DNA from: Akkermansia muciniphila
Lineage (GTDB): Bacteria > Verrucomicrobiota > Verrucomicrobiia > Verrucomicrobiales > Akkermansiaceae
Length of the DNA stretch: 64,000 nucleotides
Assembly: GCA_945890645.1 (NCBI GenBank)
Contig: CAMDCV010000013.1
Coordinates: forward strand, 1 to 64,000
Direction of reading: 5' to 3'
Part shown: positions 1 through 64,000 of the stretch, piece after piece
Layout: each line of letters starts with the position of its first letter
Position numbering within the stretch: position 1 is the stretch's first letter
Made by a program: the position numbers and the translations under genes
Notes under the pieces: generated by a model
Databases searched by the model: none
Told to the model about the DNA's origin: nothing
The model's input: only the letters and a program-made list of their open reading frames with translations

Positions 1-740
1 ACATAAAAATCTTTCGGTTTGCTGGTAGGGTCGATCGCATAGGCACGCAAGCGACCTCCTACAGTATCGAGTAAAGGATCCAGAATGACCTTAGCGGCTT
101 CATCGGCTCGTTTGATGAGCAACAAAGTAGCCAGAGTCGGAAATCCAACGGTATTCTCGCCAAAACGCACTTCGTAATAAAATTCAGTGAGACGCTCTGA
201 GGTTCGGGGGATTTGCGCGGTCAGCGTGTATTCTGCCGAGGGCCATTTTTGAGAAAGAAGTCCGTTTTGCAATTCCTCCCCTGAATGATGCGTAATCACA
301 TAACTCAGTCGTTCTTCAAAGTCATCGGTCGTGAGAAATCGTTTGATCACCTGATTCGGTTCTGTGATAGCTTCAGGGACCGTCGATGTTTCTGGCGCGA
401 GTTGATTTGCATCTGGCAGGGGCAGAAGAGGGGAATCAGGGAATAAAATTGTTGGTTCCGCAATTTGCTCTTGCGATGGCACAATGACCATGACTTGTTC
501 GGGGATCTCAACAGGGGGGACAGGAGTTTCTAATGGTGCAATGGACGGTATTGCAGGGGAGGGTATAATGATTGATGTAGTCGATTCAATCTGTGGCTCG
601 CTGGGTTGTTGCTCCGGTATATGTGTTGAAGTTGGTGTAGGAATAGCGGGTTTGAAAAGACGACTGATGTCGAAAAAACACAGTGCCACAAGAGTGAGAA
701 TGAGGCAGGGGATTAAGATGTTTAGCAGTTTTCGACTCAT
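1..740 (-). CDS. Membrane-anchored hypothetical protein (3' end outside window)
   Basis: The minus strand is open from an ATG at 740 to the left edge, giving the first 246 residues of an incomplete protein. It starts MSRKLLNILIPCLILTLVAL, a hydrophobic stretch that reads as one N-terminal membrane anchor or uncleaved signal. A long proline-, threonine- and glutamate-rich linker follows (about residues 30-120). Then comes a more globular segment with FEERLSYVITHHSGEEL and a later FYYEVRFGEN, which looks like a small mixed alpha/beta domain. I recognise no family. The layout (anchor, flexible linker, folded periplasmic part) suggests an envelope-facing protein. A 9-bp inverted repeat lies just upstream of its start. 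The reading frame is clean and coding-like, so I trust the gene but not a function. Confidence 0.75.
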   Translation of the reverse strand, partial: MSRKLLNILIPCLILTLVALCFFDISRLFKPAIPTPTSTHIPEQQPSEPQIESTTSIIIPSPAIPSIAPLETPVPPVEIPEQVMVIVPSQEQIAEPTILFPDSPLLPLPDANQLAPETSTVPEAITEPNQVIKRFLTTDDFEERLSYVITHHSGEELQNGLLSQKWPSAEYTLTAQIPRTSERLTEFYYEVRFGENTVGFPTLATLLLIKRADEAAKVILDPLLDTVGGRLRAYAIDPTSKPKDFY

Positions 741-763
741 ATTTTTTCTCAGGACTCTTGACA

Positions 764-793
764 ATCATCAATGGAGCGAGGGAAATTGATGAT
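764..793. promoter_or_regulatory. 9-bp inverted repeat upstream of the leftward gene
   Basis: ATCATCAAT (764-772) and its exact reverse complement ATTGATGAT (785-793) flank a 12-base purine-rich spacer. The repeat sits 24-53 bases upstream of the minus-strand start at 740, in the 247-base intergenic gap before leuA. It could be a repressor operator or a transcript hairpin. No T-run follows on either strand, so it is not an obvious terminator. Confidence 0.35.
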
Positions 794-947
794 GAAGCGG
801 AATAGGTAGATTTTTGAAAGGGCTCAACCTTGTAGTATCGTGAATAGTGTAGCGGCCCAATTTAAATAATCAGTATTTTTTGATAAAATTTATGATTGGC
901 CCAAGTCGATACGAAGAGGATGGTCGAATGATGCAGCGTGACAATCC

Positions 948-975
948 TTGACAGTATCAGTGCTTTCGTTACGGT
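948..975 (+). promoter_or_regulatory. Possible leuA promoter
   Basis: A perfect -35 hexamer TTGACA (948-953) is followed 16 bases later by TACGGT (970-975), a poor match to the -10 consensus. Transcription would start about six bases before the leuA ATG, so the leader would be almost absent. The rest of 741-987 is AT-rich and contains an imperfect hairpin around 856-895. I see no leader peptide, T-box or other recognisable attenuator. Confidence 0.25.
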
Positions 976-987
976 TCGCTCCCCACC

Positions 988-2685
988 ATGAAGCCAAGTT
1001 CTATCACGAAGTATCGACCATTTCCGCCGGTAAGTTTGCCGGATCGGACGTGGCCGGACCAATCCATCACGCAAGCTCCCATCTGGTGCTCGGTGGACCT
1101 ACGCGATGGCAATCAGGCGCTGCCAACTCCGATGTCGGTCGAGGAAAAATTGGAGTATTTTGACTTGCTCGTGCGCGTTGGCTTCACACAGATCGAAGTT
1201 GGATTTCCATCCGCTTCGGACACGGAGTTTCATTTTGTGCGGCGTTTGATCGAAGAGAACCGCATTCCAGAAAATGTCACGATCCAGGTGTTGGTGCAGG
1301 CGCGCGAGCACCTCATTCAGCGTAGCTACGATAGCCTCAAGGGCGTGAAGCAGGCAATCGTGCATTTGTACAACCCGACCAGCACCTTGCAGCGACGCGT
1401 TACTTTCAATAATGCCACTCGCGAGGAAACGAAGGCCATCGCCGTGCAAGGCGCGCAATGGGTGGCGAAGTATGCGGCACTCGCGCCCGAAACGAAGTGG
1501 ATGTTTCAGTATTCACCGGAAAGCTTTAGCGATACAGAATTGGATTTTGCGCTAGAGTGTTGTCATGCAGTGATGGATGTGTGGCAGCCGACACCGCAGA
1601 AAAAAATCATTCTCAATCTGCCAAACACCGTTGAGTGGTGCTTGCCCAATGTGCATGCCGATCAAATCGAGTGGATGTGTCGCAACATCCGCAATCGCGA
1701 TAGCGTGATTATATCACTACACACGCACAACGATCGTGGCACGGGTACCGCTGCTACCGAGCTTGGCTTGCTTGCGGGTGCCGATCGCGTGGAAGGTACT
1801 TTGTTTGGCAACGGTGAGCGCACCGGTAACCTCGATATCGTCACTGTAGCGCTGAATATGAATAGCCACGGCATTGCCAGTGGCTTGGATTTTTCCGATC
1901 TGGCCTCGGTTCGACACGTTTTTGAGCGTTGTTGCCGTCTGGTCGTGCCCGAGCGTCAACCTTATGCGGGTGAGTTGGTCTTCACCGCGTTTTCGGGTTC
2001 GCACCAAGATGCGATCAAAAAAGGTCTCGACCGACGCGATAAAGATCGTGCGGCGAGTACTGATGAAGTGCCATGGGCCGTGCCGTATCTTACGATTGAC
2101 CCGCAAGACATCGGTCGTAGCTATGAAGCGATCATTCGCATCAACTCGCAGTCGGGCAAAGGCGGCGTCGCCTACATTCTCGATCGCGAGCATGGTCTCG
2201 ATCTGCCAAAAACCATGCATCCCCAAGTGGGTAAATTTATTTACGATCTCGCCGATCAATGGGGCCGTGAAATGTCCGCCGATGAAATTGGGGAAGCGTT
2301 TCACCAACATTTCGCGAATGTCACGAGTCCGCTCGAAGTCACGGAATACGAACTCATCCATCTCACGGAGGAGCGTGGCGTGGTCGAGTGCCGTGCGACG
2401 ATCATCCATGAAAATGAGCCGAAACAAATTATCGGTCGTGGCAATGGTCCGATCAATTCCTTCGTCCACGCGATGGAAGGCAGCGGGCTGAAAGATTTCA
2501 AAGTGACCGACTATCGGTCGCACGCGGTGCGCGGAGGCTCGGATGCGAGCGCGGCAGCCTACGTGCAGTTGCAGGCGGACGACGGGCGTTTGCTGTGGGG
2601 AGCAGGTATCGATTCCTCCATCGAGATGGCGGGATTGCGCGCCTTGGTGAGTGCGTGGAATCTATTGCACCGGGCAAATGCGTGA
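988..2685 (+). CDS. leuA: 2-isopropylmalate synthase
   Basis: Condenses acetyl-CoA with 2-oxoisovalerate to 2-isopropylmalate, the committed step of leucine synthesis. The 565-residue length and start-to-end similarity place it in the longer LeuA group (fungal and actinobacterial type) rather than the roughly 520-residue E. coli group. Visible features: the DLRDG active-site motif at residues 37-41, the metal-ligand motif HTHND at 245-249, a TIM-barrel domain to about residue 340, and a C-terminal regulatory domain from about 430 that normally binds leucine for feedback inhibition. No other leu or ilv gene is nearby, so it appears to be transcribed alone, 45 bases ahead of grpE. The ATG at 988 fits the family's N-terminus. 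Confidence 0.96.
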   Translation: MKPSSITKYRPFPPVSLPDRTWPDQSITQAPIWCSVDLRDGNQALPTPMSVEEKLEYFDLLVRVGFTQIEVGFPSASDTEFHFVRRLIEENRIPENVTIQVLVQAREHLIQRSYDSLKGVKQAIVHLYNPTSTLQRRVTFNNATREETKAIAVQGAQWVAKYAALAPETKWMFQYSPESFSDTELDFALECCHAVMDVWQPTPQKKIILNLPNTVEWCLPNVHADQIEWMCRNIRNRDSVIISLHTHNDRGTGTAATELGLLAGADRVEGTLFGNGERTGNLDIVTVALNMNSHGIASGLDFSDLASVRHVFERCCRLVVPERQPYAGELVFTAFSGSHQDAIKKGLDRRDKDRAASTDEVPWAVPYLTIDPQDIGRSYEAIIRINSQSGKGGVAYILDREHGLDLPKTMHPQVGKFIYDLADQWGREMSADEIGEAFHQHFANVTSPLEVTEYELIHLTEERGVVECRATIIHENEPKQIIGRGNGPINSFVHAMEGSGLKDFKVTDYRSHAVRGGSDASAAAYVQLQADDGRLLWGAGIDSSIEMAGLRALVSAWNLLHRANA

Positions 2686-2730
2686 GTCCGGTATTGACGA
2701 AAGACTTTTCCTGAGTAGAGATACGGGCGT

Positions 2731-3273
2731 ATGAGCGAAAAACAGAAAACAACAACTGAAGCGGAATTGCCGGAAGATGCGGCGGTTTTGTCCGAAGAAC
2801 TAGAAGCAGGTGATCAAGCGCAAGCGATGGCAGAAGAAGTCGCACGCTGGCGCGATCTCGCCGTTCGTACCGCTGCTGATTTCGATAATTTCCGCAAGCG
2901 TGTGGCACGTGAACGCGAGGAAGCGGTGCGCTATGGCAATCAAGATTTGTTAGAGCAACTGATTCCGATTCTCGACAATTTCGAAATGGGAATGATGGCG
3001 GCCTCCAGTGATACCGGCTCGATGATTTACATCGGCATGGACATGGTACGCAAGCAGTTCGCAGAATTTCTCAGCCAGCAAGGTGTGGAAGAAATTGTGG
3101 CATTGAATACGGTGTTTGATCCGAACATTCACGAAGCTGTCAGCGAAGAGGAAAGCGATGTTGAGCCCGGCACTGTGGTGCGCGTGTTACGCCGTGGATT
3201 CCGCTTGCGGGATCGATTGCTACGTCCGGCGAATGTTGTCGTTGCGAAAGCCAAAGAAGTTTCAGCGGAATAA
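2731..3273 (+). CDS. grpE: GrpE nucleotide exchange factor
   Basis: GrpE releases ADP from DnaK and so drives the Hsp70 folding cycle in the cytoplasm. The protein has 180 residues, normal for the family: an acidic, disordered N-terminus, a long helix containing AADFDNFRKRVARE (about residues 48-61), and a beta-rich head ending in NPAVVVVAKA-like sequence near the C-terminus. It is followed six bases later by dnaJ and then rsmE, a common arrangement. dnaK is not in the window. No CIRCE inverted repeat (the HrcA operator) is visible upstream, so heat control, if any, must use another signal. Confidence 0.95.
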   Translation: MSEKQKTTTEAELPEDAAVLSEELEAGDQAQAMAEEVARWRDLAVRTAADFDNFRKRVAREREEAVRYGNQDLLEQLIPILDNFEMGMMAASSDTGSMIYIGMDMVRKQFAEFLSQQGVEEIVALNTVFDPNIHEAVSEEESDVEPGTVVRVLRRGFRLRDRLLRPANVVVAKAKEVSAE

Positions 3274-3279
3274 AAAGTC

Positions 3280-4419
3280 ATGGCGGAAAAACGCGATTAT
3301 TACGAAATTCTAGGTGTCAGCAAATCGGCCGGTGCCGATGAGATCAAAAAAGCCTATCGGAAATTGGCGATGCAGTGGCATCCCGATAAAAACCAAGGCG
3401 ACAAAGCGGCAGAAGACAAGTTCAAGGAACTGGGCGAAGCCTACGACGTGCTGAGCGATGCTGACAAACGCGCGGCTTATGATCGCTATGGTCATCAGGC
3501 CTTCAATGGTCCGGGCGGCGGCGGTGGTGGCGGCGGTTTCCATGATCCGATGGATCTTTTCCGTGAAGTTTTCGGAGGAGCCTTTGGTGGCGGCTTTGAA
3601 GACATGTTCGGTGGTGGCGGTGGTCGTCGCAAAAGCGGCAAGCAACGCGGTAGCGATCTGCGCTACGATCTTGAAATGTCCCTCGAAGAAGCGGCGCGTG
3701 GAGTTGAAAAAGAATTGCTCATCGAGCGCTACGTCGCTTGCGAAACCTGCGGAACCTCTGGTTCAAAAAGTGGCAGTGGCACCAAAAAATGCACCACTTG
3801 TGGAGGTAGAGGCGTTGTTACGCGGTCGGCAGGTATATTTGTCCAGCAGAGTGAATGCCCCAGCTGCCATGGCACTGGCGAATTGATTTCCGATCCTTGC
3901 GATTCTTGCCGCGGTGAAGGTCGTGTGCAAAAAGAAACAAGCATCAAAATCCGCATCCCCGCGGGGGTAGATACCGGCACGCGCCTGCGCTCGTCAGGCA
4001 ATGGCGATGCTGGTCTGCGCGGGGGACCTGCGGGTGATTTGTATGTCTTCCTCATCATCAAGAAACACGATTTCTTCGAGCGCGAGGGCAACGATCTCAT
4101 TTGTGAAGTGCCGATTTCTTTTGTCACTGCGGCCCTTGGCGGCGAAACGAAAGTACCGACGCTCGATGGACAGGCTTCAATCAAAATTCCCGCAGGTACC
4201 CAAAGCGGCACCGTCTTCCGTCTGAAGGAAAAAGGCATGGCCAACCTCAGTGGCGGACGTCCCGGCGATCTCCATGTCTCCATGCAGGTAGAGGTGCCGA
4301 CCAAACTCAACAACGATCAGCAGGATAAACTTCGCGCGTTTGGTGAGTCGATCGGGGATAAAAATAAACCGATGGAAGAAGGCTTTTTTGCGAAAGCGAA
4401 ACGCTTCTTCGACATCTAA
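3280..4419 (+). CDS. dnaJ: Chaperone DnaJ (Hsp40)
   Basis: Type I J-protein that delivers substrates to DnaK and stimulates its ATPase. Domains in order: J domain with HPD at residues 34-36; a glycine/phenylalanine-rich stretch at about 77-115 including a seven-glycine run; the cysteine-rich zinc domain at about 150-210 with four CxxC pairs; then the C-terminal peptide-binding beta domains. Length (379 aa) is typical. The first zinc repeat reads CETCGTSG rather than the strict CxxCxGxG, with Thr where the first Gly is usual; all eight cysteines are kept. It follows grpE by six bases and precedes rsmE by eleven, so the three are probably co-transcribed. Confidence 0.96.
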
Positions 4420-4430
4420 CGGATTTTCTC

Positions 4431-5156
4431 ATGGCACGTTTCTACTTACCTCCGAACGCTTGGCAATCCCAGGCGCAGTTGGAGGAAGAGGAGTCTCGCC
4501 ACTGCGTGCAAGTACTGCGATTTTCCGTGGGAGATGCGATCACTGTCTTTGATGGTGGCGGTCGATCCGCAACGGCCATCATTCTGCAAGTGCGCAAGAA
4601 TGCCGTTACCATTGAGCTCGGCGATACCACACAACTAACTCCACCACGTTCGGAGATCGTGCTCGCCCAAGCAGTGCCGAAGGGCAAGACGATGGAGTGG
4701 ATCATCGAAAAAGCCGTCGAGCTCGGCGTGTCACGCATCGTCCCACTAGTGACGCGGCATACCATCGTGAAATACGATGCACACGAAGCGCCGAAAAAAG
4801 CGGAGAAGTGGCAGAAGGTCGCTTTGGAAGCCTGCAAACAATGCGGGCAAAATTGGCTGCCCATCGTCGAAACTCCGATCGATGGCAGAGCCTTTCTCTC
4901 GCAAGAGAGAAGCGGTGCGAAAATCATTGCCTCTCTTGCCCCCGGCGTGCTGCCCTTGCGCAACGTCATCGAGGGTATAGGCCAGTCCGAGCAAGTCACC
5001 ATCATGATCGGCCCCGAGGGTGATTTTTCACCAGAAGAAACAGAACTTGCCCTGCAAGCTGGATACCGTCCTGCCACCTTAGGCGATCTCGTGCTGCGCA
5101 GTGAGACGGCGGCGCTTTTTGTTCTTGCAGCAGTGCGCTGCATTCTCAGCCACTAA
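4431..5156 (+). CDS. rsmE: 16S rRNA m3U1498 methyltransferase
   Basis: SPOUT-class methyltransferase that methylates N3 of U1498 in 16S rRNA. The 241-residue protein has an N-terminal PUA-like RNA-binding part (about 1-70, with EEESRHCVQVLRF) and the C-terminal trefoil-knot domain with the family signature GPEGDFS and LGDLVLRSETAA, where the methyl donor binds. The link to dnaJ is common across bacteria, and the 11-base gap supports one operon. It ends 43 bases before a convergent gene. Confidence 0.94.
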   Translation: MARFYLPPNAWQSQAQLEEEESRHCVQVLRFSVGDAITVFDGGGRSATAIILQVRKNAVTIELGDTTQLTPPRSEIVLAQAVPKGKTMEWIIEKAVELGVSRIVPLVTRHTIVKYDAHEAPKKAEKWQKVALEACKQCGQNWLPIVETPIDGRAFLSQERSGAKIIASLAPGVLPLRNVIEGIGQSEQVTIMIGPEGDFSPEETELALQAGYRPATLGDLVLRSETAALFVLAAVRCILSH

Positions 5157-5199
5157 TGAAAAAATAGGAGGGTGTATTCGCCCGACTTAAGCATTCCAA

Positions 5200-6291
5200 T
5201 CATTCTGGCTCAACCGAATCGGTTGCGGCTTCGGTTTTTTTCTCCGGGAAAAATCGTGCCAATTCATCGTCATCATTGCTGGTGGATTTCGGTGAATCGT
5301 CTGCTACACTGCCTGTCATGATGCTACCATAAAGCACCAGGCCTTTCATACCTACGCAAAGCTCAACATCGGACTCGTTGAGCGAATCAATTTTGCTGGC
5401 TGTGGCGGAAGCCAAGCTCCAGGCGAGCTCGTTCATTGCCTCTTTTGCCTCGTCGTCGAAATGACGATAGTCGGGCACGAAGATCAGAAAGGCACAGGTT
5501 TTCTCATGCAGTTCGCAGTGCACGACGTATTGATCTTTGCTTTTGTTGCCGCTTGTCACAACGATCGTGGCATCGTGAACTATTTGCATTTGTTGAGCGA
5601 GCGACTTAGCCATCGCTTGCGACTCCGCCGTATTGCCAAACCCTGTCACCGTGCGCTGTGCATTGACGCGACTCTTGGCGGCCTCCAGAACTGTTTGGGG
5701 CGGTGCGTTTTTCGCGCTATCTTTGGCGTTGATCATGAGTAAAGTGACAACAACGATCCCTAATAAAGAACAGACTAAACCCGCAATCGCTTTGCCTTTT
5801 CCTGATCGCAGCTTTGCCGCATTGGCGAGGCCGATGAAGCCAAAAATGATACTCAGGGGAATCATCACTACAGCGGGACAAATGAGAAAACTGGTAACCA
5901 ACCCGATGATGCCGAGCACCATAGATGCCGTCGCCATGCCATTCGATTGCTGAGTGATCGTGACACCTGGCATGGATGAGGCAATACCTCTCACAGGCTG
6001 CATGTAAGGATTTGGTGGCGGAGGTATTATGCCGGGAGCCATCGCAACGGATGGGGGGCTACTGGCATTGGGATTCCACTGTAAAACATTGAGATCAAAC
6101 TGGCCGCGGCAGCGATGACATTCGATATAGGTAGCCACCTGGTTGAGCGGAATGACTGGCACAAAAAATAACGTAAAAAAGCGACGTATGCTTTTCTGGC
6201 TAAAGGGTGCCTGTGGGCCGCAGCTCGGGCACTGGAAGGTGCCGCTTTGTTTCGTCATGGTAATGCCGCGAGTGCCGAAAAGTATGAACAT
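5200..6291 (-). CDS. Zinc-ribbon, DUF4190-type membrane protein
   Basis: A 363-residue inner-membrane protein of unknown function. The N-terminus MFILFGTRG, then CPSCG and later CHRC separated by the hydrophobic FTLFFVPVIPL, is a zinc-ribbon layout known in many bacterial membrane proteins, and it supports the ATG at 6291 over the internal ATG at 6258. Residues about 115-185 hold two or three membrane segments in the DUF4190 arrangement (GIIGLVTSFLI...; GIVVVTLLMI). The C-terminal half is a soluble domain of about 160 residues that I do not recognise, ending in an acidic tail. It faces rsmE tail to tail and is divergent from the next gene. Confidence 0.8.
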   Translation of the reverse strand: MFILFGTRGITMTKQSGTFQCPSCGPQAPFSQKSIRRFFTLFFVPVIPLNQVATYIECHRCRGQFDLNVLQWNPNASSPPSVAMAPGIIPPPPNPYMQPVRGIASSMPGVTITQQSNGMATASMVLGIIGLVTSFLICPAVVMIPLSIIFGFIGLANAAKLRSGKGKAIAGLVCSLLGIVVVTLLMINAKDSAKNAPPQTVLEAAKSRVNAQRTVTGFGNTAESQAMAKSLAQQMQIVHDATIVVTSGNKSKDQYVVHCELHEKTCAFLIFVPDYRHFDDEAKEAMNELAWSLASATASKIDSLNESDVELCVGMKGLVLYGSIMTGSVADDSPKSTSNDDDELARFFPEKKTEAATDSVEPE

Positions 6292-6485
6292 AGTCGGAGA
6301 ATAAAAAAACCTGCGATGATGTCAATGAAACGCTGAAATAAGTCGTTAGAATGAGCATTTATTGCTGGCTTGCAATTTCAGTACGTTCGTCGATGATTCA
6401 TCACATTATGTTTACTGAATCTGATACCTGTAATCCTTCTCGGATTCGTAAGCCGAAAAGCATTGGGCGACTGAGATTATCGATT

Positions 6486-8567
6486 ATGGTAGTACTAAGA
6501 AGTTACGGATTAACCTATTGGCTCTGTGGATTGTTTGCCTGTTTTTCGTTGCCTCTATCCGCTGGATATCCTCCGATGGTGCCGACTCTGCAGCCCTATT
6601 ACGTTGTATCCCCTCAGGGGAAGTGGCAGATTGATGTGAAACCAAGCAATCGCGAAGGTGCGGGACCTGCTTTGACAACACTGACCAACAGAACAACTGC
6701 CGAAGTAGTATGGAAGCGGATGTTACCCTACACCTTCTGGCAGTGCTGCGTGAATGATGAGGGGATCGTAGGAGGATTTGCCTACACCAAAGGGCCGTTG
6801 GGAGAAGGCAGCTATGACAAAGATCCCGGAGATTATGTTTTATCGTTTTTCGACGCACAAGGTTTGCTTATGCATGAGGAAAGATCACAAAGGTATGGCT
6901 CTTCCGTTGGCATGGGATACTACATGCCTACACATCGTGCTTACCGTTTACTTCTTGATTCGGAGAACGATCGCATGATCTTACTGATGCAGGATGGACA
7001 GTTCCGATTTCATAGCATGCGTGATGGAACGCTACTGAGTGCATTCCAGCCAGAGCAAAAAGGTGATGCGTTCGGCTATTTATCGCCTGATGAGATTCGT
7101 TTCATCCCAGGCACTCACTTCATTTTGGTAGAGTCCAATGGTGCATGGGGCAATGATACCGAAACTACCTCATCTTCCTGTGTACAGTTGATCGACTCAG
7201 ATGGGTGCACGTTGTGGGCGGCAAGTCACAGAAAAATCTATGGTCCTGAGAAGAAGTGGCCGTTCCCTAAATACTTGATTCTCGATCATGTACTGCCTAA
7301 GGAGGAAGACGAGCCTATGAAGGAAGAGGAAAATGCTGATCCATTTGATCATGATGGTACTGTCGTGGATCCATTTGCCGCAGTCGATCCTTTTACAGAC
7401 TCTGACGAAGCACCTGAGTGGGCCGGCCCTCCTGCACCGACTCCTGTTGCCACTTTTGCGGTCTATGTAGGAGACACAGAAGAAAAAGTGGTGTTTCGAA
7501 TCTCTGACGCCAGCATTGACCATGGAGCTTCGGACTATCGAGTCGCAGAAGTTTCACGTGAAAAATATACATTACCAGCGCAACAACAGGAAATGGATGA
7601 GGACCCTAAACCACCAGCGGATTTTCCCAGGGTGGAAGCAAAACAACTTACCAAATTCCCACTCAGAAATGCGGATGGCAGTCCTTTGACGGGAATCGCA
7701 GCCTTCACTCTCGGTCCTGAGCAACAAATCTACGCTCTCGATAAGGAGAAAGGCCATGTTCATGTTTTCAGTAGCGACGGAAAGTATCTCCATGTCTGCG
7801 ATCCTGGAGAGCAACATAAGATCGAAACCAATGGCTACTCTGTTTCCTTAGCCGTCGATGACAAGGGAGAGGTCTTTGTCAAAATCGCGGAAAATTATAG
7901 TGAGGCGGAAAAAGATAGAGACCCGCTGTCAGGTCGCTACCTGCGCTTTTCCCCTGCGGGCGAATTGAAAGCAGAAACACTTGCTCCGCCCTCTGCGGAG
8001 TTTGGAGGCAAGCTCTTCATTCAGCCAAAGAGTCAGAATCTTATTTTCTGCGGTTTTGGTAAAGAGGTTGCCGTCAATCGACGTGATCAATACGGCAGCC
8101 GTGAGGTGACTCTGACACATCGGGCTGATGGCCTATGGTTGGATTTCATCCGCGATGTAACCTGTGCTCCCGATGGTAACATAGCGGTCCGTGATTCTTC
8201 TCGAGGAAACGAATCGGGAGGATTTACTACCCCATTTCCCATTCTTCCCCAGCACCTGCCTGCTGAAACGGTCACCATCTATGATGACGATGGCAAGGCT
8301 GTCCGCACATTGGATTTCACACGCTACGCAGCCCTCACGGAAATCGCGTTTGATGGCAAACACATCGTTGGAACAGTAGAATATGGCAAACCGAATCCGA
8401 TCATCTATGTGTTGTCTGCCTACGGGGTGCCCGTGGGATCCATTGAGATTGAAGAATTGTTAGGGAAAGAAAATGTTGACCTCCGAGCATTCATTGTTGC
8501 GGGGGGGAAAGAAATTGTCGCTGTGGATCAACTAAGCGGCACGGTATATCGCTACGAGATGCCGTAG
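6486..8567 (+). CDS. Secreted propeller-like hypothetical protein
   Basis: I chose the ATG at 6486 because it gives a plausible signal peptide (YWLCGLFACFSLPLSAG). In-frame starts at 6351 and 6408 would add up to 45 residues of unlikely sequence, and no start has a convincing ribosome site. The 693-residue product has repeated short segments such as DGQFRFHSMRDG, DKEKGHVHVFSSDG and VDDKGEVFVKI, which look like beta-propeller blades of the NHL or quinoprotein type. An acidic, proline-rich insert with DPF repeats (about residues 275-325) separates two propeller-like halves. It is probably periplasmic or surface-exposed. I do not know a function or partner. Confidence 0.75.
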   Translation: MVVLRSYGLTYWLCGLFACFSLPLSAGYPPMVPTLQPYYVVSPQGKWQIDVKPSNREGAGPALTTLTNRTTAEVVWKRMLPYTFWQCCVNDEGIVGGFAYTKGPLGEGSYDKDPGDYVLSFFDAQGLLMHEERSQRYGSSVGMGYYMPTHRAYRLLLDSENDRMILLMQDGQFRFHSMRDGTLLSAFQPEQKGDAFGYLSPDEIRFIPGTHFILVESNGAWGNDTETTSSSCVQLIDSDGCTLWAASHRKIYGPEKKWPFPKYLILDHVLPKEEDEPMKEEENADPFDHDGTVVDPFAAVDPFTDSDEAPEWAGPPAPTPVATFAVYVGDTEEKVVFRISDASIDHGASDYRVAEVSREKYTLPAQQQEMDEDPKPPADFPRVEAKQLTKFPLRNADGSPLTGIAAFTLGPEQQIYALDKEKGHVHVFSSDGKYLHVCDPGEQHKIETNGYSVSLAVDDKGEVFVKIAENYSEAEKDRDPLSGRYLRFSPAGELKAETLAPPSAEFGGKLFIQPKSQNLIFCGFGKEVAVNRRDQYGSREVTLTHRADGLWLDFIRDVTCAPDGNIAVRDSSRGNESGGFTTPFPILPQHLPAETVTIYDDDGKAVRTLDFTRYAALTEIAFDGKHIVGTVEYGKPNPIIYVLSAYGVPVGSIEIEELLGKENVDLRAFIVAGGKEIVAVDQLSGTVYRYEMP

Positions 8568-8648
8568 AAACTTCGCTTGATCGAAAGAAAGCGCCCTCTA
8601 GTGCAAACTTGCAATTTAATCATTGCTCGTCGATGATGGGGGCGCGCC

Positions 8649-9806
8649 ATGTCTGCCGAATCTGAAATTGTTCCACCTGCTCCGGTTCGTAAACCTGTGA
8701 GCCAGATGCGACTGTGGTTGTCGATTCTCGGCGTGTTATTGTTCACTTTTGCGGCTCTGGCGCTGATGAAACAATTTCGCCCTGAGGCTAAGAAAGAAGA
8801 ACGTGTCGAGATGATGCCAGCGGTGGAGGTCTTCACCGTGACTGCAGCCACGGCTGAGTTGCGCATCAATTCGCAGGCAGTTGTTGAGAGTCGTCGAGAG
8901 GTGACACTTTCGTCGGAAGTCTCAGGGAAAATCATTGAGGTTTCCCCCCAATGGAAACGGGGCGGCATGGTAAAAAAGAATGATCTGTTAGTGAAGCTCG
9001 ACAAAGCTGATTTCACAGCGGCTCGTGCGCGTGCCGAGTCCGCCTACGCCCATGCAATGGAACAATTGGAAATGGAAAACGTGCAAGCGGCTCTCTCGCT
9101 AGAAGAGTGGAAGCGTGTTAGTAACGCCGAGCCATCAGCTCTCACGAAACGAGATCCTCAAGTGAATCGGGCCAAGGCACTGGTGGCATCGACACAAGCG
9201 GATGTGGAAAAAGCCCGACGCGATGAAGAGCGCACAGAAATCCGCGCTCCTTTCGAGGGTCGTGTGCGTTCCACTGCGATCGAGGAAGGCGCGTATGTCG
9301 GCGCGGGTCAGGCGCTGGGCATGATGTATGCCGATCAGGATCTTGAACTGCGGGTGCCTGTGTCATTGCATGACTACGCGTTTGTGGCGACTGAGGGAGA
9401 AGTGAAATTGGAAGGTAAGATTGGCAATGATCGCATGCAGTGGTCGGGAAAAATCACCCGCTTCGATGGCGAGATCGAACGGAGCACGAACTCTGGATAC
9501 ATTTTGGTGAGCGTCCAAGCATCGGCTCAAGGCTATCCGCCTGTGGGATTGTTTGTCGAGGTATCGCTGCCCGCCAAGCCATTACAAGATGTGATGAAAA
9601 TCCCGCGCACGGCCGTGGGCGAGGAGCAGCGCGTTATTGTAGTCAATGCGCAAGACCAACTGGAATTTCGCACGATTGAGATCATCCGCGCAGAAACGCA
9701 GGATCTCTTTGTGCGTGGTTTAAAGGCTGGTGATCGACTTTGTGTCACGCGCATGCAAGTGGCACTGCCCGGCATGACGGTGAGAGTCGCTGAGCCTCTT
9801 CGCTAA
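8649..9806 (+). CDS. RND-type efflux periplasmic adaptor (membrane fusion protein)
   Basis: A 385-residue adaptor of the AcrA/MexA family, which links an inner-membrane pump to an outer-membrane channel. One N-terminal membrane anchor lies at about 22-42 (LSILGVLLFTFAALALM). It is followed by the lipoyl half-motif with VVESRREVTLSSEVSGKI, an alpha-hairpin rich in Ala/Glu/Arg (about 120-190), the second lipoyl half with IRAPFEGRV, and beta-barrel and membrane-proximal domains. Such genes normally precede an RND permease; here the next gene is polX on the opposite strand and no pump or TolC-like gene lies in the window. The stop codon (9804-9806) abuts the polX stop with no gap. Confidence 0.9.
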   Translation: MSAESEIVPPAPVRKPVSQMRLWLSILGVLLFTFAALALMKQFRPEAKKEERVEMMPAVEVFTVTAATAELRINSQAVVESRREVTLSSEVSGKIIEVSPQWKRGGMVKKNDLLVKLDKADFTAARARAESAYAHAMEQLEMENVQAALSLEEWKRVSNAEPSALTKRDPQVNRAKALVASTQADVEKARRDEERTEIRAPFEGRVRSTAIEEGAYVGAGQALGMMYADQDLELRVPVSLHDYAFVATEGEVKLEGKIGNDRMQWSGKITRFDGEIERSTNSGYILVSVQASAQGYPPVGLFVEVSLPAKPLQDVMKIPRTAVGEEQRVIVVNAQDQLEFRTIEIIRAETQDLFVRGLKAGDRLCVTRMQVALPGMTVRVAEPLR

Positions 9807-11543
9807 TCAACGTTGTGCTTTCGGTTGCTGCAACCAAGCCGTGATTTTTTCTAACGAAAACGTATTGATCACGTCATCGCGACGCAACCAACCCTTGCGT
9901 GCGAGTCGGGCACCGAAGTGCAAGAACTGCAATTGGGCGGTGGCATGGGCGTCGGGGTTGATCGAGCATAGCACACCTTTGTCGCGGGCGCGATGCCACC
10001 AACGCCAGTCCATGTCGAGACGCATGGGATTGCAGTTGAGTTCGATGACGGTACGCGTCTCAGCGGCACAGTCGATGATCTTACTGTGGTTGACGGCATA
10101 GCTTTCCCGTTTTAGCAACAAGCGTCCGGTGAGATGGCCGAGCATCGTGACGTGTTCATTTTCCATCGCGCGGATGATGCGTTTTGTCATGTCCTCTTCG
10201 CTGAGAGAAAAAAGATTGTGAACCGAGGCGACGCAGTAATCGAGCTGAGACAATAGATCGTCAGAATAATCCAGTGTGCCATCCTTGAGAATGTCCACTT
10301 CCGATCCCGCGAAGATCTTGAAATTTTTGTCGTGTGCATTTAGTTCGCGGATCAGTGCCACCTGTTGCAGGAGCCGGTCCTCGTGGAGTCCACGGGCTTG
10401 GAAGGATGACTTTGAATGGTCGGCAATGCCGAGGTATTGTAGTCCAAGTTCCTGAGCAGCGGCTGCCATTTCCTCTAACGAATTTTTTCCATCGGACTCG
10501 GTGGTGTGATTATGAAACGTGCCGCGTAAGTTGCTCCACTCGACCAGTCGAGGCAGCGTGCCTTCTTGGGCGGCTTCGATCTCGCCGAGGTTTTCGCGTA
10601 GTTCTGGTTCGATGAATTGCAGTCCGAGAGCCTGATAAATATCTTTCTCCTCATGTACATTCGGCAGTGGTGCTGCGTCATCACGCACTTGGGTGAAATC
10701 GTATTCGTTGAGCGACCAGCCTTTGCGCAGCGCGAGTTGTCGCAGTGCGACGTTGTGTTCTTTTGATCCGGAAAAGTATTGCAGAGCGAAAGGAAATTGT
10801 GTGTTCGATACGGCGCGAAGATCACATTGTAAGCCGTTGTCGAGAATCACTGAGGCCTTCGTTTCGCCGTGGGCGAGGACTTTTTGAATGCCGTGTAGGC
10901 TCGTAAAATACGCGGTGAGTTCCGCAGGGGCCGCGGTGGCTACGAGCAGGTCGATATCATGCACCGTTTCCTTGGCCCGACGGTAAGAGCCACATGCCGC
11001 CACGCGCAAAGCATCGGGGTGTTCGCGCAGTTGTTGGAGCAGGTCTTCGACAACATGTGCCACAGTGCCCAGTCGGAAGATCCCCACGTGACTTTCGCGG
11101 TGAGTGATGGCTTCTAACAAATTCTTTTGGGTTTTCTCGCCGAACCCTGGCGTGCCCGCGATGCGGTTTTCGATACAGGCCTGTTTCAGATCCGCAATCG
11201 AGGTAATACTGAGATCGCGATGAAGAGTTTTGATTTTTTTGGCACCGAGTCCTTGTAGTTCAAACAATTCAAACAGCCCTGACGGAAATTCCGCGCGCAG
11301 GTTTGTGTGAAACGCTAATGTTCCTGTGGTGGCCATCTCATGCAGCTTATCGCGCAAGGCCTCGCCAATTCCTTTGACGCCCTTCAGTTCATTGGCGGCG
11401 GCGAGAGCGACGATGTCGTCGGGAAACGAGCGGACCGTTTCAGCGCCCGCGCGATATGCTTTGGTTTTGAATGGATTCTCGTCCTTCAATTCCAGCAGTA
11501 GAGCAATCTCTTCTAGGATGGTAGCCATTTCCTCGCGCGACAT
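9807..11543 (-). CDS. polX: DNA polymerase X family protein with PHP domain
   Basis: A 578-residue bacterial PolX, thought to act in base-excision or gap-filling repair. N-terminal helix-hairpin-helix regions (residues about 50-130, with LKGVKGIGEAL and LQGLGAKKI) are followed by the nucleotidyltransferase motif GSYRRAKETVHDIDLL near residue 205, whose Asp pair binds the catalytic metals. The C-terminal third is a PHP domain (FHNHTTESDGKNS, then GIADHSKS) that in characterised homologues gives 3'-5' exonuclease or AP-endonuclease activity. The ATG at 11543 gives the usual N-terminus; an internal ATG at 11528 is an alternative. Confidence 0.94.
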   Translation of the reverse strand: MSREEMATILEEIALLLELKDENPFKTKAYRAGAETVRSFPDDIVALAAANELKGVKGIGEALRDKLHEMATTGTLAFHTNLRAEFPSGLFELFELQGLGAKKIKTLHRDLSITSIADLKQACIENRIAGTPGFGEKTQKNLLEAITHRESHVGIFRLGTVAHVVEDLLQQLREHPDALRVAACGSYRRAKETVHDIDLLVATAAPAELTAYFTSLHGIQKVLAHGETKASVILDNGLQCDLRAVSNTQFPFALQYFSGSKEHNVALRQLALRKGWSLNEYDFTQVRDDAAPLPNVHEEKDIYQALGLQFIEPELRENLGEIEAAQEGTLPRLVEWSNLRGTFHNHTTESDGKNSLEEMAAAAQELGLQYLGIADHSKSSFQARGLHEDRLLQQVALIRELNAHDKNFKIFAGSEVDILKDGTLDYSDDLLSQLDYCVASVHNLFSLSEEDMTKRIIRAMENEHVTMLGHLTGRLLLKRESYAVNHSKIIDCAAETRTVIELNCNPMRLDMDWRWWHRARDKGVLCSINPDAHATAQLQFLHFGARLARKGWLRRDDVINTFSLEKITAWLQQPKAQR

Positions 11544-11631
11544 GGGATAAGAGTACGAGTGTCAGCACAAAAGAAAAGCGTCGATTTTCATCGCGTACTT
11601 TCCCTGTGTTACGAACTTTTTCGCGCGTGGC

Positions 11632-11841
11632 TCACGATAATAACTCTTCGCGAAATGCGTGGTGAAGATCGGTCGGTTCTTCAACAGGCATCGCTGCGTT
11701 GAGTTGAATCACTTGTTGAGACTGGATCAACCACAAGTGAAACGGAATACCGGTTTTTACGGCATGGGCTTCGGCGCGTGACTGAAGTTCTTGCCACTGG
11801 GGGGAAGTGGCATTTTCGGGAAAATTGTTTTTCTTGGTCAT
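11632..11841 (-). CDS. Small hypothetical protein
   Basis: A 69-residue soluble protein, starting MTKKNNFPENATSPQWQEL if the ATG at 11841 is used (an upstream ATG at 11862 is in frame). It is rich in Gln, His and Glu and probably helical, with no membrane segment or metal motif. It lies between polX and lpxI on the same strand, about 90 bases from each, so it may belong to that leftward transcript. I do not recognise it. Confidence 0.5.
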   Translation of the reverse strand: MTKKNNFPENATSPQWQELQSRAEAHAVKTGIPFHLWLIQSQQVIQLNAAMPVEEPTDLHHAFREELLS

Positions 11842-11936
11842 GTTGGTGCAAGCCCAGAGCACAACAGATCGATGTGAAGAGAGGATGAAAAGGCTGTGAA
11901 AAGCTCGTGGCAGTGCAGATCAAATCAATGCCGTAA

Positions 11937-12758
11937 TCACGCAAAAGCAACGAGACTGATGTGCTTTTCGTTGCACAGTTCAGCGATGCGTTCTTTCTCC
12001 AAGAGTAATGTTTTTCCGGCTTCGACCGCGATAACGCCCACACCCGCTTCGGCGCAGGTCAGGATGGTCTGTGCGCCGATGACAGGGATATCAAATCGGA
12101 AGTCTTGTTTCGGTTTGGAAACTTTCACCATCGTCACGGCTTTGCCGCGTCCGAGTTCCCCGCCGCGTTTGATACAGGCGTTGGTGCCTTCGAAAGCTTC
12201 CACGGCGAGCACCGTGCCATGGCGGACGAGAACTGTTTGGCCGATGTCGAGTCGCGAGCTTTCCTTGGCGATGCGATGGCCGAAGTTCACATCGTCCCAC
12301 GCACGGCTTTTGAGTACGGGTCCGCATATGTGACCTTCGGGTGCGAGAAGGTCCTCCATGAAAGTGGTGGCGGGCAATAGTGTGATGCCGTCTTTTTGCA
12401 GTTCGTTCGCGATGGCGCCAAAGAGTGACTCTGCATTGCGTTCTTTGACCTTCGCTAGCATGAAAAGGAGACGCAGGTCAGGTCTTAGATCGAAAAGGTT
12501 CTTGGGTGCGATTTGTCCGACCATAATCGCTTCGGTAACGTCTTGTGATTTAAAATAACGGATCAGCTTACCGAGTTGTCCGATCCGGAACCAATTGATC
12601 GAGTCGATCAGCGATTCAATCAGTGCGGCATCGGTCTCGCCTTCGAAGGCTGCCACGCTGAGTCGCACGGGCTCTGCCTGCGCACGTGCGGCGCGAGCGA
12701 AGGTCGAGGGATAAACGCCGTTGCCAGCGATGATGCCAATGTTGCGCGTGGTTGCCAT
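11937..12758 (-). CDS. lpxI: UDP-2,3-diacylglucosamine diphosphatase LpxI
   Basis: Hydrolyses UDP-2,3-diacylglucosamine to lipid X and UMP in lipid A synthesis; it is the unrelated replacement for LpxH found in alphaproteobacteria and several other diderm phyla. The whole 273-residue protein aligns with the DUF1009/LpxI family: an N-terminal domain beginning with IGIIAGNGVYP and a C-terminal domain with VLAVEAFEGTNACIKRGG and KVSKPKQDFRFDIPVIG, the catalytic region. The ATG at 12758 fits the family start; the in-frame ATG at 12797 would add 13 poorly fitting residues. No other lpx gene is nearby. Together with bamA and lptD it indicates that the organism makes LPS. Confidence 0.92.
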   Translation of the reverse strand: MATTRNIGIIAGNGVYPSTFARAARAQAEPVRLSVAAFEGETDAALIESLIDSINWFRIGQLGKLIRYFKSQDVTEAIMVGQIAPKNLFDLRPDLRLLFMLAKVKERNAESLFGAIANELQKDGITLLPATTFMEDLLAPEGHICGPVLKSRAWDDVNFGHRIAKESSRLDIGQTVLVRHGTVLAVEAFEGTNACIKRGGELGRGKAVTMVKVSKPKQDFRFDIPVIGAQTILTCAEAGVGVIAVEAGKTLLLEKERIAELCNEKHISLVAFA

Positions 12759-12884
12759 GTCGAACTCTGTTTTCCGTGGGAATGGGATATTGAGCAATTC
12801 TTTTTTTTAAAAGTGACTTAGCAGACGATTTGCCATCAAGTCTTGTCTCTTAGATATGATTACTGAAATTCTTGTCTCTTCGTT

Positions 12885-13613
12885 TCACCTCATAATCACC
12901 TCGCGAATCGCTTTTCCGAAGCGTTCATAGCCGACAGCGTTTGGATGCAACCCGTCACTGAAAAGTTTGCTATCCAGCGCACCTTCTTCATCGAGGAAAA
13001 TGTAGGAAATGTCGTGAAAATGGACGAACTCCATACCTGCTAGATGCTGGTGCAGCTCGGCATTGACCTCTTCAGGTTTTGCCAAGACTTTGGCGGGAAT
13101 GCGGCGCGGTAGTATGCCGAGAACATGGATCTTGCTCTCGGGTAGTTGTTTATGGATTGCAGTGCATACCGTCTGGATCCCCCGGCGGATTTCGGCAGCG
13201 TTGTTGAATTCAAGATTGTTGGTGCCGATCAGCAGTACAATGGTTGCGGGCTTCAGGTCTTTGAGCTCGCTGTTATTGACGCGCCACAACACATTTTCGA
13301 CTCGGTCCCACCCAAATCCCAGATTGGCAGCACTCTTGCCTTGAAGCATCTCTTTCCACGAGGATTCTCCACGGATAATGGGGGCTTTTGGCTCGCCAGC
13401 CCAATAATGGAGAATCGAATCCCCGATCATAACAACATCGACAGGTCCCTTTTTTCCAAGTTCGAGCACTTCTTGGTGGCGCTTCGCCCAGTCGTAAACC
13501 GCCTTGTCTCGATCTTGCGTGACGGGTTCTATCGTGCTGCATTTTGCAGGCGCTGGTGCTTGCGCGAGCAAAGGGCTAAGGGTCATTAAGACGGGGAAAA
13601 GGGCGCGAATCAT
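12885..13613 (-). CDS. Secreted SGNH/GDSL-family hydrolase
   Basis: A 242-residue esterase-like protein with a signal peptide (ALFPVLMTLSPLLAQA). The catalytic blocks are present in order: GDS with the nucleophile serine at 64-66, a block II glycine region, GTNN at about 128-131 (block III), and DGLHPN near residue 222, carrying the Asp-His pair. It resembles the PAF-acetylhydrolase-like and sialate/acetylxylan esterase-like branch of SGNH enzymes common in planctomycetes and verrucomicrobia. A likely role is removing acetyl groups from polysaccharides, but substrate cannot be read from sequence. It lies alone, reading away from the long gap that precedes icd. Confidence 0.88.
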   Translation of the reverse strand: MIRALFPVLMTLSPLLAQAPAPAKCSTIEPVTQDRDKAVYDWAKRHQEVLELGKKGPVDVVMIGDSILHYWAGEPKAPIIRGESSWKEMLQGKSAANLGFGWDRVENVLWRVNNSELKDLKPATIVLLIGTNNLEFNNAAEIRRGIQTVCTAIHKQLPESKIHVLGILPRRIPAKVLAKPEEVNAELHQHLAGMEFVHFHDISYIFLDEEGALDSKLFSDGLHPNAVGYERFGKAIREVIMR

Positions 13614-13718
13614 GATTGCTAACGATTTGATACAAATTGTCAGACGACTTGACCACGCAATTTGTTCAAAAAGTCAAGCTAGCTCTTTTTATCAGTGAAA
13701 TTGGAGCTTTTTCACGAG

Positions 13719-13727
13719 TTATTCACA
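13719..13727 (+). promoter_or_regulatory. DnaA-box-like site TTATTCACA
   Basis: Exact match to the relaxed DnaA box TTATNCACA. It is the leftmost of three such sites in the gap between the SGNH gene and icd. Confidence 0.4.
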
Positions 13728-13820
13728 TCGACGATGAATGATGTTAATAGACACAAAAGTAGGCTGGGCAAGATGTAAAGGAATCGTGAGAATCGGTCTT
13801 ATTGGGATTTGTTAATAACA

Positions 13821-13829
13821 TGTGAATAG
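13821..13829 (-). promoter_or_regulatory. DnaA-box-like site, one mismatch
   Basis: On the minus strand this reads CTATTCACA, one base from TTATTCACA. It lies next to an AT-rich run with GTTAATAACA. Confidence 0.3.
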
Positions 13830-14017
13830 CGCGATAAGTGGGAAAAACCAAACAACAACAAGGATAATTCGCAGTAGTTAGGATTAGCGTAAGGTATGGA
13901 ATGCCATAAAACATGCGCGAAAAACCGCATTGTTACGTTTTGATCACATTGTAACTCCCGGCTAGCCGTCACGTAGCCAGTACCGTTCCAAGCATCGAAT
14001 TCACACTTTTACCCAAG

Positions 14018-14026
14018 TTATTCACA
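14018..14026 (+). promoter_or_regulatory. DnaA-box-like site TTATTCACA
   Basis: Second exact copy of the 9-mer, preceded by AAG; the first copy is preceded by GAG, so the match extends to a 10-mer (GTTATTCACA). It is 125 bases before the icd ATG. Confidence 0.4.
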
Positions 14027-14150
14027 ATGCTCAGCCGGGTGTTTAAAATCGATGTATTAGCCCCAAAAGAAATGCGGATTTGATGTGTTCCATGCTTGCG
14101 TGTAGCGCGCAAACCTGCTCCACTCCGCGCGCGCTAACGCATTTTTACTC

Positions 14151-15443
14151 ATGGCCTATCAACACATTACCCCTCCTACTGGCGAAAAAATCACCATTGA
14201 AAATGGAATTCTCTCAGTTCCCAATAATCCCGTGATTCCTTTTATCGAAGGAGATGGCACGGGACGCGATATTTGGCGCTCCTCAGTGCGGGTTTTGGAC
14301 GCTGCTGTGGAAAAAGCCTACAACGGCACACGCAAAATTTCATGGTTTGAAGTTTTTGCCGGGGAGAAATCGTTCAACATGTATAAAGATCAGGTCACCG
14401 ACCTCGGCCAAGCTTGGTTACCCGATGATACTCTCACCGCTTTCCGCGAATTCTTGGTCGGCATCAAAGGACCACTCACCACTCCCGTCGGTGGCGGCAT
14501 CCGTTCCTTGAACGTGGCCCTGCGTCAAATTCTCGACCTCTACGTCTGCTTGCGTCCCGTGATGTATTTCGACGGCGTTCCGAGCCCTGTGAAGCATCCA
14601 GAGTTGGTGGACATGGTAATTTTCCGTGAAAATACGGAAGACATTTATGCGGGTATCGACTTTGAAGCTGGTAGCGAAAAAGCGATGAAGTCGCTGGCGT
14701 TCTTGAAAGAAAATTTTCCTGCGGACTTCAAAAAAATCCGCTTCGGTGAGGAAACTCCTGAATTGGTGGGTGTTGGTTTCAAGCCTGTATCAAAATTGGG
14801 CACGCAACGTTTGGTGCGCGCATCGATTCACTATGCCATTGATCAAAATCGTAAGTCAGTGACTATCGTTCACAAGGGCAACATCATGAAATACACCGAA
14901 GGTGCATTCCGCGATTGGGGCTATGAGTGTGCCAAAGAAGAATTCGGCGCGGTGGAAATCGACGGTGGTCCTTGGTGCGTGATCCCCGAAGGTAAACCCG
15001 GTGCCGGTTTGATCATCAAAGACGCGATCGCTGACATTACTCTGCAACAAGTGCTGACACGTCCGACGGATTTCGACGTCATCGCGACACTCAACTTGAA
15101 TGGCGACTATCTTTCCGATGCACTTGCGGCACAAGTCGGCGGCATCGGCATTGCTCCTGGCGGCAATGCGAACTACATCACAGGTCACGCGATTTTCGAA
15201 GCCACTCACGGCACTGCGCCAAAGTATGCCGACAAAGACCAAGTCAATCCTGGGTCGGTGGTGCTTTCCGGTGAAATGATGTTCCGCTACATGGGCTGGA
15301 ATGAAGCCGCTGATTTGATCATCAAAGGCCTCAATGGCGCGATCGGATCGAAGAAAGTGACCTACGACTTCGCTCGTCTTATGGAGGGAGCGACGCAGGT
15401 CAAATGCTCCGAGTTCGGCGACAACATCATTGCTCATATGTGA
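14151..15443 (+). CDS. icd: NADP-dependent isocitrate dehydrogenase
   Basis: Converts isocitrate to 2-oxoglutarate in the TCA cycle. The 430-residue protein matches the E. coli-type homodimeric enzyme along its length. Visible features: [12 protein letters not shown] near residues 31-42, the substrate loop [10 protein letters not shown] with the serine at 119 that is phosphorylated by AceK in enterobacteria, the [10 protein letters not shown] region, and the coenzyme-binding [17 protein letters not shown] segment, typical of NADP use. It is preceded by the long gap with DnaA-box-like sites and followed by a heptamer repeat array before tadA. Confidence 0.96.
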
Positions 15444-15456
15444 GGGTGAAGTTTCT

Positions 15457-15488
15457 AGTGAGCAGTGAGCAGTGAGCAGTGAGCAGTG
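15457..15488. repeat. Heptamer tandem repeat array AGTGAGC (4 copies plus partial)
   Basis: Four perfect tandem copies of AGTGAGC (15457-15484) and a partial fifth (AGTG), starting 13 bases after the icd stop. The same heptamer in the same plus-strand orientation forms a longer array at 40006-40073. It lies in the icd-tadA intergenic gap and does not enter either gene if tadA starts at 15552. Confidence 0.95.
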
Positions 15489-15508
15489 TGAAAAGCACCG
15501 CATTGCTC

Positions 15509-15526
15509 GTCTTATGTCTTATGTCT
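15509..15526. repeat. Second heptamer motif GTCTTAT (2 copies plus partial)
   Basis: GTCTTAT occurs twice in tandem, followed by GTCT, 21 bases beyond the AGTGAGC array and before tadA. It is a different unit of the same length. Confidence 0.7.
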
Positions 15527-15551
15527 GAAAGTCTTGTTTCTCATTCTCACT

Positions 15552-16079
15552 ATGGATGACTCACTGCTCTTGCCGGATGTTTCCGATGAATCGTTCATGC
15601 GTCTCGCGCTGCGTGAGGCGCGCAAGGCCTTGGCCGCAGAGGAAGTGCCGATTGGTGCGGTGATGGTGCACGACGGCAAAGTCATCTCGCGGGCGTGGAA
15701 TCAGGTTGAGACACTGAAGGATGCCACCGCCCATGCGGAAATGCTTTGTCTCACAGCAGCACAAAGCGCGGTTGGGGACTGGCGTCTCGATGGCTGCACG
15801 CTGTACGTGACCAAGGAGCCATGTCCGATGTGTGCCGGTGCGATTGTGCACTGCCGACCGTCGCGTGTGGTATTCGGATGCTCTGATCCCAAAGCAGGTG
15901 CAGCGGGCGGTTGGATCAACTTGCTGCAGTCCAACCCGCCGCTAAATCATGCCTGCGAAATCACTTCTGGGATTTTAGCCGAGGAATGCCTTTTTATGAT
16001 CCAGACATTCTTTCGCGAAGCGCGGGAGAAAAAGAAAGAGAACCCACGGCGCGAGTATCGCTTTGAGGAAGGAGAGTGA
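15552..16079 (+). CDS. tadA: tRNA-specific adenosine deaminase
   Basis: Deaminates the wobble adenosine of tRNA-Arg(ACG) to inosine. The 175-residue cytidine-deaminase-fold protein carries both zinc motifs: HAE at 61-63 (zinc-ligand His and catalytic Glu) and PCPMC at 90-94 (two zinc-ligand Cys). The start is the ATG at 15552; the reading frame extends upstream to a TTG at 15534, but those six residues do not fit. The C-terminus is basic and charged (REAREKKKENPRREYRF). The stop lies two bases before the ATG of the next gene, implying co-transcription. A guanine-deaminase role is less likely, given the tRNA-deaminase pattern. Confidence 0.93.
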   Translation: MDDSLLLPDVSDESFMRLALREARKALAAEEVPIGAVMVHDGKVISRAWNQVETLKDATAHAEMLCLTAAQSAVGDWRLDGCTLYVTKEPCPMCAGAIVHCRPSRVVFGCSDPKAGAAGGWINLLQSNPPLNHACEITSGILAEECLFMIQTFFREAREKKKENPRREYRFEEGE

Positions 16080-16081
16080 CT

Positions 16082-16504
16082 ATGAAATTTCTGGCGTTAA
16101 CATTTTTTTCTTACGTCATAGCAATGGCCTCGGCGGCTGCGGCGGACATCACCATCACCGTGCAGGGAATCCGCAACAATACGGGTAAAATAGCAGCTTT
16201 GGCATTTGTGAAAGCGGATGGTTTTCCTGACCGCGTAGCGCTCGCGAAGGCGCAGTCACAAGTCAATGCGCGCAAGGGTGCCGTGACCTTGGTTTTGAAA
16301 AACGTGCCCGCGGGAAAAGTCGCGTTGACGATCTTACACGATGAAGATGGCGACGGAAAATTGAAGCGGAACATTATCGGCATTCCGCAGGAGGGTGTCG
16401 GGATGACAGGTAAACCCCTAGGCAATCGAGCGCCGAAATTCGAAGATGCCGTAACCGAAATTAACGGTAATCAAAAAATTGATATTACGTTAAAGTATTG
16501 GTGA
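16082..16504 (+). CDS. Secreted DUF2141 protein
   Basis: A 140-residue protein with a signal peptide ending in ASAAAA, then a DUF2141 domain with LHDEDGDGKLKRNIIGIPQEG (the conserved acidic turn and GIP motif). This family is predicted to be a periplasmic or extracellular beta-sandwich; its role is unknown. The ATG at 16082 is preceded by GGAGAG, a good ribosome site embedded in the tadA stop region, so it is preferred over the GTG at 16076. Confidence 0.85.
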   Translation: MKFLALTFFSYVIAMASAAAADITITVQGIRNNTGKIAALAFVKADGFPDRVALAKAQSQVNARKGAVTLVLKNVPAGKVALTILHDEDGDGKLKRNIIGIPQEGVGMTGKPLGNRAPKFEDAVTEINGNQKIDITLKYW

Positions 16505-16539
16505 CAGACGATAACTTTATACTCCGATACAACGTTGAA

Positions 16540-18834
16540 TCACGGCTGGATCAAATTTTCTGACTGCGGCGACCAAGCTCCATCCTGAAACACTTCCACG
16601 GTGAGTTTCAGACCATCTTTGGGAAGCGGGCCGTTTGGATAAACAACTATCATCACGGAAGTAGTTCCATGGGTCAGGAGAGTTGATAAATTGCCATCGC
16701 CATCACTTGTTTCGAACAATTCATCGCCTTTGTCGCGCAGGGAACCATTGCCTTGTCCGTCAACACACATGGGAATCCCATAAAAGTCATAGACCTCCAC
16801 GCGTGCCGTCTCTGAAGTGACAAACCTCATCGGCAATGTTTGTGTGTTTTTATCCTTCGTCACGTAATGCAGATAAACCGGAACTCCGTAAAATGGATTG
16901 GCGCGGTAGCGGCTTGCCTGAATGATGGAGCCCGAAACGCCCTTCTCAGGTGTCTCGATCACGATCATTGACTCATCTTTGCTATCCCCCTGCGATGCTG
17001 TCCAAACGAGCGAAATCTCCCCCCTCTTCGCATAGGCCTCATCCGCCCTAATCTTGAGCAATCGGAAGTTTTGCGGCTCAAGTTTCATTTTCAATGTCGT
17101 CGAACCCTCTTTTCCCTGCGTCGCTAGATAAACCAACACATCGCCATCTTGTGACTCTCTGGCAAAAACTACTGGCAATCCCCGTGAACTCAGTGTTCCT
17201 TCTTCCACTCTGTTGGAAGGATTCGTGAGCGTGTGAATCGATGTCCACGATGCCCCTTCGATGGGAATCACAATCGACTTCTCGGGCTGGATGTCCACGG
17301 GAGGAGCCTGATCTGACACGACTTTAACCACCGCATTTTCCTTCTTGAGTTTCGACAAAAGTCCCTCAGTCAGTTCTTTCCGACTAGTGAGAAAAGTATC
17401 TCCCTCCATCCGTTTGCGCGCCTCATCCGCCGCAGCTTTGGATCCAATCGGATCTCCCAAGCGCTCCAAAAGCACGGCCAACTTGGCAAGCTCCACCGGC
17501 AACTTCGTGAAAAAATCAAAGCTATGGCACAAACGAATGATTTCACGGCGCATGAGCAAGGCTTCCGACAGGCGCCCTGACAACTCCAAAAAATCGGCGT
17601 AGAGTTGATACAATTCGATCTCAGTTACTTTGGAGCCTGCAAGCCGCGAATTTTTGATGAGCTGCAGCAATTCTTCTTCCACTCTGCCGAGCCTATTGTG
17701 ATCGATCCAGTACCTCACACGGGCGATGCGGGCTTCCCGGTGTCCCAGTGCAGCCAGTTGGTCCAACAGAGACATCGCTTCTTCCGTAGCACCGCGGTAG
17801 AGCAGCGCGCGGGCGAGAGTCAACTTCGCATGGTTCTGATGAAGGTCTGATAGATGGATGTTTTGCTCGACTTTTGACAACAAGGCTCTTGCGTGATCCA
17901 CCACATCATCGGGTGCCTGCTTGATTTCCATCAAAATTTCGAGTCGCAAGAGCTGGAACAGGATGTTCTTTCTGCCATGGTAGCTTTCTTGCATGGGAGC
18001 AGCGAGCCCTGAATCCACCTGCGTAAGAGCTTCCTCATAAAAACCCATCCACTGGAGCATGTAGGCAGTGTCATAGACAGAATCAAACCAAGGTTGAATC
18101 AATTGCCAGCGAGGCTTGCCATCATCCAAGGAGGCCCAGCTTCGGATCTGATAGTTCCACTCAAGGCATTGCCGCCATTTCCCGGCATCGCCCAGTAGTA
18201 ACGCATAACGGGCCAACACATGGGCGTTTTGCTGTCCGAGGTTGATCTTGGGCGTCGGGAAATCGCTTGGATACTGGGAATACAGCAGAGCCTCCGGCAC
18301 ATTCCGCTTCCGAACCTGGGGAAGAAAGTCATAGGCGCCCCCCTGATCTGCGTAGGCGGAAATGTCCACCACATGATTCCAACTCTTGCGTCTTTCAAAC
18401 CATGTCTCTAACACCTCGGCATATCGCCCATTCCTTCCAGTTCCTCTGAGTTTGCCCAACAAATTCCCCGCCACAGCATCCATCACACCGTAATGCTCAT
18501 TCTTCTTTGAGCTTTGGTAGATGGCATCGTAAAGCATGGCGCTCCACTCGGCATCCAGCCGGCCGCTGTTCACCTGCGCTTCTCTCCAGACCTTGCTGCT
18601 CAATTCCCTGAACGGCATGGATTGCTTCGCCCGCTTGTCCAGTTCTTCACTCAAAAATTGCAGTGCTCGCGGGATGTCGTTGTCCTTTTTGTATTTCAGA
18701 GTCTCTGCGATCACTTGGTCGTCGGTGTATTCGGATAGGGCCGTAACAGTCTCATCCGCTACCGACCGCAGCGTCACAAAACAGGAAATCAAAATCAGTA
18801 ACAAGGAGAGTTTTCGTAGCGGGTATCGGTTCAT
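16540..18834 (-). CDS. Large secreted repeat-type hypothetical protein
   Basis: A 764-residue protein with a signal peptide (LSLLLILISCFVTLRSVA). Residues about 30-500 are alpha-helical with a TPR-like texture (for example LARALLYRGATEEAMSLLDQ), suggesting a solenoid scaffold. The last roughly 250 residues are beta-rich, with ASRYRANPFYGVPVYLHYV and TARVEVYDFYGIP, and read like one or two Ig-like or sandwich domains. No catalytic motif is visible and I do not recognise the family. It is probably periplasmic or exported. It is separated from the GNAT gene upstream by 175 bases, which include a hairpin. Confidence 0.75.
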   Translation of the reverse strand: MNRYPLRKLSLLLILISCFVTLRSVADETVTALSEYTDDQVIAETLKYKKDNDIPRALQFLSEELDKRAKQSMPFRELSSKVWREAQVNSGRLDAEWSAMLYDAIYQSSKKNEHYGVMDAVAGNLLGKLRGTGRNGRYAEVLETWFERRKSWNHVVDISAYADQGGAYDFLPQVRKRNVPEALLYSQYPSDFPTPKINLGQQNAHVLARYALLLGDAGKWRQCLEWNYQIRSWASLDDGKPRWQLIQPWFDSVYDTAYMLQWMGFYEEALTQVDSGLAAPMQESYHGRKNILFQLLRLEILMEIKQAPDDVVDHARALLSKVEQNIHLSDLHQNHAKLTLARALLYRGATEEAMSLLDQLAALGHREARIARVRYWIDHNRLGRVEEELLQLIKNSRLAGSKVTEIELYQLYADFLELSGRLSEALLMRREIIRLCHSFDFFTKLPVELAKLAVLLERLGDPIGSKAAADEARKRMEGDTFLTSRKELTEGLLSKLKKENAVVKVVSDQAPPVDIQPEKSIVIPIEGASWTSIHTLTNPSNRVEEGTLSSRGLPVVFARESQDGDVLVYLATQGKEGSTTLKMKLEPQNFRLLKIRADEAYAKRGEISLVWTASQGDSKDESMIVIETPEKGVSGSIIQASRYRANPFYGVPVYLHYVTKDKNTQTLPMRFVTSETARVEVYDFYGIPMCVDGQGNGSLRDKGDELFETSDGDGNLSTLLTHGTTSVMIVVYPNGPLPKDGLKLTVEVFQDGAWSPQSENLIQP

Positions 18835-18917
18835 TCTGATTGGATAAGCTATTTTGAAATTTTTCTATGTTGTATTCCAAAAACTCGAACACGACAAGTG
18901 ATCATTTCACGGCACTG

Positions 18918-18950
18918 AACCGCCGACATTCCCATGGTTGACGGTTTTTT
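18918..18950 (+). terminator. Hairpin with T-run, oriented on the plus strand
   Basis: AACCGCCGAC (18918-18927) pairs with GTTGACGGTT (18937-18946) with one mismatch, leaves a 9-base loop and runs into TTTTTT. It would terminate rightward transcription, yet both flanking genes are leftward, so it may stop antisense transcription or be fortuitous. Confidence 0.35.
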
Positions 18951-19009
18951 GGCTTAATGCATTTGAGAAGCGCGAGATCACGTTCCAATACTGGTGAGCA
19001 CAGGAGCCT

Positions 19010-19615
19010 CTACCACTCCCGACTCCAGAACTCCATCTCGTGCGGACTTTCTTCTGCCGACTTGATTTCCATCCAATCAAAACTGGCGCTTAGCCCATTG
19101 CGCTGGTAGCCGCGTTTGTTCCAGAATACTTCGTTGCTTTGATACCCAACCGGCTGTAGTGGGTGATCAGGCTCTCGGATGACAGAGCAAAATGTCGTGC
19201 TCTTGCAGCCTAATCGTTTTGCCTGAGCCTCGCGCTGATCGAAAAACGCATGGCCGATGCCGCAACCACGGTACTCCTGCCGTAACACCGATTCGCCGAG
19301 GTAGTAGATTTCTTCGATCGCTATGCCAGCAGCGAGAAACGGATATTGAAACGCGTCGGCGGCAGCGATCAGCGGCAGTGCCGTGGAAATCCCGACCACT
19401 TCCTGACCAGCCACCGCGCAAACAAAAATGCTCTCTGGGCAATCGACATAATGTTCGAGGTATTCGCGCTCATAGGTGACAGTGCCCTCATAGAGATAGG
19501 GGTAGTCACGAAAAACCTCGATGCGCAGACGGGCTGCCGCATCGAGGTAAGGAAATATTTGTTCACCACAACAACAGAGCAAAGTCACATCATTGATGAA
19601 TGCTTGCCCCGCCAT
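19010..19615 (-). CDS. GNAT-family N-acetyltransferase
   Basis: A 201-residue protein of the Gcn5-related acetyltransferase fold. The AcCoA-binding region is recognisable: IYYLGESVLRQEYRGCGIGHAFFDQREAQAKRLG, with the RxxGxG/A-type loop (EYRGCGIG). The N-terminus has the family's typical beta-alpha pattern (AARLRIEVF). The substrate is unknown. It starts three bases after the bamA stop, so it is almost certainly translated from the bamA transcript, although no functional link to outer-membrane assembly is known to me. Confidence 0.85.
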   Translation of the reverse strand: MAGQAFINDVTLLCCCGEQIFPYLDAAARLRIEVFRDYPYLYEGTVTYEREYLEHYVDCPESIFVCAVAGQEVVGISTALPLIAAADAFQYPFLAAGIAIEEIYYLGESVLRQEYRGCGIGHAFFDQREAQAKRLGCKSTTFCSVIREPDHPLQPVGYQSNEVFWNKRGYQRNGLSASFDWMEIKSAEESPHEMEFWSREW

Positions 19616-19618
19616 GTG

Positions 19619-21940
19619 TTAGAATTTGTAGTCGAGATAGAAGTTGAACTGACCACCGTTGTCGGCGATGTCGTCTGGCGACTGCAAAGGAATGGCGTAG
19701 TCGAAAGCCAGCGGACCGAAAGGCAGGTTGAGGCGCAAGCCGACACCCGCATCAGTGTAGAGATCTGTGGGGCTGAAGTCCCACGAATCCGCATTCACAA
19801 ATCCTGCGTCGTAGAAAACGGCACCGCGCACTTGTTCAAACAGAGGCACTGTGTATTCGACAGAGAACCAAGCCATCGAGTTACCACCGATAACTTCATC
19901 TGAAGCGGCATCGCGCGGTCCGACATCGCGGAATTCGAAGCCACGCAGGGTGCGCGCACCACCGAGGAATTGGCGGTCGAAGATGGGCACGTCCTCGTCG
20001 TCGGTGCTATCGACCATGCCGATTTCCGCGTTGACCGAGAGGATGGTGTCCCATTTGAGGTTCCAGTATTTCTGACCCGAGGCGGTAAAGGTGACCGTGT
20101 TAACGTCACCACCGAGGCCGGCGTAGTTGATGCCAGCATCCAGTTTGTGACCCTCGCGTGGGGTCTGGTTGCTGTCGCGACTGTCATAAACATAGTTTAC
20201 GCCAAGCGAACTGCGGAGGTAATCACCATCAAGTGCCGCGAAGTAGTCGTCGTCAGTGCCTACAATGCCATCATCTTCTGGATCGATCTCGATATTTTCC
20301 ACGCGGAATTCACCACGAAGATACGCTTTTTCGCCGAGTGGTTTACGCAGGAAAATGGAAGCCCCCATATTGCCTTGGTCGTAGTAATCACTGAAGTAGA
20401 GAGCGTTTTTGTAGAACAATTCACCACCGAGTGCGAGTTGACGATCGAGGAACCATGGCTCTACGAGCGAGATGGTGAGGTCGCGACGTTCCGCACCGGC
20501 GCGAAGGCTGGCGGTGAAACGTTGGCCACCACCGGTGAAATGCCATGGATTGAGAAGATCGAAGTTTGTTTGTTCCACCGTGACATAGCCGACGAGGTTA
20601 TCGATCGAACTGAAACCAACTCCAAAGCTCAGCGTGCCGGTTTTTTTCTCATCGACGAGAATGTTCAAGTCGCGATAGCCATTGCCACCGGGAACGGCGC
20701 TGACCTGAGCGTCATTGAAATAGTTCAAGTTGCGCAGACGGGTGCGGGTAGTTTCCACATCGACCGAGTTGAACCAGTCGCCAGGTTTAAGCGGCACTTC
20801 GCGACGGATCACTTTGTCTTTTGACTTGGTATTGCCGGAAATGTTAACGCGGCCTACGCGGAAGCGACCGCCTTCTGTGATGCGGTAGGTGATTTGCACA
20901 CGGTCGTTGGCGGAGTTGTCAATGTCAGGAACGACAGTTGCATCAGCATAGCCACGAGATCCGTAGTAGCTACGAATCATATCGATGTCTGCGCGCATTT
21001 TTTTGGCGGAATAGGCATCGCCACCTACTAAAGTCAGAGCGGGGTAAAGTTCTTCCGGTTTGAATACCGACATTTTGCCGAAACCTACACCGGAAACGGT
21101 ATAGCGAATGCCTTCATTGATCGGGATCACGAGATCGACCTTACCATCACCTGTTGGAATGCGCTGGATGCCTGGGCTGGAGACGCGCAAGTAGCCCTTG
21201 TTACGATAGTAATCGAGAATTTCTTCAAGGTCTTCCTCCAATTGATTGCCTTGGATACGGCCTGATTTCGTGATGATCGAAAAGATGCCTTTTTCTTTCG
21301 TCTTCATGACCTTTTCGAGGTCTTTCGAGGTGATATTGGCATTGCCTTCAAATCGGATGTTGCGGACTTCGTTTTTAACGCCTTCATCGATAAGGAAAAT
21401 CAGTGAGGCACCACCACCATCGGCTGGTTGCATGCGGTGGGTCACTGTAACATCGGGATAGCCATAACCTTGGTAATAAGCCTCGATGTTACGGCGGGCG
21501 GAGAGAATTTGTTCGTCACTGAGCGGGCCACCTGCCACCAGTTTCGATTCTTTGGCGAGTTTCTTATCGCTGAAAATCGAGTTGCCGGCAAACCCTACAG
21601 AGTCGAGAGGAGGACGCGTGGTCACTTCCGCGATGAGCTTGACACCATCGCCCGCAGGCTCGGCTAGCCAGCGCACGTCATCGACTTTACCGGATTCGTA
21701 GAGTTTTTTGATGTCGGCATCGAGGCGCTCAGTGCTGTATTTTTGACCGGCACGAGTGCTGATCGTATTGCGCAAAGCTGCTTCATCGACAGTTCTAGGA
21801 CCGCGATAACGAATTTCCACATTGGTGATGTTTTTTCCCTCGAAATCTAAGCCTTGTCCCTGAACCATGGCGGGAGTGCAGCAAAGAACTGCGGAGAGAA
21901 CTAACGTGACTTTGCGTAGTCGGGTAATGAGGTGCTTCAT
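19619..21940 (-). CDS. bamA: Outer-membrane protein assembly factor BamA
   Basis: Omp85-family barrel that inserts beta-barrel proteins into the outer membrane. The 773-residue precursor has a signal peptide (LVLSAVLCCTPAMVQG), five POTRA-like domains across about 35-410 (each with the pattern of VDEVRWL- or GVGFGKMSVF-type strands), and a C-terminal 16-strand barrel. The barrel shows the L6 loop motif in FLGGARTLRGF (family VRGF/LRGF) and ends in an aromatic residue (FNFYLDYKF), the outer-membrane targeting signature. The position next to a membrane protein gene is unusual: skp, lpxD and fabZ, its common partners, are absent here. Confidence 0.95.
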   Translation of the reverse strand: MKHLITRLRKVTLVLSAVLCCTPAMVQGQGLDFEGKNITNVEIRYRGPRTVDEAALRNTISTRAGQKYSTERLDADIKKLYESGKVDDVRWLAEPAGDGVKLIAEVTTRPPLDSVGFAGNSIFSDKKLAKESKLVAGGPLSDEQILSARRNIEAYYQGYGYPDVTVTHRMQPADGGGASLIFLIDEGVKNEVRNIRFEGNANITSKDLEKVMKTKEKGIFSIITKSGRIQGNQLEEDLEEILDYYRNKGYLRVSSPGIQRIPTGDGKVDLVIPINEGIRYTVSGVGFGKMSVFKPEELYPALTLVGGDAYSAKKMRADIDMIRSYYGSRGYADATVVPDIDNSANDRVQITYRITEGGRFRVGRVNISGNTKSKDKVIRREVPLKPGDWFNSVDVETTRTRLRNLNYFNDAQVSAVPGGNGYRDLNILVDEKKTGTLSFGVGFSSIDNLVGYVTVEQTNFDLLNPWHFTGGGQRFTASLRAGAERRDLTISLVEPWFLDRQLALGGELFYKNALYFSDYYDQGNMGASIFLRKPLGEKAYLRGEFRVENIEIDPEDDGIVGTDDDYFAALDGDYLRSSLGVNYVYDSRDSNQTPREGHKLDAGINYAGLGGDVNTVTFTASGQKYWNLKWDTILSVNAEIGMVDSTDDEDVPIFDRQFLGGARTLRGFEFRDVGPRDAASDEVIGGNSMAWFSVEYTVPLFEQVRGAVFYDAGFVNADSWDFSPTDLYTDAGVGLRLNLPFGPLAFDYAIPLQSPDDIADNGGQFNFYLDYKF

Positions 21941-22032
21941 AGTAAAGTATTTTCCGGAGGAACCCGCTCATCTCACTGGTTTCCGTATCATCCGTCAAGG
22001 GGAATTCCATGAAATCACGGTAGCTGTTACTG

Positions 22033-23418
22033 CTAGGATTTCTTATGGCTACGGCTTGATTTTTTACGTGTTTTACCATGGAATTTTTTCTCTTCTTTAG
22101 GTTGCTCCAATGGCAAATTTTCTGCTTCGATGGGAACTTTGGAAGTTCCTAACGTTGGTGATAAAATAACCGCGGGGAGACGGGGTGACTTTGCCGCTAG
22201 TAATAACGCCATGAGAGCCGCTAACAACATGGGACTGACTGGCACCCAGGTTGCACCCCATAGAAGAGTCATCGTCCACCAACCGATGAGCAATAGCACG
22301 CAGACGATGCGGATTGGCCCCCGACAGGCGGCGATCACGACAGCCAAGATGGCGATTAAAATCAAAACGATGCACTCGCTTATCGGTGATAAACGATGCC
22401 ATGTGAGTCGATCGAGGAGACGGGGAGCGGAGTACAATGTTTTCAGCAATGGGCCTTGTCGTTGTATATTCCCGTCATCGCCTGATTGTTGCAATAAATG
22501 CACAGGTGGAAAATGCATTTGCAGCTTACTTAAATCCTGCGACTCGGGTCGAATCAGCTGCGGGGCGAGTAGGTCCGGCTCTGCCAGAGAAATACCAGGC
22601 ACCTCCGTGCGACCGAATTCATCGATGGCCCACCAATGTCCCGTGGTCGGAGAAAAAATGGATTGTCCTACTTCGACCTCAAGTTGGGAAGGTTCGATCT
22701 TCTCTCGCATGCAGACCGCGAGTAGGGCCGACGAAAAAATGACCCGCTCTCCCCAGCGTGCGACAAGATATTCTTTTCCTGCGGTGATCGTCTCCGATTC
22801 TATCAATGAAAAGCCGGCACGAGAATTTTCACGACCTAAGACTGTCTCAGGAATCGCTAAGCGATTCACTTGGGGCAGACTGTTGACATCGCCACGCACA
22901 TTGCTGAGGGGGATTGAGGCGCGCACAAGAGCTGGTGGCATCGAGTCTGCCTGCGCTGTCCGGCTGACAGGTACGGATGTGACACACTGTTTCGATTCTG
23001 CGATGACAAGTTCCAGCGCATCCAATGCAAAGGGATCTGCCTGATGCCAAGCGAGTGTCGATCCAATCATGACCTGCTCCACACCGGCATTTTTCATGCT
23101 ATCCAAGAGCACCGCATAATCACTGGGGGAGAGAGGATTTGAATCAAAGATTTTTTCAGGATCTTCGCCGGTAGCTACGATGAAGGGAGGGATGGTCGAA
23201 CCTTGCTCCTGAAAGCGACACATCACGTAAGGTCGCGAATGCGTTCCCAGGCCCGACGAAGCTTGGTAGAGAGGATTGATCAACAGATGAGCTGCGCGTT
23301 GGAGTCGCTGCTCTACTTGCATCACCGCAGGGACCAAACCCATGAGATACCAGAGCGCTCCGCTGCCCAGGAGCGTCAGTGCTACTCGTTTCAAAAAGGG
23401 AGTAGAGCGTGCGGACAT
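22033..23418 (-). CDS. CHASE2-like membrane protein without output domain
   Basis: A 461-residue inner-membrane protein: one N-terminal membrane helix (ALTLLGSGALWYLMGLVPAV), a periplasmic domain of about 300 residues, then three closely spaced helices (ECIVLILIAILAVVIAAC; IRIVCVLLLIGWWTMTLLW; PMLLAALMALLLAA) and a basic tail rich in Lys and Ser. This layout and the segment LSPSDYAVLLDSMKNAGVEQ resemble CHASE2 sensor domains. CHASE2 proteins usually carry a kinase or cyclase after the helices; none is present here. The assignment is an inference from architecture. It is upstream of bamA with a 92-base gap. Confidence 0.6.
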   Translation of the reverse strand: MSARSTPFLKRVALTLLGSGALWYLMGLVPAVMQVEQRLQRAAHLLINPLYQASSGLGTHSRPYVMCRFQEQGSTIPPFIVATGEDPEKIFDSNPLSPSDYAVLLDSMKNAGVEQVMIGSTLAWHQADPFALDALELVIAESKQCVTSVPVSRTAQADSMPPALVRASIPLSNVRGDVNSLPQVNRLAIPETVLGRENSRAGFSLIESETITAGKEYLVARWGERVIFSSALLAVCMREKIEPSQLEVEVGQSIFSPTTGHWWAIDEFGRTEVPGISLAEPDLLAPQLIRPESQDLSKLQMHFPPVHLLQQSGDDGNIQRQGPLLKTLYSAPRLLDRLTWHRLSPISECIVLILIAILAVVIAACRGPIRIVCVLLLIGWWTMTLLWGATWVPVSPMLLAALMALLLAAKSPRLPAVILSPTLGTSKVPIEAENLPLEQPKEEKKFHGKTRKKSSRSHKKS

Positions 23419-23454
23419 GGGTGGGGTTTCACGAAGAAAATCAAATCTTTCGAT

Positions 23455-24414
23455 CTAACGATTTTTAATCGCTTGGCGAAGATACGGGGCGAGCAAGTCT
23501 TCCAAAGGCGAGTTCGCCACAATTTCCTGCAAGAGTCGTGCGGCGGTGGGGATGTGCTGCTGGTACCATTCCTGGCCCTTGTTTTCCACGAGATTGCCAT
23601 AGGCTCCGAGTGCTTGCATCAGACGCTGTGTGGCGCAATCGCGCAATGTTCTCTCCGCGGGGCGGTCCTCAGAGATTTGCTCCCATAGGTCGAGGATTTT
23701 TTCGCGATCGTCTGCGCTGTGATCCATGTAGGGATCGTAGAGCAGTGATGCTAGGTCGTATTCCTGACGTCCGCGGCGCAGGCCTTGAAAGTCGATTAGC
23801 CATGCCATGCCATCGTGGAGCAAGATGTTTTGCGATTGGAAATCGCGGTGTACAAGATGTTTCGCCGATGATCCCAAGCCCTTGGCGAGCGATTGCAAAG
23901 CCTCGCTGCGCTTGAGCGGGCCACTGTCCATGCCGAGATAGTCCTCGACGAGGTGCTCCATGAAATATTCCTGCTCCCATCGATACAAGGCTTCATCGAA
24001 GGGGGGCATCAGTTCCAATTCCTTGGGAGGCTTCGCATAAAACAATTGATCGATTTGTTCTAACGCTGAGCGATAGTAGGACTCCCTCTCAGCAAAGGGA
24101 CGGTCTTTTAAGGATAACAAATCAATATCGCCGAGGTCTTGCACCAATGCCACGCGCTTGTTACGATTTTCATAGTAGATCTCTGGCACATGCAGTTTGC
24201 ACTTTTTCAGGAAGCGCGCTACCGGCACGAAGTTTTCGCTGTCGGGACGCTCAGGCTTCCAGTGCACGCCTATGAATGGAGCGTGGCCTTCGCGCAAGAC
24301 TCGCACGATGGTTCTGCCCGAGGCACCCTTTTTGATTGGAATCATCGAAATCGGCACCGTTGGATCGATGTCGAAGTAAATGCGGGTGCAGGCGAGAATG
24401 GCGTCGGTGGGCAT
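23455..24414 (-). CDS. Aminoglycoside phosphotransferase-fold sugar kinase (AmgK-like)
   Basis: A 319-residue kinase of the APH/choline kinase fold. The catalytic loop HRDFQSQN (about residue 193) and metal-binding segment IDFQGLRRG followed by YDLASLLYDPY match the branch that includes AmgK, which phosphorylates N-acetylmuramate and N-acetylglucosamine at C1 in cell-wall recycling. The usual partner MurU, a nucleotidyltransferase, is not adjacent, so the substrate is uncertain. It lies 36 bases upstream of the CHASE2-like gene on the same strand. Antibiotic resistance is not implied. Confidence 0.8.
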   Translation of the reverse strand: MPTDAILACTRIYFDIDPTVPISMIPIKKGASGRTIVRVLREGHAPFIGVHWKPERPDSENFVPVARFLKKCKLHVPEIYYENRNKRVALVQDLGDIDLLSLKDRPFAERESYYRSALEQIDQLFYAKPPKELELMPPFDEALYRWEQEYFMEHLVEDYLGMDSGPLKRSEALQSLAKGLGSSAKHLVHRDFQSQNILLHDGMAWLIDFQGLRRGRQEYDLASLLYDPYMDHSADDREKILDLWEQISEDRPAERTLRDCATQRLMQALGAYGNLVENKGQEWYQQHIPTAARLLQEIVANSPLEDLLAPYLRQAIKNR

Positions 24415-24526
24415 GAGAAGTGCGCGCCATGCTGGGGGGAAACGACCTGAAAAGCCAAGCGCAAATCACGGCAATGGCGTAGAATTCTCGCTCTGAGGAA
24501 AATTTGTTGAAGCTGATGCCGACAGC

Positions 24527-24796
24527 TTATTTCTCTTGTGGCTTGGGTTGCATTTCCTCGGTAGTTCCCGAAGCGGGCGTCACATCGCGCACCGAGGGAA
24601 CTTCATTGCCGATCATGGTACTGATCATAAATGACAAAAAGGAAACAATCCCCATCAGGGCCAAGAACACGACTATCACAAAGCCAATGTGCGGATAAAA
24701 TCGAGGATGGATGCCCTTGCGCGAATAGCGCCAACTTAGGAGCACAGCAATGACAGTGCCAACGGCTAGGGCAATCAAAAATACTTGGTGGTTCAT
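24527..24796 (-). CDS. Small two-helix membrane protein
   Basis: An 89-residue protein with two predicted membrane helices (FLIALAVGTVIAVLLSW and IGFVIVVFLALMGIVSFLSF) joined by a short basic loop, then a Pro/Glu/Gln-rich tail that is probably disordered. No family recognised. It sits 112 bases from the kinase gene and 91 from the NusG-like gene, all leftward, with a clear ATG at 24796. Confidence 0.6.
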   Translation of the reverse strand: MNHQVFLIALAVGTVIAVLLSWRYSRKGIHPRFYPHIGFVIVVFLALMGIVSFLSFMISTMIGNEVPSVRDVTPASGTTEEMQPKPQEK

Positions 24797-24887
24797 GTAA
24801 TTAACTGGGTTTGTTAGACTTATTTATGCATTCCAGCGGATCGACTGATACGATGCAATCAAGAAACGCATGAGGGAAAATTTTTCA

Positions 24888-25430
24888 TCAGGGCTCCTCA
24901 TCTGGCAGAGGACGGCGGGGTAAAAGTAGAGTAAATAGATCGATATCGATCATTTGCTGCTGACCGAGAAACTCTAACAAGACCTTCACGCGTTCGATGC
25001 CTGGTAAAACTTCCACCACGGACCCCTTCAAGCCTTGTAAAGGGCCATGAGCCAGTTCCACTTCATCACCTTTTTCAAAACGCGGCTTCACTGTGAGCAC
25101 GTCGTTTTCCGCATGCTCTTGCCATGTTAGTTTCATTTCATCGATGAACCACTGTGGCACGGAGGGAATGACGTTGCCGAATTTTACAAAGCCCCGCACG
25201 CCCTGGCAAAAGCTCACCGCCCGTTGTTGCTCATTCATGTGAAAACACGCGAGCACATAACTGGGAAACAGCGCCTCCTCCCACCAAATTTTTCCGCGCC
25301 GCGTCGCCTTGCGATAGCGTAGCATCGGACAAAACACCTCGATCTCCTCCAACCCGCGCAAATGTTCGGCCGCCAAGCGTTCGCGCTTGGTCTGAGTCCG
25401 CACCACATACCACTGCCGCTGCTCTTCCAT
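24888..25430 (-). CDS. NusG-family specialised transcription elongation factor
   Basis: A 180-residue NusG paralogue: an N-terminal NGN domain (WYVVRTQTKRERLAAEHLRGL and FPSYVLACF, about 7-105), which binds the RNA polymerase clamp helices, and a C-terminal KOW domain (GDEVELAHGPLQGLKGSVVEVLPG, about 120-145). Specialised NusG paralogues (RfaH, LoaP, UpxY) act on particular operons, often for exopolysaccharide. The housekeeping nusG is normally next to secE and rplK, which are absent, so this is taken as a paralogue. It starts one base after the stop of the GbsR-like gene, so the two are translationally coupled. Confidence 0.85.
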   Translation of the reverse strand: MEEQRQWYVVRTQTKRERLAAEHLRGLEEIEVFCPMLRYRKATRRGKIWWEEALFPSYVLACFHMNEQQRAVSFCQGVRGFVKFGNVIPSVPQWFIDEMKLTWQEHAENDVLTVKPRFEKGDEVELAHGPLQGLKGSVVEVLPGIERVKVLLEFLGQQQMIDIDLFTLLLPRRPLPDEEP

Positions 25431-25431
25431 C

Positions 25432-25941
25432 TTATTCTCCCAGCATCTTCTGAATCAATGGCAGGACGATGCGACCACGTCCCATCCACGATTCCAATTT
25501 CAATACCCGCTCGCGATAAAATTTGCGCAATTGAGGGTCTTCTTCTTGCGCGGCATTTTTCAAAAGTTTGCCTACCTTGCCCTTGCCGCTTTCCAAATGC
25601 GGACGCACCTGCTCGCGAATGAATCCACCGACCAATCGCTTGAGGTCAACGTCCGGCTTGTAGAGAGTCCGACGGCTGCCATTCCCATCTGCTTCTTTGA
25701 CCGCTCCGAGTTCACGCAACATGCGCAGTCCTTGACTCGCGCTGCCTTTGCTCAATTGCAGTCTGCTTACAATATCATCCAACGAGAGAGGTTGCGGAGA
25801 CACAAACAGCAAACCATAAATTTCACCGAGCGATTTCGGCAAGCCAATGACTTTCACGCCATCGACAAATACATCGATCACCTGTCGCTCAAGCGCGCTC
25901 AGATCCCTTTCATCGGTATTTGCGTTCTCACCTGTATTCAT
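25432..25941 (-). CDS. GbsR/MarR-family transcriptional regulator
   Basis: A 169-residue DNA-binding protein with a winged helix-turn-helix (SLDDIVSRLQLSKGSASQGLRMLRELG, about 53-78), preceded by the GbsR-type segment GLPKSLGEIYGLLF. GbsR proteins repress glycine-betaine synthesis genes in Bacillus; the wider family has other roles. The C-terminal third is helical and probably dimerises. It is 22 bases downstream of pabB and one base upstream of the NusG-like gene, so it may regulate, or be regulated with, that pair. Confidence 0.85.
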   Translation of the reverse strand: MNTGENANTDERDLSALERQVIDVFVDGVKVIGLPKSLGEIYGLLFVSPQPLSLDDIVSRLQLSKGSASQGLRMLRELGAVKEADGNGSRRTLYKPDVDLKRLVGGFIREQVRPHLESGKGKVGKLLKNAAQEEDPQLRKFYRERVLKLESWMGRGRIVLPLIQKMLGE

Positions 25942-25963
25942 GCCGCTATCTTAGCAAACCGAC

Positions 25964-27244
25964 TCATTTGTTCAATTCTTTTTGAACAAATTTCTGCCAA
26001 TCTGCAATCGCAAGCCGTATGCCACGTGCTTTGTGCAGCGTTTCCTCATACTCCATTGCGGCGATGGAATCCGCGACAATGCCAGCACCGACGTGATAGT
26101 GCAGTTGATTGTTTTCACGCACCAGAGTGCGGATAGCGATGTTGAATTGGCATTCGTTGTTGTAGCCGAGGTAACCGATCGCACCGCAATACAGTCCGCG
26201 CGGCACAGGTTCCAGCTCGGCGATGATCTCGCAGGCCCGCTTTTTGGGAGCGCCGGTGATGCTTCCTCCAGGGAAACAGGCGGCCAGCACATCAATAGCA
26301 TCTACTTCTGCTCGCATCTCGCCGCGCACGGTTGAGACAAGATGGAATACTTGTTCCAGCGTTTCGAGTTGCAGCATTTCATCGACGCGCACGGAACCAA
26401 ATTCGCAAACTTGCCCGAGGTCGTTTCGTAGTAAATCAGTGATCATCACCAATTCGGAAATTTCCTTGGCTGAAGTCTGAAGTTCATACGCAGATCGACG
26501 ATCGTCATCGGCATCCGCACAACGTGGGCGTGTGCCTTTGATCGGACGCGTCTCCACGTGTCGTCCACTGATGCGCAGAAACGTCTCCGGCGATGAGCTA
26601 AGAATTTCCCTTCCCGCCAGACGCAGCCACGCCGCCATGGGGGCCGGTGAGCGATCGCACAGGCGCTCATACAAACCTGCCAGTGATCCATTATCTTCGC
26701 AGTCCGCGATGAATTGTTGTGTGAGATTCACTTGATAGATATCACCTGCCGCAATCCATTCACGGATGCGTTCCACGGCAGTGAGAAAAGTTTCACGACT
26801 CATCGTCTCGCGGAACTCGGATACTTGGCACGGCTCCTGCGACGACGGAGCGCGCATTAAATGAGAAAGCTGCCCGCATTCCTGCCATTGTTGTTGCTCG
26901 TGTTGATAAATGAGCATGTGGGGATAGTGGCCGAAGACAAATGAACCATCATACTCCACCCATCCACAAAGCCCCCCGAGAGGATACCCGCAATCGACCG
27001 ATTCACGCCGTTGCGCATGCCAAGCTTGTTGCAATTTCACGCGGTCGGCTGTGTCGTGAATGTTGCCGCGCAGCAAAAACTCCGGTTCCGCAGTTACGAT
27101 CGATATGCAAGGTCCCGCTTGGTTAGGGGCATTGCCGGAAGTGTCAAAAAATGCTAAGCCATCAAGATGCGACAAGCGCGACGCCACTTCCAGCGGAGTC
27201 ATCCCCTGCAATGCCAATTCATTCAGCTGCCGCTCACCGCGCAC
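25964..27244 (-). CDS. pabB: Aminodeoxychorismate synthase component I
   Basis: Chorismate-binding enzyme that aminates chorismate to 4-amino-4-deoxychorismate, the first step to p-aminobenzoate and folate. The decisive residue is the lysine in PIKGTRPR (about 235-242): the PIKGT form is diagnostic for PabB, whereas anthranilate synthase has PIAGT. Other family blocks are present (SELVMITDLLRNDLG, FPGGSITGAPKKRACEII, VGAGIVADS). The 426-residue length fits a protein without a fused amidotransferase; pabA and pabC are not in the window. The frame starts at a GTG (27244); an ATG at 27202 is an equally good start. Confidence 0.92.
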   Translation of the reverse strand: MRGERQLNELALQGMTPLEVASRLSHLDGLAFFDTSGNAPNQAGPCISIVTAEPEFLLRGNIHDTADRVKLQQAWHAQRRESVDCGYPLGGLCGWVEYDGSFVFGHYPHMLIYQHEQQQWQECGQLSHLMRAPSSQEPCQVSEFRETMSRETFLTAVERIREWIAAGDIYQVNLTQQFIADCEDNGSLAGLYERLCDRSPAPMAAWLRLAGREILSSSPETFLRISGRHVETRPIKGTRPRCADADDDRRSAYELQTSAKEISELVMITDLLRNDLGQVCEFGSVRVDEMLQLETLEQVFHLVSTVRGEMRAEVDAIDVLAACFPGGSITGAPKKRACEIIAELEPVPRGLYCGAIGYLGYNNECQFNIAIRTLVRENNQLHYHVGAGIVADSIAAMEYEETLHKARGIRLAIADWQKFVQKELNK

Positions 27245-27328
27245 GCCGCAACGTGGACAAAGTAATCGTGATCGTCAATCCTCAAGGAGGGACTTGCCTA
27301 CCTCGTTAGTACTTGAATCACATAGCCC

Positions 27329-28822
27329 TTGCTTGCTAGACTGCTCAAAATCGCACGAACCGTGAATACCGAAACCATTCTCCCATTATTGCGTCTGCGG
27401 GCGGCTGAGGAAAGCGACCCGCGCGGAGACGTGATCCGTTGGGACGAACGAGAGCACGCGGCGAAGGAGGCATTGCGCTTGGCAGGGCAACCTCATGGCT
27501 CGGACAAGGACGATGCGGTTAGTGAATCGCAGTGGCGATTTCTCATAGCGCGGGCTGATGTGTTACGTACACGTGCGGTGGAAGTTGTGGGGGAAATTCC
27601 TAGCTTTGGCAATCTGGGCACGTGGGGACGAAGCATTTGCTTGATCGCACTGATTCTTGGATTCGCCAGCCATGGTGCGGGACTATCGCGCAGCTTTGAT
27701 TTGTTGGCGGGGCCATTTCTATTATTGATCGTGTGGAATGCCGTTGTGTATGTGATGCTTATTTACCGGATGTTTCGCAAGTCCCCTGCGTCCAGTCAGT
27801 CTGGCGTGATCAAGATGTTTTTGGAAAAACGAATCAATGGATTGTTTGGCGATGTCTCTCAAAACAAGGCTCGTGCGGCATTCGCGCAATCCGTACAATC
27901 GTGGCTGCGCTCGTGGACGACTCCGGCTCTGGTGTCGTGGTTTCATGCAGGCAGTGCATGCTTTACGCTTGGCTTGCTGGCTGCGATCTACGCTCGCGGG
28001 GTGAATACCGGCTATGTCGCCGCGTGGGAAAGCACGTGGTTTGATCCGCAGGGAGTGGCATCTGTTTTGAATCCGTTGCTCGGTCCGGCTTCTTGGATTT
28101 CAGGAATTCCCTTGCCGGATTCAGTCGATGGATGGCGGCAACTGCAACGCGTTGCGGGCCATGAAGGGGTGAGCGCGCGACCATGGATTCATTTGTATGC
28201 GATCACCATGATCCTCTGGGTGGTCGTTCCTCGATGCATGCTCGCCATCGCATCCTATCAGCGAGCGATGCGACTGCGCGATGCGCCACCTGCGTGGAGT
28301 GCGAAAGATGGTTACCTGCGTCGTATTCTTAGTCTCGCGCGACAAGGGGACGACATCGGCATAGCCATTTTGCCTTTCGATTTGAAACAACCCGATGCCA
28401 TGAACGCAGGCACATACCGCGATGCCATGGAACGGCTTGTCCGCGAAACATGGGGGCAGGGCGGTCGGGCGCGTTGGCTGAATTCCGTATCGTATGGCGA
28501 CGAAGAAACCGTATGGGAGGATGTATGGTCTGAGGCACTTCATTGCGATGGCGCACTGATTCTCTTTGATCTCGGTGCCACACCGGAAGAGGAAGTGCAC
28601 GGTATCCTTCTCGAAGAAGTGCTGAAACGTTATGCATCCGGGCGTGGAGGCATTTTGATTGCTCTCGAAGCTGCTCATTTTTCTTCTGCTCGTTTTGATT
28701 CTCAACTAAAGCTGTGGCATGACTTCGCAACGAGGAGGAAATGCTCGGTCTTGCCACTGGAAAAAGGCTGCCTCCGCGATCAAAGCATTTCTCCTACATC
28801 CCTAGTAAATCGCCCTCTTTAA
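27329..28822 (+). CDS. DUF2868 membrane protein
   Basis: A 497-residue inner-membrane protein whose N-terminus (AAEESDPRGDVIRWDEREHAA) and membrane segments match the DUF2868 family. Helices occur at about 100-120 (ICLIALILGFASHGAG), 125-150, 210-235 and 290-310. A soluble C-terminal domain (about 330-497) includes SVLPLEKGC-type sequence. The family is found as an adjacent pair with DUF3482 GTPases, as here, where the next gene starts eight bases downstream. Function is unknown. The frame starts at TTG (27329); a GTG at 27362 is a plausible alternative. Confidence 0.85.
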   Translation: MLARLLKIARTVNTETILPLLRLRAAEESDPRGDVIRWDEREHAAKEALRLAGQPHGSDKDDAVSESQWRFLIARADVLRTRAVEVVGEIPSFGNLGTWGRSICLIALILGFASHGAGLSRSFDLLAGPFLLLIVWNAVVYVMLIYRMFRKSPASSQSGVIKMFLEKRINGLFGDVSQNKARAAFAQSVQSWLRSWTTPALVSWFHAGSACFTLGLLAAIYARGVNTGYVAAWESTWFDPQGVASVLNPLLGPASWISGIPLPDSVDGWRQLQRVAGHEGVSARPWIHLYAITMILWVVVPRCMLAIASYQRAMRLRDAPPAWSAKDGYLRRILSLARQGDDIGIAILPFDLKQPDAMNAGTYRDAMERLVRETWGQGGRARWLNSVSYGDEETVWEDVWSEALHCDGALILFDLGATPEEEVHGILLEEVLKRYASGRGGILIALEAAHFSSARFDSQLKLWHDFATRRKCSVLPLEKGCLRDQSISPTSLVNRPL

Positions 28823-28830
28823 CAATTGAT

Positions 28831-30273
28831 ATGGAACGCATAGCCATTAGTCTTGCTGGTCACACCAACCTCGGGAAAACCACTCTCGCTCGCACGCTGC
28901 TGCGTAAGGACATCGGCGTCGTGGATAACCGACCGCATGTAACAGATGTGGCTGACGGCCATGTGCTTGCGAAGGATGACCGTGCGGAAATTGTTCTCTG
29001 GGATTTGCCAGGATTCGGAGATTCAGTGCGTTTAAAAAAACGATTGGCACAGACAGGGATTATGGCTTGGCTGCAGAGCACATTTGATCGGTGGGCGGAT
29101 CGACCATTGTGGTGTAGTCAAAAATGTTTGGAGAATGCCAGAAACGATGCGGACATCGTGCTGTATTTGGTCGATGCGAATGCCGACCCTGCCACCAGTG
29201 CCGCGGTGCGCGCGGAGATGGAAGTGCTGAATTTGATTCAGAAGCCCGTGATCGCGCTGCTCAATCAAACCGGCATTCCCGATGAAGAACGAGACGCTGC
29301 TTTATCACAGAGCTGGATGCATGCGCTGAGTGAATTTTCCTTTTTGCGGGGTGCTCTGCCACTAGATGGATGGATGCGCTGCTGGGTGCATGAGTCTGTT
29401 CTATTCGAAAAGATCTCTGCGATTTTACCGTCGGAGAAAAAAACTCATTTTGAGCGATTGATCAGTGCATGGCAGGAGCAACATCACCAACAGGTTTTTG
29501 AAAGAGCGGTTGATATACTTGCACTAGCCTTAGCCGAAACTGCGCGTGATGGTTCTGTCGTTGCGAAGGAATCTTTGCTGGAAACGATAGGAGGAAAATT
29601 GTCGGGTAAGCCATCCGCGCAAGTTGAAGTAGCCCGCGCTGATTTGGTGAAATCTCTCGTCAATCGTAGCCGCAAGGCGATGGAAGAAATTCTCAAAGTG
29701 CACCAGATCGAGGGCATGCCGAAGGATCGTGTCGATTCGATGGTTGAGGGTCTAAGTGCCAAGGATCCTAACGCTCCGCCAGAAGTATGGGCGGTGCTCG
29801 GCGGCATCGGCAGCGGTGCCCTCGCGGGTGTTTGGGCCGATGTGCATGCAGGGGGGATGACTTTTGGCGGAGGCGCGGTGCTCGGCGCGATCGTCGGTGG
29901 TGTTTCCGCTTACGCGCTGGGGCAGGGCTACAAAAAAATCAAAGGCGACGATGGCCAAACGCGCATCCAGTGGAACAAAGATTTTTTAATCGATGAGTGG
30001 AAAGCCTCGGCCATGCGCTACATGATGATCGCGCATTATGGGAGAGGGCAAGGAAGTTGGCAGGAACCGATTCCCGAGTCATGGCCCACGCGATGGCAGG
30101 CTTTGATAGAGCAGTGGACCAAAGCTCATGAAAAAGAAATCGCCAACGCTCTTACCGCAGCAAATGCAGAAGCGATTTCAGATTTATTAAAAACCCTAAT
30201 TCAGGAAATGCTTCATCAGCTTTACCCGCAATTCGAAACATTACCGCAAAGAAATTCTAACAGAAATTTTTAG
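28831..30273 (+). CDS. DUF3482-type GTPase
   Basis: A 480-residue GTPase with a DUF3482 C-terminal region. The nucleotide-binding motifs are P-loop GHTNLGKTT (about 10-18), switch DLPGFGDS (about 63-70) and NQTG (about 145-148, in place of the usual NKxD). Near residues 335-385 lies a glycine-rich amphipathic stretch (VLGGIGSGALAGVW; GGGAVLGAIVGGVSAYALG), which could enter the membrane. It follows the DUF2868 gene by eight bases, the pairing seen in other phyla. I use the ATG at 28831; the frame is open upstream to 28741. Possible role: membrane remodelling or signalling, by analogy with other membrane-associated GTPases. Confidence 0.85.
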   Translation: MERIAISLAGHTNLGKTTLARTLLRKDIGVVDNRPHVTDVADGHVLAKDDRAEIVLWDLPGFGDSVRLKKRLAQTGIMAWLQSTFDRWADRPLWCSQKCLENARNDADIVLYLVDANADPATSAAVRAEMEVLNLIQKPVIALLNQTGIPDEERDAALSQSWMHALSEFSFLRGALPLDGWMRCWVHESVLFEKISAILPSEKKTHFERLISAWQEQHHQQVFERAVDILALALAETARDGSVVAKESLLETIGGKLSGKPSAQVEVARADLVKSLVNRSRKAMEEILKVHQIEGMPKDRVDSMVEGLSAKDPNAPPEVWAVLGGIGSGALAGVWADVHAGGMTFGGGAVLGAIVGGVSAYALGQGYKKIKGDDGQTRIQWNKDFLIDEWKASAMRYMMIAHYGRGQGSWQEPIPESWPTRWQALIEQWTKAHEKEIANALTAANAEAISDLLKTLIQEMLHQLYPQFETLPQRNSNRNF

Positions 30274-30464
30274 TATTTTTGCGGAGACAATTAAAACCAC
30301 AGTGTAAGAGTGATACACCTTTCGCTCACGCCTACTGCGCTTTGTATAAAAAGTATCGCTGCGCTGACGAAGTGGCGGCGAGGGGGGCAAAGTTGAGGAG
30401 TGTGTGACATGAAATGACTTGACGTCGCGATTTCACTGCGATTAGAACTTATCAATAACAAACT

Positions 30465-31946
30465 ATGTTTATACATTCCTTACATCATGAGCGTGCGGCG
30501 GGACGGTTCTTCGTGGCTCCAATCCGGAAGGCTCACATTCTGGCAAAGTTTAAAAGGACACGATTTTTTTCCTATGGTGCAATCACTGTGACACTGTGGT
30601 TCTGTTCTGTTTTTTTGGTGATGGCAGAACCATTGTCAACACAACAGCTCATTGTTCTGATCAAGTCGGGCCTTGAGTCAAAAGAATTACAGGAGCAGAT
30701 CAGAAAGAACGGCTACGCGGGGGGAAATGATGCGCCCACACTCAAGCAGCTACGCGACGCCGGCGCGGACGCTGACCTTATTGTGTTCCTCGCCCAATTC
30801 AATTCTCCTGCAGTAGATAAAGCACCTGCGCCCGAAAAGGCACCCGTCCCGCCAGCGCAAGATGATGCGCTTCGTTCTCCCACAGATGAAGAAATCAAAT
30901 TGTATTTAGAAGAAAGATACGACAACTTTGGAAATCTAGGCCGTATCGAAGCGTCACAACTTGGTATAACGGATAAAGATAAAGTCGAACAGTTTGTCAA
31001 AGATTACTGCGTACATAATGGTCGACGTCCTTATGATGCCTACTACGACAGCAATGGCTTCGATGGTCGCTGCTCCCCCATTCTCCGTGAAGGCAAATTT
31101 GGCTATAGTTTGAAAGGTCAAGTCGTTGCGGAATATCAGTGGGATCATTTTGTAGAGTCTTTCAATAAGACGGGATCCGGCACGGTGACTCTGTATAAAT
31201 TTACTCCAGAGGGTGCGGCATTGATTCGCGAATTCTCCAAAACCGCAGCAGGTGATTTAGCCAAGCTCGAAGCCCAAAATATGGGCGGAAATGAACTTAG
31301 TACAAATGCTTGGATACTTCACTCGACGCTGCGTACACACAGAACCTATAAAGACGGCAGTGGCATTCTTGATATTGCCAAGGCGAAAAAAATCAATGTC
31401 TTTGCTTCTTCTTCCTCAATCACCATACCTCCATCGGATGACCCTTGCGCCTTGATTCAGTTTGAAAAAAATGGTAAATTCGGGTTGTTGAATTCACGTG
31501 GTGTGGTCTATCCGTCCGATAAACGGCCTGATTTCTTCATTGTCCGCCTGTTGCCAGTACCTGATGACGAAGTGGAAAAAGCTGTAAGCAAGTATGATTG
31601 GTATCTTAAGCAGGAAGCTTCCCAATGGAATACAAGCATCTACCACAAGAATTTCAGAGAAGTCCTTCTTGATAACTTTGAGCGTGTTGTTGATCACGAT
31701 ATCATTTCAGAAGACAATGTTTTACCGCTGTTATCAGGAAGATCATTGTGGGCTTTCGAACAATTTTGTGACGGTAAGTTTCCTAGGTCGATTTATCTTA
31801 CTTTTGAGAAACAAAATGACACGACATGGAGAGCAAAACTTTCCATGATCAAGACCGTGCCTTGGGATAATAAAAAAGATACGCAGGAAATGTGGGGATA
31901 TGTGGTTCAGCGAATGGCTCCACTTGAAATCAAAAAATCCAAATGA
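30465..31946 (+). CDS. Exported hypothetical protein
   Basis: A 493-residue protein with a signal or anchor (AITVTLWFCSVFLVMA) at about 40-55. Just after it lies a small helical module of about 55 residues, LSTQQLIVLIKSGLESKELQ through LKQLRDAGADADLI, that resembles short modules found next to membrane anchors in many bacterial proteins. A proline-rich linker follows, then a larger soluble domain of about 350 residues with no motif I know. Gap 30274-30464 carries no convincing terminator. The ATG at 30465 has a long basic N-terminus; a later start is possible. Confidence 0.65.
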   Translation: MFIHSLHHERAAGRFFVAPIRKAHILAKFKRTRFFSYGAITVTLWFCSVFLVMAEPLSTQQLIVLIKSGLESKELQEQIRKNGYAGGNDAPTLKQLRDAGADADLIVFLAQFNSPAVDKAPAPEKAPVPPAQDDALRSPTDEEIKLYLEERYDNFGNLGRIEASQLGITDKDKVEQFVKDYCVHNGRRPYDAYYDSNGFDGRCSPILREGKFGYSLKGQVVAEYQWDHFVESFNKTGSGTVTLYKFTPEGAALIREFSKTAAGDLAKLEAQNMGGNELSTNAWILHSTLRTHRTYKDGSGILDIAKAKKINVFASSSSITIPPSDDPCALIQFEKNGKFGLLNSRGVVYPSDKRPDFFIVRLLPVPDDEVEKAVSKYDWYLKQEASQWNTSIYHKNFREVLLDNFERVVDHDIISEDNVLPLLSGRSLWAFEQFCDGKFPRSIYLTFEKQNDTTWRAKLSMIKTVPWDNKKDTQEMWGYVVQRMAPLEIKKSK

Positions 31947-31996
31947 AAGCGCCAGAGTAGGGCGGTGTGTTCGGCTTGCCTGTGTCCACTACTTTC

Positions 31997-32551
31997 TCAA
32001 ATCTTTTTACTTTGATACAACAAAATCGCAGAGCTGCCGTAGTGGCGGCGATCGATGAGTTGCCAGTCGGGGTGTTCGGGGGAGGCGGTGGCTTTTGCAA
32101 CTTCGGCATAGAAGAGTCCATCGGGCGCTAAGCGCGGCAGAAGCAGTCCGGAGTTAAGGAGTTTACGGATGTGCTCGGTATCCAGCGGATGCTTGGCGTA
32201 GGGAGGATCCGCGAAGATGAGTTGATACTGTTGCTGATCTTTTTTGAGAAACGAAAGGGCTTCAGCTTGTATCACGCGGCCACCACTCAGGCGCGTGGTT
32301 TCGAGATTTTGACGGATGATTTTTGTGGCTTGATGGCTTTCATCGACAAAACTACAACTTTTGGCTCCGCGACTGAGAGCTTCAAGGCCAAGTGCACCGG
32401 AGCCGGCAAAAAGATCTGCGATGGTGGCATCGATGACGAGATCACCGAGGATGGAAAATATGGCTTGTCGAACGAAGTCGGTGGTGGGGCGTGCGACATC
32501 GTGCGGCACTTTGATGGCCATGCGTCCGGCGGTTCCTGCGATGATTCTCAT
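31997..32551 (-). CDS. rsmD: 16S rRNA m2G966 methyltransferase
   Basis: Methylates N2 of G966 in 16S rRNA. The 184-residue protein has the Rossmann-type SAM-binding motif DLFAGSGALGLEALSRG (about 44-60) and the catalytic DPPY (FADPPYAKH, about 116). The N-terminus MRIIAGTAGR is the classic RsmD opening and fixes the start at 32551, where ATG overlaps the upstream gene's stop as ATGA; this coupling implies shared translation. The frame is open for 33 more codons upstream, but those residues do not fit. Confidence 0.93.
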   Translation of the reverse strand: MRIIAGTAGRMAIKVPHDVARPTTDFVRQAIFSILGDLVIDATIADLFAGSGALGLEALSRGAKSCSFVDESHQATKIIRQNLETTRLSGGRVIQAEALSFLKKDQQQYQLIFADPPYAKHPLDTEHIRKLLNSGLLLPRLAPDGLFYAEVAKATASPEHPDWQLIDRRHYGSSAILLYQSKKI

Positions 32552-33984
32552 GGCGTGGGAGGGAGCGAAGTTGCTGGATGGGTGGCTTGCCAGCGCTGGA
32601 GAATTTTGCGCAGGTCGAGTAGAGATTTTCCTTGATCGAAGGAGAGCCATGGCTGGGTAGGCGTGCCCCCACAGAGGATGTCGATCGCGCGTCTATCTTC
32701 ATTGTACATGGGTTGCAGAGAAACCGTTAGTTCCGGAAACGCTTGTCGCCAGCGATATTCCCACGAATCGGCTGTGCCACGTGGGGCGATGAGTCGGGCG
32801 ATGCCGAGGCCTTCACCGCGGGTGTTGAGCTTGCCATTTCCGAGGATCGAGTAGTCGTCGCCAAAGAGTCGGAAGTCCGGGCATTGGAGGGTGCTACCCT
32901 GAAGAAGAAGTCGGGTATGAGCGGCGAAAAATTGGAATTTGCGATTGCCGTGCGATGCTTTGATTTCTTTAGTTTGCCAGACCGACTCACCCTGCCAGGT
33001 TTGTGGAGAAATCAGAAATCCACCGAGTCGATGCAAGGATTGAAGATGGTTGATCTGATACGGGCCGTCCGAGCTTTGCCAATTTTGTGGTTCTTGGGCA
33101 ACCATTACGGAAAATGGGAGTCCGGCGACGCGTCCGACTTGAAATTTCGTATCGGCATAGAGCCCGGCGAGAGTGAGTCTCGTGGTATCGGATTCCCAGA
33201 GTGGATATTTCCAGCGGAGGTTGATTTGGCCGTTGGAGGCGAGCATTTGACTGAGTGCGAAAAGGGAACCCGTGTGGAGATGTCCGGTAGCGGGAGCACC
33301 CGCGATGGGGAGATCGGCGGAAATGTTATTGATCTCGAGGAGAGGCTGCGGCTGCGCGGAATGGGTTAACGAGAAAAAACCATCGGTAATTTTCAGCCAC
33401 ACCGTGGGTGAAGAGGGGGCGGCGGTGACGGGGATAGGTGCCTCCACAGGAGCCGGTACAACGGGGGGGACGGCCGGCGTCGAGGGATCAGGGGCTACGG
33501 GGGGAAGAGTATTCGCAGCTACCGCCGGTGGTGTTGCGGGTGGAGGGGGAGGTGCCACTGCAGGAGCAGGCAGGATGCTTTTAAGGGTCTCGAGAGATAC
33601 GTGAAGGCGCGGTGCGGTGAGGTGGATGTCGGAAATTTTCCGTGATCCACGAAGCCATGCACTCCATGCGGGTCGGATGCTAACGCAGCGGATGTGGAGT
33701 AAGGGGATAGAGGGATCTTGGAGAGAAGCTGAGGGGGCGAGAACTTGTAAGTCATCGATCCAAACTTGCCCTCCTGGCAGCCAACCGGCGCCGCTGATTT
33801 GCACGGGGATGCCGATGCGTTGGCTGATTTGTTGTGCGACCCAATTTTTTCCCCATGACGTTTGCAGCCAAGCATTGCTGAGCAGGAAAACGAGTAAGGG
33901 AGAAACCAAAATGACGGCTAGCACGACACGAAGCCAGAGTCGGCGTCGCCGCAACTGCGGGGAACTGGCGGGCCGCGGCGTCAT
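32548..33984 (-). CDS. AsmA-like membrane-anchored protein
   Basis: A 478-residue protein with one N-terminal membrane helix (LWLRVVLAVILVSPLLVFLL). The following segment SNAWLQTSWGKNWVAQQISQRIG...WIDDLQVLAP is the N-terminal pattern of AsmA/TamB-type proteins, which form long beta-grooves that move lipids between membranes. A proline/alanine/valine-rich linker of about 60 residues (around 140-200) interrupts it, an unusual insertion, and the remainder is beta-rich. Assignment is by pattern and is not certain. It lies 12 bases after the preceding gene and overlaps rsmD by four bases. Confidence 0.6.
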   Translation of the reverse strand: MTPRPASSPQLRRRRLWLRVVLAVILVSPLLVFLLSNAWLQTSWGKNWVAQQISQRIGIPVQISGAGWLPGGQVWIDDLQVLAPSASLQDPSIPLLHIRCVSIRPAWSAWLRGSRKISDIHLTAPRLHVSLETLKSILPAPAVAPPPPPATPPAVAANTLPPVAPDPSTPAVPPVVPAPVEAPIPVTAAPSSPTVWLKITDGFFSLTHSAQPQPLLEINNISADLPIAGAPATGHLHTGSLFALSQMLASNGQINLRWKYPLWESDTTRLTLAGLYADTKFQVGRVAGLPFSVMVAQEPQNWQSSDGPYQINHLQSLHRLGGFLISPQTWQGESVWQTKEIKASHGNRKFQFFAAHTRLLLQGSTLQCPDFRLFGDDYSILGNGKLNTRGEGLGIARLIAPRGTADSWEYRWRQAFPELTVSLQPMYNEDRRAIDILCGGTPTQPWLSFDQGKSLLDLRKILQRWQATHPATSLPPTP

Positions 33985-33996
33985 GAAGGCGAAGTG

Positions 33997-34770
33997 TTAG
34001 CGTTTGTTCGCTTTGCCCGGAGTAGCGGGTTTGGTGGGGGTGGCTGGCTTGGTCGGAGCGGTGGTCTTGACCGCGCCTGCAGCAGCAGGGATGCGCAGGA
34101 CTAAGTTTTTGTCCAACAAGCGTGTGCCGGTGGCGGTCATTTCCTGTGCCCGATAGACGAGCAAGTGATACTTGCCATCAGAGGTGATGCCGACGGCGAA
34201 ATTTTCCTTCAACTTTGACAAGCTGGTCTCTTCTTCGAATTTCCACTCCTTGCCAGTCCATCCCCCGAGGATGCTCATGGGATCAGCATTGATGTCTGGG
34301 AGACGTGTCATGATGCCATTGGTTGATTTCCAATTGTCATCTTTATCGGAATAACGAAGTGAAGAGATGGAAGCTGCCGCATCGGAAGCGATGATGTTCC
34401 AGCGGCCTTCAGAGCCCTTGCGCAATAGTAGATTCACTACCTGCGCGACTTTGAATTCGCGCTTTGCCCACAGAGCGAGATACTCGTCGTACTCGGTTTT
34501 GGTGAGGCCAATTTTTTCATGAAAGGGTAGCGGGATGCCGGGTTTGGTATTTTTCGAATACTCTTCGAACCATTTCCGATCTTTTTGGGCGGCTTGTTCC
34601 ACTTTAGCGATGTATTTCTCAATCTCGGGTGGAGGAAGAACGACCACTGCTTCGGCCCGCACGTGTTTATCGAGTGTGAGAAAGCCTTTGAGCAGGGCGG
34701 GAACTTCTTGGCCATGGGCGGTGATAGCCAACAGAGCCACGAGGGAGATACGTGAGAACAGACGTTTCAT
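33997..34770 (-). CDS. Secreted hypothetical protein with PT-rich tail
   Basis: A 257-residue precursor beginning at ATG 34770, with a signal peptide (ISLVALLAITAHG). The body is an alpha/beta domain of about 200 residues without recognisable motif (for example FVLRIPAAAG near the end). The C-terminus is low-complexity, with repeats of TKPATP, and is probably flexible. The frame extends upstream to 34899, but the signal peptide argues for 34770. It is first in a leftward trio with the AsmA-like gene and rsmD. Confidence 0.7.
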   Translation of the reverse strand: MKRLFSRISLVALLAITAHGQEVPALLKGFLTLDKHVRAEAVVVLPPPEIEKYIAKVEQAAQKDRKWFEEYSKNTKPGIPLPFHEKIGLTKTEYDEYLALWAKREFKVAQVVNLLLRKGSEGRWNIIASDAAASISSLRYSDKDDNWKSTNGIMTRLPDINADPMSILGGWTGKEWKFEEETSLSKLKENFAVGITSDGKYHLLVYRAQEMTATGTRLLDKNLVLRIPAAAGAVKTTAPTKPATPTKPATPGKANKR

Positions 34771-34943
34771 GAAAGGTGATGTCGGGGCGACGGCTTCATC
34801 CTGAGTGAAGGAGCTTGCAAACTCAAGACTCAATTCGCAAACCTGCACATCTCTCCCATTCGACTGTTGTGTTACAATAAATGAAGAATATTTGTGCACA
34901 ATTCGATTGAATTATTATGCCATTACTCCTAACTAGGCTCGTT

Positions 34944-35720
34944 ATGAAATGGAAAATTGCGATGACGTCCTGTGTAATGGTCCCCTTGGCGGGATGGGTT
35001 TTGGCCGATGGTTTCGGTGTGAAGTCAGGAAATCCATTATTGCCCGATGTTCCGTATGAAGTCCACGACGGCACGCGTCCCCAGCCGCGCATCGTCGCCA
35101 ATGCCGGTGCGGTCTCCATCAAAGCTCCTGCCGATGCCGTGGTATTGTTCGATGGCACCAATCTTGATGCCTGGCAATCTCCCACATGGGAAATTAAAGA
35201 TGGTGCCATGGTCGCGGCAAAAAAAGATCTTACGAGCAAAGAATCCTTTGGTGCCATTCAACTCCATGCCGAATGGCGTGTGCCTGCAGGTCGCAAGGTC
35301 AATGGACAAGGTGGTGGCAACAGCGGCATCTTCTTCATGGGTTTGTACGAAATCCAAGTCTTGCAAAGCAATGATAATAAAACCTATCCGGATGGCCAAG
35401 CGGCTTCGTTGTATGGGCAGATGCCACCATTAGCGAATGCCACCACGGCTCAAGGCGAGTGGCAGAGCTATGATATCATTTTCACTCCGCCCGTGTATGA
35501 AGGCGAAACCGTGAAGACACCCGCGCATGCGACTGTCATTCACAATGGCGTCGTGGTGCAAAATCATAGTGTCTTTATCGGTCTGAGCACGCATAAGAAA
35601 CTGCCAGTTTATCCCAAAACTCACCCCGAAACTGGTCCCATTCGCTTGCAGTTCCATGGCGACCCAATCGAGTATCGCAACTTCTGGGTCCGTCCCCTTG
35701 GCAAAGTCGACCAATCGTAA
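34944..35720 (+). CDS. Secreted DUF1080 / 3-keto-disaccharide hydrolase-family protein
   Basis: A 258-residue precursor with a signal peptide (MTSCVMVPLAGWVLADG), followed by a DUF1080 domain, a concanavalin-type beta-sandwich with VVLFDGTNLDAW, GNSGIFFMGLYEIQVL and PIRLQFHGDPIEYRNFWVRP. Characterised members hydrolyse 3-keto-glycosides in polysaccharide and glycoside breakdown; these genes are numerous in planctomycetes and verrucomicrobia. The ATG at 34944 fits the signal peptide; the ATG at 34917 adds nine residues and is possible. It stands 71 bases before the lipoprotein gene in the same direction. Confidence 0.88.
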   Translation: MKWKIAMTSCVMVPLAGWVLADGFGVKSGNPLLPDVPYEVHDGTRPQPRIVANAGAVSIKAPADAVVLFDGTNLDAWQSPTWEIKDGAMVAAKKDLTSKESFGAIQLHAEWRVPAGRKVNGQGGGNSGIFFMGLYEIQVLQSNDNKTYPDGQAASLYGQMPPLANATTAQGEWQSYDIIFTPPVYEGETVKTPAHATVIHNGVVVQNHSVFIGLSTHKKLPVYPKTHPETGPIRLQFHGDPIEYRNFWVRPLGKVDQS

Positions 35721-35791
35721 CGTGGAAAATTTCCTGCGCATTGTAATCGCTCCTCCCTAATTCTCCTGATAACTAACGTCCCTCATTTTTT

Positions 35792-38008
35792 ATGAAATCG
35801 AAAACATACCTCCTGTCTCTTCCTCTCGTGGCCACCATGGCCATCGTGTCCTGCAGAAAAACACCTCCCGCTCCCGCCACTCCTCCAGGGTCCGCTACAC
35901 CAGCAGCTCCCGGCACCGCTACTCCGGAAGCTCCCGTGACCCCTCCCGTTTCTGTGAACCCCAATGAGCGCGCTACCAAATTGGGCTTCGCGCAAATGCT
36001 TCCTAAAGATACGGAGACTTTGATCCTCGTGCAAAACGGCGCTGATGCGATGAAGCGTTTCCAAGGCAGCAAACTCTATAGTTTCATCAAATCGCAGAAT
36101 CCAGCGGTGGAGGGTTTGGTCGATGGTGAAGATTCCACTGGTCTAAAACCTCTCGATATTCTCGGTCAGGAGTTTTTCCTCGCTACGGGCAAATCGACGG
36201 GCGAACAAACGGGTAACCTCGTGCGTTTCTCAGATCGTCAAAGTTATTTCCAAATCCGCAATGTCGTTAGCATGTTAATCTCTTCTCTCACCGGGGAAGA
36301 GCCCGACCTTTCCATGCTGAGTGAAGAAGGCACAGTCGTCGACTTAATCAAAGACCCTCAAAGCGGATTGGCACTGTTGAAAAAATCCGAAATGCCGCCG
36401 GTCTATCTCGGTTGCAAAACAACTCCGGAAAATCAGGCAAAAGTGCTGGAGACATTTAAGGGGCTCACCGCCAACCTCGCCGCCTTGGGGGCTGCTGTGG
36501 AAGAAGTGAATTTCGAAGTCGATGGCAAATCATTTGCTGGCAGTCAAATCGTGGGCAAAAAACTGGTGGAAGATCTGCAAGCGGATCAGGCCCTGCTGGA
36601 GCGCTTGCAGGAGAGCCTCGATGAGGACACGATCAAAGATTTGTGGGAAGTGGTTGCGCAGAAAAATCTCGTTGTTGTGACTGGTGTCGTAAACGATTAT
36701 GTCGTTTTGTTTGCCGGTAGCCGCAAAGAAGATCTAAAATTCGCGACATCTCCCTCGGAGTCATTTGCGGCCAGCGATGCGCTTGCTTTCGTCGATCCAT
36801 TCCTCGCTAAAAATCCTATCGCTGTGGCCTACAGTGACAAAGGTGTGTTAGACGGTGCCATGCTCAGCAATGGCATCTCGACGATTGCCCAAGGGCTGCG
36901 TGATGCGATCGGCGGCAATGGCAAGGTCGATACCCGCGAGATCGAGGCCTTACTCGATGTCATCGGCGAGCGTGAAAAAGAACTGACGAAGATGGTGGAG
37001 ACAAGCACCTTCGGCGCAGTGGCGATGTTCGACGAGGGCTTCAAGATTGAAACCTTCGGCGGCACCAATTCTCCGAATATCCAAAGCAACGTCACCAACC
37101 GCATGGGCGACCTGGGCAACTCGAAGGACACCGCCATTTTCATGAACTGGACTTCGAATCCTGTCTATGGTATCAAGTTCAACGCATACTTGGAATCGAT
37201 CGTTGAGACCAGCTACGCGGTGGCTAAAAATGTCAGCACTTGGGAAGTAGAAGAAAATGAATCATTCCTTCAATTCCAACAAAGCTTTGCGATGTTTGAG
37301 GAAAACTTTAGCGACGATACCGTCAAGCTGTGGGAAGCCATCAGCCAAGACATGAGCGATGGACTCGGAAATGAGTCGGCAATGGTCGTCGATCTCAATG
37401 GTGAAATGCCACCACTGCCGAACGTGCCGCAAGAATTGGTAAAAGCCGGAAAATTCCCGCGTGTCTCGATGGTCAAGCCAGTGAAAGATCGCACCAAGCT
37501 TGCTTCCTCCTGGGAAAAAATGAACGCCTCCGGTGAAGGCATCATGAAGCAGATCAGTGCCATGATGCAAAGCGATCAGGCAATGCCCAAGCCCATGAGT
37601 TCCAAGGAAAAAAACCTCACCACGTGGTTCTTCTCTGGTCCTTTGTTCACGGATGACTTTGCTCCCTCGGTGACACTCGATGATAAATGGTTTGTGCTCT
37701 CTACTTCCAAAAAGCATGCGGTAGAGTTGGCTCAAAAAGCCGAGACTTCGAACAGTGGGAAAACGGGTGCTTACATGATTGTGAAGTTCGATGCCTTGCG
37801 CGCCTGCGCTGAGCATTGGCTCAAAGCTGTCGATGAAAACAAAGAAGAGATTTTCAAAGACAACGAGTCGGCAGCGGAAGACTTCACTGCGAATCAGAAA
37901 CTCATCAAAGACGGTCTTAACGCCCTCAGTGAGTTAGAGGAAATGACCGTGCATACTCGTGAAGAGTCTGGCAAAGACCGCACGACCTTCCACTTGAAAA
38001 CGCGCTAA
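35792..38008 (+). CDS. Large lipoprotein of unknown function
   Basis: A 738-residue protein whose N-terminus ends in a lipobox (MAIVSC, with Cys at about 21), followed by a proline/alanine/threonine-rich spacer of about 40 residues, as in lipoproteins that reach across the periplasm. The remainder is a soluble alpha/beta body with acidic and lysine-rich surfaces and no motif I recognise (for example FAQMLPKDTETLILVQNGADA and SALSELEEMTVHT). No catalytic signature is visible. Transcription ends at the strong terminator 28 bases after the stop. Confidence 0.75.
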   Translation: MKSKTYLLSLPLVATMAIVSCRKTPPAPATPPGSATPAAPGTATPEAPVTPPVSVNPNERATKLGFAQMLPKDTETLILVQNGADAMKRFQGSKLYSFIKSQNPAVEGLVDGEDSTGLKPLDILGQEFFLATGKSTGEQTGNLVRFSDRQSYFQIRNVVSMLISSLTGEEPDLSMLSEEGTVVDLIKDPQSGLALLKKSEMPPVYLGCKTTPENQAKVLETFKGLTANLAALGAAVEEVNFEVDGKSFAGSQIVGKKLVEDLQADQALLERLQESLDEDTIKDLWEVVAQKNLVVVTGVVNDYVVLFAGSRKEDLKFATSPSESFAASDALAFVDPFLAKNPIAVAYSDKGVLDGAMLSNGISTIAQGLRDAIGGNGKVDTREIEALLDVIGEREKELTKMVETSTFGAVAMFDEGFKIETFGGTNSPNIQSNVTNRMGDLGNSKDTAIFMNWTSNPVYGIKFNAYLESIVETSYAVAKNVSTWEVEENESFLQFQQSFAMFEENFSDDTVKLWEAISQDMSDGLGNESAMVVDLNGEMPPLPNVPQELVKAGKFPRVSMVKPVKDRTKLASSWEKMNASGEGIMKQISAMMQSDQAMPKPMSSKEKNLTTWFFSGPLFTDDFAPSVTLDDKWFVLSTSKKHAVELAQKAETSNSGKTGAYMIVKFDALRACAEHWLKAVDENKEEIFKDNESAAEDFTANQKLIKDGLNALSELEEMTVHTREESGKDRTTFHLKTR

Positions 38009-38035
38009 ATTAACTCGTTGCGAAAGTTGAGTAAC

Positions 38036-38071
38036 AAAAAACGCACCGCTGATGAGCGGTGCGTTTTTTTT
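38036..38071. terminator. Strong bidirectional intrinsic terminator
   Basis: ACGCACCGCT (38041-38050) and AGCGGTGCGT (38055-38064) form a perfect 10-bp stem with a GATG loop, followed by a T-run (38065-38071) and preceded by A-rich sequence (38036-38040). It can stop the lipoprotein gene on the plus strand and the GreA-like gene on the minus strand. Confidence 0.93.
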
Positions 38072-38093
38072 GATTGATCGGATCTATCAGAAC

Positions 38094-39926
38094 TTACTTC
38101 GCGAAAGGCTCGATCTTCGTCACCTTCCAGTTTTTCTGCTGTTGGTTGTCGTGATCGCGCAGTTGCACTTGATCGCCTACCTTGGCATTGAGGAGTCCAG
38201 CACCGGCTTCGGAAAGGTAGGAGACCCAGCGTTTTTCAGGATCGCTATCCCAAGCACCGAGCACTGAGACTTGATAGGCTTCTCCCTGCTCGTTCTCGAG
38301 GCTCACGACTGTGCCAATGTTGACAGCAGTGCACTCGACACCTTTGAAATCGGTGCCACGCGCGCGAGCGACATCGCGTTCGAGATCACGACGACGGCTG
38401 TTCAGGTATTTCTCCATGTCCTTCGCCGATTTGTATTCGAAGTTTTCCCGGAGGTCGCCGTAAGAGCGGGCAATCTTCACATCTTCGCGGTTTTGCGGGA
38501 TGCGAACCGACACGAGCTCTTGCAGTTCCGCGCGTCGTGCTTCCAGACTGGACCAGGAAACTAACAATTCCTCTTCTTTGTTTTTCTCTTCGCCACTGAC
38601 GAGCTCCTCTGTTTCCGGGCGGGCTTTGATCACGCGGGCCATGAGCGATTTTTTATCGAGCTCATTGAAGACCGGGCATTCCATGAGGCGACGGCCGAAA
38701 TTGCGTGCTTCATTGGCATCCATGAGACTCACGAGATCCGAGAGCAATTCTTTGTCTTCCCCCAGTAGGGACTGCAGACGCTGTGATTTGCGTGGGCCAT
38801 CGGCGATAAAGTCGGACTCCAATTGATTCAAAATGGCAGCACCGACATCCGCACTGAACACGCGGGCTCCGCTGGATTCGCGCTCACGACAAACCCATAT
38901 CAGTGCTTCATGGCCGAGCGAACGGCGCGTGATCGCGCGACGGAGGTAGTCCTCAAGGGCGGGAAGTTCACCGCGCGCTTCGAAAATCTTGGCAATCTCT
39001 CCCAAGCCACGGGCACCGGCTTTTTCTACGACACCCATGAGTTTTTCCACCCATTGACCACCAAACGCGGTGGGGAAAGCGTCGTAGACTTCGCGCTGGC
39101 GAACGGCACTCATGGAAGAAATAGCTTCCGAAACCCGGCTATATTCTGAGCGAATCACTTCTGAGAGACGGATTGCTTCCTCGGCAATTTGAACTTTCGA
39201 AGCAGAGGCCATTTGATCGCGGATCAAAAGTAGTTCGAAAATATTGCCCAGATGCAGTCGGGTGCCGCGTTTGACCTCGGCTTCGATGTCATCGTAGAGA
39301 CGGCGCAGCGTGGCTTCATCGTCAGCAAACAAATGCACTTCCATCGCAATGGCTTCAAGTGTTTTCGCCTTGGTCTTCAGGTCGCGTGCTGCTTCGAAGT
39401 CGGCAACGAGTGCCTGCACGGGAGTCATGTCGCCCGCGCGCAGGATGATCATATCGGTGCGGCGGGCAGGAACGACCACGCGCTTGCTGGTGGACATGAG
39501 TTTCTTGGCGTTATCCCACCATTTTTTGAAATCAGCAGTCGGAATGACTGGGCCGTTGAGTTCTTTTTCGAAAGCATCGAGCGTCATGCTGTTCCCGTGG
39601 CTTTGGAGCACGTGGGCGGCGAGTTCTACTGGATCGGATTTCGCAAGGTGGCGAAGTTCTTCGATCTGTTCGATCTTTTTGGCGCGGAAATCATCGGCTT
39701 GCAGTGGTTCGGTTTTTTGCAAAACAAATTGCAGATCCATTTCCTGAGCGGATTTGTCGGCGAAATCGACGATGAGCTTTTTATCGCGTAGGCTCCATGA
39801 GATCACTTTGCCCGCACCCCAGGATTTGCTCATCAGATAGCAGCCCGGTGCGACTTGAGAAAGCCGCTCTCCGACGGCTGCATTGATTCGACCCGCTTCT
39901 ACCAATTTTGCCACTTCAGGATGCAT
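38094..39926 (-). CDS. greA: GreA-like elongation factor with giant N-terminal extension
   Basis: The last roughly 150 residues of this 610-residue protein are a complete Gre factor: a coiled coil with the acidic tip motif GDLRENFEYKSAKD, whose Asp and Glu activate the RNA polymerase active site to cleave backtracked transcripts, then the FKBP-like domain (VSYLSEAGAGLLNAKVGDQVQL). Ordinary GreA has about 160 residues. The first roughly 450 are mostly helical and begin MHPEVAKLVEAGRIN; chlamydial GreA has a comparable extension. The ATG at 39926 is chosen because the frame upstream runs into the heptamer repeat array. The ribosome site AAGG lies nearby. Confidence 0.88.
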   Translation of the reverse strand: MHPEVAKLVEAGRINAAVGERLSQVAPGCYLMSKSWGAGKVISWSLRDKKLIVDFADKSAQEMDLQFVLQKTEPLQADDFRAKKIEQIEELRHLAKSDPVELAAHVLQSHGNSMTLDAFEKELNGPVIPTADFKKWWDNAKKLMSTSKRVVVPARRTDMIILRAGDMTPVQALVADFEAARDLKTKAKTLEAIAMEVHLFADDEATLRRLYDDIEAEVKRGTRLHLGNIFELLLIRDQMASASKVQIAEEAIRLSEVIRSEYSRVSEAISSMSAVRQREVYDAFPTAFGGQWVEKLMGVVEKAGARGLGEIAKIFEARGELPALEDYLRRAITRRSLGHEALIWVCRERESSGARVFSADVGAAILNQLESDFIADGPRKSQRLQSLLGEDKELLSDLVSLMDANEARNFGRRLMECPVFNELDKKSLMARVIKARPETEELVSGEEKNKEEELLVSWSSLEARRAELQELVSVRIPQNREDVKIARSYGDLRENFEYKSAKDMEKYLNSRRRDLERDVARARGTDFKGVECTAVNIGTVVSLENEQGEAYQVSVLGAWDSDPEKRWVSYLSEAGAGLLNAKVGDQVQLRDHDNQQQKNWKVTKIEPFAK

Positions 39927-40005
39927 ATGCCCGACCTTGGCGACATTTGCGAAAAATTGCAAGGCAACTCTCCGGGAAAAAATCTTCGGGAAGTGATCAG
40001 TTTTT

Positions 40006-40073
40006 AGTGAGCAGTGAGCAGTGAGCAGTGAGCAGTGAGCAGTGAGCAGTGAGCAGTGAGCAGTGAGCAGTGA
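40006..40073. repeat. Heptamer tandem repeat array AGTGAGC (9 copies plus partial)
   Basis: Nine perfect copies of AGTGAGC (40006-40068) and a partial tenth (AGTGA). It lies between the PDZ gene (ending at 40102) and the GreA-like gene (starting at 39926), both leftward. Upstream and downstream flanks resemble those of the shorter array at 15457 (GAAGT before; AGTG and AAAA after). In the reverse sense it translates as LLTAHCS repeats, which creates a false upstream extension of the GreA frame. Confidence 0.97.
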
Positions 40074-40101
40074 AAACCGAGAAAACTTTTGCAAGTGGCT
40101 A

Positions 40102-40917
40102 TTACCGTGAGTTCGAGACAGGCGTGACAGGTTTGATGTCGGGTCGGCTATCGAGATCTGCATCTACTGGCTTTGGAGTGATGCGATCTTGGAGCGTGCT
40201 GTGAAGAGCATTGATGCGCTCATGCCAGACAGTTGGTATTTTTTTCTCGGATTTGGCATCGAATAATCCTTCGAACACGGAATTGCCATTTTGGTCGGTG
40301 ATAGTCAGCCAAGTGCCTTCCGCGCGGCTTTCCATTTCTAGCACAGCACTGCCGTCTTCGAGTCGGGCGATGCGAGTATTGATGTCGAGAGGGCGCGTTG
40401 TTTCGAGTTGCGGCACCATCGTTGGAGTCTTCGCACTTTCGATCGTAGGCCCGGCTGCCACGGAGCGCGCGTTCGGTTCGGCTCCCAGAGTAACCTTGAG
40501 TTTCTTCTCCTCGCCCGCGCGAAATAATGTGAGTTCTACCGAGTCACCAATTTTATGGGTCTCTAACAGGACGGCGAGTTGTGCTTCATTGATGAGCAAT
40601 TGGTCATTCCATTTCCACAGGACGTCGAAGGGCACTACCCCTGCCTGACGAGCGGGGCCGTTTGCGATGACATTGCTGATCACAAAGCCGACACCTTTGG
40701 GGAGTTTGGGCAATTGCGCACGCACCACATCGTCGGCGCGAGCGACTTCGAATCCGACCCATGGTGCGCGACCGGTAGTGGCGACGATCACGGCAGGCTT
40801 ACCAGCCCATTCGGGCGTTGCGGCGGGAGCGGGAGTTTCTTGTGCCGAAAGCAACGCAAGCGAAAAGAAGAGCCCGAGCAAGCTCGTTCCTGCGATTCGT
40901 TGGGAACATAGTTTCAT
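40102..40917 (-). CDS. Secreted PDZ-domain protein
   Basis: A 271-residue precursor with a signal peptide (LLGLFFSLALLSA). A single PDZ domain lies at about 45-140: GVGFVISNVIANGPARQAGV followed by LLETHKIGDSVELTLFRAGEE, the pattern seen in HtrA- and RseP-type PDZ domains. No protease catalytic domain is present. The C-terminal half (about 150-271) is beta-rich and unassigned. It is the third gene of a run after the ECF sigma and the putative anti-sigma, separated from the latter by seven bases. In sigma/anti-sigma systems a PDZ protein could sense unfolded or C-terminal peptides, but that is inference. Confidence 0.85.
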   Translation of the reverse strand: MKLCSQRIAGTSLLGLFFSLALLSAQETPAPAATPEWAGKPAVIVATTGRAPWVGFEVARADDVVRAQLPKLPKGVGFVISNVIANGPARQAGVVPFDVLWKWNDQLLINEAQLAVLLETHKIGDSVELTLFRAGEEKKLKVTLGAEPNARSVAAGPTIESAKTPTMVPQLETTRPLDINTRIARLEDGSAVLEMESRAEGTWLTITDQNGNSVFEGLFDAKSEKKIPTVWHERINALHSTLQDRITPKPVDADLDSRPDIKPVTPVSNSR

Positions 40918-40924
40918 AAACAAA

Positions 40925-41437
40925 TCAGAAGCCTTTTTTCGGCAACAAAACTTTTTCGTTACGAGTCTCAGAGACGGTGATCAGATAGCCTTTACGAGCA
41001 TCGCGGTAGCGTTCACGTGTTTCGACGCGACGCTGGACTTGATTCATCATGGTGCCATCAGCCGCGGCGAGCGTGCCCTCGACAGTAATGCCATCGGTGA
41101 CGAGCATTCGGTCGATTAAAACAGGGGCGGCTTTCGCATCGGCCACAATTGTGGGCTGAGGATACTCAATGTCAGGGGTGATGGTGAGAGGCTGCTCAGC
41201 CTGAGGAAGGTTCAACGCCGTGAGACCGGCCACCACAACTGCAGCTGCGGCGGCATACCAAGGACCGCGACGCGCAGCGGGCTGAGCGATTTCCGTGATT
41301 TCAGCGGGTGGAGTTTCGTGAGGGGATGATGCTGCGAGTGAAGCGATCATCGCAGAAACGTCCGCATGCGCTTGGGCGCTCAGTGCGGGTGGCACCAGGC
41401 GACGCAGGGCATTTTCCATTTCTTCAGGCGATTTCAT
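40925..41437 (-). CDS. Putative anti-sigma factor (single-pass membrane protein)
   Basis: A 170-residue protein with a short cytoplasmic N-terminus (MKSPEEMENALRRLVPPAL), one membrane helix (AAAAAVVVAGLTALNL, at about 60-78) and a periplasmic C-terminal part of about 90 residues. The gene overlaps the end of the ECF sigma gene by 14 bases, the usual position and coupling for an anti-sigma factor. It contains no cysteine and so lacks the zinc-binding HxxxCxxC motif of ZAS-type anti-sigma factors. The assignment therefore rests on position and topology. Confidence 0.6.
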   Translation of the reverse strand: MKSPEEMENALRRLVPPALSAQAHADVSAMIASLAASSPHETPPAEITEIAQPAARRGPWYAAAAAVVVAGLTALNLPQAEQPLTITPDIEYPQPTIVADAKAAPVLIDRMLVTDGITVEGTLAAADGTMMNQVQRRVETRERYRDARKGYLITVSETRNEKVLLPKKGF

Positions 41438-41972
41438 GGCGACCCTCCTTCACGGTTTGGAGTTCTTCCGATAGATGAATGAGCGCGTAGCGATAACGCG
41501 AAGCGCATGTATTGGCGGGAATGCCGAGAGCGGTGGCAATTTCTTGGAAGGTAAGATTGCCCCAAATTTTCATCGTGATGACATCGCGCAATTTGGGCGC
41601 GAGTCGCTGTACGGCTTCGCGGAGCATTATCGCTTCTTCATCATCCTCGAGTGCGGGGTCGAGCCATACATCTTCGAAGTCGTTGAGATAGATGATCGAC
41701 TCTTCGCGTTTTTTGCGTCGGGTATCGGTTCGTTTTTGGTTTAAGCCGCAAAAACGAATCGTCGAGAAGGCGAGCGCGAGGTCGGGTGGTTGTCCGCCGC
41801 GTTCGGCTTGGTAGTGCCACATGCGAAGCATGGTTTCCTGCACTAGGTCTTCCGCCCCTTCGCGCGAAATGCTCCAGCCACGGGCAAACAGCAGGAGGCG
41901 TGGTCCGTTTTCATCGAACCACTGTTGCCAATTCTCTGCCGCAGACATTGCCATCTGTAGAGATAATGCCAT
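41424..41972 (-). CDS. ECF-family RNA polymerase sigma factor
   Basis: A 182-residue alternative sigma factor. Region 2 (FARGWSISREGAEDLVQETMLRMWHY, about 29-54) recognises the -10 element and region 4 (LRDVITMKIWGNLTFQEIATALGIPANTCASRYRYAL, about 128-164) holds the helix-turn-helix for the -35 element. ECF factors control envelope stress or specific regulons. A putative anti-sigma, a PDZ protein and a GreA-like factor follow on the same strand. I see no clear self-type promoter in the 62 bases before it. Other in-frame starts exist at 41954 and 41948. Confidence 0.9.
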   Translation of the reverse strand: MALSLQMAMSAAENWQQWFDENGPRLLLFARGWSISREGAEDLVQETMLRMWHYQAERGGQPPDLALAFSTIRFCGLNQKRTDTRRKKREESIIYLNDFEDVWLDPALEDDEEAIMLREAVQRLAPKLRDVITMKIWGNLTFQEIATALGIPANTCASRYRYALIHLSEELQTVKEGRHEIA

Positions 41973-42034
41973 GGGATAGGGGCTTTGTCTCTAAAAAGTA
42001 GAGGTTTTTTCGAGAAAATGATCGGAAATTCCTG

Positions 42035-43192
42035 CTACGCCAGAACCCTAGCCCAGATGACTTTGAGGTATTGAGACTCAGGGTAGTTCGAGAGCGAAGG
42101 ATGATCGCCGCCGGCCCCGGTGCGGGCAATAATTTGCAGGCGCAGGTTTTGCCGATGCGCGGCAGAGATCACGATGCGTTCGAAGTCATCGGGACTGAGC
42201 ATTCCAGAACAGGAGCAAGTGACAAAAATACCGCCGGGTTTGACGAGTTTGAGGACGAGGGCGTTAAGGTCGCAGTACTTGTTGTGGCCCAAGCGGTCCT
42301 CGTCTTTGCCGTGGATAAACTTCGGTGGATCAGCGAGGACAACATCCCACTGGCGACCATTTTCAATCATCGTGCGGACCCAGGTAAAGGCATCGGCGTG
42401 AGTGAATTTCACGCGCACTTGATTGATGTTGGCGTTGCGTTTGGCCATCTCGATGGCGCGTTCGTCAAGATCGATCGCAGTGACTTCGGTGGCACCAGCG
42501 AGAGCAGCACTGACAGAAAATCCGCCAGTGTAGCAGCAGAGATCAAGCACCTCACGCCCTTGGCAGAGTGAAGCGAACATCCGTCGGTTATCGCGTTGAT
42601 CGCAAAAGAATCCTGTTTTGTGGGACTCGGCAAAATTGATTTCGTAGGGAATGCCGTACTCGCGGATTTTCAACGGGCGAATGCTTTGGTGCTGTGGGTG
42701 ATTGCCGATGGGCAGGGATTCGACACGGGCGATTTCAGGATCGACTTGGATCCGCACACGGCTCGTGCCGAAAGCTTCGTGCAGTGCCGGCACCCAAGTA
42801 TCAAGGCGTTGCCAGACGGCGAGGGAGGAAACTTCGATCGAGAGGACATCTGCGAATTTATCGACGATGAGACCGGGGAGTTGATCGGCATCGCCGTGCA
42901 CCGCGCGGTAGGCTTCGGTGGATTCGTCGAGGCGGAGAACGTTGCGACGGAGTTCCCCGGCGCGTTGGATGGCATCGAGAAAAAACGCTTCATCTGGCGC
43001 GAGGGCTCCGTGGGCTGCGATGCGGAGAGGGATTTTCGCACGGGGATTCCAGAATCCGATGCCGAAAGGTTCGGCTTTTTTATCGAGCACTTGGACGAGG
43101 TCGCCCGCATTGCAATCGGGTGAAACTTCTCCGATCATGCGGCCCCAAATGTTGGGATGATAGGAAAGATATTTGAGTTGGACGGTTTTCAC
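42035..43192 (-). CDS. Class I rRNA (cytosine-C5) methyltransferase, RlmI type
   Basis: A 385-residue SAM-dependent methyltransferase. A PUA-like RNA-binding N-terminus (about 1-80) precedes the Rossmann domain with the SAM motif DLCCYTGGFSVSAALAG (about 205-221), DPPKF near residue 290 and the catalytic-type TCSCSG near 325. Members such as RlmI modify a cytosine in 23S rRNA. The frame is open to 43249, but a GTG at 43192 gives the family N-terminus (VKTVQLKYLSYHPNIWG) and leaves a 16-base gap to the upstream nuclease gene. Confidence 0.88.
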   Translation of the reverse strand: MKTVQLKYLSYHPNIWGRMIGEVSPDCNAGDLVQVLDKKAEPFGIGFWNPRAKIPLRIAAHGALAPDEAFFLDAIQRAGELRRNVLRLDESTEAYRAVHGDADQLPGLIVDKFADVLSIEVSSLAVWQRLDTWVPALHEAFGTSRVRIQVDPEIARVESLPIGNHPQHQSIRPLKIREYGIPYEINFAESHKTGFFCDQRDNRRMFASLCQGREVLDLCCYTGGFSVSAALAGATEVTAIDLDERAIEMAKRNANINQVRVKFTHADAFTWVRTMIENGRQWDVVLADPPKFIHGKDEDRLGHNKYCDLNALVLKLVKPGGIFVTCSCSGMLSPDDFERIVISAAHRQNLRLQIIARTGAGGDHPSLSNYPESQYLKVIWARVLA

Positions 43193-43208
43193 GTAGCAAG
43201 AAATTTTT

Positions 43209-44279
43209 TCAACGGAATACTCCGAGCAGTGCGCGGTGATCCGAGGCATCGTTCCAATTTTCTGGATCGAGGATTTTGCTTTCCTCCTTGATCACATCAT
43301 CTTTCACACTCTGGCTGTGGAAAATGAAATCGATGCGGGAGTAGATGTCTTCCTTGGCCCAAAAGTGGGTCCAGTATTGTTGACGAGAATCCACGAGTGG
43401 GATTGCTGTCATAGCACGTGGACTGTTATAAGGTCCTAGCACGGCGCGGATGGTGGCGGTACTGCGGGTGTCGTTAAAGTCGCCGTAACTAATGAGTCGC
43501 GCCTGTGGATCGTCTCTGAGAATCGTATCAATGTGTTGGCGCAACAGCTGAGCTTCGTTAATGCGCATTTGATTTTGGTCGCCATCTTCGACTTCTCGTT
43601 TGGACTTAAAGTGCACGCCGAGAAAACGCCAAGAGCGACCATCAGGAGTTTTAATGGAAGCATCGAGCACGCCGCGCTGAATGCTATACTCTTTGCCGTT
43701 GAGTTTGTATTGCGTGTCCGCGGGGGTAGCGGTATCGACGATCGGATAACGGGAGAGCAGTCCCAGGTGACGGGTGCGGTCCATCCCGCCGGTGAAGTGG
43801 CTGTGAGGCAAATCAAGGCCTGCGGATTTGAGACGTGTTTGAATATCGAGAAGATCTTCTTTTGTGCCGATTTCGCAGACGCCAAATACATCCGGTTTTG
43901 CACTGGTAACTAAGGAGATCACAGCGTCTTTTTCCTTATCCGGCTTGGGTGCATTTTTCGTGCTGATGCGGGTATCGTAGTCGAAGCGCTCCTCCATGAT
44001 GAGCCAGTTTTCGACATTATAGGCGAGGAAACGCAGGCCCTTGCCAGGAGTAGCTGATACGCTCGGCGTAGGAGCGGCAGCCGCGACGGGAGTTGTCGAG
44101 ACTGTTTGATCTGCCACTACTTGCGGCGTGATCGATTGCTCAACGGCAGCCGCGGTAGGTAATACAGATGCAGCGCTGGGTGTTTCTTTTTTTTCACAAG
44201 AAACAGCAAACAGAAGGGCTGTCAAAAAAACCGCCCCGCTGGAAAGCGGAGCGAGGAGACGAGAGATCGTGGACTTCAT
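43209..44279 (-). CDS. Lipoprotein endonuclease/exonuclease/phosphatase-family protein
   Basis: A 356-residue protein of the EEP superfamily (fold of DNase I and inositol phosphatases). The lipobox FAVSC (Cys at about 28) marks an N-terminal lipid anchor, followed by a Ala/Thr/Pro-rich spacer to about residue 75. Core motifs: LAYNVENW, GVCEIGT (catalytic Glu), GVHFKS, GDFND (catalytic Asp) and SDHRALLG with the catalytic His. Whether it cleaves nucleic acid or phosphodiesters of lipids cannot be said. It follows tatA by five bases. Confidence 0.87.
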   Translation of the reverse strand: MKSTISRLLAPLSSGAVFLTALLFAVSCEKKETPSAASVLPTAAAVEQSITPQVVADQTVSTTPVAAAAPTPSVSATPGKGLRFLAYNVENWLIMEERFDYDTRISTKNAPKPDKEKDAVISLVTSAKPDVFGVCEIGTKEDLLDIQTRLKSAGLDLPHSHFTGGMDRTRHLGLLSRYPIVDTATPADTQYKLNGKEYSIQRGVLDASIKTPDGRSWRFLGVHFKSKREVEDGDQNQMRINEAQLLRQHIDTILRDDPQARLISYGDFNDTRSTATIRAVLGPYNSPRAMTAIPLVDSRQQYWTHFWAKEDIYSRIDFIFHSQSVKDDVIKEESKILDPENWNDASDHRALLGVFR

Positions 44280-44284
44280 AGAGC

Positions 44285-44515
44285 TCAGCTATCGCGAGGT
44301 TCCTTCCCCGCTGCTTCACGGATTTTCACTTCATCCTCAGCGCGAGTGATTTCGTGCTCGAATTCCTCGCGAGCTTTTTTGAATTCCCCCATGCTCTTGC
44401 CGAGCCCGCGAGCGAGCTCGGGGATTTTCTTCGCTCCGAAAAGCAGCAGGATCACCACAAAGATGACGATCATTTCAGGTCCTCCTAGATTCATAAATGC
44501 TACCGTCGCGTTCAT
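44285..44515 (-). CDS. tatA: Twin-arginine translocase subunit TatA/TatE
   Basis: A 76-residue TatA-family protein, the pore-forming component of the Tat system that exports folded proteins. One membrane helix ([20 protein letters not shown], about 14-33) ends in the conserved FGxxKxPEL motif, followed by the amphipathic helix [16 protein letters not shown] and an acidic tail. The ATG at 44515 is preferred; the frame is open upstream, and 44494 is an alternative. Neither tatB nor tatC is adjacent, which is common where TatA is encoded alone. Confidence 0.92.
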
Positions 44516-44645
44516 AGTGTAGTTTAGGCTGATCTCTACGGATAAGCAACTCTTCATTTTTCATCCTTTTTCGGGCGGTTGTGTGACAATCGCTTTTTTG
44601 AATCGAATCCTTGAAAATCGCCTGTGCGCCCTCCATGCTGCGTCC

Positions 44646-45614
44646 ATGCGCATCCTGACAGGACTTCAGCCCTCCGGCAAACTTCACATCGGCAATTACT
44701 TTGGGGCGATGGAGCCCGCGATCCGTCTGCAATCACAGGGCGATGCCTATTATTTTATTGCGAATTATCATGCAATGACCTCGTTACACAATGGTCCGGA
44801 GTTATTGGCGAATACGCGCGAGTTGGCGATCGACTTTCTCGCCTGTGGACTGGATCCAGAGAAAGCGGTTTTCTTCCGTCAAAGCGATGTGCCTGAGGTG
44901 AATGAATTGGCGTGGATTCTCTCGACGGTTTGCCCCATGGGTTTGCTCGAGCGCTGCCATTCCTACAAGGACAAGGTGGCGAAAGGCCTCTCGGCGAATC
45001 ATGCGTTGTTTGCTTATCCCGTGCTGATGGCTGCGGATATTCTGTTGTATGACTCGAATCTCGTGCCGGTGGGCAAAGATCAAAAGCAACACCTCGAAGT
45101 CACGCGCGATCTTGCAGTGAAAATCAATGAAGCGCTCGGCGAAGGAACTCTCATCGTGCCTGAGCCGATGATTCGCGATGATTCGGCGGTGGTGCCGGGA
45201 ATCGACGGATTAAAAATGAGCAAGTCTTACCACAACACGATTCCGATGTTCGGAGAAGAAAAACCGCTGCGCAAAACGATAATGAAGATCGTATCGGACT
45301 CGACGCCAGTCGAAGAACCGAAGCCTGTGGAAGACTCGACGATTCTCGCGCTTTACAAATTGTTCGTTTCTCCGTCCGAGTATCAGTCCATGGTTGATAG
45401 TTTCCAAGCGGGCGGCTTTGGCTATGGTCACTATAAAACGCAGCTGTGGGAGGCCTATTGGAACTATTTTGCCCCAATGCGTGCGCGCCGCGAGGAGATT
45501 CTTGCCGAACCGGGATACGTCGATGAGGTCCTGCGCAAGGGTGCCGAGCGCGCCCGTGAGACCGCAAGCCATGTGCTGCAACGCATTCGCAAAGCCACGG
45601 GACTGAGTGCTTAA
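44646..45614 (+). CDS. trpS: Tryptophanyl-tRNA synthetase
   Basis: Charges tRNA-Trp. The 322-residue class I synthetase carries HIGN at residues 14-17 (the HIGH motif), the tryptophan pocket segment NYHAMTSLHNGP, and KMSKS near residue 190. The start is the ATG at 44646, giving MRILTGLQPSGKLHIGN; the upstream in-frame extension of 21 residues is unlikely. Length is typical for bacterial TrpS. Its stop TAA directly abuts the convergent stop of the next gene with no spacer. Confidence 0.96.
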   Translation: MRILTGLQPSGKLHIGNYFGAMEPAIRLQSQGDAYYFIANYHAMTSLHNGPELLANTRELAIDFLACGLDPEKAVFFRQSDVPEVNELAWILSTVCPMGLLERCHSYKDKVAKGLSANHALFAYPVLMAADILLYDSNLVPVGKDQKQHLEVTRDLAVKINEALGEGTLIVPEPMIRDDSAVVPGIDGLKMSKSYHNTIPMFGEEKPLRKTIMKIVSDSTPVEEPKPVEDSTILALYKLFVSPSEYQSMVDSFQAGGFGYGHYKTQLWEAYWNYFAPMRARREEILAEPGYVDEVLRKGAERARETASHVLQRIRKATGLSA

Positions 45615-45929
45615 TTAGCCCTTAGGCTCGATGTCCATGACTTTCACTTGCGCCCATTTTTCTTTGTGGGTGTCGATGAAGACTTGATGGTCAGGATCGA
45701 CTTGGTAAGCGTCCTGAGCCTCGATGGAAGTGAAAGTCATCGACAGAGCATAGTCCCAGCTGAGGTCGATGACGGGACGCGGCATGACAGCAGCGGGTAT
45801 GCCCCACAAGCCACGCTCGATGCCGGGGAGTTTGAGAAGATCGTTGAGGCCTTGTTCAAAGGAGGCGCGATCGGCGGCGTTTTTGTTTTCCTCTTTCAGC
45901 CAGAAATAAACATGATGTTCCATGCGCAT
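45615..45929 (-). CDS. Dabb-family (stress-responsive A/B barrel) protein
   Basis: A 104-residue small protein with the Dabb ferredoxin-like fold: MEHHVYFWLKEENKNAADRASFEQGL (first strand-helix), then SWDYALSMTFTSIEAQDAYQVDPDHQVFI (second half), with the family's DHQxF near the end. Such proteins form alpha/beta-barrel dimers; some act as small monooxygenases or cyclases, others have no known reaction. The ATG at 45929 or 45923 could be used. It converges on trpS. Confidence 0.85.
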   Translation of the reverse strand: MRMEHHVYFWLKEENKNAADRASFEQGLNDLLKLPGIERGLWGIPAAVMPRPVIDLSWDYALSMTFTSIEAQDAYQVDPDHQVFIDTHKEKWAQVKVMDIEPKG

Positions 45930-46059
45930 GATCGTTTCTTTTTTGCTGTGGGATGTCTAGGGAAATCTGAGATAGCGGAAGAGTGATTGACTTGGTGTAA
46001 ATATCGAAGACTGGGGACACTTCATTTTTTGATGCGGACTGAAGTATGAGCTCCATGGG

Positions 46060-46728
46060 CTACTTCAGCGGCTCGATGATGATGGTGCCGTCAGGGGGGG
46101 CTTGCTTGCGAATGATGTCAGTGATTTGTTTTTCGAAGGAGGTTTGGGCATCGGTAAGGATGTTGGTTTCTTCGATCGATTTGCGCGCGTCTTGCAGCAA
46201 GGCGTTGAGAGCTTGCTGGCGCTCTTCGGCAGAGATTTTATTCCACATGCCGTTCTCGTCTTGGATGATTTCGACATGGGTTTGCTCCACGGAATGAATG
46301 CGAGCGGGGGGCAAGGTGACGCGTATCGTTTGCCCATCCGGAGAGATATCGATGGAGATGGCCTGATTGAGATCGAAGCCGGCTTTCGCGGTGAAGCGGC
46401 CTTTCAATTTATGACGTTTGGTGCTGCCTAGCCAAGTGCTCTCGACCGAATGCGTGTGCTCGAAGTTTTTTTCAACTGTGGAAAGCTCTGCGATGTCGGT
46501 GCTGGCCTCGGTGATAGTATGGCCGTTGACGGTGACTCTGGGTCGCACGTGGAGAATGTCGTCGATATTTTTGAAGATACTTCGTCCGAGTTCTTCCGAT
46601 TTGTTCTTCGAATGAGTAATAACGTTGATGGGGCCTTGGTAGAAAAGCAGGTAGGCGGCACCAGTTAGTGCTGCGATGACAAGGATGATCGCGATGGCTC
46701 GGGGGATGGCGCGGGAGTTGGTTTGCAT
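46060..46728 (-). CDS. DUF4230 membrane protein
   Basis: A 222-residue protein with a basic N-terminus and one membrane helix (AIAIILVIAALTGAAYLLFY, about 10-30), then an extended periplasmic domain with ELSTVEKNFEHTHSVESTWLGS and RIHSVEQTHVEI, matching the DUF4230 family. The function is unknown. It stands 130 bases after the Dabb gene and is divergent from the secretion ATPase gene that follows. The ATG at 46728 is preferred over a TTG at 46746. Confidence 0.82.
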   Translation of the reverse strand: MQTNSRAIPRAIAIILVIAALTGAAYLLFYQGPINVITHSKNKSEELGRSIFKNIDDILHVRPRVTVNGHTITEASTDIAELSTVEKNFEHTHSVESTWLGSTKRHKLKGRFTAKAGFDLNQAISIDISPDGQTIRVTLPPARIHSVEQTHVEIIQDENGMWNKISAEERQQALNALLQDARKSIEETNILTDAQTSFEKQITDIIRKQAPPDGTIIIEPLK

Positions 46729-46880
46729 GGCCTTTGTTGTTGGCAAAATAGCCTCAGCAGGGTATTTTGCGAGTAAAAAGGCGAGTGCAGGCCAGCGGAG
46801 GACGCCAAGACGGCTGGCGGAAAAGTTTTGAAGACAAGTTTGCCAAGCGGCGGTTTTTGTAGGAGAAGAGTCTTGTCACC

Positions 46881-48596
46881 ATGATGGAAATACTGATCGA
46901 TCCCGCTCGCCGCTCCGGTTGCGAGGACATAGCTAATTTGGAAAAAGTCATCGAGGCTTCGTCTCTTCGGCAGCGATCGCCCTTGGATGACATCCTCGAC
47001 GCGAATGTGGTCGATGAGGAAAAGTATCTCAAAGAGCTAGCGAATGACATCGGCATGGAATGGTTGGAAAGTATTCCTCCAGTCGAGCATCCGCTGCCAT
47101 TGCGCGAATTGTGCGGGCCACGGATTGCGTTGCGGCATCGTTTATTGCCGATTGCGATCGTGGAAGATGGCGATAAAAAACGTCTGCGCCTAGCGACCTT
47201 TGATCCGTTCAATCTCGTGGCACGTCAAGCGGCTTCGCAGGAGCTTTCGTTGCCGATCGATTGGTGCATGGCGTCGCGTCGTCGCATCCACGAATCTCTA
47301 CGTCGCCTCTATGGTGTGGGTGCGGATACATTTGAGCAAATTTTAGAAGGCCGCGATCTCGATTACGAACGATTGGAATCGCACGACGAGGCGAACGTCA
47401 TCGACAACGACGACGATGCAGAGGCCAGTGTGGTTAAATTCGTTAACCAGATCATTCGCGAATCGTTAGAGCAACGCGCGACGGATATTCACGTGGAGCC
47501 ACTGAGCACGAACTTGCGCATTCGTTATCGCATTGACGGTCGATTGGTCGAAGTGACGGTGCCGGAAAATATCAAGGCGCTGCAAAGCTCGGTGATTGCC
47601 CGTTTGAAAATCATGGCGCGTCTCGACATTGCCGAACGCCGCATGCCGCAGGACGGACGTATCAACTTGCAGTTTGAAGGACAGACCATCGACGTGCGTG
47701 TTGCCACTGTGCCGACGGTCGAAGGCGAGAGTGTGTCGCTGCGTTTGCTCAACCAAGAAAAATTCAGTTTGGAAAAACTCGGTATGGAGTCGTTTGTGCG
47801 CAAGCGGATCGAGTCGCTGTTGCACCTTTCCAACGGCATCATTTTGATCACCGGACCCACAGGTTCGGGCAAATCGACAAGCCTTTATAGTTTCCTTACC
47901 GAAGTGAACCATCCCGATCGCCGCATCGTAACAGTGGAAGATCCGGTGGAAAACAAATTGCCCGGCGTGATGCAAATTGCGGTGAAGTCGGAGATCGGTC
48001 TCACCTTCGCCACGGCGCTGCGTTCGATTTTGCGAGCCGACCCGAACATTGTGATGATCGGGGAGATTCGCGACCTTGAGACAGCAGAGATCGCGATCCG
48101 CGCCTCGCTCACCGGTCACCTTGTGTTTTCCACTTTGCACACCAATGACGCGCTCGGTGGTCTGAGTCGATTGATCGACATGGGCGTGGAGCCTTTCCTT
48201 GTGGCGGCTGCCGTGCGCGCATTCCTAGCGCAGCGTCTGGTGCGTCGCTTGTGCCCGCATTGCAAGGTGCCGCGCGAAGTGACCCCCGTGCAACGCGATG
48301 AGTTTGGCATCCCGCATGACATCCTCGGTCAGGCCTACAGTCCGCGTGGCTGCGACCGTTGCCGCAATACCGGCTTCTCGGGTCGATTGGCGATTTACGA
48401 AGCCGCACTCATCACTCCCGCTGTGCAAGAAATGGTCACCCATCAAGCACCCGCCGCCGAGATCCGCGCGCAGGCACTCAAGGATGGCTACGTACCGATG
48501 CGCATTTACGGCTGGCATAAAGTCATGCAAGGCCAAACCACCGTCGAAGAAATCATTTCCGTCACCGCGACCGATATCGGCGGTGATGAGGTCTAA
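46881..48596 (+). CDS. Type II secretion / type IV pilus assembly ATPase (GspE/PilB)
   Basis: A 571-residue hexameric motor ATPase that powers pseudopilus or pilus assembly. An N-terminal domain (about 1-170) precedes the ATPase: Walker A GPTGSGKST at residues 325-333, the Asp and His boxes in EDPVENKLPGVMQ and IGEIRDLETAEIAIRASLTGHLVFSTLHTND, and a tetracysteine zinc motif (CPHCKVPREV ... CDRCRNTG, about 455-495) common in GspE/PilB. Followed 11 bases later by the platform protein, but no pilin, peptidase, secretin or other component lies nearby. Confidence 0.93.
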   Translation: MMEILIDPARRSGCEDIANLEKVIEASSLRQRSPLDDILDANVVDEEKYLKELANDIGMEWLESIPPVEHPLPLRELCGPRIALRHRLLPIAIVEDGDKKRLRLATFDPFNLVARQAASQELSLPIDWCMASRRRIHESLRRLYGVGADTFEQILEGRDLDYERLESHDEANVIDNDDDAEASVVKFVNQIIRESLEQRATDIHVEPLSTNLRIRYRIDGRLVEVTVPENIKALQSSVIARLKIMARLDIAERRMPQDGRINLQFEGQTIDVRVATVPTVEGESVSLRLLNQEKFSLEKLGMESFVRKRIESLLHLSNGIILITGPTGSGKSTSLYSFLTEVNHPDRRIVTVEDPVENKLPGVMQIAVKSEIGLTFATALRSILRADPNIVMIGEIRDLETAEIAIRASLTGHLVFSTLHTNDALGGLSRLIDMGVEPFLVAAAVRAFLAQRLVRRLCPHCKVPREVTPVQRDEFGIPHDILGQAYSPRGCDRCRNTGFSGRLAIYEAALITPAVQEMVTHQAPAAEIRAQALKDGYVPMRIYGWHKVMQGQTTVEEIISVTATDIGGDEV

Positions 48597-48607
48597 CATT
48601 TATTTTC

Positions 48608-49915
48608 ATGGCTGTTTTTTCCTACAAAGCACTCAATAGCAAAGGCTCGGTGAGCCAAGGCGAAATCGATGCCGCTGACCGCACCGATGCCCTGCGTTTG
48701 CTTGATCGCAAAGGCCTGCAACCGGTATCGATCAGAGAAGCATCTGCCGTCAATGCTGCGTCCACGAAAAAGCCCAAAGCGGCAGTGAAAACAGCGCCTA
48801 AGCCCATTTCGCGAGCTGCCAGTGCCGAGGGCGAAAAAGCCAAGCCCGCAGAAAAAAGCGAAGGCTTGTTGAAAATGAAACGCGCCGAAGTGGTGATGTT
48901 CACTGAGGAGCTTTCCGACATGCTAGGTGGTGGCTTGCAGCTGGAACCGGCCTTGTTGGCGATGGAGAGTCGACAAGAACTCGGCAACCTAAAAGCGATC
49001 GCGCAGCGTCTGCGTCAGGATGTTCGCGATGGCATGAATTTCTCTAACGCATTACGGCGTACCAGTGCCGGCTTCGATCAGCTTTATTGCAGTCTCGCTG
49101 CGGCGGGTGAAGCATCGGGCGCGCTCGATACGATCTTGCGTCGTCAGGCGCACTATCTAAAAACTCTTCAAGAGCTGCAATCGAAGTTTGTGCTGGCTCT
49201 CATCTATCCGGCATTCCTTGTGCTTTCCTGTATCGGCGTTTCGATTCTGTTAGTCACGACCTTGATTCCGCAGCTGACTTCGCTCATCAAAAGCACACCC
49301 GGTGCGGAAGTTCCTCTCGGTGCTGCGATCATGATCGGCGCCTCTGATTTCCTCAAAGAATGGTGGCATGTGATCACCTTGGTGTTGGTGGCCGTGGCGA
49401 TTTTTTTCAAAGCCTGGAAAGACAATCCCGCCAACAAATACTCATGGGATGGCATGAAATTAAAAATGCCTTTGTTTGGTAAATTGATCTCCAGCCGATT
49501 TTATGTGCAGTTCCTCGAAACGATGGCCAACCTGGTCGGCAACGGTTTACCGCTACTGCGTTCGTTAGAGTTGTCGCGCGATGCCACTGGCAATCTTGTG
49601 ATGCGCAAGCAGCTCGATCAAGTCATCACGCAAGTTGGTGATGGGCGCTCTTTCACCAAAGCGATGATGCGAGCGGGAGTGTTCCCGCCCTTGTTGATCG
49701 ACATGGTAGCCGTCGGTGAACAGACAGGAAAAATCGACATCTCCCTGCGTCGTGCCGCGGAACGTTACGACCGCGAAATGGCGAAAGACATGCAGCGTTT
49801 GATGGCCTTGGTAACGCCTGTGATTCTCGTGATCATGGCCGGTCTGATCGGCAGCATGATGTATTTGATCTTCACTTCGATCTTCCAGACCATCTCGGGA
49901 TTGAGTGGCAGATAG
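48608..49915 (+). CDS. Type II secretion / type IV pilus inner-membrane platform (GspF/PilC)
   Basis: A 435-residue polytopic protein that anchors the ATPase and pseudopilus in the inner membrane. It opens with VFSYKALNSKGSVSQGEI, typical of GspF, then an unusually long lysine/alanine-rich linker (about 45-95) before the first T2SSF domain (about 100-220, FTEELSDMLGGGLQLEPAL). Two membrane helices lie at about 195-220 and 255-275, followed by a second T2SSF domain (about 290-400) and a C-terminal helix (LVTPVILVIMAGLIGSMMYLIF). It is co-transcribed with the ATPase. Confidence 0.92.
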   Translation: MAVFSYKALNSKGSVSQGEIDAADRTDALRLLDRKGLQPVSIREASAVNAASTKKPKAAVKTAPKPISRAASAEGEKAKPAEKSEGLLKMKRAEVVMFTEELSDMLGGGLQLEPALLAMESRQELGNLKAIAQRLRQDVRDGMNFSNALRRTSAGFDQLYCSLAAAGEASGALDTILRRQAHYLKTLQELQSKFVLALIYPAFLVLSCIGVSILLVTTLIPQLTSLIKSTPGAEVPLGAAIMIGASDFLKEWWHVITLVLVAVAIFFKAWKDNPANKYSWDGMKLKMPLFGKLISSRFYVQFLETMANLVGNGLPLLRSLELSRDATGNLVMRKQLDQVITQVGDGRSFTKAMMRAGVFPPLLIDMVAVGEQTGKIDISLRRAAERYDREMAKDMQRLMALVTPVILVIMAGLIGSMMYLIFTSIFQTISGLSGR

Positions 49916-49994
49916 TTTGTGTCGCATACTCTGAGCGTTCTAGCGGATTTTTCTTGTCAGCGGAAAATGGTGGCTGCTAGTAATACAGCACTTT

Positions 49995-52946
49995 ATGCAA
50001 CACATGAGTCCAGAGCAGCAGATGCGCGAAGCTCAACTTCAAGCGCGTTTTCCTAAAATGAAGCCCGTGCGAAGCGCACCCACGCTTTTTTCTCTCAATG
50101 GCTGCGGCGTGCGGTTATATGGTTGCCGAGATTTTGATCCGGATTCGCAATCCTACGTGACGTCGATGTTTGCTACCATCTTGTTCATTCCTTTGCTTCC
50201 CATCAGCGCATATCGTGTCATCAAGTCAGGTGATGGTTATTATTTTTTAGGCAAAGAACCGCTATCAGGTATGTGTAGGGGGTTTCGTGCGCTGGGTCTT
50301 GCAGCCACCATTGCGCTGTTGAGTATTTTTGGATGGAAGAGCCACGTCGAGTCAGAGCCATATCGAAACAAAGTAGCCATCGCAGAAGCGAATGAATCTC
50401 TCGCCGCAGGCAAATGGGCAGAGGCCACTTCACGCGTGATGTCACTGGTCGAACATCCAGAAAAAGGTGCGGAAGCCATGAGCATCGTGCAACGGGCAAA
50501 CGATGGTGCTTTTCGCAGTGACTCTACGGTGCTGAGTGCGTATGTGGATTTTCTTGTGAGCCAACCGAATCGAGAGACCCTATTGCCGAATTTCGCGACC
50601 CGTCTTGTGGAAAAAGCGCAAACCGATCAGTCCGAACGTCCTGCCGATGCGATGTCACTTTTAGCAATCGCGGAAATGTATGCCGATGAAATGGAACTGC
50701 AGAAGCTCAAAGAAGTTCGTATGTCACTAACGGAATCGTGGTGGAAAAAGGAGCCTCAGAATGTTCGCGCTGCCTGCAGTTATGTATTGGATCGCGAGGA
50801 TACTTTGGACGAGGCGAAGCAACGTGAAATACTGATGCCGTTTTTGAGTGATGCGTTTTTGAAAGACTCGGAAGCCGCGCGTATCCTGGGAGGCATTTTA
50901 TTTCGCGATGGGCGATATCAAGAAGCGGTTTCTTTGCTCCAGCAATATACCCAGCCGCGCATGGATCGTTTTCATAGCGCCGTAAAAAATTATGAAACAA
51001 CTCTGCAGAAGCGACAGGACTTTTACTTTGCAGAGTTAGATCAAGGCAAAGGTAAGAAGGAATTTTACGATGCCTATGAAAAAGCCGATGAGGCGGGTAA
51101 GAATAGCTTGGTGAATGAGTATTTGGTCGAAAAATTCCAAAAAGATATCCAAGTGCAACGGGCCTTAGAACAACAAGAGTTAGCGGGCCGAATGGTTGGT
51201 CCCGTGATGCAGTTAGGTATCGCCCAATTGAATCTCTCTCGTGAGATTGAGTCGACTTCAGAGCGCATGGCAATGCTGCAAAATGGAGAGAAAACATTTC
51301 TTTCGATTCGCGGAGCGGTCGGTGAGACCGACGAATACAGGCTGTTTCTTGGTGAGATTTCCTATTGGCTCGGTCGCCATAAAGAAGGAAAAGCATTGTT
51401 TGATGAGTTACTGAAAGATAATGCCCGATCGACTGCATGGCTCATGGAAGTAGGCATTCGATTGCGTGATGTGGGCGAAATCGACTCCAGTCGAACGATG
51501 TTAGAAGAGGCCTGGAATAAGGAATTGGATCCAAAAGTAAAGCAGTCGATCGCTGGCACGCGCCAAATCATTGCGATTGACTTGAAGGACCGCGCGCAAT
51601 GGCTTTCAAGATGTGATGATACGCAGTCGCACATTAAATGTGCACAGCATGAAAACGCTGCTTATTTGGCTTTGGAAGAAGGTCGCAATGAAGCTGCCGT
51701 TACGGAATTTAAAAAGGCGTTAGCTGAATACAAAAATATCGCAGAGAGTAGTTCGAAGCTGAATAACGAAGCTCTGGTTTGGCAGTCGCTGGCCTTACTT
51801 ACCGGGAAGATTGAGGACTTTCGTGCGGGAGTCGAGAGCATGGAGCGATCATTGCGTCTGCAACAAAGTTCCATTACCACGACTAATTTGGCGACCGCTT
51901 ACCAGAGTCTTGCCAATTGGAAAATTAATGAACGAATCTTTGACTTGAGCTACATTTCCGATCTCGCGGGTAGCTCCCTATTTTTTGTCCAATGCGCCAG
52001 TGCTGCGGATTCTGAAGCATTGACCAAAGAACTACTCGCTTCGCCTGAAATCATTCAATCGGCCAAGCTGTTTAATCAGGTGCGTGTGATGGCGCCCAAG
52101 AACCCAGAATCGTATGGGGCATTATTTTTGTTTCACTCCTTGGCTAAAAACAATGACGAGTTACAAGAGCTTTTCGAGCAAGTAACTTCAGCGAAAATCG
52201 ATTTTACCGATTCCTACAAGCGTGCGGTCGAGGCCTACCAAAAGAAATTTACCGATGCTGATCGAATCAATGTCGAAACATCACTCGCGCGCTACCGCAA
52301 GACACTCGCAAGTTTGCCAGAGAATGCGAAACCAGCGACCCGCGTGTTATTGGAGACATTTATCATCACGCAGGAAAATGTTTTGCGTTCACGCAGTGCC
52401 TCCGCAGTAGCGCCTCCCGTGGAACCGCTATTAATCCGGGCGAAAGACTTGCATCAACGAGCCGTCAGCAGCGGGACGACGGATCTTTACATTGAAATGC
52501 TGTGCGAAGCCGCCATGGAAGAGCTTCGTAAAAATTCTCGCATCGAAGAAATTTACCGACTCAATGAGCGGCAATTCGAAACGGATGACATTGTGACTTT
52601 GCTCGTCACACAAGAAGAGCTCGCGCCACTACTGGCACAAAACGAACACTTGAAACTCGCCTATCAGCTCACTCAAGAAAGTAATCAATTGTCAGGCCAT
52701 GACGCTTCATTGCGACTGTGGGTCTGGAGTCGATTATTTGACCCGGAGCAAACGTCTATGCAATTGCAGCGCATTAAGGATTCAACATACAAACAATTGG
52801 TGACAGAGATTCAATACGAGTTGGCTCCTTACAATGCTAACAACACATTTTATCGTCATCTCCTTGCGCTAGCGCTTGGTGACGAAGCGAAAGCCAAGCA
52901 GGTTTGGGATGAGGCGAAGAATAAAGGAATTCGTTTCATCGACTGA
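49995..52946 (+). CDS. Large repeat-type membrane protein
   Basis: A 983-residue protein. The N-terminus (about 30-125) has FSLNGCGVRLYGCRDFD, then the hydrophobic FATILFIPLLPISAY and a second helix (GLAATIALLSIFGW), a two-helix membrane hairpin with a short cytoplasmic zinc- or cysteine-containing start. The remaining 850 residues are helical with a repeated TPR-like pattern (for example AAVTEFKKALAEYKNIAESS) and no catalytic motif. It follows the secretion pair after 79 bases on the same strand. It may be a scaffold or regulator for that machinery, but no evidence ties it beyond position. Confidence 0.7.
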   Translation: MQHMSPEQQMREAQLQARFPKMKPVRSAPTLFSLNGCGVRLYGCRDFDPDSQSYVTSMFATILFIPLLPISAYRVIKSGDGYYFLGKEPLSGMCRGFRALGLAATIALLSIFGWKSHVESEPYRNKVAIAEANESLAAGKWAEATSRVMSLVEHPEKGAEAMSIVQRANDGAFRSDSTVLSAYVDFLVSQPNRETLLPNFATRLVEKAQTDQSERPADAMSLLAIAEMYADEMELQKLKEVRMSLTESWWKKEPQNVRAACSYVLDREDTLDEAKQREILMPFLSDAFLKDSEAARILGGILFRDGRYQEAVSLLQQYTQPRMDRFHSAVKNYETTLQKRQDFYFAELDQGKGKKEFYDAYEKADEAGKNSLVNEYLVEKFQKDIQVQRALEQQELAGRMVGPVMQLGIAQLNLSREIESTSERMAMLQNGEKTFLSIRGAVGETDEYRLFLGEISYWLGRHKEGKALFDELLKDNARSTAWLMEVGIRLRDVGEIDSSRTMLEEAWNKELDPKVKQSIAGTRQIIAIDLKDRAQWLSRCDDTQSHIKCAQHENAAYLALEEGRNEAAVTEFKKALAEYKNIAESSSKLNNEALVWQSLALLTGKIEDFRAGVESMERSLRLQQSSITTTNLATAYQSLANWKINERIFDLSYISDLAGSSLFFVQCASAADSEALTKELLASPEIIQSAKLFNQVRVMAPKNPESYGALFLFHSLAKNNDELQELFEQVTSAKIDFTDSYKRAVEAYQKKFTDADRINVETSLARYRKTLASLPENAKPATRVLLETFIITQENVLRSRSASAVAPPVEPLLIRAKDLHQRAVSSGTTDLYIEMLCEAAMEELRKNSRIEEIYRLNERQFETDDIVTLLVTQEELAPLLAQNEHLKLAYQLTQESNQLSGHDASLRLWVWSRLFDPEQTSMQLQRIKDSTYKQLVTEIQYELAPYNANNTFYRHLLALALGDEAKAKQVWDEAKNKGIRFID

Positions 52947-52958
52947 CTTGAGGGAAGA

Positions 52959-53726
52959 TCAGCCATCAAACTGGCCCAGCAGTTCTGCGGCGGTGCTGAC
53001 TCCCGCGACGCGGCGCTCTACCTCGATCTCACCAAGGATGCTATTTTGGCGGATGACGAATTGGTTGAGTTTCATCAGTTCCAGCACAGCGAGAAATGTG
53101 ACGATGACTTCTGCTTTGGTAGTTGCTTCATCAAAAAGATTTTCAAAACGAATTGCCTCGCCAGGTTGGAGACGATCCATGAGCATTTCGATTTTGTCCG
53201 CGACAGTGAATCGGTCATCGACGATGGAACCGAAATCATGTGCTTCCTCAAAGCGTTTGAGTACATTTTGAAATGATCGAATCAGGTCGAAGATGGAGAC
53301 TTCGGCCAACACGGGGGGCGTTTCGTCCTTGAGTATCTCGGCCTGGTAGGCGAAGGCTCCGTCCATTTCGACTTCGCGTTTGAGAAGAAATGAGGCGGCG
53401 TCCTTGAATTTTTTGTATTCGATGAGCTGTCGGATCAGATCCCAGCGTGGGTCGTCCTCGTCGCCTTCCTCCTCGGGCGGTTGTTCGGACTTGGGTAGCA
53501 GGGTACGACTCTTGATGTACATCAAATTGGCAGCCATCAGTATGAATTCCGCGGCAATATCGATATTCAGTAATTTGAACGTATTGATATAGGCAAGATA
53601 CTGCTTGGTGATTTTTTCCATCGAAATCTCGTGGATATCGACTTCCTCTTTTTTGATCAGGTAGAGCAGGAGGTCCAGCGGGCCCTCGAAAATCTCTAAT
53701 TTCACCTTATAATCCTGTTCGTCCAC
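52959..53726 (-). CDS. scpA: Segregation and condensation protein A
   Basis: A kleisin subunit that bridges the SMC ATPase heads in chromosome condensation. The 255-residue protein shows the family N-terminal motif EIFEGPLDLLLYLIKKEEVDIHEI (about 12-35) and the winged-helix C-terminus with VTFLAVLELMKLNQFVIRQNS. The start is a GTG (53726). scpB, the usual neighbour, is not present nearby; it may be elsewhere. The gene stands alone between a rightward repeat protein and a divergent AsmA-like gene. Confidence 0.93.
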   Translation of the reverse strand: MDEQDYKVKLEIFEGPLDLLLYLIKKEEVDIHEISMEKITKQYLAYINTFKLLNIDIAAEFILMAANLMYIKSRTLLPKSEQPPEEEGDEDDPRWDLIRQLIEYKKFKDAASFLLKREVEMDGAFAYQAEILKDETPPVLAEVSIFDLIRSFQNVLKRFEEAHDFGSIVDDRFTVADKIEMLMDRLQPGEAIRFENLFDEATTKAEVIVTFLAVLELMKLNQFVIRQNSILGEIEVERRVAGVSTAAELLGQFDG

Positions 53727-53846
53727 GCAGCCGATGTAACGGAGGACAGCAAGATGTGCGAGGCAATTTTTTCTGTTTCCATTTTACACTGGCAATTTGC
53801 GGCGAAGTGGCATTGATTGTGCTCGTCTTTCGACTTTTGCAGACTT

Positions 53847-55553
53847 ATGGATTTGGAATCGACACGATTATTTAACGATCGCCTGGCACAATGGGTGGCT
53901 AAGCAAGGCTTTTGGTTTCAAATTCGCTACTCGATGGCGGGCGGTGGAGCCTCGGTTTTAATGTATCACTTGCTGCGGATTTTGATGCGTGTCGGCATTT
54001 TTGCAGTGATTGCAGCGGTGGTGCTCGTGTATTTCCTAGTGAAAAGGCCAGAACAGGCTTCGTTCAAAGCGAACTTGCGCGATAGCATCATTGCGGGAAT
54101 GGACTGCCAATCGGGAACGATGCGTAGTTTCAATCGCACGCAAAACAAGGCATCGATCCGCTACATGACCTTGGTCGGAGGACCGAAAAGCTTCATGCAT
54201 TCGTGCGAAGCTACGGGAATCTCGTTTCGCATGGGATTGTTGGATGGCATTAAGTCGAAGTGGGACACGAATCGCATTGCGGTCGACCGGATGTCGATCC
54301 ACGTCAAAGCGGGAGCGGAGACGCCGGAGGAAGCGAGAGATCTGGGTCGTTCTCTCAGCAAGAATTTTGAAAATGTAAATTTCCAAACGTTTGAATGCAG
54401 TAACACTCGTATCTCGTGGGGCTATTCAGCACGAACGATGGGAAGCATTTCAGATAGTCACATGACGATGATTCGCGATGGCAATGGCTGGCGCTTGCGC
54501 TTTACGGGGGGAGTTTTTTCCCAAAATTGGTTGCGTAATATGTATATCGATGAGTTAGTGTTGCGTTGCGATGACAGTGCAGTGACGGTTGAAAAAGGGG
54601 AATTCACGGTGTTGCGTCCCCTGCAGGATCTTTCTCCTACGAAAACCCACGGCAAAGTTTCGTTTCAGAACTTACAAGTGATTGGGGGCATGCGGCCTGA
54701 GTATTCGGGTTCGATCACCATGGAAAACCTACCCTTGGAGCAATTGCTTCCTGAAGTTTACAGCACCTACGTCGAGGGTTCGATTTCAGGTCAACTGAAA
54801 ATACAGGGATCCACGAATTCGCCCGATGGCGTCTCGCTCTCGGGGCGTATCTCGCTCAACGAAAATGATCACATTGATGTGCGTAACCGCATTCATATTC
54901 TCAATAGCCTTTCGATTTTAAGTCCTTCCGGTAGCTATCGTAAAACTTCGTTCAAAGAAGGATTCTTCAACATCAAAACTACTGGGGGGAGTTTACAGGT
55001 GTCCGACATCAACCTGACCGCTCCCGAGCAAATGGACTTGCGCGGCAGCTTTTTGGTGCGTCCTCCTAAAGCGGAAGAGATTGATGACATGTTGCGCAAA
55101 GGAACGATCAGTAGTGAGACCGCCCAAGAGATCGCTCAGCCTGGTATGACAGCGGCGGCAATTCTGGCGTCGCAAGAATTGACTTTGCGTAAGGCCATGG
55201 ACCTCACCAGCAAGGATGGGAAAGGCTCATCCGCAGGATTTGATGATACATCCATTGATACTGGTGTCCCTTTCCAAGCGGATGCGATCCAGACGGATTT
55301 GCAGATAAAAACCACCGAGGTTTTGGCCACCACATCGATTTATGAAGGTCAGGTGTTGATGACCTTGCCCGTCAAACTCTTTGAGGAAAGTGCAGTGAAT
55401 TTGAACAAATTACCGCTTTCTGCCAATGGTCAATACTACATGCTACAATGCCCGCTGATTGGCAATTTGACTGATCTCACTATAGCTCAGGCCGAGGAAT
55501 TGCTTTATGTCAAAAAAGCCTCTACGAAAAAAGAGTCGGAGCCTGAACCCTGA
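53847..55553 (+). CDS. AsmA-like membrane-anchored protein
   Basis: A 568-residue protein. The N-terminus includes a membrane segment (VGIFAVIAAVVLVYFLV, about 53-70). The C-terminal half has beta-groove type repeats: GSITMENLPLEQLLPEVYST, EGSISGQLKIQG and INLTAPEQMDLRGSFLV, the pattern of AsmA/TamB-like C-terminal domains that move lipids across the periplasm. The last 30 residues are charged and disordered. The frame starts at TTG 53817; the ATG at 53847 is preferred. It is divergent from scpA and convergent with metF. Confidence 0.6.
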   Translation: MDLESTRLFNDRLAQWVAKQGFWFQIRYSMAGGGASVLMYHLLRILMRVGIFAVIAAVVLVYFLVKRPEQASFKANLRDSIIAGMDCQSGTMRSFNRTQNKASIRYMTLVGGPKSFMHSCEATGISFRMGLLDGIKSKWDTNRIAVDRMSIHVKAGAETPEEARDLGRSLSKNFENVNFQTFECSNTRISWGYSARTMGSISDSHMTMIRDGNGWRLRFTGGVFSQNWLRNMYIDELVLRCDDSAVTVEKGEFTVLRPLQDLSPTKTHGKVSFQNLQVIGGMRPEYSGSITMENLPLEQLLPEVYSTYVEGSISGQLKIQGSTNSPDGVSLSGRISLNENDHIDVRNRIHILNSLSILSPSGSYRKTSFKEGFFNIKTTGGSLQVSDINLTAPEQMDLRGSFLVRPPKAEEIDDMLRKGTISSETAQEIAQPGMTAAAILASQELTLRKAMDLTSKDGKGSSAGFDDTSIDTGVPFQADAIQTDLQIKTTEVLATTSIYEGQVLMTLPVKLFEESAVNLNKLPLSANGQYYMLQCPLIGNLTDLTIAQAEELLYVKKASTKKESEPEP

Positions 55554-55584
55554 AGCTTAGCAACTCTGTGAACACAGTGTTTGC

Positions 55585-56499
55585 TCACGGAGTCACCGTG
55601 ATACCGAGGCTGTGATAGATTTGTGTCGTGACATTGCTCTTATTCAGCGTGTAGAAATGTAGGCCATCGACCTTGCCGTCGAGGAGTTCACTGCATTGCT
55701 GTGCGGCATAATGGATGCCGACTTTTTCTACAGCGACGGGGTCATCTTGGGCGCGCGAGAGTGCCCGCAACAATTTTGCCGGGTAGCGCGATCCTGCGGC
55801 GAGTTCCGCCATGCGGCGCATCGAGGATAGCGATGTCACGGGCATGATGCCAGCAATGATGGGGATATCGATGCCAGCCAGCGTACAGCGATCGCGGAAA
55901 TCAAAGAAGTCATGATTATCGAAAAACAATTGTGTGCAAATGTAGTCGGCCCCTTCGGCACACTTGGCTTTGAGATGATCCATTTCATGCAACCGATTGG
56001 GAGTGGCCGGATGTCCCTCGGGGAAGCCGGCGACGCCGATGCCAAATCCCCCTGAGGGGTGACGACCGGATTCATTGAATTCGCGAATGAAGCGCACGAG
56101 GTCAGCGGCGTAGCGGAATTCACCCTGCGACCAATCGTAGTCGCTCTGTTGCTGTGGCGGATCACCGCGCAAAGCCAGAATATTGCAGACACCAAGCGCC
56201 GCGTAACGCAGAAGGATTTGCTCTACCTCTGCTTTGGTGTGTCCGACACAGGTGAGGTGGGGAATCGGCGGGATGCCCGTGGTTTCTTTGATACGTGCGA
56301 CCAACTGGTGAGTGAGTTCCCGGGTGCCCCCGCCCGCGCCATATGTGATGGAGACAAAAGACGGATGCAACGGCTCCAAGTCGCGGATGGTTTGGTAGAG
56401 CTCCTCGGCGCTCGCTTCGGTGCGTGCGGGGAAAAATTCAAAAGAAAAGGTTGGCTTGCCGTGCCGTAAAATTTCGCGTATGTGCATGTGCGCGTTCAT
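55585..56499 (-). CDS. metF: 5,10-methylenetetrahydrofolate reductase
   Basis: Flavoenzyme that reduces methylene-THF to methyl-THF for methionine synthesis. The 304-residue TIM-barrel protein has the family signatures FSFEFFPARTEASAEEL, SFVSITYGAGGGTRE, and the substrate-binding segment HLTCVGHTKAEVEQIL. NILALRGDPP (about 128) and FFDNHDFFDFRDR are also conserved. Start at ATG 56499 (56487 is possible). A hairpin (55564-55592) overlaps its stop, but without a T-run. No other methionine gene is nearby. Confidence 0.95.
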   Translation of the reverse strand: MNAHMHIREILRHGKPTFSFEFFPARTEASAEELYQTIRDLEPLHPSFVSITYGAGGGTRELTHQLVARIKETTGIPPIPHLTCVGHTKAEVEQILLRYAALGVCNILALRGDPPQQQSDYDWSQGEFRYAADLVRFIREFNESGRHPSGGFGIGVAGFPEGHPATPNRLHEMDHLKAKCAEGADYICTQLFFDNHDFFDFRDRCTLAGIDIPIIAGIMPVTSLSSMRRMAELAAGSRYPAKLLRALSRAQDDPVAVEKVGIHYAAQQCSELLDGKVDGLHFYTLNKSNVTTQIYHSLGITVTP

Positions 56500-56597
56500 T
56501 CTGTCACAGCGTCAGCGAAGGATAAAGACGCATTTTTGAGAAATTGCACAACTTTTCCTGCGATCTGCGGTTTGATGAGACAACTACTATTCGGTTT

Positions 56598-57491
56598 ATG
56601 AAACGATCCATTACCAGCTTGCTTTTCTTGTTAGCCATTGCCGCTCAGGGGCAGGAAACTCCCAAGGATCCGAAAAACCGTCCGCTTGAGCGGGGAGGGG
56701 ATAAAATGAAGGCCATGGAGTTTTGGAAGAATGCCGATACAAATCATGACCAAAAGCTTTCTAAAGAGGAATTCGTGCAGTTGCCGCGGATATCGCCATT
56801 GCCCGCTGAAAAGCAGGATAAGCTTTTTACGCATCTCGACAAGGATCAGAATGGCACTCTGGAGCCTCTGGAAATGCTTCCGAAAGGCGGCCCAAATCCT
56901 CCCGACGGCATGGTGGATGGGGAAGTGAGGCACCGTCCCATTCCGCGCATTTCAGAAATGGACTTGGATAATGACCGCAAAATCACCTACGAGGAGTTCG
57001 TCAAATCCACGATGCTGAATAAGTTGCCAGAGGAGCGCCGCAGAAAGATTTTCGATAAGATGGATCGCAATAGCGACGGTGTGCTCAGTCCTGATGACGG
57101 ACCCCCGCCTGGTCAAGGCATGCGTCGTCCAGAGGATAAACCAGATGGTCGTCCAAACCCACGTCCTGATGGTCGCCCGCCACGCCAACCTGGCCATCCA
57201 GAAGTTCCTAACACCGCACGCGGCTTTGAGGGCATCGATGCCAATCAAGACAAGTCCATCGACTTTTCGGAATTTCAAAAATCAGCGCTTGCCCAACGCA
57301 TGGGTGAAGACGCGCAAGAAGATCTATTCGAGGCTATCGATACCAACCAAGATCTGAAAATTGACAACCAAGAGTGGCTGAAGCAAAGCGATAAACCGAA
57401 GGTCGCTCCGCAAAAACCGCGCGATGGAACAACTCTTCCGAAACAAGATTCCAAAGACCAAGAAGAGATGATGATGGAAGAGGGGATCTGA
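56598..57491 (+). CDS. Secreted six-EF-hand protein
   Basis: A 297-residue precursor with a signal peptide (ITSLLFLLAIAAQG). Six calcium-binding-type loops with the DxNxDxxI pattern are visible: DTNHDQKLSKEE, DKDQNGTLEPLE, DLDNDRKITYEE, DRNSDGVLSPDD, DANQDKSIDFSE and DTNQDLKIDNQE. A proline/arginine/glycine-rich linker (about 170-220) separates the fourth and fifth. Such proteins are common in planctomycetes and verrucomicrobia; binding of calcium is likely but the role is unknown. The ATG at 56598 fits the signal; the frame is open to 56544. It precedes lptD by 85 bases. Confidence 0.85.
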   Translation: MKRSITSLLFLLAIAAQGQETPKDPKNRPLERGGDKMKAMEFWKNADTNHDQKLSKEEFVQLPRISPLPAEKQDKLFTHLDKDQNGTLEPLEMLPKGGPNPPDGMVDGEVRHRPIPRISEMDLDNDRKITYEEFVKSTMLNKLPEERRRKIFDKMDRNSDGVLSPDDGPPPGQGMRRPEDKPDGRPNPRPDGRPPRQPGHPEVPNTARGFEGIDANQDKSIDFSEFQKSALAQRMGEDAQEDLFEAIDTNQDLKIDNQEWLKQSDKPKVAPQKPRDGTTLPKQDSKDQEEMMMEEGI

Positions 57492-57576
57492 CTTGTTGCG
57501 TTCCTTGATGCGCGCACCGCTTTGCGGAATTCTTCCTTTACAACATAGGGAGAAAAGCCAGAATCGCCACACTCTC

Positions 57577-60051
57577 ATGCACTTGTTTCAGCGCTTATGC
57601 TTGTTGCTTTTTTTGTTTCCTTTGTCGGCTCAGGAAGAGGAACTTCTGCCGCCTAAGGCAGTTACTCCACCAGCGCCAGTGGAGATTCCTCCGGTAGCTT
57701 CCCGGCCTGACTTGCCTCCCGCGAATCCGCAAGAAATGAATACCGAGATGCCCGAGGGGGTGGACATCGCCATCAAGGGTAAAATTACCCCAGTCGAAGG
57801 CAATCTGAAAAAATTTCTCGTTTCCGGTCCCATCGAATTGAAAACCAACCGTGGCGAGGAGGTCTTCGCCGATCGTGCGGAACTCGATCTCGAGGCAGCC
57901 ACCTATACGTTGGTCGGAAACGTTAGTGTGTTCAGTGGTCCGATGATCCAACGCGGTGATCGGGTGGTGTACGATCTCAAAACGAAAAAATTGAATACGG
58001 AAGGATTGAGTGTCAGCTATGATCCGATCATTTTGGAGGCGGGTAATTTCTCCATGTCGGAAGATGAGAATGGCGAGCGCATTTTCACCGGAACCAATGC
58101 CGGTATAACGACGGATGACGTACAGTCTCCGCATTATTGGTTACGCGCTGATCGCACGACTGTATATCCCGGCGATAAAATTGTTTTTAACGACCTAAAG
58201 CTGTATGTGGGAGAGACTCCGGTATTCTGGTTGCCGTATTTGAGTCAGCCATTGAACGCTGACCTTGGTTATCGGATTTTGCCGGGTGGCCGTACGAACT
58301 GGGGCGTGTTTGTTTTGCAAAGCTATGGCATCATGCTCGGCGGTGGCGACGACAGCATTCTCGGTTCTGATAAACCATGGCTGCTATCGCGTTGGCATTT
58401 TGACATGCGCTCACGTCGTGGTCTTGCGGGCGGAGTCGATTTGTTTGATACACGGATTAAAGATAACGTGAATCTCGGCTGGATGAAATTCTACTACGCC
58501 GATGACATGCAGCCCGATGTAGGGCGCTCTGGTATTCCGCGGGGTCCAGTCGATCCATCACGCTACCGTGCTGAATTCCAGTATCGCATTCCTCTTCAGT
58601 GGGATGATTCACTCAATGATGATGCTGAGTATGCGCTCAATTACGATTTGCATATCTTGAGCGATAATCATTTCCTCGAAGACTTTGACCCGCGATTTTA
58701 TCGCAACAACGCGCAGCCGGATAATACGATTTTCCTTACGCGTCGCACGGAAACCTCGTTGCTTACGGGACTGGCGCGGCTGCGCTTGAACGATTTCTAT
58801 CGTGCAGATAGCCGCTCTCCTGAAATTTCGTTTGATCAAATTCGTCGTCCGCTCTTTGGCTCATCGATTTTGCATGAAGGGAGCACATCGTTTGGCGTGT
58901 TAGAGGAAAACATGGCCGACCCCACTCGTGATACTTTGTTAGATCCTTTGCTTACGCTTCCTGACGGTGATCCTGAGTTGCCGCGACTCTACTCGCAGGT
59001 GAGTCGTTACGAGCAATTGTTGATTCAACAAATGCGCGACCTACCACCGGGAGACCCACGCTATGATTCGCTCTATCGGCAATTGACAAATCCGGAATTC
59101 GTTCGCTTTCATACCTATCAAGAACTTTCAAAGCAGATCACACTCGGTGATTGGCTGCATCTTACGCCTCACATCGGCGCCGGCTATAGTCGTTACTTTA
59201 ATGTCGGCGGTCCCGCCGATGATGAAGGTCGTACCATATTTTCGCTTGGCATGGAAGCTTCCATGAAGTTCCACAAAAACTATCCTGATATGGAAATCAA
59301 AAGCCTAGGACTACGCGGTATGCGTCATACGCTACAGCCGTATGCCAATTGGTCCTATGTTTCCACCACGGATCTCGGCAATGATTTTCCCTCGATCGAT
59401 CGCATGACATTTTCGACACGCCCTGTGCCAATCAATGTGGGTCGTTTCGTTGCGATCGATGATCTGGAAAATTGGAATCTGGTGCGTCTTGGTGTGAGAA
59501 ATCGCTTGGTAACACAGCGTAATGGGGGTTCTCATGAGTGGCTTTTCATGGACACCTATCTTGACAGTTACGTGGAAGATCCAGAGTTGGATCGTGAGTT
59601 TTCCAATCTTTACAATGATATCAGTTGGTCGCCGCTGCCATGGTTGGCCGTAAATTTCCAGACACAATTTCCGATCATCAACAGCGGTTCGGGATACAGT
59701 GAGTTCACCACCGGTTTGCGCTTCATGCCCACACCGGATTTAGAATTTTCTGTGGAGCAAAGTACGCTCAACAATCACCCGTATTTGATCGATTCCAATC
59801 GTGTGCACATTAAAGCCTACAACCGCTTTAATGAAAATTGGGGAATGGGCATGTTACAGCAGTGGGAGTTCGATGACGGCACACTGGAGTTAGAGCAATA
59901 CACTCTGCACCGCAATTACCAGAATTGGATTGTCAGTGCGGGCATTACCCACCGCAACAACCGCACTCGTGATGAATACGGCTTCATGGTGAACTTCACC
60001 TTGAAAGATTTCCCTGACGTATCAGTGCCGTTTAAGATCGATGCCGAGTAA
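57577..60051 (+). CDS. lptD: LPS-assembly outer-membrane protein LptD
   Basis: Inserts LPS into the outer leaflet together with LptE. The 824-residue precursor has a signal peptide (LFQRLCLLLFLFPLSA), an N-terminal OstA-like beta-jellyroll (about 65-185, with KKFLVSGPIELKTN and RAELDLEAATYTLVG, where LPS slides), and a large C-terminal barrel with FWLPYLSQPLNADLGYRILPGGRTNWG. Barrel strand patterns continue to the end. The ATG at 57577 fits the signal peptide; the frame opens at 57493. lptE and other lpt genes are not in the window. Confidence 0.88.
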   Translation: MHLFQRLCLLLFLFPLSAQEEELLPPKAVTPPAPVEIPPVASRPDLPPANPQEMNTEMPEGVDIAIKGKITPVEGNLKKFLVSGPIELKTNRGEEVFADRAELDLEAATYTLVGNVSVFSGPMIQRGDRVVYDLKTKKLNTEGLSVSYDPIILEAGNFSMSEDENGERIFTGTNAGITTDDVQSPHYWLRADRTTVYPGDKIVFNDLKLYVGETPVFWLPYLSQPLNADLGYRILPGGRTNWGVFVLQSYGIMLGGGDDSILGSDKPWLLSRWHFDMRSRRGLAGGVDLFDTRIKDNVNLGWMKFYYADDMQPDVGRSGIPRGPVDPSRYRAEFQYRIPLQWDDSLNDDAEYALNYDLHILSDNHFLEDFDPRFYRNNAQPDNTIFLTRRTETSLLTGLARLRLNDFYRADSRSPEISFDQIRRPLFGSSILHEGSTSFGVLEENMADPTRDTLLDPLLTLPDGDPELPRLYSQVSRYEQLLIQQMRDLPPGDPRYDSLYRQLTNPEFVRFHTYQELSKQITLGDWLHLTPHIGAGYSRYFNVGGPADDEGRTIFSLGMEASMKFHKNYPDMEIKSLGLRGMRHTLQPYANWSYVSTTDLGNDFPSIDRMTFSTRPVPINVGRFVAIDDLENWNLVRLGVRNRLVTQRNGGSHEWLFMDTYLDSYVEDPELDREFSNLYNDISWSPLPWLAVNFQTQFPIINSGSGYSEFTTGLRFMPTPDLEFSVEQSTLNNHPYLIDSNRVHIKAYNRFNENWGMGMLQQWEFDDGTLELEQYTLHRNYQNWIVSAGITHRNNRTRDEYGFMVNFTLKDFPDVSVPFKIDAE

Positions 60052-60061
60052 CGCTGGCCGC

Positions 60062-61216
60062 TTACTTGCGACCGCGGCGCACCTTGCGCGCAAATTTGAC
60101 CATCGCTTCTTCCTGTTCCTCAATGCGCTGCACCAAAGCTAGCTGCGTGCGGCAGCGGTCAAGGTTGTGACCCACTCGTTGCGTTTTGAAATAAATGTCG
60201 CCTTCGAGATAATCTGTTAGAAAGCGAATGCCGATTTCTAATGTTATGAGTTTACCAGAAAACGCTAGATGATCGACTTCGATATCGTTGATAAAATCAC
60301 CAGCAGAATCCAAATAGCCTTCAACGAGTGCCTCATACATGGGCATGCGCATTTGCACTTTAGTAAGATCGATTTCATCCTCTTCCGCAGGACTGGTCGC
60401 TGTGCGAACTAAGTCACCAAAGTCGTAAAGCGATAGCCCCGGCATGACAGTATCGAGATCGATCACACACACGGCCTCGTCTGTCTCGGCATCAATCATC
60501 ACGTTGTTGATCTTTGTATCGTTGTGCGTGACGCGCGTGGGGATTTTTCCTTCCGCATGCAAATCTAACAGTTTTCCGGTGATGGCTCCGCGTTGCTGGA
60601 TGAATTCAAATTCCGCGCGCACGGAGGCAAGCCGACCACAGGGATCGAGCGCTGCTACTTCTGTTAATCGTTCGAAACGACGCGGTGTATTGTGGAAATC
60701 GGGAATCGTCTCTTCCAATTCGCCGGGTGGCAAGTCGCTCACGAGATCTTGGAATGATCCAAAGGCACGTGCTGCTTGGTAAGCTTGGCGCGTGTTTTCA
60801 ACGACATCATAAGTTTGGCAGCCCTCAATATAATTGTAGCAGCGCCAGATGCCGCCATTAGGGCCCTCAACCCAGAAGCGACCTCCGCGACCGGGGTAAA
60901 GGTTCAGCGTTTGTCCTCCCAGGTCTTTTTTTACTCGCAGCACTTTCCAGTTAATGTGTCGCGTTACGCATTCGACATTGCGCATGACAGCGAGAGGATT
61001 TTTGAAAACATTTTGGTTGATGCGTTGGAGGATATAGCGATGGCGACTGGCATCGGGAGATTCATAAGTTGCCATGTAAGTCGTATTGATGTGACCGCTT
61101 TCGATTTCATGGCCCTCGACAAATTCCCCTTGGATTGCGAATTGATTGCCGATGTGGGAAATCGCCGACAAAATTTCAGCGGAGACAGCTTTAATGGGTG
61201 TTACTGTAGGAACCAT
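60062..61216 (-). CDS. Aminoglycoside phosphotransferase-fold kinase, NahK-like
   Basis: A 384-residue sugar-kinase-like protein. The opening (HEIESGHINTTYMATY then YILQRINQNVFKNPLAVMRNVE) closely resembles N-acetylhexosamine 1-kinase (NahK), which phosphorylates GlcNAc or GalNAc at C1. The catalytic THNDTKINNVM (about 243) and the metal segment CVIDLDTVMPG are conserved; HND replaces the more usual HRD or HGD. The ATG at 61216 is preferred over the upstream frame (61273). It converges with lptD. Amino-sugar salvage is the likely role, from family knowledge. Confidence 0.85.
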   Translation of the reverse strand: MVPTVTPIKAVSAEILSAISHIGNQFAIQGEFVEGHEIESGHINTTYMATYESPDASRHRYILQRINQNVFKNPLAVMRNVECVTRHINWKVLRVKKDLGGQTLNLYPGRGGRFWVEGPNGGIWRCYNYIEGCQTYDVVENTRQAYQAARAFGSFQDLVSDLPPGELEETIPDFHNTPRRFERLTEVAALDPCGRLASVRAEFEFIQQRGAITGKLLDLHAEGKIPTRVTHNDTKINNVMIDAETDEAVCVIDLDTVMPGLSLYDFGDLVRTATSPAEEDEIDLTKVQMRMPMYEALVEGYLDSAGDFINDIEVDHLAFSGKLITLEIGIRFLTDYLEGDIYFKTQRVGHNLDRCRTQLALVQRIEEQEEAMVKFARKVRRGRK

Positions 61217-61423
61217 GGAGATTAGAAAATGTTTCCGAGTCCTTAAGAAAAAATGTGCGAGTATGCAACGCAAATCGCGCGACTGGCAGTCGAGTCTCTG
61301 AGGTCAGGATTCATAACATCTGCATCCGAGACAGATCGAATTTATCATTAGAATTTTTTAGAGCATTGCAAATTCAAGCACAGTACAGAATTTTTCTGGA
61401 AAATCCGGCCATTATACTGCGTA

Positions 61424-63163
61424 ATGAGCTTCATGCGCTTTGTTGTCTCCTCCCTGCCACTTGCTCTGGCTGCAGCACTTTTATCTCACTCGCCTCTCTT
61501 CGCACAGCCGCAAGCGGGTCAAGAAATCACCCTTCCTGGTGACGCCTTTGCGAAGCTCGATACCTTCGAAAGCGTTAACCTGGAAGATGCGGATAAGCGT
61601 TATAAAGCCGGTGACTATCAAGGAGCTTACGCTGCCTACAAAGCCTTCTCCTTCGAATTCGCTAAAAGCGCGGCCCTGCCTTACGTTCTTCTGCGTCAGG
61701 GACGTTGTCTCCACAAACTCGACAAACGCAACAACGCTATCAAAGCTTACCAAGACGTTGTCGATTATTTTCCCGATGCCATTTCCTACGCCGCCGCAGC
61801 TCTCTACTATATCGGCGAGTGCCACGGCCAAAATGGTGAGACAGAAAAGCAAACCGCCGTCTGGGCGCGGCTCGTAAAGGATGATGGCTACGTCACCCAA
61901 CCCAACTCCGGGACCGCGCTCGTTTACCTCAGCGCCGCCATGGAAAAACTCGGCAAATTCGAGGAAGCTACCGAATACCAATGGCGCACCGCTGTCGCTT
62001 TCTTAAAGTCCAATCCCAATGCTGCGAAAGCGGCCCGCGAAGCCGTTCTGAAGCACTACGTTACTCGCAGCCCGAACCACGAAAAACTCAAAGAGTTCTA
62101 CATCGCCGCCAGCGGCTTTAACGGTGATGGTCGCAACACGGACAAACCCGAGGAAGATACCCGCTACTGGACCACCATTTTCACAACAGTCCTCAATACA
62201 CCTTCCGAAACCCGTGAAGCCGCCGCCGCTTATTGGACCGCAAAAATCGCCGACCGCTTTCCCGAAAACGACGACCTCCGCCTCCTGGCCATCAACGCCA
62301 CCGTCGTCCACGAAAAAGACTCTGCCGGATGGGTCGCACGCATGGAAAAACAATTTGCCCTAAAGCCTGCAACCATCGAGCGACTCCTCCAATTTGCTGG
62401 CAATTTCAAGGCCGATCCTAAACAACGCTCCGCATTCTTTACAAAACACAGCGCCGCTCTTCTCCCCACCTTGAAGCCCGCGCAACTCATGGACCTGATC
62501 GCAAAGCTTAACCAGCATCTACAGATGCATGAGGAAGCCCAGACCGTCCTAAGAACGATCCGCACCGACACACTCGCCGATGCTGAAATTCAGCGTTTCG
62601 CCCTCCTCGCCGGCCAATACCAAACTGAGGAAGACGTACTCCGCCATATTGGACGAATCAAGAACCCCCTTCTCGCCACCAAAACGCGCTTCGATTACTA
62701 TCTTTCCAAGAGTCACAGGAATCCACCATTCATGGAAAAAGCTCTTATCGAAATTCCCGAGCTCGCCAAATCCCCGCAATACGCCGACGGCCTCACTTGG
62801 ACTAAAGCCACCCTCCTCCAAAATCTCGGCCGCCACCAAGAAGCCATTGAAGCCTACCGCGCTGCCAATAAACAACCCGACTCCACTTGGGAAATCGCGC
62901 AGTGCCTCGTGGCGATGAAACAATACGACCAAGCCATCAAAACGATCACAGAACTCGAATCCCTCGGTGGCCCCATCGCTTCCAGAGCCAGTCTCGAAGT
63001 CGCAAACATCTACAAAATTTCTGGCGACAAAGCCCGCGAAGTCAACCAACTCCGCACCGTCCTGCGCCGTTACCCGAAAACCGGCGAGTCCGGAGCCGCG
63101 CATGACCGCCTCGAAAGCTACGGCGTCGCCCTCGTTGGTGGCGAAGCAGAGGCAGAAAAATAA
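61424..63163 (+). CDS. Secreted tetratricopeptide-repeat protein
   Basis: A 579-residue precursor with a signal peptide (LPLALAAALLSHSPLFA). TPR-type helix pairs begin at about residue 50 (DADKRYKAGDYQGAYAAYKAF) and recur (HKLDKRNNAIKAYQDVVDYFP; LQNLGRHQEAIEAYRAANKQ; YDQAIKTITELESLGG), so it is a helical scaffold, perhaps akin to CpoB/YbgF-type envelope proteins. Its coding strand is richer in C than in G compared with most genes in the window. It is followed 60 bases later by a second TPR-type gene, suggesting an operon. Function unknown. Confidence 0.8.
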   Translation: MSFMRFVVSSLPLALAAALLSHSPLFAQPQAGQEITLPGDAFAKLDTFESVNLEDADKRYKAGDYQGAYAAYKAFSFEFAKSAALPYVLLRQGRCLHKLDKRNNAIKAYQDVVDYFPDAISYAAAALYYIGECHGQNGETEKQTAVWARLVKDDGYVTQPNSGTALVYLSAAMEKLGKFEEATEYQWRTAVAFLKSNPNAAKAAREAVLKHYVTRSPNHEKLKEFYIAASGFNGDGRNTDKPEEDTRYWTTIFTTVLNTPSETREAAAAYWTAKIADRFPENDDLRLLAINATVVHEKDSAGWVARMEKQFALKPATIERLLQFAGNFKADPKQRSAFFTKHSAALLPTLKPAQLMDLIAKLNQHLQMHEEAQTVLRTIRTDTLADAEIQRFALLAGQYQTEEDVLRHIGRIKNPLLATKTRFDYYLSKSHRNPPFMEKALIEIPELAKSPQYADGLTWTKATLLQNLGRHQEAIEAYRAANKQPDSTWEIAQCLVAMKQYDQAIKTITELESLGGPIASRASLEVANIYKISGDKAREVNQLRTVLRRYPKTGESGAAHDRLESYGVALVGGEAEAEK

Positions 63164-63223
63164 CCACCCTCTCTAGAAAGAACGCACTTCATCTAACAGT
63201 ATCAGCCCCGCTCCCATATCGGC

Positions 63224-64000
63224 ATGAAATTTCCCCACTCGTCATTCTCCCGCGCCTCCTTAGCACTTGCATTGTCCGCATCGCTATTCCCTCTCATTAA
63301 CGCCCAAGAAGAGGTAGCCCCCGCACCAGAGCGTCCGCGCGCTGCTGGCGAATTAGACCCGCAGGCGAAGCACCTTTTCGATAAAGCCATGGAGCTCATG
63401 GACTACAAGCAGCACGAGCGCGGCCTCGCCATGCTGAACTCTATCGTCCGCGACAATCAGGGCAACATCCTCGCCCACCGCGCTCACATGGCCATGGGTA
63501 AGCATTTCCTCGAACAGCGTGCCACGGCCGACGCGCTCAACCACTTTATGCTTCTTACGCGCGTTCTCGCCCCAGTGCCCGGCGAGAAACAGACCGAGGA
63601 CGAAATCGCCCTTTATCAGGAGTCCCTTTTTCAATCCGGTTTCACCCAATACACAGCGGGCCAATACGCTGCCGCCTTCCCGATGTTCCGACGCCTCACG
63701 GAAGTTGCTGGGAAAACTACTTGGGCAAACCAAGCCTACTTCTATATCGGCATGAGCCACTACCACATGGGGAATTGGAACAAGGCCATCGACTCCCTCT
63801 CGCTTGTTGGCACCGAAGTCGCAGATACCGCTGCTGATGACCTCGGACGCATCGAAATCGGCCAACGCTTTTACGCGAAAATTGTTGATGCCGACGTCCC
63901 CGTCATGCGCAAGCTCGACCAGCCCGTGCAGGCCAGCGTGAAAGTTAGCAGCGGCGATACCGAAATCATCACCGGCGTCCCCGTTCCCGGGAAAACCGAT
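63224..64000 (+). CDS. Secreted tetratricopeptide-repeat protein (3' end outside window)
   Basis: An open frame from ATG 63224 to the right edge, 259 codons without a stop. The N-terminus has a signal peptide (LALALSASLFPLINAQ), followed by TPR-like repeats: LFDKAMELMDYKQHERGLAML, SGFTQYTAGQYAAAFPMFRRL and FYIGMSHYHMGNWNKAIDSL. The gene parallels the TPR gene just upstream in strand, composition and architecture. Similar pairs precede TolQ/ExbB-type genes in some bacteria, but nothing beyond the edge can be seen. No function is assigned. Confidence 0.85.
   Translation, partial: MKFPHSSFSRASLALALSASLFPLINAQEEVAPAPERPRAAGELDPQAKHLFDKAMELMDYKQHERGLAMLNSIVRDNQGNILAHRAHMAMGKHFLEQRATADALNHFMLLTRVLAPVPGEKQTEDEIALYQESLFQSGFTQYTAGQYAAAFPMFRRLTEVAGKTTWANQAYFYIGMSHYHMGNWNKAIDSLSLVGTEVADTAADDLGRIEIGQRFYAKIVDADVPVMRKLDQPVQASVKVSSGDTEIITGVPVPGKTD

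What the first reader, a model, noticed from the sequence alone, without database searches (positions are those of the whole stretch)
40006..40073. A second, longer AGTGAGC array 24.5 kb away, with similar flanks
The same heptamer occurs in nine perfect copies between the PDZ and GreA-like genes. Both arrays have GAAGT shortly before them and AGTG plus AAAA after them, which hints at a dispersed repeat family, not independent slippage. Both read AGTGAGC on the plus strand, but the flanking genes run in opposite directions, so the transcript carries AGTGAGC at one site and GCTCACT at the other.
Basis: partly seen in the sequence, partly recalled or inferred. Interest (0 to 1): 0.6.

Follow-up and report, generated by a model that had tools for sequence, protein, structure and literature searches.

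The report
Polar seven-base repeat family at genes
The perfect nine-copy AGTGAGC array is a stretched-out member of a short repeat family scattered between the genes of this freshwater Akkermansiaceae-like bacterium, whose copies sit a few bases from start or stop codons and nearly always point away from the gene, which makes the array ordinary slippage but the family's strict polarity an unsolved and testable puzzle.

Summary
In detail: nine perfect AGTGAGC copies plus AGTG at 40006-40072, and four plus AGTG at 15457-15488. The genome has no other run of three perfect copies, but both arrays are expanded members of a dispersed family built of AGTGNNN units. The usual element is 32 bp (four units plus AGTG), mostly with an A in front. 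I mapped 131 elements in ten genomes of the genus. The 5' end of the AGTG strand faces a gene edge, usually 6-10 bp from a start codon (gene on the other strand) or 0-12 bp from a stop codon (same strand). Counting each orthologous site once, this holds 28:1 for starts and 18:3 for stops. Elements sit in atp, cysJIH and probably groESL operons. AGTGAGC arrays in other phyla lean the same way (22:4), and published heptamers of Xanthomonas, Nostoc and Beggiatoaceae behave alike. In the atpG-atpD gap the two inverted arms are conserved and the loop is not. The shared GAAGT and AGTG-AAAA flanks are the leading and trailing heptads. So 'dispersed family' is right, but copy number is slippage on top of it. 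My mechanism, a G-poor unstructured leader element in a genome nearly without Shine-Dalgarno motifs, is inference.

The parts
39992..40072 (+). Array 2 as a heptad element: AGTGATC AGTTTTT (AGTGAGC)x9 AGTG; the AGTG strand points away from the GreA-like gene
40006..40073 (+). The perfect AGTGAGC tandem array named in the finding (9.7 copies by TRF)
15450..15488 (+). Array 1 as a heptad element: AGTTTCT (AGTGAGC)x4 AGTG, 6 bp after the icd stop codon; the same site carries a canonical 32-bp element in G255 and other versions in G254 and G256
15509..15526 (+). Second heptad array in the same gap (GTCTTAT, 2.6 copies)
38094..39926 (-). GreA-like protein gene (GreA_GreB_N and GreA_GreB at the C-terminal end); the array lies in its upstream region
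   Evidence: Pfam; orthologues in all 10 genomes
40102..40923 (-). PDZ-domain gene upstream, same direction as the GreA-like gene; its stop codon lies about 29 bp from the array
14151..15443 (+). Isocitrate dehydrogenase gene; array 1 follows its stop codon
15555..16079 (+). TadA-like deaminase gene downstream of array 1
39927..40163 (-). Spurious N-terminal extension of the GreA-like ORF, reading SLLTAHC repeats through the array; sisters lack the array, so this is unlikely to be translated

Best explanation
Shown: the array is a member of a dispersed, polar, heptad-built intergenic repeat family whose AGTGAGC unit has expanded by 7-bp slippage. The family unit is about 33 bp, A(AGTGNNN)4AGTG. 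Its AGTG strand starts at a gene edge and runs into the gap. Upstream of a gene the mRNA would therefore carry ...GATCACTGCTCACTNNNCACTNNNCACTT about 6-10 nt before the start codon. Downstream of a gene the mRNA would carry AGTG... within about 12 nt of the stop codon. When both occur in one operon gap they can form a long hairpin. Inferred: copies are kept mainly as untranslated mRNA elements. The start-side form is G-poor and predicted unstructured, and lies where a Shine-Dalgarno sequence would be in a genome that nearly lacks such motifs, so it would keep the start region open for the ribosome or an RNA-binding protein. The paired form would act as an intercistronic stem-loop. Copy number varies by slippage and is probably close to neutral where, as at 40006, the array lies 65 bp from the start codon.
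For: Family, unit order and length: (67 of 131 elements are exactly 32 bp). Polarity, one element per orthologous site: start codon within 12 bp of the 5' end 28, of the 3' end 1; stop codon 18 versus 3. Without gene calls: CAT within 14 nt 5' of the element in 58 of 131, shuffled mean 13, maximum 24. Inverted pairs 9:0 in one order. Same sites used in several species: 71 of 131 elements cluster. atpG-atpD gap: arms 90% and 80% identical across five species, loop 56%, third codon positions about 50-80%; predicted hairpin -30 to -37 kcal/mol; start-side element alone predicted unstructured. Shine-Dalgarno-like motif upstream of 35 of 364 genes without and 0 of 9 with an element. Elements at groEL, ffh, atpA, atpG, atpD, cysI, cysH starts. 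Period 7 gives 27 imperfect arrays in the gaps of 464 kb versus at most 6 for other periods except 14.
Against: No expression data. The unit sequence turns over at some sites (icd gap), and some gaps lack the element or carry different 7- or 9-base arrays instead, which fits relaxed constraint. The stop-side elements are not explained by a translation-start role, and most of those in this genome have no partner arm. Arm conservation could partly be gene conversion among copies. The array at 40006 has no counterpart in the sister gaps, so it has no demonstrated function of its own. Start codons were called by my own hexamer model.
Confidence: 0.5

Rival explanations
1. Neutral or selfish heptad arrays: 7-bp slippage keeps making and growing short arrays, they survive only in gaps, and the elements have no role.
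For: Period 7 is by far the commonest period in gaps and absent from exact tandem runs in coding DNA. Several unrelated heptads occur in the same gaps. The same heptamer recurs in many phyla. Unit sequence and number turn over.
Against: Slippage alone does not predict a common 32-bp length, unit order, orientation relative to gene edges (28:1 and 18:3) or tight spacing to start codons. Baseline strand composition after stop codons is C>G, the opposite of the elements found there. Arms in the atp operon are better conserved than the loop and most third codon positions.
Confidence: 0.33
2. Remnants of a MITE-like mobile element with heptad-built terminal inverted repeats; single elements are one-armed remnants.
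For: Inverted pairs 9:0 in one order; dispersed copies; many sites not shared between close species.
Against: Arm-to-arm spacing varies (9-96 bp) and the interior is not conserved. No transposase link was seen; target duplications were not examined systematically. Tight spacing to start codons is not expected.
Confidence: 0.08
3. Heptads are added to 3' DNA ends at breaks in gaps (telomere-like end healing); the ends are then joined, which leaves the purine-rich strand pointing away from each gene edge.
For: Predicts the observed polarity at both start and stop edges and the 9:0 pair order; gene-distal units are the most uniform; the same polarity in other phyla.
Against: No candidate enzyme: the only clear reverse transcriptase in the genome looks like a group II intron maturase (class judged by eye). 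The tight 6-10 bp spacing to start codons is not predicted. Purely an inference from geometry.
Confidence: 0.06

Closest known systems
GGGAATC (Xanthomonas) and GGGGA(C/T)T (Nostoc) heptamer repeats (PMC4692102)
   Same: Period 7, intergenic, 0-50 bp from start codons on the non-coding strand and 0-50 bp from stop codons on the coding strand; same gaps in related species with varying length and sequence
   Different: Those are G-quadruplex formers; here the unit is AGTGNNN, a 32-bp form with ordered units is common, and elements sit in housekeeping operons of Akkermansiaceae
TAACTGA direct repeats of Beggiatoaceae, Cyanobacteria and Bacteroidetes (PMC4679880)
   Same: [quoted passage not shown] Shine-Dalgarno rare there; some in ribosomal protein operons; GATCACT (TCACTGA) differs from TAACTGA at one base
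   Different: That paper found TCACTGA almost never repeated in its genome (one doublet) and does not mention Verrucomicrobia; here stop-side copies are frequent too
hmw1A 7-bp tandem repeats of Haemophilus influenzae (PMC8262952)
   Same: 7-bp tandem array in an upstream region whose copy number can change by slippage
   Different: Contingency loci upstream of adhesin genes with a shown dose effect; no such effect is known here and the genes are housekeeping genes
Cyanobacterial tandem heptamers (Calothrix; cited in PMC4692102)
   Same: Tandem heptamers in the genome of an unrelated phylum
   Different: Sequence types and gene-edge polarity were not compared here
Borg tandem repeats (PMC9879509)
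   Same: Fast-evolving perfect tandem repeats, part of them in intergenic DNA
   Different: About half lie in ORFs, where unit lengths are multiples of three; archaeal extrachromosomal elements

Membership tests
Intergenic heptameric repeats of the Xanthomonas/Nostoc type | Tandem period of 7 bp in gaps, absent from coding DNA | tested here: met
   27 imperfect period-7 arrays in gaps; 11 exact runs in gaps, 0 in coding DNA
Intergenic heptameric repeats of the Xanthomonas/Nostoc type | Purine-rich strand non-coding upstream of starts, coding downstream of stops, close to the ORF | tested here: met
   28:1 and 18:3 non-redundant; rule as published
Intergenic heptameric repeats of the Xanthomonas/Nostoc type | G-quadruplex-forming unit (GGG or GGGG) | tested here: not met
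   The unit AGTGAGC has no G run, so it is not filed as that specific family
TAACTGA repeats | Unit TAACTGA | tested here: not met
   Units are GCTCACT and GATCACT read toward the start codon
TAACTGA repeats | Placement just upstream of start codons in one orientation | tested here: met
Phase-variation contingency repeat | Copy number changes expression of the adjacent gene | not testable with these tools
   No expression or population data; copy number differs between species at the icd site
MITE | Terminal inverted repeats around a conserved interior | tested here: not met
   variable spacers, interior not conserved
MITE | Target site duplication | not tested
   no systematic comparison of empty and filled sites was made
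Rfam RNA family | Match above gathering score in the window | tested here: not met
   no match

The most novel reading that the evidence does not exclude
One general process, acting in many phyla, lays down seven-base repeats at gene edges with the purine-rich strand always running 5' to 3' away from the gene, whether the edge is a start or a stop codon. AGTGAGC/AGTGATC (Akkermansiaceae), GGGAATC (Xanthomonas), GGGGATT (Nostoc) and TAACTGA (Beggiatoaceae) would be outputs of the same process, possibly telomere-like heptad addition at DNA ends in gaps or a shared selection on untranslated mRNA.
Probability: 0.15. Interest if true: 0.85.

Novelty: new variant of a known kind. Interest (0 to 1): 0.52.

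Why it matters
Heptamers were reported in 2007 to be the most abundant class of longer simple repeats in most repeat-rich genomes studied (Mrazek et al., as cited in PMC4679880), and the explanation offered there, polymerase slippage, is a proposal. Here one repeat family can be followed across ten species at the same gene edges, including the ATP synthase operon, with a strict polarity that also appears in unrelated phyla. This turns a vague abundance into testable predictions about leaders without Shine-Dalgarno motifs, intercistronic hairpins and how tandem repeats arise. It also warns annotators: GCTCACT arrays are open in all three frames and give false N-terminal SLLTAHC extensions.

Tried and rejected
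Chance: rejected. Two unrelated slippage events only: rejected as a full account, since both arrays are in register with a dispersed family. Plasmid-borne element: no match in the plasmid collection. Known structured RNA: no Rfam match. Coding repeat in the GreA-like protein: rejected, because sisters lack it and a 7-bp unit breaks the frame. Reverse-transcriptase-driven heptad addition: the only clear reverse transcriptase looks like a group II intron maturase. Spacer as part of a MITE: interior not conserved. Genome-wide lag identity was only slightly raised at 7, so the windowed test was used instead. Pattern controls given by the genome search are not independent for AGTGNNN, because the reversed pattern also matches the arrays. 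Replication-strand bias was not tested (draft genome).

Full report
OBSERVATION. The window carries nine perfect AGTGAGC units plus AGTG at 40006-40072 and 4.6 units at 15457-15488, both on the + strand; neither is expected by chance. In the 3.82-Mb draft genome these are the only places with three or more perfect copies. Read in register, array 2 is AGTGATC AGTTTTT (AGTGAGC)x9 AGTG (39992-40072) and array 1 is AGTTTCT (AGTGAGC)x4 AGTG (15450-15488). The shared 'GAAGT ... AGTG-AAAA' flanks are therefore outer heptads with the usual leading A, not a longer common flank.

A DISPERSED FAMILY. With up to three mismatches the genome holds many more copies. Most have the form A(AGTGNNN)4AGTG, for example A-AGTGGTG-AGTGTGA-AGTGAGC-AGTGATC-AGTG; 67 of 131 mapped elements are exactly 32 bp without the leading A. 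The gene-proximal unit varies (GTG, ATG, CCG...), while the distal units are mostly AGC and ATC. The family is identified from a sister genome: G255 contig 144 carries the same array at the same coordinates as the contig titled Verrucomicrobiae bacterium RE-23may17-429, and contigs titled Akkermansiaceae match other members.

POLARITY. Genes were called with a hexamer model trained on the window, with elements masked symmetrically. The 5' end of the AGTG strand lies next to a gene edge. One element per orthologous site: a start codon within 12 bp of the 5' end 28 times and of the 3' end once; a stop codon 18 times at the 5' end against 3 at the 3' end, not counting gaps that one element fills completely. 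Distances peak at 7-9 bp for start codons and spread over 0-12 bp for stop codons. A test without gene calls agrees: CAT lies within 14 nt 5' of the element in 58 of 131 cases, against a shuffled mean of 13 and maximum of 24; ATG lies 3' in only 14. When two elements share a gap they are inverted in one order only, AGTG...CACT, 9:0. Both window arrays obey the rule: array 1 follows the icd stop codon on its coding strand, and array 2 lies upstream of the GreA-like gene on its non-coding strand. Array 2 is farther from the start codon (65 bp) than most.

SAME SITES, CHANGING UNITS. 71 of 131 elements fall into clusters sharing flanking genes, nearly all across species. The icd-tadA element is a canonical 32-mer in G255, mixed units in G256, decayed in G254, absent in G253 and (AGTGAGC)x4 here. 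Expansion of one unit by slippage on top of an inherited element is the simplest history. The PDZ-GreA gap has no AGTG array in the sisters, so array 2 was gained or grew in this lineage, or was lost repeatedly. Elements sit at start codons of groEL, ffh, atpA, atpG, atpD, cysI and cysH (gene names from sequence recognition, not a family search). In the atpG-atpD gap of five species the two arms are 90% and 80% identical while the loop is 56% and flanking third codon positions about 50-80%; the predicted hairpin is -30 to -37 kcal/mol and the 46-nt loop is C/A-rich. Other species hold different arrays in the same gaps: heptads in atpA-atpG of G253 and G254 and a nine-base type in cysJ-cysI of G250, G253 and G254.

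UNBIASED CHECK. In 464 kb of this genome, period 7 gave 27 imperfect arrays in gaps against 0-6 for other periods except 14, the harmonic, and 11 exact runs in gaps against 0 in coding DNA. These stretches were partly chosen from contigs known to carry elements, so the count is not a density estimate, but the contrast between periods stands. Of the twelve arrays not of the AGTGA kind, nine are G>C on the strand pointing away from the nearer gene and two C>G. Only 35 of 364 genes without an element have a Shine-Dalgarno-like tetramer upstream, and 0 of 9 with one.

OTHER PHYLA. Leaving out the records titled as Verrucomicrobia (including Akkermansiaceae and Luteolibacter), gene edges lie within 20 bp of the 5' end at 22 loci and of the 3' end at 4 (p = 0.0005; simple longest-ORF gene calls). 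The same rule is published for GGGAATC in Xanthomonas and GGGGATT in Nostoc (PMC4692102), and a matching start-side placement for TAACTGA in Beggiatoaceae (PMC4679880).

MECHANISM. Shown: dispersed family, strict polarity, tight spacing to start codons, same sites across species, conserved paired arms in one operon gap, and 7-bp variation in unit number. Inferred: the start-side copies serve as unstructured G-poor leaders where Shine-Dalgarno sequences are rare, and paired copies form intercistronic stem-loops. Not explained: why lone copies after stop codons keep the polarity against the local base composition. That symmetry between start and stop edges is the strongest point for a DNA-level process, including end-directed addition of heptads, but no enzyme is in sight.

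LIMITS. Gene starts are predicted, not annotated. Arrays at contig ends in several relatives suggest that short-read assemblies break in long arrays, so copy numbers may be lower bounds. The published heptamer families have their own units, and one defining property (quadruplex-forming unit) fails here, so this is filed as a new variant of a known kind.

Noticed in passing
window 15509-15526: Second heptad array GTCTTAT (2.6 copies) in the icd-tadA gap; sisters G254 and G256 keep AAGTCTTA-type heptads with a possible AGACTTTC/GAAAGTCTT stem there.
   Followed up: partly
window 38094-40163 (-): The GCTCACT array is open in all frames, so the GreA-like ORF extends falsely through it (SLLTAHC repeats); expect such false N-termini in databases.
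   Followed up: partly
window 38094-39926 (-): GreA-like protein of 610 aa with GreA_GreB domains only in the last 150 aa; the N-terminal 450 aa has no Pfam match.
   Followed up: no
L399, L400, L406 (cysJ-cysI and cysI-cysH gaps): Another dispersed repeat, roughly AATTCTGAAATTCTGTCAAAA, in the cys operon gaps of several species.
   Followed up: no
L401, L402, L403 (cysJ-cysI gap): A nine-base array (ATCCGACTG type) takes the place of the heptad element at the same site in three species.
   Followed up: no
L297 (G254:C7 about 36100): A 109-bp array of mostly AGTGGTG units 8 bp from a start codon, orthologous to a short two-part element in this genome (L021).
   Followed up: no
L071, L106, L111, L126, L130, L154, L168, L170: AGTGAGC arrays in several loci, among them named Hymenobacter records, share a 3' flank like AGCAAAAGAACGTCA, so they may be part of a longer dispersed repeat there.
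   Followed up: no
L373 (G256:C3:165300-178100): Cluster of eight heptad elements within about 10 kb around many small ORFs, unlike the operon sites.
   Followed up: no
L431 (G000:C58): Apparent group II intron reverse transcriptase 1.3 kb from a heptad element on a short contig; probably coincidence.
   Followed up: partly
window 35883-35934: 24-bp imperfect tandem repeat inside an ORF, coding for a Pro/Ala/Thr-rich N-terminal stretch.
   Followed up: no
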